From assembly GCA_902517885.1 (NCBI GenBank), contig CABYDZ010000003.1, positions 62,001 to 126,000 of the forward strand: a DNA stretch of 64,000 nucleotides, read 5' to 3'. This document shows, piece by piece, positions 1 through 64,000 of the stretch. The stretch's first letter is position 1; each line of letters starts with the position of its first letter. The notes below the pieces were generated by a model. It saw nothing but the letters and a program-made list of their open reading frames with translations, was not told where the DNA came from and did no database searches. Made by a program: the position numbers and the translations under genes. The stretch comes from an uncultured Pelagibacteraceae bacterium (GTDB lineage Bacteria; Pseudomonadota; Alphaproteobacteria; Pelagibacterales; AG-422-B15).

Positions 1-929
1 AATGTTCGTTTGACATCAAGATTGGATACAATTTTCTTTGCGTAATATTCATCACCATTTTGTGTTGCGACCCCAATTGCTTTTCCATTTTTTGTAATAA
101 CGTTAGTTACTTCGCTGCTAGGCTTTACTTCACCACCATGGTCTTTTAAACAACCCATCATTGCTTGAGTAATAGATCCCATGCCACCTCTTGCATAGCC
201 CCATGAGCCAACTGATCCATCAACTTCACCCATATAATGGTGCAGCAACACATAAGCTGATCCTGGCGAACATGGACCCAAAGCTGTGCCTATGATTGCA
301 CTGCCAGCAAGATGGGCTTTAGTTATTTCACTTTCAAAATATTCCTCTAAGTAATCTCTAATACTCATCGTATAGAAACGAATAGTGTCATAAATCTCTT
401 TTTCTCCAAGACCATCTAGTTCATCTTTTGCAGCAAAATGTTTCGCAAACTCGAGGGCACCAAATAAATCTTTTGGTTTAAATGATGTTAAGTCAGGCGG
501 TGTCATTTTTAGTAGAGGCTTAATAATTTTACATTGTCTAAGAACGTCTCGGCTGTATCTTTCATATGCTTCTGCGTCTTTATGAGAATGACGCCTAATA
601 GAATTTATAGTCATGTCATGATCATGGTAATGAGTGTAATAATCTCCATTTTTCATCATCGTGGCACTGCCTTCGTATGGGATAATTTGTAGCCCATACT
701 TATAAAGCTCTAAGTCCCGCATGATCTCTGGCCTTAATAAACTGCATACATAAGAACAATTTGAATATTTCCATCCTGGGTAAAGCTCTCGACTTACTGC
801 TGCGCCGCCAATCCAATCATTTTTTTCTAGGACAACGACATCTAATCCTGCTTTAGCCATATAACTAGCTGCAGTAAGCCCGTTATGGCCCGCTCCAACA
901 ACAATTACATCATGAGTATTTTTTGGCAT
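1..929 (-). CDS. FAD/NAD(P)-dependent oxidoreductase, phytoene desaturase-like (partial, C-terminus outside window)
   Basis: Own reverse-strand translation from CAT at 927-929: MPKNTHDVIVVGAGHNGLTAASYMAKAGLDVVVLEKNDWIGGAAVSRELYPG..., a GxGxxG Rossmann dinucleotide-binding motif. Open to the window edge. Not in the supplied ORF track. Confidence 0.88.
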   Translation of the reverse strand, partial: MPKNTHDVIVVGAGHNGLTAASYMAKAGLDVVVLEKNDWIGGAAVSRELYPGWKYSNCSYVCSLLRPEIMRDLELYKYGLQIIPYEGSATMMKNGDYYTHYHDHDMTINSIRRHSHKDAEAYERYSRDVLRQCKIIKPLLKMTPPDLTSFKPKDLFGALEFAKHFAAKDELDGLGEKEIYDTIRFYTMSIRDYLEEYFESEITKAHLAGSAIIGTALGPCSPGSAYVLLHHYMGEVDGSVGSWGYARGGMGSITQAMMGCLKDHGGEVKPSSEVTNVITKNGKAIGVATQNGDEYYAKKIVSNLDVKRT

Positions 930-963
930 AAAATGTACGAATATTGAATTATTATGATACTCA

Positions 964-983
964 TATTGAATGATTATTCAATA
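964..983. promoter_or_regulatory. Inverted repeat TATTGAAT-GATT-ATTCAATA, candidate TetR/BetI-like operator
   Basis: Perfect 8-bp arms with a 4-bp spacer in the divergent intergenic region between the FAD oxidoreductase and the TetR-family gene. Confidence 0.55.
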
Positions 984-1024
984 CAAAACTACCCATATGA
1001 TTAAACTTTGTGTATGGTTCTTTT

Positions 1025-1669
1025 ATGAATATAAGCCCCAAAAAAATTAGTGATCATCAACTTGAAGATCAAGAAATCTCAATCAATCATCAAAAACTGA
1101 TTGATGCAACAATTGAAACTATAGCTAAAAAAGGTCTTGGAGATACTACAATTGCACAAGTTGCTAAAAAAGCAATGGTATCACAAGGCTATGCAAATTT
1201 TAGATTTAAATCTAAAGAAAATCTTTTACTAAGTTCACTAAAATTTCTGTCAGACGAATATAAAAATTCTTGGCAACGAATATTTGAAGATAACAACTTA
1301 GATCCTGTTGGTAGAGTGATTAAGATAATCGAAAATGATTTCAGTGGTAAAATTGCAAATAGAAATAAAATTGCAGTCTGGGTATCTTTCTATAGTGAAG
1401 TAAAGTTCCGTCCTTCTTATTTATCAATCTGTCAAAAACAAGATGAAATATATTCATCTCAGATGGAAAAGTTAATTAAAGAAGTAAATATTTTAAGCAA
1501 TCAATCTTTTCTTACCTCAAGAGAAATAAGTGAGACTTATCTCTCAATGGTGGACGGATTATGGCAAAGAATTTTATTTGATCCTAAAATGTACTCACAT
1601 GTATTTTGCAAAGATCTCATTAAAAAATACTTTAGGAATATTTATGCAGATGAAAAACGGTTTGTGTGA
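1025..1669 (+). CDS. TetR/AcrR family transcriptional regulator, BetI-like
   Basis: N-terminal HTH KLIDATIETIAKKGLGDTTIAQVAKKAMVSQGYANFRFKSKENLL and C-terminal DGLWQRILFDP resemble BetI. Start set at the internal ATG (MNISPKK). Confidence 0.85.
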   Translation: MNISPKKISDHQLEDQEISINHQKLIDATIETIAKKGLGDTTIAQVAKKAMVSQGYANFRFKSKENLLLSSLKFLSDEYKNSWQRIFEDNNLDPVGRVIKIIENDFSGKIANRNKIAVWVSFYSEVKFRPSYLSICQKQDEIYSSQMEKLIKEVNILSNQSFLTSREISETYLSMVDGLWQRILFDPKMYSHVFCKDLIKKYFRNIYADEKRFV

Positions 1670-2823
1670 TTTCATCTTTTCAATCAATACTTGGAAGTAA
1701 CTATAAAACTTATATTGTTTTATTTTTATGTGCACTCATTATTGGCATAAAACTTGGAACTCTTATTCCCTTATTATCTCTAATACTTGAGTCAAGAGGC
1801 TATAGCAATACACAGATCGGTTTGAATGTTGTAGCTCAACCGTTGGCAGTAATTTTATTTGTTAGAATTACTCCTATTATCATTCACACAATTGGATTGT
1901 CTAGGTCCATTGTGATTGCTCAGATTGTCACAATTATTTTATATTTCACCTTCCCCGTATTTGAGAGTTTAACTGCATGGTTTATTATACGGTTTCTTAT
2001 CGGTTTTGCAGGAGCACTTGCATGGAATGCCTTTGATACTTGGATGTTATCGATGGCCAATGATACAAATAGGGGGAAAATAGTCACAATATACAATACA
2101 GTATTTATTATTGGCTTTGCAATTGGTCCTCTTGTTATATCTTTAACGGGGATTGAGGGATGGCTTCCATTTATTGTAATTGCAGCAATGTCATTTATAG
2201 CAATTATTCCTCTCATAACATTCAATATAGCAGATCAAGAATTGCCTGAGAAAAAGTCTCTTCCGATTTTAGCGACGATAATAGCTGCGCCAACTATTTT
2301 TGGAGCTGCAATTCTCTGTGGATTAGACGATGTTATGTTCGTGTCATTTTTTCCAATCTTTATGATTAAGAATCAGTTTTCACAAGACATTGCTCTTCAG
2401 TTTGTCACTATTACGTTAGTTGGCGGTGTCATATGCCAGCCGCTAATTGGTATTTTACTTGATAGGATGAATAAGAGACTACTTATGAATATTGCTGTCT
2501 TCTGTACTTTTATTTGTCCAATAATTATAGGTGTTTTTCTTGGAAACTTCTATTTAGTGGCATTGAGCTGTTTTATTTGGGGAGGAGCAGCAAGTGGGAT
2601 ATTCTCAATATCACTTACAATGTTAGGGGAAAGATATACCGCTTCACAGGTTGCAGGCGCAACGGCAATATTAGTGATGGTTTTTGAGTGCGGTTCATTA
2701 ATTGGTCCTTTGATTGGGGGAAGAGTTATGGATATTTTTGGTCCTATTGGTTTTATATATACAATTGTATTTTTTACTTTTATTTTCTTAATGATTTCAA
2801 TTTATCGAACTATAAGAAACTAG
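1666..2823 (+). CDS. MFS transporter
   Basis: 385 aa, about 12 hydrophobic segments. GTG start overlaps the stop of the upstream regulator gene (translational coupling). Confidence 0.85.
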   Translation: MISSFQSILGSNYKTYIVLFLCALIIGIKLGTLIPLLSLILESRGYSNTQIGLNVVAQPLAVILFVRITPIIIHTIGLSRSIVIAQIVTIILYFTFPVFESLTAWFIIRFLIGFAGALAWNAFDTWMLSMANDTNRGKIVTIYNTVFIIGFAIGPLVISLTGIEGWLPFIVIAAMSFIAIIPLITFNIADQELPEKKSLPILATIIAAPTIFGAAILCGLDDVMFVSFFPIFMIKNQFSQDIALQFVTITLVGGVICQPLIGILLDRMNKRLLMNIAVFCTFICPIIIGVFLGNFYLVALSCFIWGGAASGIFSISLTMLGERYTASQVAGATAILVMVFECGSLIGPLIGGRVMDIFGPIGFIYTIVFFTFIFLMISIYRTIRN

Positions 2824-2825
2824 AA

Positions 2826-3272
2826 ATGAAAGAAAGTATTAAAAGAGCTGCTAAAGAAAACTCCGATATCATTGGAGAAGTTTTTAATTTGTATAGAATC
2901 TTCTATAATCAAGAATCAAATCTTGAAATTGCACAAAAATATATCAAGCAAAGACTTGAGAATGATGAATCAATAATCTTTTTTCATGAAGAAGAGGGTA
3001 CTTGTGCAGGATTCACCCAATTATACCCTACTTTTGACTCGGTGAATGTAAGAAAAAAAATTGTTCTATATGACTTATTTGTAAGAGAAGAGTATAGAAG
3101 AAAAGGTATTGCTAAGTTGTTAATGGATGCTGCTAAAAATTATGCTACTGAAAATAAATTTGGCTCAATCGAACTTTCCACAAATAAATCAAACACGCCT
3201 GGTCAAACACTTTACGAGTCACTTGGATACATTAGAGATAATGAGTTCTACAGTTACGATTTAGAAATATGA
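2826..3272 (+). CDS. GNAT family N-acetyltransferase
   Basis: MKESIKRAAKENSD... with acetyl-CoA loop VREEYRRKGIAKLLMDAAKNYA and ...LYESLGYIRDNEFYSYDL. Start trimmed from the track ORF. Confidence 0.88.
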   Translation: MKESIKRAAKENSDIIGEVFNLYRIFYNQESNLEIAQKYIKQRLENDESIIFFHEEEGTCAGFTQLYPTFDSVNVRKKIVLYDLFVREEYRRKGIAKLLMDAAKNYATENKFGSIELSTNKSNTPGQTLYESLGYIRDNEFYSYDLEI

Positions 3273-4621
3273 TTATGTGTTTGATCTAAAGATTTTTTAA
3301 GCTTTTCGCATAATTCGTCTACATGGGAATTATTAAAAATTAGCGGTGGGCAGAAAATCATTCCATCTCTGACAGCTCTCATCACTAAACCATTTTCAAT
3401 ACAGTAATCTCTGCAAATTGTTCCAACAATACCTGTGTCCTCAAACATTTCCATCTTCTCTTTATCTTTAACCAATTCTACAGCTCCTATAAAACTTTTC
3501 ATTCTGACTTCTCCAACTAGTGGGTGCTTTTCAATCTCACGCATTTGCTGCTCTAAGTAGACAGATACCTGACTTGACTGCTCGATAAGATTTTCTTCTT
3601 TTATAACTTTTAAATTCTCAAGACTTACTGCGCAAGCTACTGGATGACCTGAATACGTATAACCATGATAAAACTCACCGCCTTCATTAATAATTGTATC
3701 ACTGACGCGATCACCAATCATGATGCCTGATAGCGGTATGTAGCCTGAAGTTATACCCTTAGCCATTGTGATGATATCCGGCTTGATATTATATGTATCA
3801 GATCCAAACCAGTTTCCTGTTCTTCCAAAGCCACAGATAACCTCATCAACTACAAGAAGGATATCATACTGATTGCAGATTTCTTGGACCCTAGGCCAAT
3901 ATGAATCAGGAGGAATGATTACGCCACCTGCACCTTGGATTGGCTCACCAATAAATGCCGCCACATTATCAGCGCCTATTTCATTAATCTTCTCTTCAAT
4001 TTTGTTTGCTGCAAAAATTCCAAAATCATCTTGGGACATTTCGTTTCCGTATTTGTACCAATATGGTGGTAAAACATGCTCAAAACCTGGCATCATATCA
4101 CCTTGTGAATGCATTGCAGTCATCCCACCAAGGCTCATACCTGTCATTGTACTGCCATGGTATGCAAACTCTCTACTTATAAAAGTTTTTTTGTTTGGCT
4201 TACCTTTAAGATCCCAATATCTCCTCACCATTCTCACAACTGTGTCGTTGGCTTCTGAACCGCTTGATGAAAAGAATGCATGATTTAGATCATGGGGACT
4301 TAACTCTGCTAATTCTCTTGCTAGCTCGATTGATGGAGGCGTTGCAGTTTTAAAAAAAGAATTATAATATGGAAGCTCTTGCATTTGCTTATAGGCAACT
4401 TCAGCAAGATTTTTTCGGCCATAGCCCACATTAACACACCAAAGCCCAGACATTGCATCCAATAGCTGCTTATCATCAGATGTGGTCAGATGAACGCCGT
4501 CTGCTTTTGTTACAATGATACTACCTTCTTCAGCAAGAGACTTATAGTCAGTAAAAGGATGGAGGTGATGTTTGGTATCAATCTCCTGCCATTGTTTAGT
4601 AGTTCTATTTAGATATGCCAT
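3254..4621 (-). CDS. Class III aminotransferase (putrescine/omega-amino acid:pyruvate type)
   Basis: Class III PLP motif LLVVDEVICGFGRTGNWFGSDTYNIKPDIITMAKGITSGYIPLSG; SSSGSEANDT; SpuC-like overall. Confidence 0.9.
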   Translation of the reverse strand: MAYLNRTTKQWQEIDTKHHLHPFTDYKSLAEEGSIIVTKADGVHLTTSDDKQLLDAMSGLWCVNVGYGRKNLAEVAYKQMQELPYYNSFFKTATPPSIELARELAELSPHDLNHAFFSSSGSEANDTVVRMVRRYWDLKGKPNKKTFISREFAYHGSTMTGMSLGGMTAMHSQGDMMPGFEHVLPPYWYKYGNEMSQDDFGIFAANKIEEKINEIGADNVAAFIGEPIQGAGGVIIPPDSYWPRVQEICNQYDILLVVDEVICGFGRTGNWFGSDTYNIKPDIITMAKGITSGYIPLSGIMIGDRVSDTIINEGGEFYHGYTYSGHPVACAVSLENLKVIKEENLIEQSSQVSVYLEQQMREIEKHPLVGEVRMKSFIGAVELVKDKEKMEMFEDTGIVGTICRDYCIENGLVMRAVRDGMIFCPPLIFNNSHVDELCEKLKKSLDQTHNHISKS

Positions 4622-4625
4622 AATT

Positions 4626-5831
4626 TTATTTAAATGCCTGAATACCTGTTAAATTCCGTCCCATTATCAATGTGTGAACATCGTGAGTTCCTTCATAGGT
4701 TTTTACAGTTTCTAAGTTAACCATATGTCTCATGACATGATACTCATCTGAAATACCGTTGCCACCTAAAATATCTCTGGCGTTACGACATATATCCAAA
4801 CTTTTAGAAACATTATTTCTTTTAATTAAGCTTACCATATTGCTATCAGATTGCCCTTTATCCATAAGGCGTCCGACTCTTAATGCAGCCTCTAACCCTA
4901 ATGCAATTTCCGTTTGCATATCTACTAATTTAGACTGAACCAACTGTGTCCCGGCAATTGGCTTTCCAAACATTTTTCTATCTAGAGCATATTGCCTTGC
5001 AGTCGCCAGACAAAATTCCGCTGCTCCAATTGCACCCCATGAAATTCCATAACGGGCACTATTTAAACATTGAAAAGGTCCACTTAAACCTGTTGTTTTA
5101 GGTAAAATTTTATCTTCAGGGCAAAATACATTTTCCATAATTACTTGTCCTGTTGCCGATGCTCTTAGCGACAATTTTCCTTCAATCTTCGGAGTGGAGA
5201 GACCTTTTGAGTCTCTATCAACAATGAAACCTCTAATTACATTTTCTTCATCCTTGGCCCAAATAATTATCACATCAGCATGAGGCGCATTACTGATCCA
5301 TGTTTTTGTTCCATTTAGTTCATATCCACCTTTTACTTTTACTGCTTTCGTTTTCATGGCGCCTGGATCACTACCAGCATCAGGTTCGGTTAATCCAAAA
5401 CTACCTATCAATTCTCCTTTTGCTAGCTTCGGTAGATAATGTTCTTTTTGTTCATTGCTTCCAAATTTATGTATAGGGTACATTACCAGGCTTGTTTGCA
5501 CTGACATTATAGATCGGTATGCGCTGTCGATTTTTTCTATCTCACGAGTAATTAGTCCGTAAGAGACATAATTACTTCCCGCACATCCATAGCCATCTAA
5601 GTACGATCCTAGAAGTCCTAGTTCTCCCATTTCAGTAAAGATTTCCCTGCTAAAATTCTCATTTCTATTGTCATCAATTATTCTTGGGAGCAATTTTTCT
5701 TTACAGTATGCTCGCACTGTTGATTGCAATATTTTTTCTTCAGCTGAAAGCTGATCATCTAAATTAAGAACATCATCCCAAGCAGAAAGAGATTTTATTT
5801 CAGTTTCTTTATTTTGAATATTAATAACCAT
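4626..5831 (-). CDS. gcdH: Acyl-CoA dehydrogenase, glutaryl-CoA dehydrogenase-like
   Basis: [37 protein letters not shown], catalytic TYEGTHDVH; typical GcdH length and ends. Confidence 0.85.
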
Positions 5832-5880
5832 TAAAATTGTTATATGATATTATAGTAATACTAGTAAACTAATTTCTTTT

Positions 5881-6645
5881 ATGGACACCCAAAATAAGCC
5901 ACTTATTGCAGTTTTTGCAGATGTAATTAAGAAAGAGGAGTTGCACCGAACTTATCACGCATCTGGAACCAATTATATTAAAGCTGTTTCTGAAGCTACC
6001 AGCTGTATACCGGTTATACTTCCTGCATTTGGATCAAGTGTAGATTATAGAGACACACTTCGTAAATTTGATGGAGTTTTATTAACTGGCAGCCTTTCGA
6101 ATGTTTATCCAGAATTTTATAATAAAGATAAAATTGTTGAACCATTAGATATTGACAGAGATAAGACAGTACTGCCAATGATTGATTTTATATTTCAAAA
6201 TGAGATCCCTATGCTTGCAATATGCAGAGGTTTTCAAGAAGTTAATGTTGCCATGGGAGGTTCACTGTTTGCAGATATTCATGAGGTACCAGGCAGAATG
6301 GATCATCGATGCCCAGAGTCTGATGATCCTGATATACAATTTTCTAAACAGCATGAAGTGTATTTTAAAGAAAATGGTAAATTTGAAAAATTAGCAGGCA
6401 CTCCGACGATCGAGGTAAATTCATTACATACACAAGGAATTGACGTATTAGCAAACGAATTAGTTGCTGAGGGAGTTGCTAAAGATGAGACAGTAGAGGC
6501 AATCAGTTTGTCTGGTTATAGTGGATATTTTTTTGGCGTACAGTGGCATCCTGAATATTCTGCGACCACTGATGATTTTTCCAAAAAGTTGTTTGCAAGC
6601 TTTAGTGAGTCCGTGGAAAAAAATAGTTTAAAAAAAATTAGATAA
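5881..6645 (+). CDS. puuD: Gamma-glutamyl-gamma-aminobutyrate hydrolase family protein (class I glutamine amidotransferase-like)
   Basis: Nucleophile elbow AICRGFQEVNVAMGGSLFADIHE, catalytic His-Glu GVQWHPEYS, HTQGID; PuuD/peptidase C26 hallmarks. Confidence 0.85.
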   Translation: MDTQNKPLIAVFADVIKKEELHRTYHASGTNYIKAVSEATSCIPVILPAFGSSVDYRDTLRKFDGVLLTGSLSNVYPEFYNKDKIVEPLDIDRDKTVLPMIDFIFQNEIPMLAICRGFQEVNVAMGGSLFADIHEVPGRMDHRCPESDDPDIQFSKQHEVYFKENGKFEKLAGTPTIEVNSLHTQGIDVLANELVAEGVAKDETVEAISLSGYSGYFFGVQWHPEYSATTDDFSKKLFASFSESVEKNSLKKIR

Positions 6646-7261
6646 AAAAGTTACTATAAATAACAGTACCTACTGTTAGCACTGCTAAAATAATAACTAT
6701 AGATTGACGCAAAAGATTTTTTTGATTCAAAAAATTAAAAATGAGACTTCCTGCCCAGCACCATACTGAGTGGGAAACTGATTGTATTAAAAAGAATGTT
6801 GAAGCTATAATTAAAACTTCAAGTGCCCAGTTTGAAGTTAGGCTTGCACTTCCAAAAGAAGTGAATTGAGTATAGGCGGCGATCACCATAGCCCACCCTT
6901 TGGGATTGAGGGGATGCACTAAAAGGCCATTAAAAAAGTTGGGTATACTTTCTAATTCTGTCTTAGAAGTTGGCTTTAGGTTTAGGAACATTATCTTATA
7001 TGACAACCAGCAAATGTAACCTGTTCCAGCAATTTTAATTAAGTTAATTATAAATGGGTTAGAATTTAATAAAGACAAAAATCCAAATCCAAGCCCAATG
7101 GTTAAAAAAAGTTTTCCGAAAGTAACGCCCGCAACAAAAGGTAATGATTTATATAATCCGTGCTGGGCTCCAGAACTCATTAATAGCAAATTGGCAGGTC
7201 CAGGCGTTGTAACCATTATTAATGCAAAAATAAAAAAAGCTGGATAAAGTGAGAGAGTCAT
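6638..7261 (-). CDS. LysE family translocator
   Basis: FIFALIMVTTPGPANLLLMSSGAQHGLYKSLPFVAGVTFGK is a typical LysE/RhtB N-terminus. Confidence 0.9.
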   Translation of the reverse strand: MTLSLYPAFFIFALIMVTTPGPANLLLMSSGAQHGLYKSLPFVAGVTFGKLFLTIGLGFGFLSLLNSNPFIINLIKIAGTGYICWLSYKIMFLNLKPTSKTELESIPNFFNGLLVHPLNPKGWAMVIAAYTQFTSFGSASLTSNWALEVLIIASTFFLIQSVSHSVWCWAGSLIFNFLNQKNLLRQSIVIILAVLTVGTVIYSNFFI

Positions 7262-8256
7262 AACCCTCTGTTTTTAGCAATGTTTAAGGCCATTCCAATA
7301 GCTGTTAACAAACTATCACATGAAGCAACGAACTTTGTTGCTATATCCAATCCTGTTCCATGATCAGGACTGGTTCTTACAAAGGACAGTCCAGCTGTGT
7401 AATTAACGGTATTATCAAAGTCAACAACCTTTATCGGTATTAAAGCCTGGTCATGATACATGCAGATAAATGAATCAAATTTCTTAATATTTGAATTTCT
7501 AAATAATGAGTCCGCAGGATAAGGCCCAGAAACATTTATACCTTTTTTCTTACATTCATTAATAGCAGGAATTATTTTTAAGATCTCTTCTTTTCCTAAA
7601 ATACCCCCATCACCCGAATGAGGATTGAGACCACTAACTGCAATTTTGGGTTTAGGAACTCCAAAATCTTTTTTTAATGTTTGGTCAACATTGAGGATCG
7701 ATTTAGTAATATTTTTTTTATTTATTTTTTTTGCAACATCTTTTAACGCAATATGTGTTGTAACGGGAATAACTTTCATTTTCTTATTTAGCAAAAACAT
7801 CAGTTCATTTGATTTTTTATCTTTTTTTGCAAGGTATTCTGTATGCCCTTTAAATCTCATAAGTTTTTTGGCAATAACTTCTTTATTGATTGGGTTTGTA
7901 ACAATTCCAGAGATTACTTTTTGTTTTGCAAAATCAATGGCCATGTCAATCGACTGCAATATTGCACCAACATTACTATAATTTCTTTCACCAAGCTGGG
8001 TCTTTGCATCAATCTTTATAGGAATAACTGGTAAATATTTTTTATTTACACTTAAAGCCTCTGATGGATTATTAATTATTTGAACTTTTAAACCTACTTT
8101 CATTTTTTTTATAACTCTACTTACATAGACTGGGTCGTGAATTAAAAAAAATTTTAGGTTTGTATTTTTCTTTATCCAAGCTTTGATAGTTATTTCTGTA
8201 CTTATGCCTGATGGGTCTCCCATGGTGACCGCAATTAAATTTTTATTTTTACTCAT
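7258..8256 (-). CDS. pdxA: 4-hydroxythreonine-4-phosphate dehydrogenase
   Basis: AVTMGDPSGISTEI, GHTEYLAKK, GLNPHSGDGGILGKEE, CMYHDQALIPIKV, VRTSPDHGTGLDIA. Confidence 0.95.
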   Translation of the reverse strand: MSKNKNLIAVTMGDPSGISTEITIKAWIKKNTNLKFFLIHDPVYVSRVIKKMKVGLKVQIINNPSEALSVNKKYLPVIPIKIDAKTQLGERNYSNVGAILQSIDMAIDFAKQKVISGIVTNPINKEVIAKKLMRFKGHTEYLAKKDKKSNELMFLLNKKMKVIPVTTHIALKDVAKKINKKNITKSILNVDQTLKKDFGVPKPKIAVSGLNPHSGDGGILGKEEILKIIPAINECKKKGINVSGPYPADSLFRNSNIKKFDSFICMYHDQALIPIKVVDFDNTVNYTAGLSFVRTSPDHGTGLDIATKFVASCDSLLTAIGMALNIAKNRGL

Positions 8257-8858
8257 TAAAAAATTCCTAGAAACTTTTTCTTAAATTTGTGCTCACACTC
8301 ATTGAGCTGGCTTCTATACTTGTCAGATCGAAGTTTGACTTTATTGGCAACATCAATCAACCAGTTTTGATTTTTATAGGATTTCTTTTTGTACCCACCG
8401 TGTCCTTCATGGTATGCTAAATATTGGCTATAAGCATCACTTTTGCTTATCCCATTAATTTTATTAGACTTATTTATATACCAACCCGTAAAGTCTATGG
8501 CGTCTGCAAAATTAACTCGCGATGCTAAAGGTTTCTTGTTCTCAGTTCTATACCAATCCCAAGTCGCATCAATTGCTTGGGTATAACCAAATGCAGTAGA
8601 TTTTCTTTTCCAGGGTATAACACCTAAAATCTTGGTTCTCTCCGGTTTAACTCTATTTTGAAATGCAGATTCTTGTCTTAAAATTGACATTTGAACATGA
8701 ATGGGAGCACCCCATTTTTCGTATGATTTATTTGCCAATCTATACCATGAGGATTTTTGTTCAAAGATAGAACAAATATTCTCTTGTTTTGCTGGCGGCT
8801 TACTTGCACAACTGAATAATATAAAAAAACTAATTAGTATTAGTATGAATACTCTCAT
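8256..8858 (-). CDS. Lytic transglycosylase SLT-domain lipoprotein
   Basis: Lipobox LFSC; MSILRQESAFQNRV, FGYTQAIDATWDWY, YLAYHEGHGGY. Confidence 0.8.
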   Translation of the reverse strand: MRVFILILISFFILFSCASKPPAKQENICSIFEQKSSWYRLANKSYEKWGAPIHVQMSILRQESAFQNRVKPERTKILGVIPWKRKSTAFGYTQAIDATWDWYRTENKKPLASRVNFADAIDFTGWYINKSNKINGISKSDAYSQYLAYHEGHGGYKKKSYKNQNWLIDVANKVKLRSDKYRSQLNECEHKFKKKFLGIF

Positions 8859-8911
8859 TTATTTACTCATTTACTTTAAAAGTTTTAAATAATACCTTTC
8901 TCCAACATCAA

Positions 8912-9811
8912 ATGAAACAAATAAATCAACCTATTGTCATTAGTTATATATTCATTTTTTTATTAGCATTAATCTGGGGAGTAAACTTCCTGTTTATTAA
9001 AATTGCAGTATTAGAAATAAGTCCCGTTAATAATGTTTTTCTAAGATTGATTTTGGCATCAACAATACTTTATTTCTATATGAGATTTACAGGAAATAGA
9101 CTTCAATTAAGTATTAATTATCTCTTTTTTTATTTTGTTATTGGAGCATTAGGTAATGCAATCCCATTTTTTTTAATTTCAACGGCAGAAATTAATATTG
9201 ATGCAGGTATGGCAGGTGTTCTTATGTCTCCTATGCCACTAATCACCTTGGCGCTATCAGCAATTATTTTGAGAGATGAAAAAATTAATTTTCTAAAATC
9301 GATTAGTTTTATTACAGCTTTTCTTGGCCTACTTATACTCTTTGGTTTTGAAAATTTAAATCAGCTTGGAGGTGATAACAAAATTGAATTTTATAGTCAA
9401 ATTGCAGCATTAGTCGGTGCATGTTCTTATGCATTAAATGCTGTTATATCTAAACTTGTACCAAAAATAAATTTTATTTCACTTGCAACTGGGGTGACAA
9501 TAGCTGCAACATTATTGATGTTACCTTTTTCTATTTTCTATCAGCCTTTTTGGTTAGAAAGTTATAGTTCACCAACAGTCGTATCATTATTAGTACAAGG
9601 TATATTTGCTACAGCGATAGCCAGTTTACTTTTTTTTAAAGTCATTGAAACAAGAGGACCCATCTTTTTATCACTAATTAATTTTTTAGTACCTTTAATA
9701 GCTTATTTTTCTGGAGTTATATTTCTAGGAGAAATCATAAGAGTGAATGTACTAGTTTCCCTCTCTATGATATTATTTGCTTTGTATCTCAATCATATTT
9801 CTAACAGGTAA
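8912..9811 (+). CDS. DMT family (EamA) transporter
   Basis: Ten-TM EamA-like protein with two repeats (ALIWGVNFLFIKIA; FFKVIETRGPIFLSLINFLVPLIAYFSGVIFLGE). Confidence 0.88.
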   Translation: MKQINQPIVISYIFIFLLALIWGVNFLFIKIAVLEISPVNNVFLRLILASTILYFYMRFTGNRLQLSINYLFFYFVIGALGNAIPFFLISTAEINIDAGMAGVLMSPMPLITLALSAIILRDEKINFLKSISFITAFLGLLILFGFENLNQLGGDNKIEFYSQIAALVGACSYALNAVISKLVPKINFISLATGVTIAATLLMLPFSIFYQPFWLESYSSPTVVSLLVQGIFATAIASLLFFKVIETRGPIFLSLINFLVPLIAYFSGVIFLGEIIRVNVLVSLSMILFALYLNHISNR

Positions 9812-9815
9812 AAAG

Positions 9816-10580
9816 ATGTTAAATATAAAAGATGTTTCAGTAAATTTTGGGGGCATCAAAGCTGTTGACAAAGCCAGCATGCAGATTGAGACTGGGAAAA
9901 TCACAGGTCTCATCGGTCCTAATGGAGCAGGAAAAACAACATTATTCAACATAATAGCTGGGAATATCAAACCAACTATGGGTAAAGTCATGTTAGATGA
10001 ACAAGATATTACATCTCTTCCTTCACATGAACTATTTGAAAAAGGTGTATTAAGAACCTTTCAATTAGCTCATGAATTTTCGAATATGACTGTACTTGAA
10101 AATTTGATGGTAGTTCCTGGAATGCAGACAGGAGAAAAAATTTTAAATACATGGTTTCAAAGAAAACGAATTGAGAATGAAGAAAAGGCAATTAAAGAAA
10201 AAGCCCTTGAGGTAGTTAACTTTCTAAAGCTTGATCATTTAACTTATGAGTTAGCAGGTAATTTATCAGGTGGACAAAAAAAGTTGTTAGAATTAGGCCG
10301 TACGATGATGGTCGAAGCAAAAATTGTTTTACTTGATGAAGTTGGTGCAGGTGTAAATAGAACTCTTTTAAACGATATAACAGATATAATAAAAAAATTA
10401 AATTATGAAAAAAATTATACTTTTTTTATGATTGAACACGACATGAACTTTTTGTCCAAACTTTGTGATAAAGTGATTGTTATGACTGAAGGCTCTGTTC
10501 TCGTTGAAGGAGGAATAGATGAAATCAAAAAAAATGAAAAAGTAATAGAAGCCTATCTTGGGCGAGGACAAATAGAGTGA
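9816..10580 (+). CDS. livG: Branched-chain amino acid/amide-type ABC transporter ATP-binding protein (LivG-like)
   Basis: Walker A GPNGAGKTT, signature LSGGQKKLLELGR, Walker B VLLDEVGAGVNRTL; first gene of a GFHM order. Confidence 0.85.
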   Translation: MLNIKDVSVNFGGIKAVDKASMQIETGKITGLIGPNGAGKTTLFNIIAGNIKPTMGKVMLDEQDITSLPSHELFEKGVLRTFQLAHEFSNMTVLENLMVVPGMQTGEKILNTWFQRKRIENEEKAIKEKALEVVNFLKLDHLTYELAGNLSGGQKKLLELGRTMMVEAKIVLLDEVGAGVNRTLLNDITDIIKKLNYEKNYTFFMIEHDMNFLSKLCDKVIVMTEGSVLVEGGIDEIKKNEKVIEAYLGRGQIE

Positions 10581-11284
10581 GTAAATTTTTAAGTTGTACT
10601 AACATGACCGGTGGATATGGAGGAGAGGATATACTCCACAGTTGTAATATAGAGGTCGATGTAAATGAAATAGTTGTTATTGTTGGTCCAAATGGTGCTG
10701 GCAAATCTACTGCAATGAAAGCAATGTTAGGTATGATAAATCTCAAGTGCGGAGATATTATCCTTGATGGGAACGATATTTCAAATCTCTCACCTCAAAA
10801 AAGAGTTGCAGCAGGAATTGCGTTTGTTCCCCAATCGATGAATATTTTTAGTGAACTTACTGTAGAAGAAAATTTAGAGATGGGTGGATTTTTAAGAGAT
10901 GTAAACATACAAAAAACAATTGAAGAGATATACGAATTGTTTCCAGCAATGAAAGAGAAACGTAACCAGCTTGCAGGAGAGCTTTCGGGCGGTCAAAGAC
11001 AACAAGTTGCCGTCAGTCGAGCATTAATGACTCAGCCTAAAGTATTAATGCTAGATGAGCCGACAGCAGGCGTGTCTCCAATTGTAATGGATGAAATATT
11101 TGATCGTATCGTTCAAATAAAAGAAATGGGTGTGGCAGTAGTGATTGTTGAGCAAAATGCCAAGCAAGCCCTTAAAATTGCTGATTTTGGCCATGTTTTG
11201 GTGAATGGCGAAAATAGATTTTATGGTAAAGGAAATGAATTATTAACTGATCCTGAAGTCAGAAAGAGTTTCCTAGGAGGTTGA
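10577..11284 (+). CDS. livF: Branched-chain amino acid/amide-type ABC transporter ATP-binding protein (LivF-like)
   Basis: Walker A GPNGAGKST, LSGGQRQQVAVSRALM, VLMLDEPTAGVSP; overlaps the livG stop. Confidence 0.88.
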   Translation: MSKFLSCTNMTGGYGGEDILHSCNIEVDVNEIVVIVGPNGAGKSTAMKAMLGMINLKCGDIILDGNDISNLSPQKRVAAGIAFVPQSMNIFSELTVEENLEMGGFLRDVNIQKTIEEIYELFPAMKEKRNQLAGELSGGQRQQVAVSRALMTQPKVLMLDEPTAGVSPIVMDEIFDRIVQIKEMGVAVVIVEQNAKQALKIADFGHVLVNGENRFYGKGNELLTDPEVRKSFLGG

Positions 11285-11285
11285 T

Positions 11286-12305
11286 ATGGATAATTTTGAA
11301 TTAGTAAATGCATTAGTCCTTATATCAAATTTTGTTCTAATTCCTGCCCTATCTTATGGCAGCCAACTAGCATTAGCTACTCTCAGCTTAACGATAATAT
11401 ATGGCGTATTAAGATTTTCTAATTTCGCTCAGGCTGACTGGATGTCATTTGGGACAATGACAACAATATTATTCACATGGTATTTGCAAAGTTTAGGAAT
11501 AACAGGTGGTTTCTTGCCAACTGCACTAATTGCACTTCCATTTGCAATTATATTAACTGCTCTCTTCTGTCTTTTAATAGATAGATCTGTTTATAGCTTT
11601 TACCGAAAGAAAAAAAGCCAACCAATTGTTCTAATGATTGTATCAGTAGGAGTAATGTTTATTTTGCAAGCGATTGTAAGATTTATTATTGGCCCAAATG
11701 ATAGAAAGTTTTTTGATGGTGAAAAATATATTGTTCATGCTCTTGACTTCAAAGACTACTTTGGACTTTCCGAGGGACTTACAATCAAATCTACTCAGCT
11801 CATCACTCTCATAGTGGCTATAATAGCAATGGTGAGTTTATTTTATTTCTTACAACGAACAAAAATGGGGAAGTCAATGCGAGCCTATTCAAATAACGAA
11901 GACCTTGCATTGTTATCTGGAATAAATCCTGAAAGAGTAGTTTTAATTACTTGGGTTATTGCTTCAGCGCTCATTACAACTGCAGGTGTTCTTTATGGAC
12001 TTGATAAAAGTTTTAAGCCGTTTACATATTTTAATTTGTTATTGCCAATGTTTGCTGCGGCAATTGTTGGCGGTATAGGATCCCCTATTGGAGCTGTTAT
12101 CGGGGGGTATGTTATAGCTTTTTCTGAAATAACATTAACCTATGCATATAAAAAATTCTTTATCTACTTATTACCAGAAAATTTAGAACCATCAGGATTA
12201 ATGCAGGTTCTCTCCACAGATTATAAATTTGCAATTTCATTCATTATATTGGTAATTGTCTTAATTGTTCGTCCAACAGGAATTGTAAAAGGTAAAATTA
12301 TATGA
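11286..12305 (+). CDS. livH: Branched-chain amino acid ABC transporter permease (LivH-like)
   Basis: ATLSLTIIYGVLRFSNFAQADWMSFG, AAAIVGGIGSPIGAVIGGYVIAFSEI. Confidence 0.87.
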   Translation: MDNFELVNALVLISNFVLIPALSYGSQLALATLSLTIIYGVLRFSNFAQADWMSFGTMTTILFTWYLQSLGITGGFLPTALIALPFAIILTALFCLLIDRSVYSFYRKKKSQPIVLMIVSVGVMFILQAIVRFIIGPNDRKFFDGEKYIVHALDFKDYFGLSEGLTIKSTQLITLIVAIIAMVSLFYFLQRTKMGKSMRAYSNNEDLALLSGINPERVVLITWVIASALITTAGVLYGLDKSFKPFTYFNLLLPMFAAAIVGGIGSPIGAVIGGYVIAFSEITLTYAYKKFFIYLLPENLEPSGLMQVLSTDYKFAISFIILVIVLIVRPTGIVKGKII

Positions 12306-13672
12306 CAGATAATTTAAGAGCGCCTCTTGCATTTGCTTTTATGGGAATACTTCTTGCTATTGTTGGCTTCACCCAATCATGGTCTGTATCTCTGAGTATA
12401 ATTAATTTGTGTCTTATTTCTTCCATAATGGCAATTGGAGTAAATTTACAGTGGGGATACGGAGGACTTTTTAATGCCGGAGTGATGGGTTTTACAGCTT
12501 TGGGCGGGCTTACTGCTGTACTGGTCTCTTATGATCCAGTCTATGAGGCTTGGGATAAAGCTGGCATAGGTATTTTGATAAGTGCAATCATCTTAATTTT
12601 AAGCATTACTTTGGTAATGTTTGCATACAGAAATATATCTAGCCCCCAATTCAGAAATACATCAATTGTTCTTATTATAATTGCAGCCCTTATTGGAATA
12701 AATAATTTCTACGGGCCTTCTATTGACGTTATTGAATCTATTAATCCTGCTAAAACAGGTTTTTTAGGTGGATTAGGTCTGCCAATTGTTTTTTCATGGG
12801 TTATTGCTGCATTTGTAGCAGGTTTAGTTGCTTGGGTAATTGGAAGAATAACACTACGACTCAGATCAGACTATCTCGCAATTGCAACATTAGGTATATC
12901 TGAAATTGTAATAGCAATTGTTAAACATGAAGATTGGTTATCAAGAGGTGTAAAGAATGTTTCTGGGCTCGATCGACCTGTTCCCTATGAAATAGAGCTG
13001 CAACAATCAGAATGGTTCATCAATCTCGTTGAAAAAATAAATTATGCTACTCTAAATAGTGTACAAACAATTTCTTCAAGGCAAGAACTGCTCAATGATA
13101 TAATTATTGTTAGTTCGGGTGTATTTGTAAAATTATGTTATGTGGGTCTATTCTTATCGGTTCTGTTATTAATTTTTTATCTAAGTCATCTTGCACTTAA
13201 CTCACCATGGGGAAGAATGTTAAGAGCTATTCGAGATAATGAAGTAGCGGCAAGCGCAATGGGTAAGAATATTTTCGCACAACATTTACAAATATTTATA
13301 ATTGGTTCCGCTATAATTGGGATTGCAGGAGCAATGCTTACAACACTTGATGGTCAATTTACTCCAGGATCTTATAGGCCATTAAGATTTACATTTATTA
13401 TATGGCTTATGGTTATAGTTGGGGGATCAGGGAATAATTTAGGATCAATATTTGGTGGATTTTTTGTTTGGTTTATTTGGATTGAAGCAGAACCTTTATC
13501 AATAGGATTTATGAATCTTCTCGCAAGTGGCTTCGAATATGATAATCCAATAAGAATGCACCTACTAGGAAGTGCAGCTCATCTTCGTTTATTTATAATG
13601 GGTCTTTTACTTTTACTCGCACTTAGGTTTATGCCAGGAGGAGTAATACCTGAGAGAATACAAAAAAAATAG
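12302..13672 (+). CDS. livM: Branched-chain amino acid ABC transporter permease (LivM-like)
   Basis: IMAIGVNLQWGYGGLFNAGVMGF, RSDYLAIATLGISEI, SPWGRMLRAIRDNEVAASAMGKN. Confidence 0.87.
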   Translation: MTDNLRAPLAFAFMGILLAIVGFTQSWSVSLSIINLCLISSIMAIGVNLQWGYGGLFNAGVMGFTALGGLTAVLVSYDPVYEAWDKAGIGILISAIILILSITLVMFAYRNISSPQFRNTSIVLIIIAALIGINNFYGPSIDVIESINPAKTGFLGGLGLPIVFSWVIAAFVAGLVAWVIGRITLRLRSDYLAIATLGISEIVIAIVKHEDWLSRGVKNVSGLDRPVPYEIELQQSEWFINLVEKINYATLNSVQTISSRQELLNDIIIVSSGVFVKLCYVGLFLSVLLLIFYLSHLALNSPWGRMLRAIRDNEVAASAMGKNIFAQHLQIFIIGSAIIGIAGAMLTTLDGQFTPGSYRPLRFTFIIWLMVIVGGSGNNLGSIFGGFFVWFIWIEAEPLSIGFMNLLASGFEYDNPIRMHLLGSAAHLRLFIMGLLLLLALRFMPGGVIPERIQKK

Positions 13673-13693
13673 GGGCCTAAAAAGACCCCTATT
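13668..13693. terminator. Bidirectional intrinsic terminator between livM and livK
   Basis: AATAGGGG-(CCTAAAAAGA)-CCCCTATT perfect 8-bp stem between convergent genes, with flanking A/T-rich tracts. Confidence 0.75.
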
Positions 13694-13712
13694 AAATTAA
13701 AGTGGTAAGAAA

Positions 13713-14927
13713 TTATCGAACTTGAATGGTATTGAATTCACCATTTCCTATTTCTAACTCTTTATAAGATCCAGAGGCCTCTCCAACATCAGAAAACTCA
13801 ACATTTGTTGCTCCCTGATAATTGACTTCACCACCGTCTTTAAGAATTTCAAGAGCTTTACCTAATTCACCAGGGAAAATCTCAGTTCCTGGCGCGTTAG
13901 CAACTCCCATTACATTATTCGCAATTGAAGATCTATCTGCAGAATTTCCAGCCTGAATTGCTAGCATGATTAATGCTGCTGCATCATAGGACTCAGGTTC
14001 GAAAGGTCCATCTCCCGGAATTCCATTTGAAGATGCCATTGCTTTAAACATGTTTGCACCTTCAGATTCAGAGCCCGGCAATGTACCGAATGTACCTGTG
14101 AGATCACCATCAACATTCTCTATGAGACTGTCTCCAATCATTCCATCTGCAAGTATAAATCTTGAGAAAGCCCCTGTCTCCATTGAGCTCTGTATAATTC
14201 CTCTACCGCCTTGGTCAACGTAACCCAAGACAGCAACCTCTGTTGCACCTGATGCGGATAGAGTTGAAACTTCAGCTGAGTAATCACCCTTTCCGTCTTC
14301 ATGAGGAACCTCAGCCGTTACAGAACCTCCCATAGCCTTGAATGCATTTACAAAACTATCAGATAGGCCTTTTCCATAGTCATTATTTGTATAAGTAACC
14401 GCTATCTCACTTATTCCCCTATCCATAACAACCTGTGCTAGAACTTGTCCTTGTCTCGCATCTGAAGGAGCTGTTCTAAAGAAATAGCCTTTATCATCTA
14501 TGTCTGTTAATGCTGGTGAAGTTGCTGATGGAGAAATTATAGTAACCCCGTTTGGCACTGCAACATTATTTGCTATTGCCGTAGTCACACCTGAACAATC
14601 CGCACCCATTATTGCTGCAACATTATCTGAAGTAACCAATCTTTCAGCTGCAGAAGTAGCTGCACCTGCGTCTACACACGTAGAGTCGGCACGTACTGAG
14701 CTGACACTTGCTCCACCCAATAGAAGTCCAGAGTCACTTACTTCTTTCATTGCAAGTTCTGCCGAACTAGCCATTGTTGGAGTTAAAGACTCAATAGGTC
14801 CTGTGAAACCAAGAATTACTCCTATTTTTATTTCGTCTGTTGAAGCCTGGTCTGACTGTCTGTCACAACCATAAAATATTCCTAAGGCTAAGATTACCCC
14901 TAAGAAACTGAATATTATTTTTTTCAT
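13713..14927 (-). CDS. livK: ABC transporter substrate-binding protein (LivK/leucine-binding-like), possible lipoprotein
   Basis: IKIGVILGFTGPIESLTPTMASSAELAMKEV... periplasmic binding protein fold I (Peripla_BP_6-like); N-terminus MKKIIFSFLGVILALGIFYGCDRQ. Confidence 0.88.
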   Translation of the reverse strand: MKKIIFSFLGVILALGIFYGCDRQSDQASTDEIKIGVILGFTGPIESLTPTMASSAELAMKEVSDSGLLLGGASVSSVRADSTCVDAGAATSAAERLVTSDNVAAIMGADCSGVTTAIANNVAVPNGVTIISPSATSPALTDIDDKGYFFRTAPSDARQGQVLAQVVMDRGISEIAVTYTNNDYGKGLSDSFVNAFKAMGGSVTAEVPHEDGKGDYSAEVSTLSASGATEVAVLGYVDQGGRGIIQSSMETGAFSRFILADGMIGDSLIENVDGDLTGTFGTLPGSESEGANMFKAMASSNGIPGDGPFEPESYDAAALIMLAIQAGNSADRSSIANNVMGVANAPGTEIFPGELGKALEILKDGGEVNYQGATNVEFSDVGEASGSYKELEIGNGEFNTIQVR

Positions 14928-15022
14928 TATATTTCTCCGAATTTAATAAGGTTTTATGCTAGCAAATGAGTGGGTATCGTTCAACTTTGATTTTATTCTT
15001 TAAATGACTATAGTCTTAAAAA

Positions 15023-15967
15023 ATGACTATTTTCTCAGGTATATTCTCTAATACTATTTTAATTATTCTCACATTTTTAATCTTACTGCTATTGGTTTAT
15101 CTATTCTCCAGCTTTGAGAAAGGTAATTTAGAAGAATTTCGTCAAGGTTCAGATTACGAATTTGCAAAATTGTCTCAAGGAACTACTGCATATAAAGATA
15201 TTGGTGATAAAAATGATCCAGCAATAATAGTTATTCATGGAGCAACTTTACCGTCTGAGGGTTTCATTGGTTTTTGCAGTGGATTAAGCGCTAAGGGATA
15301 TAGAGTAATCTGTTATGATCAATACGGAAGAGGTTACTCAGATAGACCTATAACAGATTATGATATGCAGCTTTATATTGAACAGCTCAGGGAGTTGCTA
15401 GATTTTCTCAGCATCAAAGAAGCAATTTTATATGGGTCATCTATGGGAGCTCCTATCGCAATTAATTTCTCCAACAAATACAAAGAAAGTGTTTTAGCAA
15501 TAGGTCTTCAAGTTCCTCTTGTTCATAGTAATAGTAAGGTCCTTGATTTAATAAAAGTTCCTGTTGTTGGAAATTTATTTCTTAGAACTTTTGGAATACC
15601 CTTTGCAAAAAATAGAGCTGAGCAATGGGCACATGAAAACGAAGGACAAAAGGATTTTATTAATCGATACATTGCTCAATTATCTCTTCCAGGTACTGAA
15701 TATTCATTGCTCTCTTCTATTCGCCATATAGCTAATAAAGATTTTCTTCCAGACTATAAAATATTTTCAGAATCAAATATTCCTATTCACATAGCGTATG
15801 CAAGTGATGATGATGAGATTGATCCCAAAACTGTTAAGAAAGTATTAAGTCTACTGCCTGATGCTGACACTTTTATTTTCACTGGTGGTCATGGTGGTGG
15901 TGGAGTAATTGTAAATGAACTAACAGATTTATTTTCAGATTTTCTGTCAAAAAGACTAGACCAATAG
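15023..15967 (+). CDS. Alpha/beta hydrolase
   Basis: IVIHGATLPSEGF, YDQYGRGYSDRP, nucleophile elbow LYGSSMGAPIA. Confidence 0.87.
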   Translation: MTIFSGIFSNTILIILTFLILLLLVYLFSSFEKGNLEEFRQGSDYEFAKLSQGTTAYKDIGDKNDPAIIVIHGATLPSEGFIGFCSGLSAKGYRVICYDQYGRGYSDRPITDYDMQLYIEQLRELLDFLSIKEAILYGSSMGAPIAINFSNKYKESVLAIGLQVPLVHSNSKVLDLIKVPVVGNLFLRTFGIPFAKNRAEQWAHENEGQKDFINRYIAQLSLPGTEYSLLSSIRHIANKDFLPDYKIFSESNIPIHIAYASDDDEIDPKTVKKVLSLLPDADTFIFTGGHGGGGVIVNELTDLFSDFLSKRLDQ

Positions 15968-17218
15968 AAGTCTATCAATTTGAGTTGTATAATTTTGTGT
16001 ACAGTTTTTTCTTTTTTGCTTCCAACTTCCAAGTTTGCACTCTGATGCCATTTGAATGGTATCACGTCCATATCGATAATTAATTGAATCTATTGCTGAC
16101 ATAAGATTTGAATTTTGATTATAGTTTTTTTCAAATAAAGTCTCCTGAATTTCTGACTCATCACACAGGCCACTAAGAAGCACACCCGCTTTTTTATACT
16201 GGTATTTGTTTTTGAAAATTCTTTTTGTAAGAGTCAAAGCTGTCTCAATAATAGTGATGCTGTCATGTGTTGGGTAAGGCAATGTTCTTGATGCACCATT
16301 TGAGTAATAAGGACTTTTCCTGTCAAAAGGATTGGTCCTTAAAAAAACAGAAATACAAGATGCAGCAAGGCTTTCAGAACGAATCCTTTCTGTTGCCCTC
16401 CGTGCAAAAGTAGTTACAGCTTGTTCGACATCTTCTAAATTGGTTAGCAACTTTCCAAATGATCTAGTGGTACAACAGCTTTTTCTTGTAATCGAATTTT
16501 CTTCGAGAGACATACAAGAAATTCCTCTCAGTTCTGTAATTGTTTTTAAGCCATTAACACTCATTGCTTTACGTATCCACGAGTCACTACAGTTCTTTAA
16601 TAACTTTGCATTGTATATACCATGATTAATAAGCTTCTTCGATAAACGTCGACCTACTCCCCAAATATCACCTACTTCAGTTGACTCTAAAACTTGATCA
16701 ATATTTTCATGATCTACAAGAGAACAAACGCCATTTAAAGACTCATCTTTTTTTGCCTTATGATTTGCGACTTTTGATAGAGTTTTTGTTGACGCTATGC
16801 CTATGCTAACTGGGATGCCTGTATGTTGCAAAATAGTCTTTCTCAATTGATGTGCGTATTCTTCATAATCAATCGATAAACTACTTAATTCTACAAATGC
16901 TTCATCAATTGAATAAACCTCTGTGTACGGAGATGAATGTGAAATGATATTCATTACACGACGAGACATATCAGCATACAATGTATAGTTAGAGGAAAAT
17001 ACAAATACATTTTCTTTTTCTACAATATCTTTGACCTTGAAAAGCGGTACACCCATTTTAATTCCAAGTGCTTTTGCTTCTTTTGAACGAGATATAATAC
17101 ATCCATCATTATTAGATAATGCTACAACCGGTCTATTGTTAAGCTTAGGATTAAAAACTCTCTCACAGGAAACATAAAATGCGTTACAATCAATTAATGC
17201 AAAAACTTTATTATTCAT
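15956..17218 (-). CDS. umuC: Y-family DNA polymerase, Pol V subunit UmuC
   Basis: FALIDCNAFYVSCERVFNPKL, VVALSNNDGCIISRS, YSIDEAFVEL; paired with umuD. Confidence 0.95.
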   Translation of the reverse strand: MNNKVFALIDCNAFYVSCERVFNPKLNNRPVVALSNNDGCIISRSKEAKALGIKMGVPLFKVKDIVEKENVFVFSSNYTLYADMSRRVMNIISHSSPYTEVYSIDEAFVELSSLSIDYEEYAHQLRKTILQHTGIPVSIGIASTKTLSKVANHKAKKDESLNGVCSLVDHENIDQVLESTEVGDIWGVGRRLSKKLINHGIYNAKLLKNCSDSWIRKAMSVNGLKTITELRGISCMSLEENSITRKSCCTTRSFGKLLTNLEDVEQAVTTFARRATERIRSESLAASCISVFLRTNPFDRKSPYYSNGASRTLPYPTHDSITIIETALTLTKRIFKNKYQYKKAGVLLSGLCDESEIQETLFEKNYNQNSNLMSAIDSINYRYGRDTIQMASECKLGSWKQKRKNCTQNYTTQIDRLLLV

Positions 17219-17230
17219 GTTTTATCTGTC

Positions 17231-17620
17231 TTATGGACTTAAATTGTGAATAACGTTCGTGCATACTCCCCATATGGTAAAATCCATTTCTTCAGAAACA
17301 GGGACATCTTTATAGTTCTTATTAGAAGATGACAAACTGACTTGCTTGTTCTTAAGTCTGAGAATCTTTACACTTAATTCTCCATCCAGAACCGCAATAA
17401 TAATTGACTCATTTTGAGGCTTAATGCTTCGATCAACAATCAATAAATCTCCAGGATAAATCCCCGAACCCACCATTGAGTCTCCTCGTGCACGAACAAT
17501 AAAAGTTGCATTTGGATGAGGAATAAGCTCTTCATTCAAATCAATTGTCCCTTCGGTAAAATCCCTTGCTGGAGAAGGAAAACCGCACTCTACAGCCTCT
17601 TTATAAAATGTTAAAAGCAT
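17231..17620 (-). CDS. umuD: UmuD, LexA-like S24 peptidase with short N-terminal arm
   Basis: ECGFPSPARDFTEGTIDLNEELIPHPNATFIVRARGDSMVGSGIYPGDLLIVDRS; catalytic Ser in GDSM and Lys in LSVKIL. Confidence 0.95.
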   Translation of the reverse strand: MLLTFYKEAVECGFPSPARDFTEGTIDLNEELIPHPNATFIVRARGDSMVGSGIYPGDLLIVDRSIKPQNESIIIAVLDGELSVKILRLKNKQVSLSSSNKNYKDVPVSEEMDFTIWGVCTNVIHNLSP

Positions 17621-17637
17621 GAAATATGTCTAATAAT

Positions 17638-17652
17638 GTTCTTGTTTTGTTC
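17638..17652 (-). promoter_or_regulatory. LexA (SOS) box, GTTC-N7-GTTC
   Basis: GTTC TTGTTTT GTTC immediately upstream of umuD; exact match to the alphaproteobacterial LexA direct repeat. Confidence 0.85.
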
Positions 17653-17699
17653 TTATTATTGCATTACTCAATATAAGAGTCAACACTACTTAAAAAGAT

Positions 17700-18644
17700 T
17701 TATGAAAAAAATTGCTTACTAAAAAAATCAACCACATCCTGATGTGATTGTTTACGTGCCGTCCAGTTTCCCCCAGCATGTGCGCCGAGAAGATTAGGTG
17801 TTTCTTTGATCAGGCGAAACCTTTCTTCCTTATTGTCCAAGTAAAAAGTATTATTATTTTCATCAGTATAAACTTGATGCCCATCTTTCTTTAAATCAAT
17901 AAACATATCTTTTAGCTTAATAGCGTAAGGAATGAATTCAACGGGATCAATTGAATCAAAAGAATGATGAGCATTAGGATAAACAGTTAATTCTACATCA
18001 CGAGCAGGTTTCATATAATCAATAAGTTTTTTACATAAACTTAGAGGTGTATAATCATCATCCTCACCAAACAGAATATGCATTGGAGCATTAGACCAAC
18101 GATTATCTTCAGGTTTGAGTAGGGCTCCAGGGTATAATGGTAAATAAGCAGAAAATTTTTCGTCTCCAGAAGTTAGTGCATCTATTATTGGTTGCCATGC
18201 TGCATAAAGAGCTGTGCTGCCTCCTAAGCTCCATCCCATGATGCCAATTTTATTTTTATCAATATCTGGGTGTTTGTTTAAAAGTGCAAGTGCACGAAAT
18301 GCATCCGTTATCATTGTTGCAAGAGTAACCTGAGTCTGATTTTCTACTATCGAAATGACGCCACGAGATTCAAAGTGATGGATTCTAAAAACAGCAAAAC
18401 CTGCTTCTAACAAGTTAACCATATGAGTGTGATGACCCTCTCTCAATCCCGCACTTCCATGTATTGGAACAATGACAGGACATGGTAATTTAGCATTTTC
18501 TGGAAAAATTAGGGTTCCCCATACGTCTTGTTTGGGTTCCATATCAATTCCATTTAACAAATCATAAAACTCGTAAGGGTTAGAAGATTTAAAGAAAAAA
18601 ACTCCAGATTTTTTTTTTTGAAAAGGATTGTTTTGTTCACTCAT
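17700..18644 (-). CDS. Dienelactone hydrolase-family alpha/beta hydrolase
   Basis: CPVIVPIHGSAGLREGH, nucleophile elbow GIMGWSLGGSTALYAA, ...YPNAHHSFDS. Confidence 0.85.
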   Translation of the reverse strand: MSEQNNPFQKKKSGVFFFKSSNPYEFYDLLNGIDMEPKQDVWGTLIFPENAKLPCPVIVPIHGSAGLREGHHTHMVNLLEAGFAVFRIHHFESRGVISIVENQTQVTLATMITDAFRALALLNKHPDIDKNKIGIMGWSLGGSTALYAAWQPIIDALTSGDEKFSAYLPLYPGALLKPEDNRWSNAPMHILFGEDDDYTPLSLCKKLIDYMKPARDVELTVYPNAHHSFDSIDPVEFIPYAIKLKDMFIDLKKDGHQVYTDENNNTFYLDNKEERFRLIKETPNLLGAHAGGNWTARKQSHQDVVDFFSKQFFS

Positions 18645-18696
18645 TACCGAAGCAATGTATTCCTAAAAAAAATTTAATTCAAATTTAAAATTAAAT

Positions 18697-18751
18697 AAAA
18701 ACGGGTCCGATGGAAGGAATAACTAGGGGAAACCTTCGGACCCGTTTTTTA
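18697..18751. terminator. Bidirectional intrinsic terminator downstream of amtB
   Basis: AAAAACGGGTCCGA...(GGAAGG...CCTTC)...CGGACCCGTTTTTT long inverted repeat with A-tract/T-tract on both sides. Confidence 0.8.
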
Positions 18752-18765
18752 ATTATGAACTAGAC

Positions 18766-20034
18766 TTAGTCTCTAATTGAGTAGGCTATAACACCTGTCT
18801 CAGCTACGTCTGTTCCTTCTTTTTCTGCCTCTTCACTTATCCTTATACCTATTGTGGCTTTCATAATGGCCCATATGATTAGGGACACTACAAATACAAA
18901 CACACAAATTGATGCTGTGCCAAGGAGTTGAGTTCCAAAGCTAGTATCAGGATTAGTAATTGGTACAGCGAGAGTACCCCATACACCTGCAATCAAGTGA
19001 ACCGGTATAGCTCCTACAACATCATCGATTTTTAATGACACAAGGAGTTCAGTTCCTGCAAATACAAGCGCACCACCAATTCCACCTATGATGATTGCCA
19101 TCAACGGGGAAGGCATTAATGGTTCAGCAGTAATTGCAACTAGACCACCGAGTGCACCGTTTAACATCATTACGACGTCAGTTTTGCCTCTTGCTAATCT
19201 TGTTATAGCTGCACAGACTAATACACCAGCACAAGCTGCTAAGTTTGTGTTGATATAAATTGTTGCTACAGCTGTTGCATCATCAAATGAACCTAGAGCT
19301 AGCTGTGATCCACCGTTAAAACCGAACCAACCTAACCACAAGATGAAAACACCAAGTGTTGCTAGAGGTATTGATGAATTTGCAAATGGAACCAATTTTC
19401 CGTTATCAAATCTTCCAAGTCTTGGACCTAGAATAATTGCACCAGCTAATGCCGCTGCACCACCTGCTGCGTGAACGAGAGTTGAACCAGCAAAATCTGA
19501 GAAGCCAGCAGCAGATAACCATCCACCACCCCATTGCCAACCCATCTCGATTGGATAAATAACTCCTGTTAATATTGCTACGAACAAAAAGAAAGGCCAA
19601 ATTTTTATTCTTTCAGCCAAAGTTCCTGAAACAATTGAAGCTGTTGTTGCACAGAATACCATCTGGAAAAACCAGTCAGATCCATCAGAATAACCAGTCG
19701 CTACTGCTGAACCATCGCTCCATGTAGTAAACGTTCCAATATATCCACCTTCTGGAATACCGTATGCAAGATTATAACCTACCAACCAGAACATGATCCC
19801 AGCGATAGAATACAAACCTATATTTTTTGCAGCAATTGTTGAAACACTTTTAGATGTAACCAGACCAGATTCTAACATACAGAATCCAGCGGCCATCCAC
19901 ATCACCAAAAATCCACTTATTAGAAATAATAATGTGTTCAATGCATAAGCTGTTTCGTCATCGACGGCTGCAAATGCATTGGCAGATAATAGTGATGAAA
20001 ACAATACTGTATAAAGTAGTACTTTTTTTAACAT
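18766..20034 (-). CDS. amtB: Ammonium transporter
   Basis: MLKKVLLYTVLFSSLLSANAFA signal peptide; TLVHAAGGAAALAGAIILGPRLGRF; FNGGSQLAL; AGVWGTLAVP; Amt signature regions. Confidence 0.95.
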   Translation of the reverse strand: MLKKVLLYTVLFSSLLSANAFAAVDDETAYALNTLLFLISGFLVMWMAAGFCMLESGLVTSKSVSTIAAKNIGLYSIAGIMFWLVGYNLAYGIPEGGYIGTFTTWSDGSAVATGYSDGSDWFFQMVFCATTASIVSGTLAERIKIWPFFLFVAILTGVIYPIEMGWQWGGGWLSAAGFSDFAGSTLVHAAGGAAALAGAIILGPRLGRFDNGKLVPFANSSIPLATLGVFILWLGWFGFNGGSQLALGSFDDATAVATIYINTNLAACAGVLVCAAITRLARGKTDVVMMLNGALGGLVAITAEPLMPSPLMAIIIGGIGGALVFAGTELLVSLKIDDVVGAIPVHLIAGVWGTLAVPITNPDTSFGTQLLGTASICVFVFVVSLIIWAIMKATIGIRISEEAEKEGTDVAETGVIAYSIRD

Positions 20035-20168
20035 GTATTTTCTCCCTATATTTAATTTTATAAGGGCATCTTTTATCAATTAAGGGCTTTCACAATTACT
20101 GATGCTTGCCAAATTGACAAAGTGTGAATATCTTAAAATTAAATATCTAAGTAATTGTTTTAATTTGC

Positions 20169-20333
20169 TTATTTATTAATATTTCTCCAGGCATCTATGG
20201 CCAAGAAGACCATTGCTATCATCATGCCAAGATAAATAATATAAGAAAAACCAAATCCATATGCAGTTAAGTAAGCCCAACTAAAAAGACTGCCTACTAC
20301 TAACGATACAATAGATGGGATCAGATATTTCAT
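20169..20333 (-). CDS. Small (54 aa) membrane protein
   Basis: Own translation: MKYLIPSIVSLVVGSLFSWAYLTAYGFGFSYIIYLGMMIAMVFLAIDAWRNINK*. Two hydrophobic helices; starts 12 bp after the DUF3604 stop on the same strand. Below the track length cut-off. Confidence 0.6.
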   Translation of the reverse strand: MKYLIPSIVSLVVGSLFSWAYLTAYGFGFSYIIYLGMMIAMVFLAIDAWRNINK

Positions 20334-20344
20334 TTATAAAAACT

Positions 20345-22756
20345 TTAGGATAAATAATCCAAATAAATCGGCGATGACCAAGCGCGATGTTCATCTATTT
20401 CAGAACAAGTCTCGATGTCTCTTGGATGCTTCCAGTCTTGAGTGCAAAGCTTAAACTTTACACAATTCCCATCTGCATCAAATTCACAAACACCTCCCTT
20501 AACATTAATTTGAGGCGTGGGTACTTCTATGGCTCTTACATAATAACTCACATCTTTTTGATCTATCGAAAAATCCTCATCTGTGAATTTAAAAGAACAG
20601 CCTAATTCATTTGGATCACAATAATGGGTATACCAAGGGTCTAGAATTCGACCTTCAATGGGTTGATCTACATACTCTTGCGGTAATACTTTAATTACTT
20701 CAATTCTATGAATAAATTTTCTGTCATCTGAAGGATTATAACATTCATTAAAACACAGCTCGCCTACTCTTTCTTCTCCCAATGCAATGTATGCATCCTC
20801 TGGACACCCTGGTTTCTGAACGAACGAGCCCATAGCTTTAACTTCAAATTCAGGTTTAGTATCTGTTTCAATTGAAGAACCCATAGAGACTTTTTTATTC
20901 TCACTGATTAAATTAAACCAAAGTAACATGCGGGTGCCACTTGTTGCGTAAGTTTCTTTTCTTTTTAACGCATCCCAAATTTCCTCTTTAGACCGTCCCT
21001 CAGAGTGAACAGCTGCTAGTCCACCTGTCGTAAAGAAACCTCTTTGCCTTTCCCACTCAACAGTATTAAAGCCAACGATTAGATCAGGAATATCATAAAC
21101 TTGCGGCTGCGAAGGCGAGACAAAGGAGTCGCCAATTGGATCAGAATTTCGACCAATTGGACTTGTACTTTTAGGGAAATAATATGGACTCATATGTAAA
21201 ACCTTATCTAAAAATTCGCTTGGAGGTCCGCTTCCATCTATATTATTGCCAAATAGTTCTTTATATCCACTGCCAGGTGCAGCAGAATGGTTATCACTGG
21301 AACCTATGAACCCGTATCTAAATCTATGTTTTGAACCATCCTCTTTATATTTTGTTAACGCTAATCCATACTGAGCGCTGCCACCAGGAACATGGTTCAT
21401 CGGAGGACTAAAACAATCTAAACACTGACCGGATATATTTCGATCAAATTCTGTAAACTTTGGAACAACATTGTACCCTGATCTACCTCTATCTACTGAT
21501 GCTTGTTCTGTCGCTTCTCGTCTTTCGCTGCATTCTGAAACTGACTCACCGTCGGCAATACATCTTTCATAGATTACTTTACCTGCTTGCCAACATTGTG
21601 GAATATAATTATTAGATGGTTCTGGGCAAGTTTGAGTTCCAATATCAATGACCTCATCCGGTCCATTTTGATTTTTGAGTGTAAAAGTTCCTTGATCTAA
21701 ATCAATTTCACCCATCGGAAACGTAAACGGTCTAATTATTTCCTCGCCGTCTCTTACAACATTGACTCCTCTCCATGAGCGGTACTCCTCAGCATTACCA
21801 TGCCCGGAATAAGTTTCCAATAATTCAAACATTTTTGGGTATTTTTTCGAAATCTCTAAACCCTTATCTAGAGTATATCCAGCAGGAGTATAAAGTCCCC
21901 AGGACTGCCCGTGCGGTATAACCATGTAGTCACTATCATATTCCTCAAGCCTCTTAACTAAATCTAATGGAGTTACTGCTTCTTCATGACAGTTCATTGG
22001 TAAATCTATAGAAAGTACACCTCGCTCACAATTTTTTATTTTTCCTGTTTCTTTGAAATATCGATTTATGTCATTGTATCTTTTGAAGTTATCAAAATCT
22101 ACGAATGGGAAAAATACATTTGGTACTAAGGGTCTAGAAGTCATTGCTTGTCGAGTTACAGATAATGATGCAATAGCTCTAGTTGGAACCGCTTCATCAG
22201 TCTCTTCTTTCAAAATGACATTATGATGACCCCAATGATTTCCCCTTATAACCCCTACTTGTGTCCACTCCCATCCCAAAAAAGCAACACAATCTGGATT
22301 AGCTGGATCCACATTTAAAGCATTACATTTCCTGATCGTTTCTTTTGTTTCCATCCATCTTTTTGGTGTAGTTGCTTCAGCATGATCATTGATTGACCAA
22401 AAATCTAATGCTGAACAATGTCTTGCAAAGTCGCAGGCATCTGCAACAGGATGTACTCCTAGCCCACCAGTGATGGGCAAGCTCATCATATGTGCATCGG
22501 CTGAAAATGTTGAATGAACATGAAGATCGCCAAACAAAATTTGTTTTGTTGGCACCTCGTTAAGAGTTGCCATTGCACTTAATTGCCTCGTCTCTTTGTC
22601 TTTTACAAACTCGATAGTATTAATTTTACCAGTGATTTTCCCTCCATCTAAGTCTTCACTAAATAAATGAAATTCTAAAACTACAAGTAAACTAATTATA
22701 AAGAGGATTGAAAGGATGAAGAAATATTTTATAACTTTTACAATACTCATAAGCAA
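20345..22756 (-). CDS. DUF3604 domain-containing protein (PHP-like metallohydrolase)
   Basis: 803 aa with N-terminal membrane anchor/signal; FGDLHVHSTFSADAHM, INDHAEATTPKRW, WEWTQVG...NHWGHHNVIL, GFIGSSDNHSAAPGSGYKE. Confidence 0.88.
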   Translation of the reverse strand: MLMSIVKVIKYFFILSILFIISLLVVLEFHLFSEDLDGGKITGKINTIEFVKDKETRQLSAMATLNEVPTKQILFGDLHVHSTFSADAHMMSLPITGGLGVHPVADACDFARHCSALDFWSINDHAEATTPKRWMETKETIRKCNALNVDPANPDCVAFLGWEWTQVGVIRGNHWGHHNVILKEETDEAVPTRAIASLSVTRQAMTSRPLVPNVFFPFVDFDNFKRYNDINRYFKETGKIKNCERGVLSIDLPMNCHEEAVTPLDLVKRLEEYDSDYMVIPHGQSWGLYTPAGYTLDKGLEISKKYPKMFELLETYSGHGNAEEYRSWRGVNVVRDGEEIIRPFTFPMGEIDLDQGTFTLKNQNGPDEVIDIGTQTCPEPSNNYIPQCWQAGKVIYERCIADGESVSECSERREATEQASVDRGRSGYNVVPKFTEFDRNISGQCLDCFSPPMNHVPGGSAQYGLALTKYKEDGSKHRFRYGFIGSSDNHSAAPGSGYKELFGNNIDGSGPPSEFLDKVLHMSPYYFPKSTSPIGRNSDPIGDSFVSPSQPQVYDIPDLIVGFNTVEWERQRGFFTTGGLAAVHSEGRSKEEIWDALKRKETYATSGTRMLLWFNLISENKKVSMGSSIETDTKPEFEVKAMGSFVQKPGCPEDAYIALGEERVGELCFNECYNPSDDRKFIHRIEVIKVLPQEYVDQPIEGRILDPWYTHYCDPNELGCSFKFTDEDFSIDQKDVSYYVRAIEVPTPQINVKGGVCEFDADGNCVKFKLCTQDWKHPRDIETCSEIDEHRAWSSPIYLDYLS

Positions 22757-22802
22757 ATTATTTGATAATAATTAACTATAATTGAGTATAATATTACATG
22801 CA

Positions 22803-23705
22803 ATGACCAAGATCATAAATAAAAATATTCTCATATTTAGTATTGCCATAATTATAGGCCTAACTCTTATTTTTTATGAGACCATTTCATTCAATGATCA
22901 ATTTCTTCAGCTTAAAAATAGAAAGGCTGTTGCTATGGTGAATGATGTTGTTATTTCTGAAGACCAATTTCTAAAGTACGCCTCAAACCTTGGAGCAGAT
23001 ATCCAACCAGAGGATGATATTGAAATCTTAGAGTTGCTATTAGAAAGAATGATAGAGGAAGAACTTCTGGTACAAAGAGGAATAGAGCTTGATCTGCATA
23101 AGAAGGATATTGGCGTCAGAAAAGAAATGATAAAACAGGTGATTGACTTCATCATTCAAGTCGAAAAAAATCAGATTAGTGATGAAGATCTAAGAAATTT
23201 TTACAATAAAAATATTGGAAAATATACCCCTACGCAAAAAATTCAATTTCAATCAATTTACATAAATTCTCGTAATCAAGAGTCTGTTCTAGTCGGTACA
23301 GAGTCAGACTTGAAGACACTTCAACCAAAAATATCAAAATTGTATAATGAGCTTAATACAAAAGATTTTTTAGATATTAAATCTAGTTATGATGAAAATA
23401 ATTTTTTTGAGGTTCCCGATAAGTTAATTAATATTAAAGATTGTAATCTTCTTTTTGGTAAGTCTATATGCAATCAAATTGCTTCACTAAATCTTGATGA
23501 AGTATCTCAACCCATATTTTTTGATAACGGGTATTTTATCTTTAAGCTTGTAGATCGGATTAAACAAGAAATTGATGAAAACTATTATAATGAAATTAGA
23601 GAGAAGATTATTTTTGATTATAACAATGGTTTAGATGATGAAAAATTAAAAAACTATCTAAAATACTTAAAAGATAATTCTGAAATTATTCGATATTCTT
23701 TTTAA
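22803..23705 (+). CDS. Peptidylprolyl isomerase, PpiC/SurA-type, membrane-anchored
   Basis: N-terminal TM; NDVVISEDQFLKYA, ERMIEEELLVQRGIEL, YTPTQKIQFQSIYI, FFDNGYFIFKLVDR. Confidence 0.75.
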   Translation: MTKIINKNILIFSIAIIIGLTLIFYETISFNDQFLQLKNRKAVAMVNDVVISEDQFLKYASNLGADIQPEDDIEILELLLERMIEEELLVQRGIELDLHKKDIGVRKEMIKQVIDFIIQVEKNQISDEDLRNFYNKNIGKYTPTQKIQFQSIYINSRNQESVLVGTESDLKTLQPKISKLYNELNTKDFLDIKSSYDENNFFEVPDKLINIKDCNLLFGKSICNQIASLNLDEVSQPIFFDNGYFIFKLVDRIKQEIDENYYNEIREKIIFDYNNGLDDEKLKNYLKYLKDNSEIIRYSF

Positions 23706-23709
23706 ATTT

Positions 23710-24933
23710 ATGCATATTCGTAAATTACTAATAATTTTAATATTTCTGTTATTTAATTCACAATCATATGCCCATTATTTTAGTGAGTCCTTTTCTAAGT
23801 GGAATATTATGGGATCAGATATTATTGCTAACTTCTCCATACTAGAATTGGAAGCAACAAGAGTACTTCAGGTTAAAGAATATGAACAAATTTTAATAGA
23901 CAACGAGCTTAATGAAAAAGATGTATTTAAAATTTATTTAAATGATCACATTCATGTTTATTCAGCTGATGTAAAATGTCAGTCAAGCAATGATATTAGA
24001 GAGTTAAGTTCAGATGAAGGCTATTTAAGATATGAACTAGAATTCCAATGTCCTTCAGATGAAAATATAAAGATTATTAACAATGCTTTATTTAATATTA
24101 TTCAAAGTCATATTCATATAGCACGAATATATTTAGAAAATGATTTACTCACAGAGAAAGCACTTTTTTTTAACGATCAATCAGTTGATATATCAGAAAA
24201 GGAAACTCAATTAAGTTTTTTTAGCAGTTTTAAAAATTTTTTTTATTCTGGACTAAGTCATATTTTAGGAGGATATGATCATCTTCTCTTTATCCTAGGA
24301 CTGCTCATTATAGTTACAAATCTTAATAGACTGATCTTAGTCATTACTGGCTTTACCATTGGACATAGTCTTACCTTATTCTTGTCTTTAGTTGAGATTG
24401 TTCAAGTAAATGCAAGTATAGTAGAATCACTTATTGGATTTACTATTATGTTTGTAGGTTTGGAATATTTCTACAAACATAATTACGGAAAATTATTAAG
24501 CTTGGGGTATCTAGTTTTACTTTTACCCCTATTATTTATTTTAAGCTTTATTACTAATATCCACTTTTCTTCGTTACTCATGACGGGCTTGTTATTATTT
24601 TCTTTAGGATACTTTTTTCTAAAAGAAAATTTAAAGAATAATGATAATTTATTAATATTAATAACTATAGTATTTGGGCTCATTCACGGCTTTGGCTTTG
24701 GAGGATTTTTATTAAATACAGAAATAAACTCAGGCAATATTTTATCAGGCTTATTAGGATTTAATTTAGGAGTTGAATTCGGTCAAATATTGTTTGTATT
24801 AGGAGTGTTATTAATATTTCAATTGGTTAATTTTATTCGCCTGAATTTCATTATTAATTTATTTAAAGATACTTCTTTTGCCTTGCTGATTTGTTTCGGG
24901 CTATACTTTTTTATTCAAAGACTAATAGTCTAA
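23710..24933 (+). CDS. HupE/UreJ family membrane protein with large N-terminal extracytoplasmic domain
   Basis: HupE motifs GLSHILGGYDHLLFILGLLI, GFTIGHSLTLFLSL, GLIHGFGFGG, GFNLGVEFGQI; signal peptide ending in SYAHYFSE. Confidence 0.85.
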   Translation: MHIRKLLIILIFLLFNSQSYAHYFSESFSKWNIMGSDIIANFSILELEATRVLQVKEYEQILIDNELNEKDVFKIYLNDHIHVYSADVKCQSSNDIRELSSDEGYLRYELEFQCPSDENIKIINNALFNIIQSHIHIARIYLENDLLTEKALFFNDQSVDISEKETQLSFFSSFKNFFYSGLSHILGGYDHLLFILGLLIIVTNLNRLILVITGFTIGHSLTLFLSLVEIVQVNASIVESLIGFTIMFVGLEYFYKHNYGKLLSLGYLVLLLPLLFILSFITNIHFSSLLMTGLLLFSLGYFFLKENLKNNDNLLILITIVFGLIHGFGFGGFLLNTEINSGNILSGLLGFNLGVEFGQILFVLGVLLIFQLVNFIRLNFIINLFKDTSFALLICFGLYFFIQRLIV

Positions 24934-24934
24934 G

Positions 24935-25381
24935 TTATATAAAAATTATTAGTATAATTGTCAGTATTGATACCGTTAATGAAAGTGTGACTTTCATTGT
25001 AATAAACCAAAGTGGTGTAATCTTAAGCTGCTGATAAAGATAGTAATCGTGTAATAAAGAAATAACGTACCCAATAAGCAATAGTAGCAGGGAAAGTTTT
25101 AAATTTTCTAGAGATAGTAACGCAACCCATGAAATTAGCGCTGGAATTACTGTAATTAAAAGTGGAGTGAAGACGTAATAAATTTTGTCTGCAAAAGCTG
25201 TTATTAACCCCCACTGTATACCTCCCAAAAAAGATGAAATGATTGCAGCATAAGCAATATAAATAAATATCATTAAATTATATATTTCATCATTAGGAGG
25301 AGAGATGAAATACATCAAAAATATTATGATGAATGGTATGAGGCCTAATAAGCCAAGAATGTAAGATTGTTTTTGCCCCAT
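24935..25381 (-). CDS. DUF3429 domain-containing membrane protein
   Basis: MGQKQSYILGLLGLIPFIIIFL... SFLGGIQWGLITAF...; multi-TM, matches the DUF3429 pattern. Confidence 0.7.
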   Translation of the reverse strand: MGQKQSYILGLLGLIPFIIIFLMYFISPPNDEIYNLMIFIYIAYAAIISSFLGGIQWGLITAFADKIYYVFTPLLITVIPALISWVALLSLENLKLSLLLLLIGYVISLLHDYYLYQQLKITPLWFITMKVTLSLTVSILTIILIIFI

Positions 25382-25391
25382 TTATAAATAA

Positions 25392-27113
25392 CTAATCCGT
25401 AAATAAATCAAGAAACTGTAAAAATTCAAGCTTGCTGCCTTCTACATTAATTGTATTGTTTGCTAAAAGAAGTGATATAGCGGATAAGTTCTTTAAGCCA
25501 CCAAAAACTTCTTTGAGTGTTTGCTGATCTGTAATAACTTTAATTTCTGCATTAGGCTCAGGATATTTACTGATTTGTGCAACCCCCCTTCTTACGTACA
25601 CAGAGTAGTTTTCTTCGCTATCGGTAAACGAAAATTGATATGTTTTTATTATTTCTTCGGATTTTTCCGAATTAAGATTTACTGGAAGTATATTCATTAT
25701 TGCATCCATAGGTGTAGCTTCCAATTGTTCTGGGGTTACGCTATTTGCCGTTGAGGGATCGACATTAATCTCATTTCTTAATTCGCCCGCAACAGTTCTA
25801 TAAAAATAGTAATCATTTGAAGCAAGCTGATATTGCGATAATTTTTCTGCAGCATTTGCCTTAATATTTTTTGCGTTTGTACTGTCAGGGTCTAAAGCAA
25901 GTAAAATATCTGCAAGCTCTAGTGCCCACTGATATTCTCCATTGGTAAGAGCGCTTTCTGCCTCATCTGAAATTTTAGTTTGTTTTCTAGCTATATTGAC
26001 AAATTTTTGTGCCCTTTCAGTCGCAGAAAGTGGATGAAGATCAGAAATGTTCCCACTAAACCAACCTATGTATCCACTAAAAATTGATCTTATGTAAGAG
26101 GATATTGATCCGTAGAAAGGTTGAAGGTAAGGAGATTCAGCTAAGTGATTTGGAAGTTTTACTTTTTGTACAATCTCATTAGGTGTTAAGCCCTTATTAA
26201 TGTATCTTATTGTTTGGTCATGAACAAACTGAATGCCATCTCTATAATCAGTCAAGGCTTTTGAAACATTTTCTTCTCCACTAATAGGACGTGAGTGACT
26301 CGGGACTAAATGTTCTGCATTAAGTAATCTTATTTTATCAAGGCTATGAACCCATTCCATTGGATTTCTAAATTTTGTTCCTCTTATCGCGTATAAATTT
26401 GCAAATGATCTATAAAAATTATCACCAACCATCACAACTTTTTTTTCAGGTATCCATACATAAAGATGATCATCTGTTTCCCCTGGCACATGGGCTAACA
26501 TTAATGTGAGATCATCAATTTTTAACGTCATTTGATCATCAAAAAGAATGTTAGGCCTAACAAGTCCGAATGTAGATTGATCATTAATTTCGAGGAATCC
26601 TCCTATGCCTTGATGAACAATTTCCTCTTCTGGAAGTGGAATCCCGAATTGTCTCGATGATCTTTCAAAAATTATTGGTCTAATTGTTGTAGCAATATTA
26701 TCTAAATTATAAATTATATTTTCTTGTGCATATATTTCTGTGTATTCCTCATCAAAAAATACTTTAGCTCCACCTAAATGATCTAAGTGATTGTGAGTGT
26801 ATATAATTGCTATAATTGGCTTTTCTGAAATTTTTCTAAAATCCTTGATTAATTCTGTCGCAGTTTCAACAGAACCTAAAGTATCTACAATTATGAGATT
26901 TTTTTCTGTTTCAATCATAATTGAGTTGGCAAGACCGTAACCAACACCTACGTAAATGTCGTCTGTTACCTCAATTACTTCTTTTCTGAATTCATAGCTA
27001 TGTTCTTGAGACAATCCTTGATCAGAGTCTAATGTCTCATTAGACTGATTTTGATCACTACATGAGATAAGAAAAAATAAGCTTAATAAAATTATTTTTA
27101 AATTACTGATCAT
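25392..27113 (-). CDS. MBL-fold alkyl sulfatase-like hydrolase (lipoprotein)
   Basis: THNHLDHLGGAKVF metal motif; VVMVGDNFYRSFANLYAIRGTKFRNP; SRPISG; C-terminal SCP2-like domain; LISC lipobox. Confidence 0.85.
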   Translation of the reverse strand: MISNLKIILLSLFFLISCSDQNQSNETLDSDQGLSQEHSYEFRKEVIEVTDDIYVGVGYGLANSIMIETEKNLIIVDTLGSVETATELIKDFRKISEKPIIAIIYTHNHLDHLGGAKVFFDEEYTEIYAQENIIYNLDNIATTIRPIIFERSSRQFGIPLPEEEIVHQGIGGFLEINDQSTFGLVRPNILFDDQMTLKIDDLTLMLAHVPGETDDHLYVWIPEKKVVMVGDNFYRSFANLYAIRGTKFRNPMEWVHSLDKIRLLNAEHLVPSHSRPISGEENVSKALTDYRDGIQFVHDQTIRYINKGLTPNEIVQKVKLPNHLAESPYLQPFYGSISSYIRSIFSGYIGWFSGNISDLHPLSATERAQKFVNIARKQTKISDEAESALTNGEYQWALELADILLALDPDSTNAKNIKANAAEKLSQYQLASNDYYFYRTVAGELRNEINVDPSTANSVTPEQLEATPMDAIMNILPVNLNSEKSEEIIKTYQFSFTDSEENYSVYVRRGVAQISKYPEPNAEIKVITDQQTLKEVFGGLKNLSAISLLLANNTINVEGSKLEFLQFLDLFTD

Positions 27114-27152
27114 TTAATGAATTTGTTTGGTAAATTAATTTTGAACTAAAAT

Positions 27153-28031
27153 ATGAACAAATACAACAATGAAATTTTTGGAACTTTATGTTTATTGGCT
27201 GCAGGTTTCTTTCTTAGTTTTGGAGGGCTTCTGATTAGGCTTGTTGATGAAGCATCGACGATGCAGATAACATCCTACCGATCAATAACGTTCTCACTAG
27301 TGGCACTTATTTATATTTTATTTAAGTATAAATCTCAGACCCCTAAGGCATTTATCAATATTGGAAGCAGTGGAGTAATACTAATGTTTGTTCTAGGTTT
27401 GAGTAATATTTTTTTTGTTTTTGGGATGAGCAATACAACCGTTGCTAACGCTGTATTTATAATGAGTACGGGCCCTTTATTTGCAGCCTTCGCGAGTTAT
27501 TTTTTTCTAAAAAAAATAATAGGCACTAAAACTATCATCGCAATAGCAGGATCTATGTTTGGAATTGGTATAATGTTTTCTCAAGGATTGGGGTCTGCTA
27601 ATAATTTAGGGAATATAATTATTTTATTTGTTCCAATTTGTTTTGCAATTCAATTAACAATGGTGAATAGCAAGCCAGACGTCGATTATGTTCCCTCTGT
27701 GTTTCTCTCAGGTCTCTTTGTATTATTTGTCGGTCTGGCTATCATCCCAGATTATTCAATTAGCATGGGAGACTTGTTTATCGTTCTTTTTATGGGTGCA
27801 TTTCAAGTAGGGTTAGGATTTTTATTAATTACAATTGGATCAAGATATATACCACCACATAGAGCGGCACTTTATGTACTTCTTGAACCAGTGCTGGCTC
27901 CACTTTGGGCGTGGATCGGTGTAGGTGAAACACCTCCTTATATTGAACTTCTTGGTGGATTAATTGTCTTTTCTTTTGTCCTCTGGAGACTTATTGATCA
28001 GTTTCTTGAAGCTGAGAAACATAAAGAATGA
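27153..28031 (+). CDS. DMT family (EamA) transporter
   Basis: Ten-TM EamA repeats; ...RAALYVLLEPVLAPLWAWIGVGETPP. Confidence 0.87.
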   Translation: MNKYNNEIFGTLCLLAAGFFLSFGGLLIRLVDEASTMQITSYRSITFSLVALIYILFKYKSQTPKAFINIGSSGVILMFVLGLSNIFFVFGMSNTTVANAVFIMSTGPLFAAFASYFFLKKIIGTKTIIAIAGSMFGIGIMFSQGLGSANNLGNIIILFVPICFAIQLTMVNSKPDVDYVPSVFLSGLFVLFVGLAIIPDYSISMGDLFIVLFMGAFQVGLGFLLITIGSRYIPPHRAALYVLLEPVLAPLWAWIGVGETPPYIELLGGLIVFSFVLWRLIDQFLEAEKHKE

Positions 28032-28061
28032 CAATTTTTTCTAAAAAAAGTAGATTTAAGT

Positions 28062-28892
28062 ATGGACGTTAAACTTCTTTCAGGGGCATTAGGAGCAGAA
28101 ATTTCTGGTATATCTCTAAATAATATTAATAAAGAAATATTTAATACTGTAAACGAATTATTACTTGAACATAAAGTTATTTTTTTCAGAGATCAAAATA
28201 TCACTCCTGAGGAACAAATAAGATTTGCAAAATTTTTTGGTCCCATTGAAGAACACGCTTATGTTAAAGGAAGAGAAGGCTACCCAGAAATAACAAGATT
28301 AATTAAAGGTGCTGAAGAGAAAAATCAATGGGGCGAAGGATGGCACAGTGATGTCAGCTATAATGAAAACCCTACAAAAGCTGTCATACTAAAGTCAGTT
28401 AAAATACCGCCAGTAGGTGGAGATACAGTTTTCTCAAACATGGAATTGGCTTGGGAGACGCTGGATAAGGAAATTAAAGATATTGTTGAAGATAAAAGAG
28501 CTGAACACTTCTCTCTTGGAGCAGGTTTCTTTATAGATGAATATAAATATTTTGAAAGCAATGGCAATGATGCTGAAGAATATTCCAATCATCATCCTAT
28601 CGTAAGAACTCATCCTGAAACGGGAAAAAAAATATTATTTGTAAATTGGACCTATACAAAAAAAATTGAAGGACTTGAAGAGTCTGAAAGCAATGAAATA
28701 CTCTCTAAAATATTTGAACATCAATCACGTCTGGATTTAACATGCAGATACACATGGTCCGAAAATAATGTAGCAATATGGGATAATCGTAGCGTAATCC
28801 ATTACGCAATAGCAGATTTTTTTCCTGGCAGAGGTCTTGGACATGAAAGAATAATGGACAGAATTGCAGTATTGGGAGACCGTCCTTATTAA
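28062..28892 (+). CDS. TauD/TfdA family Fe(II)/2-oxoglutarate dioxygenase
   Basis: WHSDVSY (HxD), VFFRDQNITPEEQIRFAKFFG, ...AIWDNRSVIHYAIADFFPG...R. Confidence 0.92.
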   Translation: MDVKLLSGALGAEISGISLNNINKEIFNTVNELLLEHKVIFFRDQNITPEEQIRFAKFFGPIEEHAYVKGREGYPEITRLIKGAEEKNQWGEGWHSDVSYNENPTKAVILKSVKIPPVGGDTVFSNMELAWETLDKEIKDIVEDKRAEHFSLGAGFFIDEYKYFESNGNDAEEYSNHHPIVRTHPETGKKILFVNWTYTKKIEGLEESESNEILSKIFEHQSRLDLTCRYTWSENNVAIWDNRSVIHYAIADFFPGRGLGHERIMDRIAVLGDRPY

Positions 28893-29431
28893 TTATCTAG
28901 AAGGTTTTTCTGAATAAAAAATACTTGAGAAAAGATAAATATAAAGGTTAAACCCATAATGCCGAAAAGCTTGAAGTTTACCCATACGGCATCCGAGAAA
29001 TTCCTATAAACTACCTCATTTGCAGCAGCTAAAAATAGAAAAAAGTACGCCCATCTTTTACTTAGATTTATCCAGCCAAAATCCGTTAAATTTATTGCTG
29101 AGCCCATGAGATTTTTTAATAAAGGTTTGTTAAAATACAAGCCTATAAATAATGCTAAAGAGAAGATTAAATTTACAAGTGTTACTTTAAACTTAATAAA
29201 AAACGGATCATTAAAATAAATCGTCAATCCCCCAAAAACAAAAATCAAAATAGTACTGAATAATAACATTGGAGATACTTTTCTTTCGATTAAGTATGAT
29301 CCAGCAATCGCAATACCTGCCGCAATCATCAAAGGAAGTATAGCTTCTTGAATTTGACCTGTCTTAATGAAGAAGTAAAAGAAAACGACTAAAGGCCCGA
29401 GTTCAAATACTTGTTTTAAGGAACCACGCAT
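28889..29431 (-). CDS. yciB: Inner-membrane septation protein YciB/IspZ family
   Basis: ELGPLVVFFYFFIK start, RWAYFFLFLAAANEVVYRNFSDAVWVNFKLFGIMGLTFIF. Confidence 0.9.
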   Translation of the reverse strand: MRGSLKQVFELGPLVVFFYFFIKTGQIQEAILPLMIAAGIAIAGSYLIERKVSPMLLFSTILIFVFGGLTIYFNDPFFIKFKVTLVNLIFSLALFIGLYFNKPLLKNLMGSAINLTDFGWINLSKRWAYFFLFLAAANEVVYRNFSDAVWVNFKLFGIMGLTFIFIFSQVFFIQKNLLDN

Positions 29432-29443
29432 ATAAATATATTT

Positions 29444-29770
29444 TTAATTATGCTTTGCTTTGGAAATATATTTTCCATTTTTAATACCCTCAAACATCTC
29501 TTCTAATAATGGGTGTGTCACAGGATCGTCTGATTCATCAACTAATAAGTTTTGTTGAGAAACATATGCCACATAAGATGGTTGGCTTGGTGCTTCAGCG
29601 AGTAAATGATAAAAAGGCTGATCTTTTCTTGGACGAACTTGCATAGGTATTGATTGATACCACTCCTCAGTATTGTTAAATTCTGGATCAACATCAAATA
29701 TCACACCACGAAAATCAAAATATCTGTGTTTTACGATCGAGCCGATTTGAAATTTTGCTTTATTGATCAT
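29444..29770 (-). CDS. hspQ: Heat shock protein HspQ (hemimethylated-DNA-binding YccV-like)
   Basis: AKFQIGSIVKHRYFDFRGVIFDVDPEF...RPRKDQPFYHLLAE...YVAYVSQQNL. Confidence 0.93.
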   Translation of the reverse strand: MINKAKFQIGSIVKHRYFDFRGVIFDVDPEFNNTEEWYQSIPMQVRPRKDQPFYHLLAEAPSQPSYVAYVSQQNLLVDESDDPVTHPLLEEMFEGIKNGKYISKAKHN

Positions 29771-29835
29771 TAAAGAAAGAATAAGTATATTCTTAGATAT
29801 TTTCAAGCGTGTTCTTAAAAAAATATAATTGATAA

Positions 29836-30438
29836 TTACTTAATTAATGTTTCTAAAGTCTTATATTGAAGATAACCAGGATAAATAGAATCATTTACAA
29901 TCGAAACAGGTGTTCCACGAAGCCCTAAACTTTTTGCTAATTTCATATTTGCATCTATGATATCATTTGATTTTTGACCGACTGCCTCTTGAAATATTTC
30001 TTCCCCATTTAGATCAATTTTATTAAGTATGTCGACTATACTTACTTTTTTCATCTTTGGACCAAGCTGCATAAACTGATTATGGACTTCGAAATATAAA
30101 TTAGGATATCTTTGCCAAACAATAAGGGCAATTTTAGCGGCTGTATCAGATATATCTCCAAATATTGGCCATTCCATATAAATTATTTTAACATTATCTT
30201 TATTATTCAATAGCTTTTGAAAATCCTTAGCCTGCTTTGCACAGTAACTACATCTGTAATCAAAAAACTCTATAATTGTATAATCTGCTTCACTGTTTCC
30301 AACTGTAGGAAGAGCTGCAGTGTCATAATTTCTCACGATGAAACTTGCTAGATTTTGATCATCTTCAGCAAAGCTAATACTGAACACATTAAAAAGTAAA
30401 AATAGTGTTAACGTTGTTTGAAATAATTTATTTATCAT
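29836..30438 (-). CDS. DsbA-family thioredoxin-fold protein, exported
   Basis: Signal peptide; EFFDYRCSYCAKQAKDFQKLL (CSYC active site), LGLRGTPVSIVND. Confidence 0.87.
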   Translation of the reverse strand: MINKLFQTTLTLFLLFNVFSISFAEDDQNLASFIVRNYDTAALPTVGNSEADYTIIEFFDYRCSYCAKQAKDFQKLLNNKDNVKIIYMEWPIFGDISDTAAKIALIVWQRYPNLYFEVHNQFMQLGPKMKKVSIVDILNKIDLNGEEIFQEAVGQKSNDIIDANMKLAKSLGLRGTPVSIVNDSIYPGYLQYKTLETLIK

Positions 30439-31123
30439 CTTTTAAATATTCATTCAATAATTCCGCTGTTCCTAAATGTAGTGCATTTGTATTAAATTGG
30501 TATCCCTTCAGGGTTTTTTTATTGATACATAAATTCCAAGCTTCATTAATGGAAAAAACCTCTTTTTCTATACCGTTAAATGCATTTTGACTGATAATTT
30601 GAGCACCAATATAAACATATGGCTCAGAACTTGCATCATATCTTATTAAATCATTATTCTTTAATTTACAAAAATCACCCTTATCTTTGAATGCTCTAAA
30701 GTTACTTTTAGGCACCAAACCAAGAAATGCTTCAGCCTCTTCCGGATAGCTATTTATCATATCTACAATTAATTCCTTATCTGATTCACCCCAAATAACA
30801 TCGCTATTTAAGACTAGAGATTTGTTAATATTATACTTATCAAGTATTTTCTTTATTCCCCCTCCTGTATCTAAAAGTAAATCTGACTCATCTGAGACCC
30901 TGATATTATTTTGATTTAAGTTATTTATAAAATTTAATATCTTATCTGACTTATAGTGAACGTTTATAATAATTTCTTTGGCTCTAATTTCGTTAAGTAA
31001 ATCAATTGCGTATTGGATGAATGGCTTGTTGTTTATTTTAATTAGTGGCTTGGGGATATCAGGATCATAACTTCTCATTCTTTTCCCGAGACCTGCTGCT
31101 AGAATTATTGCAGAATCAATCAT
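30428..31123 (-). CDS. murU: N-acetylmuramate alpha-1-phosphate uridylyltransferase-like
   Basis: IILAAGLGKRMRSYDPDIPKPLIKINNKPFIQYAI; adjacent to amgK. Confidence 0.85.
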   Translation of the reverse strand: MIDSAIILAAGLGKRMRSYDPDIPKPLIKINNKPFIQYAIDLLNEIRAKEIIINVHYKSDKILNFINNLNQNNIRVSDESDLLLDTGGGIKKILDKYNINKSLVLNSDVIWGESDKELIVDMINSYPEEAEAFLGLVPKSNFRAFKDKGDFCKLKNNDLIRYDASSEPYVYIGAQIISQNAFNGIEKEVFSINEAWNLCINKKTLKGYQFNTNALHLGTAELLNEYLKDDK

Positions 31124-32100
31124 ATTAGTTCATGGTTTTTAAATTGCTTTAGCCAGTTTACAAGATTAATAAAAAATGGATCTTTTAAATTTTTTCGAAT
31201 AAGTTTTACTGTATTTGGTAAATATTTTAGATAACTTTCTTTTTTATCCCTTATAGAAAGTCTACAAAAAATACCTAATATTTTTAAATTTCTCTGAATT
31301 GAAAAGAACCTCATTTCTCTCTCTGCACCCTGAAAATCAGTATTTATAGTTTTTATATAAAATTCTAATAATTTTTTCTTTAAGTTACTCTTAAGTGGCC
31401 TTCTAACATCCTCAAGTAAAGATGCTAAATCATATAGAGGGGATCCAATTACGGCATCTTGAAAATCAATTAAACCAACTTGCCTTAGAGACTTTTGATT
31501 ATTTAAATAAAATAAATTATCTACGTGATAGTCTCTTAATACCAAAGTCGATGATTGTGGTTTTATATTATTATAAAAATCACTTAAAATTTGAGTGAAT
31601 TCTTTTTTTTGATCATTACTAACCAACTCACCTTTTCTTTTTTCCAAGTACCAATCTATAAATAGCAATGACTCATTTACTAGAAAATCTATAGAATAGC
31701 TTTTTAATTTACTAAGTTCTTTTTCTTTACTTTTTGATTGTCGATTAATTTCTATTAATACTTCAACTGCTTTTTTATATAATTCACTCTCATTATCTTT
31801 ATTGAGAATATTTGAAAATGATGTTTGCCCAAAATCTTCTAGTAACATAAATCCATATTTAGTGTCGAAAGATATTATTTGTGGTGCACTCAGATTAAAA
31901 GTATGAATAATATCAGCTACAGTTCTGAATTGTTCAATTGACTCTCCCTTCTCAGGAGGCGCATCCATAACAATTAAATTTTTATTTTTGATTCGATAAT
32001 ATTTTCTAAAGGACGCGTCATTTTTAATAGAAATAATATCCTCCTCTTTAAAGCCACAATTGAGAACAAAGCTATGAAGGTTTAAATTTCGATTATTCAT
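31120..32100 (-). CDS. amgK: Aminoglycoside phosphotransferase-family sugar kinase (AmgK, MurNAc/GlcNAc kinase)
   Basis: LVLRDYHVDNLFYL, QVGLIDFQDAVIGSPLYDLASLLED; paired with murU and tsaE. Confidence 0.87.
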   Translation of the reverse strand: MNNRNLNLHSFVLNCGFKEEDIISIKNDASFRKYYRIKNKNLIVMDAPPEKGESIEQFRTVADIIHTFNLSAPQIISFDTKYGFMLLEDFGQTSFSNILNKDNESELYKKAVEVLIEINRQSKSKEKELSKLKSYSIDFLVNESLLFIDWYLEKRKGELVSNDQKKEFTQILSDFYNNIKPQSSTLVLRDYHVDNLFYLNNQKSLRQVGLIDFQDAVIGSPLYDLASLLEDVRRPLKSNLKKKLLEFYIKTINTDFQGAEREMRFFSIQRNLKILGIFCRLSIRDKKESYLKYLPNTVKLIRKNLKDPFFINLVNWLKQFKNHELI

Positions 32101-32544
32101 CTAGTATTTTTGATTTTTGAATTTGCCTCTTAAAGTGATTTTCACACTTCTTGAAAACTTGCTTTTAATTTGAAAACTCATTTCGATTCGGTCATTTGGT
32201 AATATTTCTTCAAATTTATCTGACCATTCAATTAAGCAGACATCATCTGTTACTGCTTCTCCAAAATTAAGTTCAAAGAGTTCACTAGAATTTTTTAATC
32301 GATAAAAATCATAATGATTTATTGTATGGCTATCATTTTCATAAACTTGCAAAAGAGTAAAAGTTGGGCTTGGAATTTCTTTAAATTCTATACCTTTAAA
32401 AAAATTTCTAATAAAATATCTTGTAAATGTAGTTTTTCCTGAACCTAAATCGCCATTTAAGCATATGACTGTATTGTCTTGTTTAGATAGTTTAACCAGT
32501 CTTTTGGCCAGTTTCTCTGTATCACCTTCATTCCTCAGAAGCAT
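32101..32544 (-). CDS. tsaE: tRNA t6A biosynthesis ATPase TsaE
   Basis: Walker A CLNGDLGSGKTTFTRYF; SPTFTLLQVY; NHYDFYRL. Confidence 0.95.
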   Translation of the reverse strand: MLLRNEGDTEKLAKRLVKLSKQDNTVICLNGDLGSGKTTFTRYFIRNFFKGIEFKEIPSPTFTLLQVYENDSHTINHYDFYRLKNSSELFELNFGEAVTDDVCLIEWSDKFEEILPNDRIEMSFQIKSKFSRSVKITLRGKFKNQKY

Positions 32545-32571
32545 GGAAGAATAATATCTTAAAAATGTGAA

Positions 32572-33864
32572 TTAGTATCTATAAGCTTCAGGCTTATAAG
32601 GCCCTTCAGGAGTAACACTTATATAATCTGCTTGTTCTTTTGATAATTTAGTAAGTTTTGCGCCTACTTTTTCTAAATGAAGTCTTGCAACTTTCTCATC
32701 TAAATGTTTTGGAAGTACGTACACTTTTTTCTCATATTTTTCAGGATTGTTCCAAAGTTCAATCTGAGCAGTAACCTGGTTTGTAAATGATGCACTCATA
32801 ACGAAACTAGGATGACCTGTTGCACAACCAAGGTTAACCAACCTACCTTCTGCAAGTAAAATAATTCTTTTTTCACTAGGAAGAGTAATTTCGTGAACCT
32901 GAGGTTTAATTTCATCCCACTTATAATTTTTTAGAGCCTCAACTTGAATTTCGTTATCGAAGTGACCAATGTTACACAGTATAGCTCTATCTTTCATTTC
33001 TCTCATATGATCAGCAGTTACAATATCCTTGTTACCTGTAGCAGTAACAACAATATCCGCTTCTTTAATCATATCATCCATTGTAACAACCTCGTAACCC
33101 TCCATTGCTGCTTGCAATGCACATATAGGATCTGCTTCAGTGACCATTACTCTTGCCCCACTTTGACGCAGAGAAGCTGCACTACCTTTTCCAACATCGC
33201 CAAACCCAGCAACGATTGCAACCTTTCCTGACATCATAACATCGGTCGCTCTTTTAATGCCGTCCACTAAACTCTCTCTACATCCATAGAGATTATCAAA
33301 TTTAGATTTAGTTACAGAGTCATTCACATTTATTGCTGGTACCATGAGAGTTCCATCAATTTCCATTTTTTTGAGTGCTAATACTCCAGTAGTAGTTTCT
33401 TCAGATAGACCTTTTACATCATTAAGCAGCTCTTTGTATTCTCTATGCATTAAACCTGTGAGATCGCCGCCATCATCTAATATTAAATTGGGTTTCCACC
33501 CTTCTTTTCCCTCGATAGTTTGTCGAACACACCACCAATACTCTTCTTCTGTTTCCCCTTTCCAGGCATAAACAGGGATGCCTGCTTTAGCTATTGCAGC
33601 GGCAGCATGATCTTGTGTTGAAAAAATATTACAGGATGACCATCTGACGTCAGCTCCCAGTTCTACCAAAGTTTCAATTAAAACTGCAGTTTGGATAGTC
33701 ATATGAAGACAGCCTACTATTCTTGCACCATCTAGAGGTTTCTGGCCTTTATACTCATCTCTTAAGGCCATCAGACCTGGCATCTCAGTCTCAGCAAGGG
33801 ATATTTCTTTCCTGCCGAACTCAGCTTGTTCTATATCTGCTACTTTAAAATCTTCGTTGGCCAT
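32572..33864 (-). CDS. ahcY: Adenosylhomocysteinase
   Basis: [46 protein letters not shown]-terminal [18 protein letters not shown]. Confidence 0.98.
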
Positions 33865-33910
33865 AATTACGAATAAAATATAGGGTTAAATAGATTAATA
33901 TTCAATATGA

Positions 33911-35443
33911 TTATTTATTAATATTTACCTGCGGTAGGTTGACAATAAACTTCGCGCCCTTAATAACATTTTCTTCTATAACATTATCTACAGAAATTGA
34001 GCCTTCATGTGCATCAACAATCTGTTTGGCAATATTTAATCCAAGTCCAGAATGTAATTTATTATCTTCTTCTCTTAGGGAATAAAAACGCTCAAAAATT
34101 CTTTTCATATTAGGCTCCTTTATACCCGGCCCCTCGTCAACAATTGCTATACTCAGGTAGTTACTAGTCGATGATAAAAGGACTTTTATAATTCCAGGCT
34201 TTGGAGAAAAGGAAATTGCGTTATCAATAATATTTTTAATGGCTTGTGAAAAAAACTTCTTCTGACCATCAACAAAAATATCCTTTTGATTATCTTGATC
34301 GTATAAAAATTTTATTTGAATTTGATCCGGCAATACTTTTTGAGTATCTTCTATAATCTCATTTAATAAGGGTATAATTTCAAATTTTTGCAATTGGCTT
34401 TTATATAAATTTACCTCATTTTTAATCATCGCTGAATAATCGGTGATGATACTTTCAATTCTTGAAATATCATTCTGAATAAGATTTAGAAATTTTTTTT
34501 GGCTATCACTCATCTCATCTGTAATAACCTCTGAAGCCATTTTAATTGAGGCAAGAGGATTTCGTATTTCATGCATTAAATCAGCTGAATTATTTTCAGC
34601 ATTATCAATTTTATTATATAAACTATTTAACATTTCATTAATGATCTTAGATAGTTGACCAATTTCGTCATCTCTTCTATCCAGTCCAGAAATAAGAGGT
34701 TTCGTTTTATGGTCCATTTGGACTTTTTCAGCAGCATTTGCTAAGTTTCTAATAGGTTTGAGGATTATAAAGTTTAAAAAAAATGAAAATAATATTAAGC
34801 ATCCTCCAATAGCTAAACCTGTTAGTAATACGTTTAGTTGTATTTGATTATTTATGTTTTGAATGTTGGTATTGTCTTCATGCGCAACAATATAGTAGTA
34901 AATGTCATCGTAACTAATTGGAAATATTGAGACCAATTCAAGTTTATTGTTATTCAACTTAATCGAAAAGTTTTTTTGAATCCCTTTTTCTAAATTTCTA
35001 AAATTAGTCAGGAATGTTGGGTGATTTAAAAAATCTCTATTAGCTAAATTTTCTTTTTGATCTAAGTTCAAGGTAATTGTTGAACTATTTTCATCTATGA
35101 TCTCTACTTCTGTGGCAGACTGATTTGTAAAAGAACTGTTTTCTAAGTCATATCCTTTCGTATCTAACAAGATACTCATGTTCTCATCCATAATTATAAT
35201 TGAAAGATTTTTGATTTCTAACTTAGAAAGAATAACTTCCGCAGATAGTTGTGTTTTTATATCTCTGAGCAAATTTGAAGTTTTTAAGAAGTTATAAATA
35301 ATCAACGACTGATTATCGATTTGTTTAAGTCTTTTATTAAGTTGATAGTTATTAAGGAATATAATTATGAATATTGCACTAACTATTAAAACTAGCAATC
35401 CAACAAAATTATATAATAAAAATTTTCTAAATAGGCTGTTCAA
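33911..35443 (-). CDS. chvG: Sensor histidine kinase, ChvG/ExoS-like
   Basis: HAMP region, H-box LMHEIRNPLASIKMASEVI, GLGLNIAKQIVDAHEG; adjacent to a chvI-like regulator and pckA. Confidence 0.85.
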   Translation of the reverse strand: MNSLFRKFLLYNFVGLLVLIVSAIFIIIFLNNYQLNKRLKQIDNQSLIIYNFLKTSNLLRDIKTQLSAEVILSKLEIKNLSIIIMDENMSILLDTKGYDLENSSFTNQSATEVEIIDENSSTITLNLDQKENLANRDFLNHPTFLTNFRNLEKGIQKNFSIKLNNNKLELVSIFPISYDDIYYYIVAHEDNTNIQNINNQIQLNVLLTGLAIGGCLILFSFFLNFIILKPIRNLANAAEKVQMDHKTKPLISGLDRRDDEIGQLSKIINEMLNSLYNKIDNAENNSADLMHEIRNPLASIKMASEVITDEMSDSQKKFLNLIQNDISRIESIITDYSAMIKNEVNLYKSQLQKFEIIPLLNEIIEDTQKVLPDQIQIKFLYDQDNQKDIFVDGQKKFFSQAIKNIIDNAISFSPKPGIIKVLLSSTSNYLSIAIVDEGPGIKEPNMKRIFERFYSLREEDNKLHSGLGLNIAKQIVDAHEGSISVDNVIEENVIKGAKFIVNLPQVNINK

Positions 35444-35456
35444 GTTGTATACTGTA

Positions 35457-36155
35457 TTATTTCCATTTATATCCTGATCCGTATAACGTATTGATTGATT
35501 TAAAATCAGGATCTATTTTTCTAAATTTTTTTCTAATCCTTTTTATATGACTGTCAATTGTTCTATCATCTACATCTAATTCATCTCTGTAAGCAATTTC
35601 CATTAATCTATCTCTTGATTTAACAATGCCTGGTCTTTCAACCAATTCCTTAATTATTTTAAATTCAGTAGTGGTTAGAGGTTCTAAAAGTGATTTCTCT
35701 TTCCACTCACATTCGTATCTCAAGCAGTCTAGCCTGAGATTTCCCTGTATGATAATTTGTTTTTTTTCAGAATTTTCTTTCTCTATATTTTTTCTGTGAA
35801 GTGTATTTTTAATTGTTTCTATTAAGATTTCTTTAGAAAAGTTTCCACTCTTTGTTACATAGCTATCAACACCATGCATTAAGCCTTTCAATCTATCGGC
35901 CTCTTGGTCTTTAGATGTCAGAAAGATCACAGGTATTTCAGTTTTTTCTCTTATTTTTTTAAATAATTCGTATCCATCCATTTTTGGCATTTTTATATCA
36001 ATTACTGCTAATTCAGGTGGATACCTAGACATGCCGATCAACGCTGACTGACCGTCACTATAAGTATGGATTTCAAATTCCTCTTTTTTAAGCAACTCTT
36101 CAAGAGAGATTAAAATATTTCGATCATCATCTACGAGGGCAATAAGGTGTTTCAT
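35457..36155 (-). CDS. chvI: OmpR-family response regulator, ChvI-like
   Basis: IALVDDDRNILISLEELLKKEEFEIHTYSDGQSAL; winged-helix C-terminus RDRLMEIAYRDELDVDDRTIDSHIKRIRKKFR. Confidence 0.9.
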   Translation of the reverse strand: MKHLIALVDDDRNILISLEELLKKEEFEIHTYSDGQSALIGMSRYPPELAVIDIKMPKMDGYELFKKIREKTEIPVIFLTSKDQEADRLKGLMHGVDSYVTKSGNFSKEILIETIKNTLHRKNIEKENSEKKQIIIQGNLRLDCLRYECEWKEKSLLEPLTTTEFKIIKELVERPGIVKSRDRLMEIAYRDELDVDDRTIDSHIKRIRKKFRKIDPDFKSINTLYGSGYKWK

Positions 36156-36300
36156 TTTAAATTTTCATTGTATTTTAAAGTATTATATGACCATAAAATG
36201 GCAAAAATATTGTATAATTTAACTAACAGTTTTTTTCATTTATTTAGATATTAGCACTTAACATACATGTTATTATATGTTTTTATCACAACCTCAAAAT

Positions 36301-37881
36301 ATGGAAAATTCAGTAAAAAATAGCATTATACAAAACGCTTCTTCAGTTAAAAATGACCTTAACTCTGAGGAACTATATGAAGTTGCTCATACCTCTGGCG
36401 AAGGCAAGTTATCATCGCATGGAGCTTTAGTTGTTAAAACAGGTAAACATACAGGAAGGTCAGCTAATGATAAATTTTTTGTTAAAGAAAGTATAAATGA
36501 TCAAAAAATCCATTGGGGTGAAACAAACGTTCCTATCTCAGAAGAACATTATACAAAAATTGCCGATGCATTTATAGATTTCTCAAAGGATAAATCATTA
36601 TATTTACATAACTTAATGGGCGGTGCAGATCGTAATCATTCGTTAAATGTTTCAATAATAACAGAATATGCTTGGCATGGATTATTTGCTAGACATTTAC
36701 TTGTTAGACCAAATGCTGATGAGCTTGAGCATTTTAATCCAGAGTATACTATTGTGAATTTTCCAAGTTTGAAAATGGATCCAAGCATTCATGGTACGAA
36801 TAGTGAAACTGTAATAGCTGTTAATCTCGCTGAAAAAATAATTTTAATAGCTGGAACTGAGTACGCAGGCGAAACAAAAAAATCTGTATTTACTCTTTTA
36901 AATTTCTTGCTTCCTGAGAAAAATATTATGCCAATGCATTGTTCTGTTAATACTGGTGAAAATGGTGATGCTGCAATTTTTTTTGGTCTATCCGGTACGG
37001 GTAAAACTACATTAAGTGCAGATCCTAAAAGATCACTTCTCGGGGATGATGAGCATGGATGGTCAGATGAAGGTCTTTTTAATTTTGAAGGTGGATGTTA
37101 CGCAAAACTCATAAGACTATCAGAAGAAGCAGAGCCTGAAATTTATGCTACCACTCAAATGAAAGGGACAGTTATTGAAAATGCTGTCATGAAAGATGAC
37201 GGAACTTTAGATCTAGATGACAATTCTTTGACAGAAAATACAAGGGGAGCTTATCCTTTAGACTACATCCCGGGAGTTACTGCGTCTGGCAAAACTAGTC
37301 ACCCAAAAAATATTATTATGTTAACTGCTGATGCATTTGGTGTTTTGCCTCCCATCGCGAAGCTTTCTGCAAGTCAAGCGATGTATCATTTTCTATCAGG
37401 CTATACAGCAAAAGTTGCGGGTACTGAAATTGGTCTTTCAAATGAACCTCAAGCAACGTTTTCAACATGTTTTGGAGCGCCATTTATGCCAAGAAATCCA
37501 ATTGAATACGGGAACTTACTGAAGAAAAAGATATCAGATCATGAGGTAGACTGCTGGCTTGTGAACACAGGATGGTCTGGTGGTGTTTATGGAGTTGGTG
37601 AGAGAATATCAATTAAAAATACTAGAACATTACTGAATGCTGCCCTCTCAGGTGAGCTCACTAATACTGAAATGAGAAAAGATCCAAATTTTGGCTTTTC
37701 AGTTCCAGTGAAAGTTGATGGAATTAATGAAGAGATATTGGATCCTAAAAAAACTTGGCAAAGTGAGGCTGATTATGATGCGCAGGCCAAAAAACTAGTA
37801 CAAATGTTCATTAGTAATTTTACTAAGTTTCAATCTGACGTTGAAGAAAATGTTAGAGCTTCAGGTCCTATTGCTAATTAA
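36301..37881 (+). CDS. pckA: Phosphoenolpyruvate carboxykinase (ATP)
   Basis: [53 protein letters not shown]. Confidence 0.97.
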
Positions 37882-39146
37882 GATTTATTTACTCTCTCGA
37901 TGTCATCTTTGTAGCTAAAGCTGGCAATATAATAACAAATAATTGCTAAAATTCCTGTAAGCCCAATTGAAATTAGAGAAAATGTATATGGAGATGAAAA
38001 ATCGTTGAATACATAATCAATAAGATAGCCTGTAAAAAAACTACCTACTCCCATTCCAATAATATTTACTCCCAATATAAATACAGCAACCATAGTTGAC
38101 CTCACTTTAACAGGAGTTAATTCCTGTACTGAAGCAAATACAGGTCCATAGAAAAAGGTCACGTTAAATGAAACAAAAAATAAAGTTAAATAGAAGAAAT
38201 TTGTTTCAGGACTTATAAATCGATAACTAATAGTTAAGGGTGTTAAAATTAAATAAGATATAACTAAAAAGGTCATTACACCGCCTTTGAAGTAATGACT
38301 TATGCGATCAGATAAAACGCCACCGAGAACTGCTCCGACAGTGCCTCCTGATATAAAAAATATTCCAAACAAAGAATTATATGAGCTTGCAGTAAAACCT
38401 CTTTCATTTACAGCCCATAAAACTTCAAAGTTTCCTGCTCCTAATGGAATATGCAAAAAGATACTGCCAATAATCACAAATGTTAAACATTTCGAATTAT
38501 AAAGGGCGTGTTTTGTCATACTAATGATATCTCGAATACTTGTAGATTTATTATTTTCATTAAAAGATATATCTAATTGACCACGCCTAGGTTCAATGAG
38601 AAAATAAGTTACTACTCCAAGCCCCATTCCAATCAGACCTAATGTGATAAATACCAAGCGCCACCCATAAGCTGGTCCAAAAAAAGCTGCGATTAGCATT
38701 CCGAATCCTACGCCAAGAGGAATACCTAAGTAATAGATAGCTGACGCGGTTCCTCTTTGATTTTGTTTAAAAAGATCAGATAGCATTGATATTGCATTTG
38801 GAGTTAATGCCGATTCCCCAACACCAATTAAAGCTCTAGCGACAATTAAGTGTGAAAAATTTTTAGCAACACCAGTAAAAGCGGTCATTAAGCTCCATAA
38901 AAATACTCCTGCTGCCGCTATTTTCATTCTACTAAATTTATCACCAAGGACTCCCATAAATATCCCAAATACTGAATAGAAGAAGAGAAAATAAACGCCT
39001 GTCAAGAGTCCCCATTGCACATTTGTAAGATTAAACTCCGACTTTATTTGAGGAGCAAAGGCTATAAGAAGATTTCTATCTACAAAATTAAAAATATTAA
39101 GTAGTAAAAAAAAAGCCAAATAAACATAGGAATAATTAACTTTCAT
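37878..39146 (-). CDS. MFS transporter (spinster-like)
   Basis: [69 protein letters not shown]. Confidence 0.87.
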
Positions 39147-39149
39147 AAA

Positions 39150-39926
39150 TTATGATCGATTGTAGTCATCTTCATATCTTTTTATATCGTCTTCACCAAA
39201 ATATGAACCTGTTTGAATTTCTATGATATTTAATTTTATTTCTGATCTATTTTCTAAACGATGCTTAGATTTAACCGGAATAAATATTGACTCGTTGATC
39301 TTTAGCTCTGTTGTTTTGTCATCAATGGTAACCAAAGCTTCTCCGCTGATTACAGTCCAAACTTCAGATCTTTTTGAATGTGATTGATAACTCAATCGGG
39401 ACTTAGGATTGACCTCTATCTCTTTGACCTTGTGGTCATCACTATCATCTAAAACTCGATACCATCCCCACGGACGATATTCGACTGGTCCTTTCCAATT
39501 TTTTAATATCCAACTTGACGAATTTTTTTTAAAATCTCCACCAACTCCAAACTCAAAACTTACTCTTTCATTATTCACAAATTTATCCATTTCAGGAATA
39601 TTAGCCTGATTTCTATCGCCACCATTTGCAAAAATTATTTTATCATCTGGATACATCTCTAAAACTTTTTGAATCGCATTTGACGCTGACTGGTACTCAT
39701 CATCCTCAAATTCAATGGCAGCATCAACTACAGCTAAATTCGAAACAATTTCAATCCTTTCATTAATAGGAAGAAACGCACTACCCTTTTTTTGTATTAA
39801 CCAATTATCCGAGTTAACACCAACTATTAGCTTATTTCCTAATTTTTTTGCATCCTTAAAGTAAGCAATATGTCCACTGTGAATAGGGTCAAATCCTCCT
39901 GTAACAAGTATAATAGTTTCAGTCAT
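39150..39926 (-). CDS. Fusion protein: cytidylyltransferase-like nucleotidyltransferase + cupin (mannose-6-phosphate isomerase type II-like)
   Basis: N-terminal GGFDPIHSGHIAYFKDAKKLG (HxGH motif); C-terminal YRPWGWYRVLDD...SRLSYQSHSKRSEVWTVISGEALVTIDD... cupin. Confidence 0.85.
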   Translation of the reverse strand: MTETIILVTGGFDPIHSGHIAYFKDAKKLGNKLIVGVNSDNWLIQKKGSAFLPINERIEIVSNLAVVDAAIEFEDDEYQSASNAIQKVLEMYPDDKIIFANGGDRNQANIPEMDKFVNNERVSFEFGVGGDFKKNSSSWILKNWKGPVEYRPWGWYRVLDDSDDHKVKEIEVNPKSRLSYQSHSKRSEVWTVISGEALVTIDDKTTELKINESIFIPVKSKHRLENRSEIKLNIIEIQTGSYFGEDDIKRYEDDYNRS

Positions 39927-42727
39927 TAATGAGCATCGCTCCAATTATCTGCATCATTACTATCAACCGAAAGAGGTACAGAGAGATCGAACTTTGGTTT
40001 CAGTGCATTTTCCATTTCGGCTACAATTATTTTGCTATATTTCTTTAATTTGTCATTTTTGATTTCAAAAATGAGCTCATCATGAACTTGGAGAAGCATC
40101 TTACATTCATTAGTAGACTTTATTTTATCATTAATCTTTATCATAGCTAACTTTATTATATCTGCTGCAGTCCCCTGAATTGGCGCGTTTATAGCCGCTC
40201 TTTCTTGAAATGACCTTAATGCAAAATTTTTATCTTTTATTCGTGGAAAAAAACACTTTCGCCCACACAGTGTTTCAACATAACCATTTTTTCTACAAAG
40301 CTCTTTTGTATTTTCCATGTATTCTTTTATTCCAGTAAACTTTTTAAAATATTCTTTAATAAAGTCGCTTGCTTCATAGTTTGATATTGATAACTGTTTT
40401 GCCAGTCCAAATGCAGAAATACCATAAATTATTCCAAAATTAACAGCTTTCGCTTTTCTACGTAAATCTTTTGTGACATCTTTGTGCTTCACATTAAAGA
40501 TCTCTGACGCGGTTAGTTGATGTATGTCCTCATTATTATTGAAAGCATCTTTTAGTTGAGATACGTCAGCCATATGAGCCAATACTCTTAATTCTATTTG
40601 GCTGTAGTCTGCAGCGAAAATTGTTTGGTCTTTATCAGGAATAAATGCTTTACGAATTGATCTACCTTCTTCTGTTCTGATTGGAATATTTTGTAAGTTT
40701 GGATCTGAAGACGCAAGTCTACCAGTGCTAGTAGAAGCCATCGCATATGAAGTATGTATTCTTCCTGTAGATTTAATAATATGAGCTTGCAAGGCCTCTG
40801 TATAAGTATTCTTTAACTTTGATAGCTGTCTCCATTCAATAATGGTTTCAGCAACTTTATTGCCACCGTAGGCAAGATCTTCGAGAACATCTATTCCTGT
40901 AGATTTTTCTCCTGTTCTTGTTTTTTTTGGGGGTATAAGTTTAAGTTTATCAAATAATACCTCGGACAGCTGCTTTGGTGATGCAATATTAAACTCTGTA
41001 CCAGTATCCTTGTATATCTTACTTTCTAATTTTAAAATTCTTTTTGAAAAATCTGTTGATAGCTTTTTTAAGTATTCTTTATCAACTTTTATGCCATTTA
41101 ATTCCATAGTTTGAATACAATCAATTAAAGGCTTCTCAATATTGGAATAGATATAATTATTTTTTTCATGGTTTATTCTTTTTTTAAATAATAAATAAAG
41201 TTTATATGTAATATCAGCATCCTCAGCTGCATATTTTAATGCGCTCTTTAAATCAACTTGATCAAATGTGATCTGAGATTTTCCACTTCCCACAACTTCT
41301 TTGTATTTTATAGTTTCTTTATTGAGATGTATCTTTGCAAGATCATCCATCCCATGACGATTGATCCCTGCATCAGAAATAAATGACATTAACATTGTAT
41401 CATCGTAGCCAATAACGTTGACGTCATATTTTCTTAATATGGCATTATCATATTTTATATTATGTCCAATTTTGATAATTGATGAGTCTTCCATTATCGG
41501 CTTAAATATTTTAAAGAACTCTTTTATTTTAATTTGCTTTGTTATTATTTGATTAAGCTCATCAGTGTGTTGAAATGGAATGTAGTAAGAAGTCTCAAGG
41601 CCATAACAAATCGATATACCGATAAGATTGGCTTCTAATATATTTAAAGAGTCAGTTTCTACGTCATAAACAAAATGACCAGTATCGTATATATTTGATT
41701 TTAATTCCTCCAGATTTTTTACGTTATCTATAAGTATATATTTAGTGCTTACATTTTTAGTTGAAATTTCCTTATCAGCATTAACATTGCCTTTTTCTTT
41801 TTTTTCAACTTTTGATTCCTTGGTACTTACAGTTTCGAATTTTGCTTCTGGATTTTTTTTTCTAATACGATCTGCTAATTTTTTCAATTCAAGATCCTCT
41901 AGAAACGGCACTAATTTCTCTATTGCTAAATTATTATTTTTTAGATCTGCAAGTAATGGAATATCTTTTACATCTTTCTTTAAAGTTACTAACTCCTTAC
42001 TTATTATTATTTGCTCTTTATTATTTTTAATGTTATCTCTTCTTTTTTCTTGTTTAATATCACCACACTTTTTTAATAATTCTTCAAGATTTCCAAATTC
42101 ATTTATTAGTTGAGCTGCTGTCTTTATACCTATGCCGGGTGCCCCAGGAACATTATCTGAACTATCACCAGCAAGAGCTTGAACATCAATTACCTTATCT
42201 GGCCCTACACCAAACTTTTCCTCAACTTCTTTGGGTCCAATATTTTTATTTTTCATTGTATCAACAAGGCTGATTTTTTCTGAGACCAATTGCATTAAAT
42301 CTTTGTCAGACGATACAATCGAAACTTGCCAATTCTTTTTCACAGCAGCATCAGCGTATGTAGCTATAATATCGTCTGCTTCAAATCCTTTCGACTCTAT
42401 TGATTGAATCCCAAAAGCAGTAACTGCATCCTTAATAATTTTAAATTGTGGTATTAAATCTTCTGGTGGGTCACCTCTGTTAGCTTTATAGTCTTTATAA
42501 ATGTTATTCCTAAAAGTTTTTCTTGCGCTGTCAAAAATTACAGCCAAGTGAGTTGGTCCAATACTTTTATTAGTATCTTCAATTAACTTATAAAGCATAT
42601 TACAGAAACCGTTTACTGCACCGGTTGGTAATCCATCTCTCTTTCTATATAATGGTGGTAATGCGTAATATGCTCTAAAAATATATCCTGAGCCATCAAC
42701 TAAAAAAAGATGATTATTGCTTTTCAT
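39926..42727 (-). CDS. polA: DNA polymerase I (5'-3' exo, 3'-5' exo-like and polymerase domains)
   Basis: FLVDGSGYIFRAYYALPP; VYDVETDSLN; YSQIELRVLAHMADV; RKAKAVNFGIIYGIS; LLQVHDELIFE. Confidence 0.97.
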   Translation of the reverse strand: MKSNNHLFLVDGSGYIFRAYYALPPLYRKRDGLPTGAVNGFCNMLYKLIEDTNKSIGPTHLAVIFDSARKTFRNNIYKDYKANRGDPPEDLIPQFKIIKDAVTAFGIQSIESKGFEADDIIATYADAAVKKNWQVSIVSSDKDLMQLVSEKISLVDTMKNKNIGPKEVEEKFGVGPDKVIDVQALAGDSSDNVPGAPGIGIKTAAQLINEFGNLEELLKKCGDIKQEKRRDNIKNNKEQIIISKELVTLKKDVKDIPLLADLKNNNLAIEKLVPFLEDLELKKLADRIRKKNPEAKFETVSTKESKVEKKEKGNVNADKEISTKNVSTKYILIDNVKNLEELKSNIYDTGHFVYDVETDSLNILEANLIGISICYGLETSYYIPFQHTDELNQIITKQIKIKEFFKIFKPIMEDSSIIKIGHNIKYDNAILRKYDVNVIGYDDTMLMSFISDAGINRHGMDDLAKIHLNKETIKYKEVVGSGKSQITFDQVDLKSALKYAAEDADITYKLYLLFKKRINHEKNNYIYSNIEKPLIDCIQTMELNGIKVDKEYLKKLSTDFSKRILKLESKIYKDTGTEFNIASPKQLSEVLFDKLKLIPPKKTRTGEKSTGIDVLEDLAYGGNKVAETIIEWRQLSKLKNTYTEALQAHIIKSTGRIHTSYAMASTSTGRLASSDPNLQNIPIRTEEGRSIRKAFIPDKDQTIFAADYSQIELRVLAHMADVSQLKDAFNNNEDIHQLTASEIFNVKHKDVTKDLRRKAKAVNFGIIYGISAFGLAKQLSISNYEASDFIKEYFKKFTGIKEYMENTKELCRKNGYVETLCGRKCFFPRIKDKNFALRSFQERAAINAPIQGTAADIIKLAMIKINDKIKSTNECKMLLQVHDELIFEIKNDKLKKYSKIIVAEMENALKPKFDLSVPLSVDSNDADNWSDAH

Positions 42728-42904
42728 TTAAACAAATTTAAATATTTTACTACAATAAGGACAAACCACGCTTTCATTATCGCCCATATCTAGATAAACT
42801 TTTGGGTGCCCAAGTGGACCATCGGGGCCAGAACAACTTACTTTTTTTGATGATACCAATTCAGTATTTTCATCTTGATTTTTTTTTATTTCTGGAGAAT
42901 TCAT
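42728..42904 (-). CDS. Zinc-finger (CHCC, NDUFS6-like) domain protein
   Basis: Own translation: MNSPEIKKNQDENTELVSSKKVSCSGPDGPLGHPKVYLDMGDNESVVCPYCSKIFKFV*; C-x8-H...CPYC ligand pattern. Missing from the track (58 aa). Confidence 0.82.
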   Translation of the reverse strand: MNSPEIKKNQDENTELVSSKKVSCSGPDGPLGHPKVYLDMGDNESVVCPYCSKIFKFV

Positions 42905-42965
42905 GTACTGAATGATACAAGAAATTACTTTGAAAAACTATATATTCTCTTAATTAATAAAATAT

Positions 42966-43895
42966 ATGAACAGTGTATTGGCAATAGCAGTTAATAATTT
43001 AAGCAAGGTTTACAAATCAAGTTCTGACACTGATAAACTTGCATTAGATAATATTTCATTGGCAATAAAGAAAGGTTCAATATTCGGCTTACTTGGACCT
43101 AATGGAGCTGGGAAGTCTACATTCATTAATATATTAGCAGACTTGGCAAAAAAAACTTCTGGTGAAATTGAAGTCCTGAATATCAATCACGAAAGTAATT
43201 TAATAGAAGCCAAGAGGCTTATGGGCATTGTACCTCAAGAATTAAACATTGATCCTTTTTTTACTCCATACGAACTTTTAGAAATCCAGGCTGGCTTATA
43301 CGGTATTAAAAAGAAAGACAGGAAAACAATGGAAATTTTAAAAATGCTTGCATTAGAAGATAAGGCCAAAGCATATGCTAGAACTTTGTCTGGAGGAATG
43401 AGAAGGCGTCTTCTTATTGCTAAAGCAATGGTCCATGATCCAGAAATATTAATACTAGACGAACCAACAGCAGGTGTTGATGTAGAACTTAGAAGTAACT
43501 TATGGGAGAATATTCATAAACTAAATCAAAGTGGGAAAACTATAATCATTACTACTCATTATTTGCATGAAGCAGAGGAGCTATGCAATGAAATAGCAAT
43601 CATTAATGAAGGTAAGTTGATAGCTCATGATACTACAGTCAACATAAAATCTTTTTTAGATAAAGTAACGGTGATTGTTGATTATAATGATAATAGTTTT
43701 GATTTATCAGGACTTAATGAATTAAATTTAGAGATAAAAATAAAAAACAGACAAGTTCAAGTAAACTATAAACCCAGTGAAGTTGATTTTAATTTAATGC
43801 TTAATGCACTTAATTCTTCAGGATCTCAAATAATAAACATGAAGATAATAGAAACTAAATTAGAGGATGTTTTTCTTCAGCTTACTCAGAAGTAA
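42966..43895 (+). CDS. ABC transporter ATP-binding protein (ABC-2/YadG-like)
   Basis: LLGPNGAGKSTFINIL, LSGGMRRRLLIAKAMVHDPEILILDEPTAGVD, TTHYLHEAEELC. Confidence 0.93.
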   Translation: MNSVLAIAVNNLSKVYKSSSDTDKLALDNISLAIKKGSIFGLLGPNGAGKSTFINILADLAKKTSGEIEVLNINHESNLIEAKRLMGIVPQELNIDPFFTPYELLEIQAGLYGIKKKDRKTMEILKMLALEDKAKAYARTLSGGMRRRLLIAKAMVHDPEILILDEPTAGVDVELRSNLWENIHKLNQSGKTIIITTHYLHEAEELCNEIAIINEGKLIAHDTTVNIKSFLDKVTVIVDYNDNSFDLSGLNELNLEIKIKNRQVQVNYKPSEVDFNLMLNALNSSGSQIINMKIIETKLEDVFLQLTQK

Positions 43896-46569
43896 TTTTT
43901 CTAGGAAAAAGCTTATCTAGTACAACTGCAAGTGCAGGAAGTGTTGTCATTGCACAAACCATGTTGATTAAGAACATAAATGTCAATAATGATCCCATAT
44001 CAGCCTGGAATTTTAATGCAGAAAATGACCATGTAGAAACGCCAATTGCAAGAGTAATTGCTGTAAAAACAACTGCAGCACCAGTGTTGGCAAAAGTATG
44101 TTCGAAAGCTTCAGTTATATTCATACCCTCTTTTAAGCGTGTCTGAGTTCTATTATAGATGTAAAATGCATAGTCAACACCTACGCCAACCGCTAATACC
44201 ATAACTGGAAGCGTAGATACTTTTAATCCTATTTGCGCTAGGTCCATAAATGCATAGCCTAGCATAGTTGCAAATGTGAGTGGAACTGTACAACATATCG
44301 TTGCTCGCCAATCAAGATAGGTTACAAAAACTAGAATTAAAATAACTATGTAAACAATTATCATCATTGGCAGTTCACCTTTTTCAATGACTTCATTGGT
44401 TGCATATTGAATCCCTACTGATCCACTTGCCAGTCTATTTTTAATCTCATCAGATTCAAAAATAATACTTTCGAACTCTGGATTATTATTGAAAAATTCC
44501 TTAAAACTTATTTCTGATTGCTTAATATCCCCTACCATATAATTTACATTGTCATCGAATGAATCAATATCTCTATAATAATTAATAAGACCAGGGCCAA
44601 GCATTATATTTCTTGTATTGAAGCCGTTCTCATAACCAAAATCAGTGAACTCATCGTCAGTAAATATTTTTGGGTTATCAATATTTAATAAATCCTCAAT
44701 ATTGGTTTCTTCACCTCCCAAATTATCAACTGCAGGTATTACATCAGTCCCTTCTGCAGGCTTCGCAACTAAAGTTTTGAACGTTATTGTATCGTCTAAT
44801 TCACGGAACTTTTCATTGTATTCCTCGATACTTTGAATAACTGTATTTAAAGTAGTTGCTTTATGATCTTCTGTGAAAACATAAATGGGCATTATTGAGC
44901 ATTGTTCATTTATCAACCCAGTAGATGGATCTACAACACTTGTAGCAAAACCTAGTGCTTGTTCATTGCGAGGTAGATAAGACCATTTTAGATTGCCTTC
45001 AGCATAACCACTCAAAGCTCTTTTAGCCACACTTGAGAGAGATATTACTTTTGAAACTCCTGGAATATTTTCTAAGTACCAATGAAGATTATTTTGTGCG
45101 TCCATAACATATGTAGACCTGCAGGGATTAACTCCTCCTGTGAAGGCTGCTTCGGTAATTACCACTAAAACATCTGTTGTAACATTGTATCTTTTGGTTA
45201 TTTCGTTTATGTCTTGATTAAATCTTGCTTCTGGTCTCAACTCTGGAGCCCCAGCGTGTAAGTCTCCGACATGCCTCTCACTTGCTAAATATGCAGCACC
45301 TATAAATAATACTGCACTAACAGAAAGTGTGATAACAGCCTCTCTTGGCCTTGCTAATTTTCCAAAAAACCCCATAAGATTTTGCCTATAAGAAATTGCA
45401 GACTGTGCTCTGGCAGCAAAACTTTCATTGTATCGCGCATAAGATGCTGCAAGCGGTAACATAATTAGATTGGTTACAATTTTAAAAGCAACCCCAATAG
45501 AAGCAGTGATGCCAAGCTCCTGAATCATTCCTATTGGTAACAATATTAGTGTGCCAAACCCTACCAAGTCTGTAACTAACGCCATTGACCCTGGTACAAG
45601 CAATCTTGAAAAAGAAGCCCTAGCTGCATATTCAGCAGTTTCTCCTTCAATAACTTCCTTTGTTATTTGATTTACCTGTTGAATTCCATGAGAAACACCA
45701 ATAGCGAAAACTAAAAAAGGAACGAGAATTGCAAGAGGGTCTAATCCAAAACCAAGAATTTTTAGCATCCCAAATTGCCAAATAAGCGATGTTAATGAGC
45801 AAATTAATGGGAGAAATGTTAATGTCCAAGATCTTGAGTACCAATAAACTGCTAAAACGGTCAGAAAGAAAGCTAGTCCAAAAAAGATTACAACATTATA
45901 AGCTTCGTTTGCAATATCAGAAATCATTTTAGCAAAGCCAGTAATCTCAACCCTGTATTCGCCTATTTCATACTGCTCTCTAATGGTCTCAATTTCTTGG
46001 CCAAGTTTAAGATAATCTAATTTTTCACCAGTCTTGGGATTATATTCTGTTAATTCAACTTTAATTAGAGAGGATGTAAAATCATTTGCAACAATGCTTC
46101 CTACATGGCCACCGGTTAAAATTCTTTCTTTTATATTTTCAATTATTTCAGGGGTAAGGTTTTCAGGTATAACAGTTCCAGGTATTACCTCTGAACTTTC
46201 AAAGCCCTCTTCTGTGACCCTCATTACTCTAATATTAGGAGTCCATAAAGATTGCATCGATCCCTGATTTACTCCAGGAAGATATCTAATAGTATTATTT
46301 AATCTAAAAAGGTTGGATAAATATTCTTTTGTAAATATATCTCCCTCAGTAGTTCTAAGAGCTACCGTAATGCTGTTTGTTCCACTAAGATCATCTTGAT
46401 ATTCATAGTAAGTTTTTACAAATGAGTGGCTATTGGGTAGCTGTTTAGCAAAACCAGCATCCATTCTTATTTGAACTGCGAAGTAAGCCATTACAATTGT
46501 AATGAGGACGAATGCCGCAAGAACAGGAAGTCGAAATTTAAAAAACCAATTTTCTATTTTTTGTAACAT
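43882..46569 (-). CDS. MMPL/RND family transporter (HpnN-like)
   Basis: 895 aa, two large loops plus 12 TM; VGVGVDYAFYIYNRTQTRLKEGMN and FAIGVSHGIQQVNQITKE SSD-type motifs. Confidence 0.85.
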   Translation of the reverse strand: MLQKIENWFFKFRLPVLAAFVLITIVMAYFAVQIRMDAGFAKQLPNSHSFVKTYYEYQDDLSGTNSITVALRTTEGDIFTKEYLSNLFRLNNTIRYLPGVNQGSMQSLWTPNIRVMRVTEEGFESSEVIPGTVIPENLTPEIIENIKERILTGGHVGSIVANDFTSSLIKVELTEYNPKTGEKLDYLKLGQEIETIREQYEIGEYRVEITGFAKMISDIANEAYNVVIFFGLAFFLTVLAVYWYSRSWTLTFLPLICSLTSLIWQFGMLKILGFGLDPLAILVPFLVFAIGVSHGIQQVNQITKEVIEGETAEYAARASFSRLLVPGSMALVTDLVGFGTLILLPIGMIQELGITASIGVAFKIVTNLIMLPLAASYARYNESFAARAQSAISYRQNLMGFFGKLARPREAVITLSVSAVLFIGAAYLASERHVGDLHAGAPELRPEARFNQDINEITKRYNVTTDVLVVITEAAFTGGVNPCRSTYVMDAQNNLHWYLENIPGVSKVISLSSVAKRALSGYAEGNLKWSYLPRNEQALGFATSVVDPSTGLINEQCSIMPIYVFTEDHKATTLNTVIQSIEEYNEKFRELDDTITFKTLVAKPAEGTDVIPAVDNLGGEETNIEDLLNIDNPKIFTDDEFTDFGYENGFNTRNIMLGPGLINYYRDIDSFDDNVNYMVGDIKQSEISFKEFFNNNPEFESIIFESDEIKNRLASGSVGIQYATNEVIEKGELPMMIIVYIVILILVFVTYLDWRATICCTVPLTFATMLGYAFMDLAQIGLKVSTLPVMVLAVGVGVDYAFYIYNRTQTRLKEGMNITEAFEHTFANTGAAVVFTAITLAIGVSTWSFSALKFQADMGSLLTFMFLINMVCAMTTLPALAVVLDKLFPRKITSE

Positions 46570-46734
46570 TATAAGTATTTATAATAGTGGCTCAAAATAT
46601 GGAAAAAAACGTAATTTGTACAACTAAATCTTTCAGAATCGAATATAAATATCAGCTATATATAGCGCACTGAAATTATGACATAATTTTTAAATAATTA
46701 TAAGCTACTGAAATGCAACATTTATTTTTTAATA

Positions 46735-46756
46735 TTTATGAACATATGCTCATAAA
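46735..46756. promoter_or_regulatory. 22-bp near-perfect palindrome upstream of diiron protein gene
   Basis: TTTATGAACATATGCTCATAAA (one mismatched position per arm), followed by an extra half-site CTATGAACATG; 39 bp upstream of the ATG at 46795. Confidence 0.5.
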
Positions 46757-46794
46757 TTTCTATGAACATGTTTTAAATTGTGTATAATTAATAT

Positions 46795-47991
46795 ATGGCT
46801 GAACTTCAACATAAATTAGATTTTGCAAAAATATATGCAAAAGATCAGATCTTTAAACTGAAAAGATTGTGGCAAATGTCGCGTAACGGAAAAAATGCGA
46901 TGAATAAAGATCCTGCATATAATGCTACCAATCCCAGTCATTTTATACCAATGATAGAAAAAGGTAGGTACATTGAGAGAGTTGATAGCTTTGATCAGAT
47001 GATTTCAGCCACTCATAAGCACTTTTGGGACCCTAATGATAAATCATATATTGATTTTGACGAACCATTCGATATGGAAAATGAATATATTGTCGACCCT
47101 GATGTCTTTTGCATGGAACTTAGAGTTCCAGCGATCGCTAATAGCTTAACTGAAAAACAAAAAATAAAATTAAATAATGAAAGCTTCAGATGGGTGCTTT
47201 CTCAAATTCTGCATGGTGAGCAAGGTGCTTTATCTTTAAGCGCAAGCCTTTGTCATGTATTAAAAGATCCAGGTGCACAAGAATACGCAGCTAACCAAAC
47301 TCGTGAAGAGGCTAGACATGTTACAGGGTTCACTAATTATATAAAAGCAAGATGGGGATCTCCATATCCAGTAGGCCCAACTCTAGGACGAATTTTAGAA
47401 CAAATTGTATCTTCAGATGTTGTTTACAAAAAAATTGTAGGCATGCAGATGATGATTGAAGGTCTCGCAATGGGAGCCTTCGGAATGGCTCACCAAGACA
47501 CTAATGATCCGCTCCTAAAAACTCTCTTGAAATTTACAATGAGTGATGAAGCATTTCATCATAAGTTTGGCAAAATTTGGGCAGACAGAACTGTGCCAAA
47601 GCTGTCTGAATCAGAGAGATACAAAGTGGAGGATTGGTCAGCTATGATTTTCAAAGATTTACTCTATAATCTTGTTAATCCTTGGGAAAAGAAGGCAATC
47701 TATCAAAGTGTTGGCTTAGATCATAAATTTGTTACTAAACATTTTATGCAAGAAATTGATAGAGACTCCGTAATACGCGAAGAAATGATGGAGAGTAACA
47801 ATATATTCAGAGTGCTGTGTAAAACGTTACTTAAAGCGAACATCATAACTGAAAGAACGAGAAAAACTTACGCTGAATTTGTTAACATGGAAGAGCTTAA
47901 CGCTGAAGATGATGAAGTTGCAGGAATTGACATAGCAAACGAAGGATTAGCTCAGCTTGAACAAATCAATAAAGGCCGTAAAGTAGCTTAA
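46795..47991 (+). CDS. Ferritin-like diiron-domain protein of unknown function
   Basis: Four-helix diiron ligand pattern HGEQ ... REEARH ... MMIEGLA ... SDEAFHH. Confidence 0.75.
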   Translation: MAELQHKLDFAKIYAKDQIFKLKRLWQMSRNGKNAMNKDPAYNATNPSHFIPMIEKGRYIERVDSFDQMISATHKHFWDPNDKSYIDFDEPFDMENEYIVDPDVFCMELRVPAIANSLTEKQKIKLNNESFRWVLSQILHGEQGALSLSASLCHVLKDPGAQEYAANQTREEARHVTGFTNYIKARWGSPYPVGPTLGRILEQIVSSDVVYKKIVGMQMMIEGLAMGAFGMAHQDTNDPLLKTLLKFTMSDEAFHHKFGKIWADRTVPKLSESERYKVEDWSAMIFKDLLYNLVNPWEKKAIYQSVGLDHKFVTKHFMQEIDRDSVIREEMMESNNIFRVLCKTLLKANIITERTRKTYAEFVNMEELNAEDDEVAGIDIANEGLAQLEQINKGRKVA

Positions 47992-48003
47992 TTTCTCTAA
48001 ATT

Positions 48004-48555
48004 TTATCTTGGTGATTTTTTCTGAAGTATTCTTTGGAGTGTTCTTCGATGCATTTTCAATCTTCTAGCTGTCTCAGAAACATTTCGATTGCACAACTCA
48101 TAAACTCTAAGAATATGTTCCCATTTTACTCTATCAGCTGACATAGGATTTTTTGGAGGTTCTGGACTAGATGAATAAGGTGCTTTTAAAGCTGCATCAA
48201 TATCGTCTGCATCAGCAGGTTTAGCCAAATAGTCACATGCTCCTTCCTTCACAGCTGCAACAGCAGTTGGAATGTTTCCATATCCAGTAAGCATAACAAT
48301 TTTACTATCAGATCTTTGCTTTGAAAGTAGAGATACTATCTCTAAGCCATTTCCATCATCCAGCCTTAGATCAACTACGGCATATTTTGGAAATTTCTCA
48401 GATAGTGATGACTTGGCCTCTTTAACCGAAGCAACACCATATGCTTCGTACCCTTTTCTCTTCATGGCGGTGATAAGTCTATTTCTGAATACATCATCAT
48501 CATCGAGTATCAATAACGACTTATCCAAATTCAAACTACCTTCTATATTATTCAT
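48004..48555 (-). CDS. regA: Response regulator RegA/ActR/PrrA-like (Fis-type HTH)
   Basis: LLILDDDDVFRNRLITAMKRKGYEA, AVVDLRLDDGNGLE, C-terminal NVSETARRLKMHRRTLQRILQKKSPR. Confidence 0.93.
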   Translation of the reverse strand: MNNIEGSLNLDKSLLILDDDDVFRNRLITAMKRKGYEAYGVASVKEAKSSLSEKFPKYAVVDLRLDDGNGLEIVSLLSKQRSDSKIVMLTGYGNIPTAVAAVKEGACDYLAKPADADDIDAALKAPYSSSPEPPKNPMSADRVKWEHILRVYELCNRNVSETARRLKMHRRTLQRILQKKSPR

Positions 48556-49894
48556 TTTGAAGTCCTAAAGCACTTTTAATTAAAATTACCTGAACACATC
48601 CACCTTTATTTTTTCTATAAAGGAACTTAATCTCACCAAGTGACTTTGCAAGTAAGTTCTTTGAAATAAATAAGCCCAAACCAAGACCTTCCTTGTTTTT
48701 ATCCCTATTATTGCGTAAATATGGTTCACCAAGAAATGGGTAAATTTCTGATGCAAAACCTGGACCATCATCGACGATTTCTATTATGATTTTTTCCTGC
48801 TCATTTTTTAGAGTGATTTCTACAGAATTTATGGCATACTTAAATGCATTATCTATGATATTAGTTAGTGAGTGTACTAATTCAGCAGATCTGGGTATAA
48901 CAACTTTATCTCTCTCAAAATAGTCATCAAAAAATATATCAAATTTTATTTTATCATTATCATATGGTGAAACAATTTCATTTATTAAGCGGACAAAATT
49001 TAATTGATTGATAAATTCATTACTTTTATCAGATAAATTATTTGATCTCAGTCGTTCTAATATTTCTTTACACCGCTCTAGTTGAGACTGGATAACCAAC
49101 AAATCCTCACCTAAGACTCCATCTTTGTTATTGTTAACTAATTCCTTATTGATGATTGAAATTGTTGATAGTGGTGTTCCAAGTTCATGAACAGCTGCTG
49201 CTGTTAAACTCATTAAAGCAGAGACTTGTTCTTCATTGGATAACGATAATTGAGATTGTCTTAGAGCCTGTCTTGTTTTTCTTGAGTCATCTGCAACTCT
49301 AAAACAGTAGGCTGTTATAAAGATTGAAGTAATTACTAAGGCTGACCAGATTAAAAATATTTCAAATCCTGAAAAATCATCTTTACCTATCCCAAGGGTT
49401 ATGCTTTCAAGAGGAAAGTAATAATAAGCTAAAAAATTGAGGGAGATGATTGCAACCACTGTTATCAGAACCGTTCTTCTAAAATCTAAATATGTAGCTG
49501 CAATTACAAGTGGTGCTAATATCAAGACACAGAAAGGGTTTGTTAGTCCTCCAGTTAAATACAATAGTGAGACTAATTGGATTAGATCAAAAACCAAATA
49601 AAAGAAGGTTTCATTATAGTTTAGAATTTTTGTCAGAGGATATAAAACGCTTACAGCTATATTAAGAGTTACGCTAAGTAAGATTAATAAAATACAGATA
49701 TAAATATTAAAAACTATCTGGAAATAAAAAAAAGCAATAACGACAGCTGAGAATTGGCCAAGCACTGCTATCCAACGAATAAGATTGAGTGTTCTTAATC
49801 GTAAGTTAATGTCTTCATTTTGTGATAGCTCAATAGAATTATTCAAAGTAAATTTAAAAGTTAAAATATTTATATAATAATTTATAGTTGCATT

Positions 49895-49912
<18 letters not shown>
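48548..49912 (-). CDS. regB: Redox-type sensor histidine kinase RegB/ActS/PrrB-like (true start probably an internal TTG/near LNNSIEL)
   Basis: GGLTNPF heptapeptide, H-box AAAVHELGTPLSTISII, LERCKEILERL, GLGLGLFISKNLL. Confidence 0.92.
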
Positions 49913-54151
<4,239 letters not shown>

Positions 54152-55279
54152 TCAAATACGCATTGGCATTAAAACAAAGAATAAATTTTCGTCAGTTTTA
54201 TCTAAAATAATAGCAGGTGATATTGAATCGAGTAAGTTTACATCTATTTCATCACCATCAACCTCATTACAGATATCCAGTAGATACCTAGAATTAAAAC
54301 CAATATCAACTTTTTCATTACTATAACTAATATCAATCTCTTCTTTTGCGGATCCCTTAGATTGACTTTCAACGCTGAGATTTAGTTTATTATTTTCAAT
54401 TGTTAATTTAATTGCCTTTGATTTTGTTTCCTCATTAATTGCTACAGCTGATACTCTATCAATAGCATTTTTAAGTTCAGAATTATTTGTTTTAAATTTT
54501 TTATCATTATTTTGAGGAATAACTTTTGTATAATCAGGAAAAGTGCCATCTATTACTTTTGATATTATTTTCAAATTATTAAATGAGAACTTAATTTTAT
54601 TTTCGTTTAAAGATACGCTTACGTCACCATCAGCATCATCTAATACCTTTCTTAATTCAAAAACTGTTTTTTTAGGGATGATTATTCCAGTAATTTCTTC
54701 AGCGCCTTGGGGAAGAGGAATATCGTATTGAGCCAATCGATGTCCATCAGTAGCTACGGCTCTTAAAAATTTAATAGAATTACTCTCTGCTTTGTGAAAA
54801 AAAATACCATTTAAATAGTATCTTGTTTCTTCATTAGATATCGCAAACTTTGTTTTATCTATCATCCTGCTTAGTTCCTCAGCGCTAATTACAAAATTAG
54901 TAGATAAATCTTTATCTGAAAGTATTGGAAAGTCCTCAGTCCTTAACGTGGAAAGATTAAATTTAGACCTTCCACACTTTAATATTAGCTCTGTGTCTTC
55001 ATCACCCATACTCAGTATTACGTCTGATCCAGAAGGCAATCTTTTAACAATTTCAAAGAAAGTTATTGCAGGAACAGAAATTTCCCCTGAGTTAACTATT
55101 TCTGCATCTATTTTGTCGGAACAAAAAATATCTAGATTAGTAGAGGATAGGCTAAGCTCGTTGTTTTCTGCGGATAATACAACATTGGATAATATTGGCA
55201 ATGTATGTCTAACCTCAACAATTCCATGTATATGATTTAGAGCTTTTAAAAGGTCAGAACTGTTTGCTTTAATTTCCAT
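54152..55279 (-). CDS. dnaN: DNA polymerase III beta clamp
   Basis: ALNHIHGIVEVRHTLPILSNVVLSA; ATDGHRLAQYDIPLP; C-terminal FFVLMPMRI. Confidence 0.97.
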   Translation of the reverse strand: MEIKANSSDLLKALNHIHGIVEVRHTLPILSNVVLSAENNELSLSSTNLDIFCSDKIDAEIVNSGEISVPAITFFEIVKRLPSGSDVILSMGDEDTELILKCGRSKFNLSTLRTEDFPILSDKDLSTNFVISAEELSRMIDKTKFAISNEETRYYLNGIFFHKAESNSIKFLRAVATDGHRLAQYDIPLPQGAEEITGIIIPKKTVFELRKVLDDADGDVSVSLNENKIKFSFNNLKIISKVIDGTFPDYTKVIPQNNDKKFKTNNSELKNAIDRVSAVAINEETKSKAIKLTIENNKLNLSVESQSKGSAKEEIDISYSNEKVDIGFNSRYLLDICNEVDGDEIDVNLLDSISPAIILDKTDENLFFVLMPMRI

Positions 55280-55342
55280 AAATCTAATTGATTATTATTA
55301 CTGTAACATATTTCTTCAATTTTTTGAATAATATGAAAATAA

Positions 55343-56755
55343 CTAAACTGATGTGATCATCTGGGTAATTAAATTAATATCCTCATCAAATTTTGGATTA
55401 TTCTGTTTTAATTCTTCAATCTTTTTAACTGCATGTATTACAGTTGTATGGTCTCTGCCTCCAAATTTTCTACCAATCTCTGGCAAAGATCTAGTGGTCA
55501 ATTTTTTTGTAAGGTACATCGCCACCTGTCTTGGTCGAGCAAAAGTTCTAATCCTTCTACTTGAAATAAGATCATCAATTTTAATATTAAAATAACTTGC
55601 AACCTTATTTTGAATCTCATCGATTGTTATTCTTCGATTGCTAGATTTAAGCAAATCTTTAAGAACTGATTTTGTTAATTCAATATCAATCTTTTTTCCT
55701 AATATATTTGAAAAAGTGAATACTTTATTTAAAGCGCCTTCTAGTTCTCTTATATTTGATGTTATTGTTTTAGCTAAAAATTCTAAAATATTTTCATGAA
55801 GTTCAAATATACTATTTTTATTTTTTTCTCTTAATTCACTATACTTATTTTTTATTATCGAATATCTCAATTCATATGTTGTTGGCATTATATCAACAAC
55901 TAAACCTCCTGATAATCTTGACTTCATACGATCATCAAAACTGCTAAGTTCACTTGGAGACCTATCGGCAGATATGATAACTCTTTTATTCAAATCTAAT
56001 AATGAATTAAAAGTGTGAAAAAATTCTTCTTGAGTTGAATTTTTACCAATCATAAACTGAATGTCATCTATAATTAAAACATCAGCCGATCTAAATTTCT
56101 GTTTGAAAGTCATTGTGTCTTTTTGCCTAAGTGATTTTATAAACTGAAACATAAATCGTTCAGCTGATAGATAAAGTACTTTACTATTTACTTTCTCTTC
56201 ACTTATCTGCCAAGCTATGGCATGTAGAAGATGTGTTTTGCCTAGTCCTACTCCACCATAAACATAAAGTGGATTAAATTCGTATGTATCATCCGAGCAA
56301 AGTCTCTTGGCTGATGCAAAGGCAAGTTCATTGGTAGGACCCGTTATAAATTTGTCAAAAGTGAATCTCTCATCTAAAGGCCAATCGTCTGATGAATTTG
56401 AATTAAATGAGGCCTTAATCTGATTATTTTCCGAAGATATATCCTTATTCAGGTTAAGCATATTCGAGGTAAGTGCATTATCTATGCTAATTTTTACTCG
56501 TTTAATATCAGGATTTTCTTGATTTAAAAAATAGATAATCTTGTCTAAATAATGTGAAGTAATCCAGTCTCTGATAAACCTTGTCGGAACAGTAAAATAT
56601 ATAATATCGTTATCTAAGTTTTTTATAGATATATTTTTTATCCAGCTATTAAATATTTCATTTCCATATTCAGAATTAAGTTTTTTTAAAACAATATTCC
56701 ATTGATCTCGAATGCTAGATTTTGAGGGCTGTGCATTTTCTAGATCTTGAAACAT
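55343..56755 (-). CDS. dnaA: Chromosomal replication initiator DnaA
   Basis: FTFDKFITGPTNELAFASAKRL; YGGVGLGKTHLLHAIA; LPEIGRKFGGRDHTTVIHAVKKIE. Confidence 0.98.
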   Translation of the reverse strand: MFQDLENAQPSKSSIRDQWNIVLKKLNSEYGNEIFNSWIKNISIKNLDNDIIYFTVPTRFIRDWITSHYLDKIIYFLNQENPDIKRVKISIDNALTSNMLNLNKDISSENNQIKASFNSNSSDDWPLDERFTFDKFITGPTNELAFASAKRLCSDDTYEFNPLYVYGGVGLGKTHLLHAIAWQISEEKVNSKVLYLSAERFMFQFIKSLRQKDTMTFKQKFRSADVLIIDDIQFMIGKNSTQEEFFHTFNSLLDLNKRVIISADRSPSELSSFDDRMKSRLSGGLVVDIMPTTYELRYSIIKNKYSELREKNKNSIFELHENILEFLAKTITSNIRELEGALNKVFTFSNILGKKIDIELTKSVLKDLLKSSNRRITIDEIQNKVASYFNIKIDDLISSRRIRTFARPRQVAMYLTKKLTTRSLPEIGRKFGGRDHTTVIHAVKKIEELKQNNPKFDEDINLITQMITSV

Positions 56756-56839
56756 TAATTATGAACTCCCTCAATTTTACTCATTAAAATTGTATCCAAT
56801 TTTAGATAAAAGCATAATTTTTTTTTGCACTTTTTTTCA

Positions 56840-56860
56840 TTTGGAAAAAACTATTCCAAA
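56840..56860. promoter_or_regulatory. Inverted repeat TTTGGAA-N7-TTCCAAA in the dnaA upstream region
   Basis: TTTGGAA AAAACTA TTCCAAA, perfect 7-bp arms, between rpsT and dnaA. Confidence 0.35.
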
Positions 56861-57078
56861 AAGCACCTACTGAATTCTAATTATGAATCCAGACCTAAAA
56901 AAAATAATTTGGATAATTAAAATGATTATTTTTAATTAAATAAACTTAGCGTTATTAAAATTGAATCGCAATAAAAAATATTATTTACTTAGAGCTAAAT
57001 TTTAATACGAAATTAAACTCTATTGTTTCCACATAACATCCATTATGGGCCTTAACATACGGAAAAAGTTTGATGAAT

Positions 57079-57342
57079 CTATTTTAGTGATTTTATCTTA
57101 TTCGATAGTCGAGAAATTTTTCTTGCTGCAGTGTTTTTATGAACAATCTTTTTTGAAACAGCAGACATCATTTCGGACTCAGCTGATCTCAGAGCGGTTT
57201 TTGCCGCCGACTTATCACCACTCACAATATTTAGTTCAACTTTTTTAATAAAGGTACGATATCTATTTCTCACAGACTTATTTACATCAGTTTTCTTAGA
57301 TATTTCTCTTATTTTTGCTTTTGCAGATTTAGTGTTAGCCAT
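57079..57342 (-). CDS. rpsT: 30S ribosomal protein S20
   Basis: MANTKSAKAKIREISKKTDVNKSVRNRYRTFIKKVE...; HKNTAARKISRLSNKIKSL. Confidence 0.97.
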   Translation of the reverse strand: MANTKSAKAKIREISKKTDVNKSVRNRYRTFIKKVELNIVSGDKSAAKTALRSAESEMMSAVSKKIVHKNTAARKISRLSNKIKSLK

Positions 57343-57357
57343 ATTTTTTTGTATTTA

Positions 57358-58188
57358 TTATTTTTGACAGCTACTACAGTAGAATGTCGATCTCTGGGCT
57401 ATTACTATGCGTATTATGGGCAGCTGACAAGATTTATTTCTACATTTTTGCCCATCACGTCCGTATACTTGAAGTTTATTCTGGTAATGGCCTAACTTGC
57501 CAGAAATCATCGTATGATCATTTATACTTGATCCCCCCATTTGAATTGATTTTTTAAGTACCCTCTTAATTGAACGCACCAATCGATCGCTTTCAGATAA
57601 AGTAAGTTTGCTGCCTATTTTAAAAGGACTTATGTTTGATAAAAATAGAGACTCAGATGCATAAATATTCCCGACACCTACAACATACTTTTGGTTCATA
57701 ATTATGGATTTAATTGGTGATGTTTTTTTGCTAGCGATTTCATGCAAATATTTGTGATTAAAAGATTTATCAAGCGGTTCAACACCTAAATATTTAAGAA
57801 GCCTTTCTTCTAGTAGCTTGCTGGTTTCTCTTAGTAATATGCAGCCAAACCTTCGCGGATCTATAAATTGCAATAGTAAATCATTGGAAAAATGTAACTG
57901 AAAATGTGTGTGTTTAATCGATTTTATCTCTTTTTTTTTACCAATAATTATTTTTCCGGACATACCGAGGTGAATAATAAGAGAGTAGTCATTCGATAAC
58001 CTTAAAATTATGTATTTTGCTCGCCTCTCTACATCTAATAGTGAGCTTTTATTAATTTTATTTTTAAGGTTTATTGGTACAGGATATCTGAGTTTTTTGA
58101 CAAATACCTCTGTGTCTTTGATCTTTGATCCAATAAGTTTACTTTTTATCCCATTAACTACAGTTTGAACTTCAGGCAACTCAGGCAT
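57358..58188 (-). CDS. mutM: Formamidopyrimidine-DNA glycosylase
   Basis: MPELPEVQTVVNGI; GVGNIYASESLF; terminal zinc finger CRNKSCQLPIIRIVIAQRSTFYCSSCQK. Confidence 0.98.
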   Translation of the reverse strand: MPELPEVQTVVNGIKSKLIGSKIKDTEVFVKKLRYPVPINLKNKINKSSLLDVERRAKYIILRLSNDYSLIIHLGMSGKIIIGKKKEIKSIKHTHFQLHFSNDLLLQFIDPRRFGCILLRETSKLLEERLLKYLGVEPLDKSFNHKYLHEIASKKTSPIKSIIMNQKYVVGVGNIYASESLFLSNISPFKIGSKLTLSESDRLVRSIKRVLKKSIQMGGSSINDHTMISGKLGHYQNKLQVYGRDGQKCRNKSCQLPIIRIVIAQRSTFYCSSCQK

Positions 58189-58253
58189 ATATTTTTATAT
58201 ATTAATTATTAGTTATAAAATAAAAGATACTTAACTTATCAAATATTTATTAG

Positions 58254-58937
58254 ATGGAAACAAAAGAAGTCTTTAATTCAGTTGCAAGTAAATACGATAT
58301 TATGAACGATGTAATGTCTATGGGTGTTCATAGGTATTGGAAAGAATTAATGATTGATTGGCTTTCACCTCATGAAGAAATGAAAATAATTGATGTCGCT
58401 GGTGGCACAGGAGATATTTCAAGGCGCTTCCTTAAAAGAGTTAATGGAAAAGGTAAGGCTATAGTCTGTGATCCGAATGAGAATATGGTTGAAGTAGGAA
58501 AAAGAATAAAGCAGTATTCAAATGATATTGAGTGGGTAGTCGCACCAGCTGAAGAACTGCCTTTTGAAAATAATACTTTTGATGCTTATTTAGTTTCTTT
58601 TGGTGTTAGAAATTTTAGTGATCTTAAAAAGTCCTTGCAGGAAGCGAAAAGAGTTTTGAAACCTGGCGGTAGATTTCTATGTCTTGAATTTTCTAAGGTT
58701 AAAAATGAATCTTTATCTAAGGTATACAACTTATATTCTTCATTAATTCCGATATTTGGAAAAGTTATTGTTGGCGATGAAGAGCCTTATAAATATTTAA
58801 CTAGAACAATTAAAGAATTCCCATCACAAGAAGAGTTTCTAGAAATAATTAAAAGTTCAGATTTTGTAACAGTTGACTACCGCAATATTTTTAATGGAGT
58901 AGTTGCAATGCATTCGGCAGAAAAGAAAGAGTTATGA
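58254..58937 (+). CDS. ubiE: Ubiquinone/menaquinone biosynthesis methyltransferase
   Basis: VFNSVASKYDIMNDVMSMGVHRYWK; DVAGGTGDISRRF; VSFGVRNFSDL. Confidence 0.97.
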   Translation: METKEVFNSVASKYDIMNDVMSMGVHRYWKELMIDWLSPHEEMKIIDVAGGTGDISRRFLKRVNGKGKAIVCDPNENMVEVGKRIKQYSNDIEWVVAPAEELPFENNTFDAYLVSFGVRNFSDLKKSLQEAKRVLKPGGRFLCLEFSKVKNESLSKVYNLYSSLIPIFGKVIVGDEEPYKYLTRTIKEFPSQEEFLEIIKSSDFVTVDYRNIFNGVVAMHSAEKKEL

Positions 58938-60469
58938 TAAATAATTTTTTTTTTCTATTAAAGATAATCAGAATATTTAAAGCACACGACATATTACGAC
59001 TAATAGGTCAAAATGTGAGATACAAAATTATTTACACAATAATCACTCATCTTTTGTCTATAGGAGTTTCTAAAAATAAAGAACTAGTGAATGACTCAGA
59101 CGGAGTTAGGGTTGCTAAAGCATTAAATGAGCTAGGCCCCTCTTTTGTCAAATTGGGCCAACTAATTTCAACACGGCCAGACATTGTTGGAAATACTATT
59201 GCAGATGACTTGTCTATTTTAAGAGATAATTTACCACCTTTTTCAAAAGATATTGCAATTAAAATTGTAGAAAGTGAGTTTGGAACAACTATAGATAAGG
59301 TATTTACTGATTTTAGCGAACCAATTGCTGCGGCATCTATAGCTCAAGTTCACTTTGCAAAAATAAATAATAATGGGATTGAAACTGAAGTAGCGGTTAA
59401 AATACTCAGACCTCAAATTGAAAAAATCATAGAACAAGAAATGTCACGCCTAGAATGGCTGACTTCTTTCTTGGAGAATTTTAAGGAATTTGAGAGATTA
59501 AGGCCTAATTCAATTATAAAAAAAGCAAAAGAAGTGATCAAGTTTGAACTGGACTTGAGATATGAGGCAGCAGCTGCATCAGAACTTAGAGAGAATACTC
59601 AATTAGACGGGAGTTTTTATGTTCCACTAGTTTATTGGGAAAAAATTACTCAAAAAATACTTACCATGGAAAAGATTAATGGAATCCCAGCAGATAAAAT
59701 CGAAAAACTTAATGAAAATAATTATGATATCAAAAAATCAGCTGAGAATTTAATAGTAAATTTTTTAAGACAGTCAATCAGAGACGGCTATTTCCATGCA
59801 GATCTTCATCAAGGTAATTTATTTTTAAATAAAAATGGAAATTTACTTGCAGTAGACTTTGGAATTATGGGAAGGCTTGATAAGAAGAATAGATCTTACC
59901 TAGCAGAAATTATTTACGGATTTATAAAGCAAGATTATTATTTGATAGCTAAAATTCATCAAGAAGCTGGACTAATTGATAAAAGTCAATCTACTGAAGA
60001 CTTTTCACAAGCTTTGAGGTCAATTGGAGAGCCTATAATTAATCAAAAAGCAAAAAATATTTCTATGGGCAATGTATTAATTCAACTTTTTGATATAACA
60101 GAACAATTTAATATGTTTTTACAACCTCAACTTCTTTTGCTGCAAAAGACTATGATTACTGTTGAGGGCGTAGCAAGAAAACTGGATCCTGAAATAAATT
60201 TCTGGGAAGTTTCTAAACCTGAAATAGAAACTTGGCTTAAAGATGAACTGGGAATAAAAAATAGATTAAAACAAACACAGGAAACGCTTCAAAGTATTGC
60301 ACGTAAAATGCCAGATATTCCTGATTTTATCTCAAGAGCCGATCAAGCTTTTAATATCATCACTGAAAGCAATTTAGTTAATGCACCCCAAAAGACTAAT
60401 ATAAAGTACTTTATAATTGGCGGAACGGTCTTAATTTCAAGCTTGGCTTTAATTATATCATTGATATAG
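58934..60469 (+). CDS. ubiB: Ubiquinone biosynthesis kinase-like protein
   Basis: LGPSFVKLGQLISTRPDIVG (KxGQ), AAASIAQVH, HADLHQGNLF, AVDFGIMGRL. Confidence 0.97.
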   Translation: MINNFFFLLKIIRIFKAHDILRLIGQNVRYKIIYTIITHLLSIGVSKNKELVNDSDGVRVAKALNELGPSFVKLGQLISTRPDIVGNTIADDLSILRDNLPPFSKDIAIKIVESEFGTTIDKVFTDFSEPIAAASIAQVHFAKINNNGIETEVAVKILRPQIEKIIEQEMSRLEWLTSFLENFKEFERLRPNSIIKKAKEVIKFELDLRYEAAAASELRENTQLDGSFYVPLVYWEKITQKILTMEKINGIPADKIEKLNENNYDIKKSAENLIVNFLRQSIRDGYFHADLHQGNLFLNKNGNLLAVDFGIMGRLDKKNRSYLAEIIYGFIKQDYYLIAKIHQEAGLIDKSQSTEDFSQALRSIGEPIINQKAKNISMGNVLIQLFDITEQFNMFLQPQLLLLQKTMITVEGVARKLDPEINFWEVSKPEIETWLKDELGIKNRLKQTQETLQSIARKMPDIPDFISRADQAFNIITESNLVNAPQKTNIKYFIIGGTVLISSLALIISLI

Positions 60470-60529
60470 AATACTTTTTTATAATTGTATTTTCTTTTCA
60501 AGATAAACAAAAAAGTATAACTCTACGGA

Positions 60530-61729
60530 ATGAATAAAACAAAAAAGGTACTGTTAATCATTACTGGTGGTATTGCCGCTTATAAATCGCTTGAAATAAT
60601 TAGGGGCCTTAAAGCCAATAACGTTGACGTTACTTGTATTCTAACAAAATCAGGTTCAGAATTTGTAACACCCTTATCCATTGAGAGCTTATCAGAAAAT
60701 AAGGTTTATACAGATCTATTCAACTTAACTGATGAACATGAAATGGGTCATATACAGCTTTCCAGACAAGCTGACGTCATTCTTGTTGCACCTGCAACAG
60801 CAAACATCATGTCCAAAATTGCATATGGAAATACAGACGATTTAGCATCAACTGTTTTGGTGGCTACAAATAAACCCATTATTGTTGCACCAGCAATGAA
60901 TGTAAGAATGTGGCTTAATAATGCTACACAAAGAAATATTCAAACTCTAAGGAATGATGGCATAAAATTTGTTGGACCAGAAAATGGTGAAATGGCTTGC
61001 GGGGAATATGGTGAAGGCCGAATGAGTGAACCGAGTGAAATTATAAAATATACAATTGATTTTATTAATGGTTTAGATTTCAAACCACTTAGAGATTTCT
61101 CAGCTCTTGTTACATCTGGGCCAACAAAAGAAATGATTGATCCTGTAAGATTTATTTCTAACGAATCTTCTGGGAAGCAGGGCTACACAATTGCAGAAAA
61201 ATTATCATCATTGGGTGCTCATACAACTTTAATCTCTGGACCAACTAAATTATCTGATCCCAATGTTGATAAAGTTGTTCATGTGTCATCGGCTGACGAA
61301 ATGATGTTCGAATGCGATAAAGCGTTACCTGTAAATATTGCTATCTGTGCTGCTGCAGTTGCTGATTATAAAGTTATGAAACAAAGTGAAACCAAAATTA
61401 AGAAAAACGGTTCAAGTTTAGACATCACATTAGAAGAGAATCCAGATATTTTATCTAGATTAAGTAAACGTAATGATAAGAGACCAGACCTTGTAGTTGG
61501 CTTTGCAGCTGAAACTGAAAAACTAGAGGAAAATTCAAAAATTAAATTGGAAAAAAAGGGCTGTGATTGGATTCTCGGCAATAATGTTTCAAACGGACAA
61601 GTTATTGGTAAAGATACAAATGAGATTCATTTTATATCTAAATCTGAAACCGAAAAATGGAAACAGATGCGAAAAGAGGAAGTTGCTGAAAAATTATCTC
61701 ATAAGATAGTTCAGCATCTAAAGAGTTAG
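60530..61729 (+). CDS. coaBC: Bifunctional phosphopantothenoylcysteine decarboxylase/phosphopantothenate-cysteine ligase
   Basis: ITGGIAAYKSLEIIRGL; PAMNVRMW; TSGPTKEMIDPVRFISNESSGKQGY. Confidence 0.97.
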   Translation: MNKTKKVLLIITGGIAAYKSLEIIRGLKANNVDVTCILTKSGSEFVTPLSIESLSENKVYTDLFNLTDEHEMGHIQLSRQADVILVAPATANIMSKIAYGNTDDLASTVLVATNKPIIVAPAMNVRMWLNNATQRNIQTLRNDGIKFVGPENGEMACGEYGEGRMSEPSEIIKYTIDFINGLDFKPLRDFSALVTSGPTKEMIDPVRFISNESSGKQGYTIAEKLSSLGAHTTLISGPTKLSDPNVDKVVHVSSADEMMFECDKALPVNIAICAAAVADYKVMKQSETKIKKNGSSLDITLEENPDILSRLSKRNDKRPDLVVGFAAETEKLEENSKIKLEKKGCDWILGNNVSNGQVIGKDTNEIHFISKSETEKWKQMRKEEVAEKLSHKIVQHLKS

Positions 61730-61733
61730 AAAC

Positions 61734-62189
61734 TTGTCCATTAAAAAAAATTCTATATTCATTAAAAAAATATCTGATATTGAAAACTTTGAATTACCTA
61801 AGTATCAGTCAGAAGAGGCTTCAGGAGTTGATTTATGTGCCTCAATAAAAAGTGATATTACAATTCCCCCATGGGAAAAAGAAATAATCGCATGTGGAAT
61901 TTCAGTTTCTATGCCAACAGGTATGGAAGCTCAGGTAAGACCAAGGTCTGGCCTTGCTTTTAAACACGGAATAACTGTTTTGAATACACCAGGTACCATT
62001 GATAGTGATTACAGAGGAGAAATAAAAGTAATATTAATAAATTTAAGTAAAGAAAAATTTATTGTTCGTCCTCTAGATAGAATTGCTCAAATGATTTTCT
62101 CAAACGTCACTAAAGTAGAATTTAAACAAGTTAACAATTTAGATGACACTACTCGAGGTCAAGGTGGATTTGGATCCACTGGTAAATAA
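61734..62189 (+). CDS. dut: dUTP diphosphatase
   Basis: EASGVDLCASI, RPRSGLAFKHGITVLNTPGTIDSDYRGEIKV, C-terminal TTRGQGGFGSTGK. Annotated start is a TTG-type codon. Confidence 0.97.
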   Translation: MSIKKNSIFIKKISDIENFELPKYQSEEASGVDLCASIKSDITIPPWEKEIIACGISVSMPTGMEAQVRPRSGLAFKHGITVLNTPGTIDSDYRGEIKVILINLSKEKFIVRPLDRIAQMIFSNVTKVEFKQVNNLDDTTRGQGGFGSTGK

Positions 62190-62192
62190 AAG

Positions 62193-62786
62193 TTACCTAA
62201 AGTCTTTTGCCAAAGCCTCTTTCACTTCTTTAGACAGCACAGTACTATGGAGATAGTTATCGTGGTCTGTACCAATTTCAATTCTGCTGCTTGAGTTTTT
62301 AAATTCCTCAATTTGCTTGTCACTAAATTTAAAATGAATAAAATGAACAGATGAAGTTTTTCCTGAATTATCTGTACGATCTACATCTTCTTCAGGTGTC
62401 GCGTATAGTTTTGTCCCATTAATACTTATGAATAGCTTATTTTCAACATTTCCTAAGGACGATAAAACTTTTTTTCTTGTATTTGGGTTGTCAATTTCAA
62501 ACATATAAGTTGCTACAAGTTCTGAGCCTTGTGGTACTAGAGGATTATAGGCCTCTAACTCATCCTTGAGTTGTTCATCGCCACCTTTTTCTATGTAAAG
62601 CATCTCTTGAATTTGAGCTTTCATAGTAAAGAAGTTTTCGAAATAAAACGTAGAATGTGGTCCGAGTTCCACTCTCCTATTTTTTTTCATCTGAACTACC
62701 TCTTTTCTTATACTTCTTCTTTCTTTCGCATAAGTGCTATATTCAAGCAAATCAGATGATTCAATTTTTCTATTTTCTATAGTCAT
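62193..62786 (-). CDS. DUF3501 family protein
   Basis: RRSIRKEVVQMKKNRRVELGPHSTFYFENFFTMKAQIQEMLYIEKGGDEQLKDELEAYNPLVPQGSELVATYMFEI. Confidence 0.87.
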   Translation of the reverse strand: MTIENRKIESSDLLEYSTYAKERRSIRKEVVQMKKNRRVELGPHSTFYFENFFTMKAQIQEMLYIEKGGDEQLKDELEAYNPLVPQGSELVATYMFEIDNPNTRKKVLSSLGNVENKLFISINGTKLYATPEEDVDRTDNSGKTSSVHFIHFKFSDKQIEEFKNSSSRIEIGTDHDNYLHSTVLSKEVKEALAKDFR

Positions 62787-62817
62787 AAAGATTTATGTAG
62801 TGCCTAACTTAACAAAA

Positions 62818-64000
62818 TCAAGAGAGATTATACGCTTGAGCTACTACTTCTATTGGATGCATTGAAATATAATTAGAGTCTTTGTCTTCGTTTAAAAACT
62901 CATTAAGGTGCTTGCAAGCAAGTGGGCAATCTGAAACCATTAACTTATTTTTCTTATTTTTAATTTGTCTAGCTGTTGCTTTGCCGTACTTATTTGCGGA
63001 CTTTCGAGTTTTCTTCATAACTCCAAAAGTTCCTCCATGCCCTGCGCACTTTTCTACAACATCAACTTTTGTATCAGGTAATTTCTTTAACATCTCCATA
63101 GCTTTATTACCCATGTTCTGAGCTCTTGCGTGACACGCATTGTGGACAGTCACTCCTCCATCAAGAGAATTGAGACCTTCAACTAATCCCTCTTTTTTAC
63201 TTATATCAACGATAAACTCATCAATATCAAAAACATTTTTTGATAGTTTTTTAACATTTTCGTTATTAGGATTGAGAAGTGGCCACTCAAATTTAAGCAT
63301 GAGTCCACAACTCGCAGTTAAAGTAACGATTTGATATCCCCGGTCTATCAAGCTACAGAGTTCTTCAGAAACAATTTCTGATTGTTTAATTACTTTTTCA
63401 TGCTGAGCTTGCTCTAAATGTGGCATGCCGCAGCATCCGGGATATGAAGAAATAGTTTCAACACCATTATGGTTTAGTACTTTTTGAGCAGCGATTCCAA
63501 CCTTTGAATTATTGAAATTTACATAGCACGTTGAGTAAATTGCGACTTTTCTTCCGAAGGCAGGTGCATTTGTGTTTACTTTAATATCAATTTTCTCTGA
63601 TAATTCATGGAATGTCTTTTTTTCGAACTTAGGTAACTCAGCGTCTTTATCAATGCCACTTATCATCTCCAGTGGACGCCGTGTTAGACTATTTTTTTTA
63701 TCGGAACTCCAGTTTGCAAGAGTAGGAGAAATTTTGGCAAGATTAGCGTTGCGATCTATTTTAGCCAACTCTTTAGGAATTTTTGGCAACTTATTTTGCT
63801 TATCCTGAAAAGTTCTATAACGCAACATAAGGTGAGGAAAATCAATGTTAAACTCATGTGGTGGAACATATGGACATTTAGTCATGAAACACATGTCACA
63901 TAGTGTACATTTGTCTGTAATGTCTTCGAAATCTTTCTTGGTGAGATCATCAACTGATTCATTTGGAGAGTCATCAATCAAATCAAATAACGTCGGAAAG
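62818..64000 (-). CDS. Heterodisulfide reductase-related (GlpC-like) Fe-S oxidoreductase, N-terminus outside window
   Basis: CTLCDMCFMTKCPYVPPHEF Fe-S cluster motif; YPGCCGMPHLEQ; HACHARAQNMG. The frame stays open upstream of the track ATG (FPTLFDLIDDSPNES...), so the gene is truncated by the window edge. Confidence 0.9.
   Translation of the reverse strand, partial: FPTLFDLIDDSPNESVDDLTKKDFEDITDKCTLCDMCFMTKCPYVPPHEFNIDFPHLMLRYRTFQDKQNKLPKIPKELAKIDRNANLAKISPTLANWSSDKKNSLTRRPLEMISGIDKDAELPKFEKKTFHELSEKIDIKVNTNAPAFGRKVAIYSTCYVNFNNSKVGIAAQKVLNHNGVETISSYPGCCGMPHLEQAQHEKVIKQSEIVSEELCSLIDRGYQIVTLTASCGLMLKFEWPLLNPNNENVKKLSKNVFDIDEFIVDISKKEGLVEGLNSLDGGVTVHNACHARAQNMGNKAMEMLKKLPDTKVDVVEKCAGHGGTFGVMKKTRKSANKYGKATARQIKNKKNKLMVSDCPLACKHLNEFLNEDKDSNYISMHPIEVVAQAYNLS

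Follow-up and report, generated by a model that had tools for sequence, protein, structure and literature searches.

Most diiron hydroxylases bind their metals through 2 His and 4 carboxylates, while a 3-His/4-carboxylate mode is largely unique to N-oxygenases; CylC halogenases carry the motifs QExxH and HxxDExxH (PMC12101540). Cyanobacterial ADO (PF11266), which itself acts on a long-chain substrate, combines the 2-His/4-carboxylate set with a ferritin-like fold. The same set is found in BioE, which shows cADO-like chemistry and has a promoter palindrome bound by the repressor BioL (PMC12915131). On the transport side, Castellaniella has the HAE3 efflux cassette AmeABCD, which acts on apolar monoterpenes and whose AmeABC portion consists of DUF1302, DUF1329 and YCF48 proteins (PMC6394551).

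Here, we relate these systems to a SAR11 locus within a window (the whole analysed DNA stretch of 64,000 nucleotides) from an assembly of 1.28 Mb that is 85% complete. Based on its reading frame, ligands and fold, the central gene (46795..47991, + strand) is annotated as a ferritin-like diiron oxygenase of 398 aa. The motifs HGEQ, EEARH, MIEG and DEAFHH are all found in the protein, and the complete diiron ligand set claimed by an earlier sequence-only reading holds across relatives. That is, E142, E172, H175, E222, E252 and H255 (2-His/4-carboxylate) are invariant in 30/30 aligned homologues with 54-87% identity, as are the second-sphere acids E171 and D251.

An AlphaFold model of the protein (pLDDT 79, pTM 0.82) predicts a ferritin-like fold. 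Among the Foldseek matches, whose scores are modest (TMq about 0.4), R2/NrdF proteins rank highest by E-value (about 1e-3) and ADO reaches the best target-normalised TM (0.66-0.70). ADO also ranked first in a PDB profile search (E 0.004), where its motifs EGEQ/EQRH/IIE/DEYLH match the four ligand motifs in register; a single-sequence search returned no solved homologue. The structure comparison proposed earlier thus points to ADO and R2 proteins as the closest solved relatives of the predicted model. According to model and alignment, the protein has the four-helix bundle and E/ExxH/E/ExxH ligands of the ferritin-like diiron superfamily. The proposal of an O2-activating oxygenase or oxidase of the ferritin-like kind is supported; its ligands are conserved, and so is the operator described below.

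Known families do not supply a name for the protein. The NCBIfam search gave no match, and the family is without a functional name there. In Pfam, AurF (PF11583) and a sub-threshold HRI2_3H are the sole listings at E <= 1; the families of acyl-ACP desaturase, R2 and R2lox gave no match at this level, such that R2 and desaturases appear as fold matches only. The likeness to ADO has its limits as well: the 398-aa protein has N- and C-terminal helices and no Pfam Ald_deCOase (PF11266) match, whereas a distant paralogue does match this family, and no acyl-ACP reductase was seen among the immediate neighbours of the gene. We conclude that the protein is an unnamed variant among the diiron oxygenases of ferritin-like type, marked by an unusual cis-element that extends across the family.

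This cis-element is located in the intergenic region of 225 bp (46570..46794) upstream of the gene. The sequence-only reading was correct about the length of this region but not in treating it as a lone leader, since it is a divergent promoter region common to the diiron gene and an RND gene. It contains the palindromic operator TTTATGAACATATGCTCATAAA (46735..46756), whose arms pair at 10/11 positions, with a core TGAACANNTGTTCA-type site at 46739-46752. Within the 64 kb, one match to TGAACANNTGTTCA with 1 mismatch is found where 0.31 are expected, so the motif alone is not rare. We consider the palindrome functional because of its conservation rather than its rarity in the window: 24/30 genus promoters keep TGAACA-NN-TGTTCA, located at -56 to -58 relative to the ATG and with its centre about 50 bp ahead of this codon. 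The genome scan for repeats that had been suggested identifies exact copies at most twice per genome, i.e., in the diiron promoter and, in the form TGAACAGCTGTTCA, in front of a gene for a class III aminotransferase. A LexA-type box was rejected, as one or two occurrences per genome do not amount to an SOS set. An Rfam search of the upstream region gave no match at E <= 0.1.

Other parts of the promoter are less uniform. The extra half-site TATGAACATG, also regarded as an element before, is present at 46761-46770 (+ strand), yet unconserved in relatives. A sub-lineage (L074-L076) shows TATATCA...TGATATA at the same promoter place, about 60 bp upstream, instead of the TGAACA palindrome, and in three further loci (L091-L093) the palindrome was not seen at the equivalent position. 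A likely -10 box TATAAT (46783..46788, + strand) was recognised by eye and not listed by a consensus scanner; most host-genus promoters have TATAAT at a similarly short distance from the ATG. Since the box ends 6 nt before the ATG and no Shine-Dalgarno sequence was seen at 46783-46794, the diiron mRNA may have a very short leader or none, i.e., it is possibly leaderless.

Judged by its sequence, the palindrome is a 14-bp dyad of the kind that TetR-family regulators bind. The host genome encodes two TetR genes, both candidate regulators. One is a BetI-type TetR gene (1010-1669 of the window, + strand; NCBIfam BetI below cut-off), which diverges from an oxidase/aminotransferase/Rieske/ABC cluster and holds TTGAATGATTATTCAA in its own promoter region. 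The TGAACAGCTGTTCA copy lies outside the window (G000:C3:58536-58549) and keeps a near-constant distance to the aminotransferase across the genus. The BetI-type TetR may also bind the palindrome of the diiron gene.

Outside SAR11, the corresponding intergenic region contains TGACG-N4-CGTCA, often twice. When up to one mismatch is tolerated and the 250 bp in front of the gene are considered in all paralogue clades, this motif precedes the family gene in 41/47 loci (26 exact), compared to 0.9 loci expected from a background of the same DNA. Both motifs have a 14-bp TGA...TCA dyad in common, from which we infer that they represent one element after an operator change.

The respective regulon was investigated by pattern searches, genome-wide in one genome of Parvibaculaceae type (G066). 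Here, 13 exact TGACG-N4-CGTCA sites are found vs. 3 in the control. The operator precedes 4/4 diiron paralogues (two exact, two with one mismatch) and a TetR gene, which diverges from the most distant diiron paralogue and has a fatty-acid desaturase gene behind it. The operator is likewise found in front of alkane hydroxylases (CYP153-type P450s), a GMC alcohol dehydrogenase and a ferredoxin-NAD reductase; in the CYP153 cluster, the gene for the [2Fe-2S] ferredoxin is preceded by an operator with one mismatch. Sites at rpoC, DUF2157 and GCS2 as well as inside genes are possibly due to chance. The TetR gene (TetR_C_33; L241:2084-2698, with L244:9607-10503 belonging to the same observation) diverges from a 33%-identical paralogue, for which Pfam gives matches to AurF as well as Ald_deCOase. 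The TetR protein is a candidate for control of the entire TGACG-N4-CGTCA regulon. A gene for wax ester synthase/DGAT (L243:8644-10191) diverges from the ferredoxin-CYP153 cluster, and an operator with one mismatch lies between the two.

The divergent partner in SAR11 encodes an HAE3/MMPL-type RND transporter of 895 aa (43882..46569, - strand; Pfam MMPL, NCBIfam HAE3 sub-threshold). This partner and the family-wide operator had been overlooked by the sequence-only reading. On the other side, two convergent genes follow whose products exceed the NCBIfam cut-offs for the identities given to them earlier, i.e., the response regulator RegA/ActR/PrrA (48004..48555, - strand) and the sensor kinase RegB/ActS/PrrB (48548..49912, - strand). 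The order RND - diiron gene - RegA - RegB is kept in every informative locus of the host genus. Ten non-SAR11 loci, including Parvibaculum and Tepidicaulis, show it too, although interrupted by MmcB/HldE or other genes; for some of them, RegA or RegB is beyond the examined stretch or unmatched. In the sister SAR11 family, the RND/diiron pair is missing as one unit while RegA/RegB are kept; there, RegA is the direct neighbour of the gene for an ABC-ATPase or DNA polymerase I which, in the host genome, borders the outer side of the RND gene. Since the pair comes or goes as a unit, we regard the RND transporter and not RegBA as the functional partner. One sister-family genome has a BioY-like (biotin uptake) membrane protein between DNA polymerase I and RegA (L216:939-1505).

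Paralogues elsewhere show further contexts. Some clades are located behind DUF1302, DUF1329 and YCF48 genes, i.e., after AmeABC-like genes, and others near acyl-CoA dehydrogenases, acyl-CoA synthetase/ligase and enoyl-CoA hydratase. The SAR11 locus shares the HAE3 RND with AmeABCD but unites RND and diiron gene only, with no AmeABC genes in the examined neighbourhood of the window.

The diiron gene is present in 29/36 host-genus genomes, and the sister SAR11 family has it in 0/23. The seven genus genomes without it are accounted for by joint absence or gaps in the assembly, as five also lack the orthologous RND gene and two have it at a contig edge. Among the sampled Alphaproteobacteria, 65/387 genomes encode at least one homologue, often three or four (four at most), including Parvibaculum, Tepidicaulis, Rhodobiaceae and Sneathiella. 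In the tree, the SAR11 genes group with a single MAG copy of 62% identity, which has no RegBA beside it. A clade of SAR11 and RegBA-linked copies is not rejected by the AU test (p-AU 0.10 and 0.30), which makes it plausible that the SAR11 gene is orthologous to the RegBA-linked Parvibaculaceae copy.

The explanation we favour, with somewhat better than even confidence, is a diiron oxygenase for aliphatic chains that is controlled via a TetR operator and coupled to RND export of lipids or hydrophobes. Its observed basis comprises the ligand conservation, the fold, the operator conservation, the RND pairing, and the co-occurrence of the operator with CYP153, ferredoxin and ferredoxin reductase in one relative. 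The enzyme would be a 2-His/4-carboxylate oxygenase of hydroxylase, desaturase or deformylase type from an unnamed alphaproteobacterial family. Because the operator marks alkane-oxidising genes in one relative, the enzyme probably oxidises fatty or hydrocarbon chains, i.e., a long aliphatic substrate such as a fatty acyl, fatty aldehyde or hydrocarbon is suggested through guilt by association in relatives. The diferrous enzyme and O2 would attack an aliphatic C-H or an aldehyde, with electrons presumably provided by a ferredoxin. The probable role of the HAE3 RND transporter is to carry the oxidised apolar product, or the lipid that bears it, out of the inner membrane. A TetR-type protein, putatively a repressor, would hold the promoter at the palindrome, which lies immediately in front of it, until an acyl or hydrocarbon effector arrives. 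Substrate, electron donor, export and repressor identity are inferred, as is their transfer to SAR11.

The main rival is a role in structural membrane lipids, to which we assign a clearly smaller, though still appreciable, probability. That is, the enzyme would hydroxylate or desaturate acyl chains or polar-lipid tails for envelope adaptation, together with RND transport, rather than serve hydrocarbon catabolism. The retention of a single copy with its transporter in a streamlined genome is consistent with this role, as are the fatty-acid desaturase following the TetR gene in the Parvibaculaceae-type genome and the fact that transporters of lipids (hopanoids) are found among the HAE3 RND proteins. 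On the other hand, CYP153 alkane hydroxylases are found within the operator regulon of that very genome, and hopanoids are an unlikely cargo because squalene-hopene cyclase is absent from all 36 host-genus genomes.

An N-oxygenase of AurF type or a halogenase of CylC type, making a specialised metabolite, is improbable. With the AurF/CmlI N-oxygenases and the CylC halogenases, the protein has in common its broad Pfam family and a dimetal fold of the ferritin-like kind. The Pfam AurF match that would suggest it is marginal (32.5 bits vs. a cut-off of 29.6), and this cut-off is passed in only 12/36 host-genus genomes. Moreover, the class-defining residues differ: position 248, which corresponds to the extra His of AurF's HxxDExxH, is V or T in 30/30 homologues, and the protein reads EExxH and V/TxxDExxH where CylC has QExxH and HxxDExxH. 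The third histidine to which the 3-His mode of N-oxygenases owes its name is thus missing throughout, and on these residues both classes were rejected.

Even less probable is a BioE-like cleavage of long acyl chains into a pimeloyl thioester for biotin. BioE resembles the SAR11 system in its six ligand types, its cADO-like chemistry and its palindromic operator, the latter being bound by BioL. Yet its gene context is different, bio genes were not noted among the identified neighbours of the diiron gene, and relatives carry up to four paralogues per genome. A biotin role was rejected because no BioB was found above cut-off in the host genome, as assembled to 85% completeness.

Equally doubtful is a RegBA-controlled oxygen or redox protein (oxidase or O2 scavenger), i.e., the functional tie to RegBA proposed by the sequence-only reading, for although RegBA adjoins the gene in SAR11 and in the ten non-SAR11 loci, the orientation is convergent, RegBA is retained without the diiron gene in the sister SAR11 family, the operator is present without RegBA at paralogues elsewhere, and it does not resemble the RegA consensus site. 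The adjacency of RegBA is ancient and positional, and no regulatory link was found.

The initial observation is confirmed and even stronger than stated. Ligands and palindrome turned out to be conserved and the family has no functional name, i.e., none of the outcomes named in advance as speaking against it was seen.

The family is widespread in Alphaproteobacteria, often multicopy, and without a functional name, and its cis-element ties it to alkane-oxidising P450s in one genome. Given this element shared with CYP153, a concrete substrate class and a regulator become testable in culturable Parvibaculum. No literature on the family in Parvibaculum, or naming AG-422-B15, was found. Within SAR11, the diiron gene sets one family apart from its sister and points to a possible step of lipid or hydrocarbon oxidation and export, a description of which was not found in the literature searched. 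More tentatively, the SAR11 module, i.e., a new class of diiron oxygenase acting on alkanes, fatty aldehydes or lipid chains with a dedicated RND exporter, might have been kept complete from a hydrocarbon-degrading alphaproteobacterial ancestor, with the operator elsewhere uniting diiron paralogues and CYP153. If true, this ancestral module would give abundant ocean bacteria a part in the short-term cycling of hydrocarbons or lipids in the sea.
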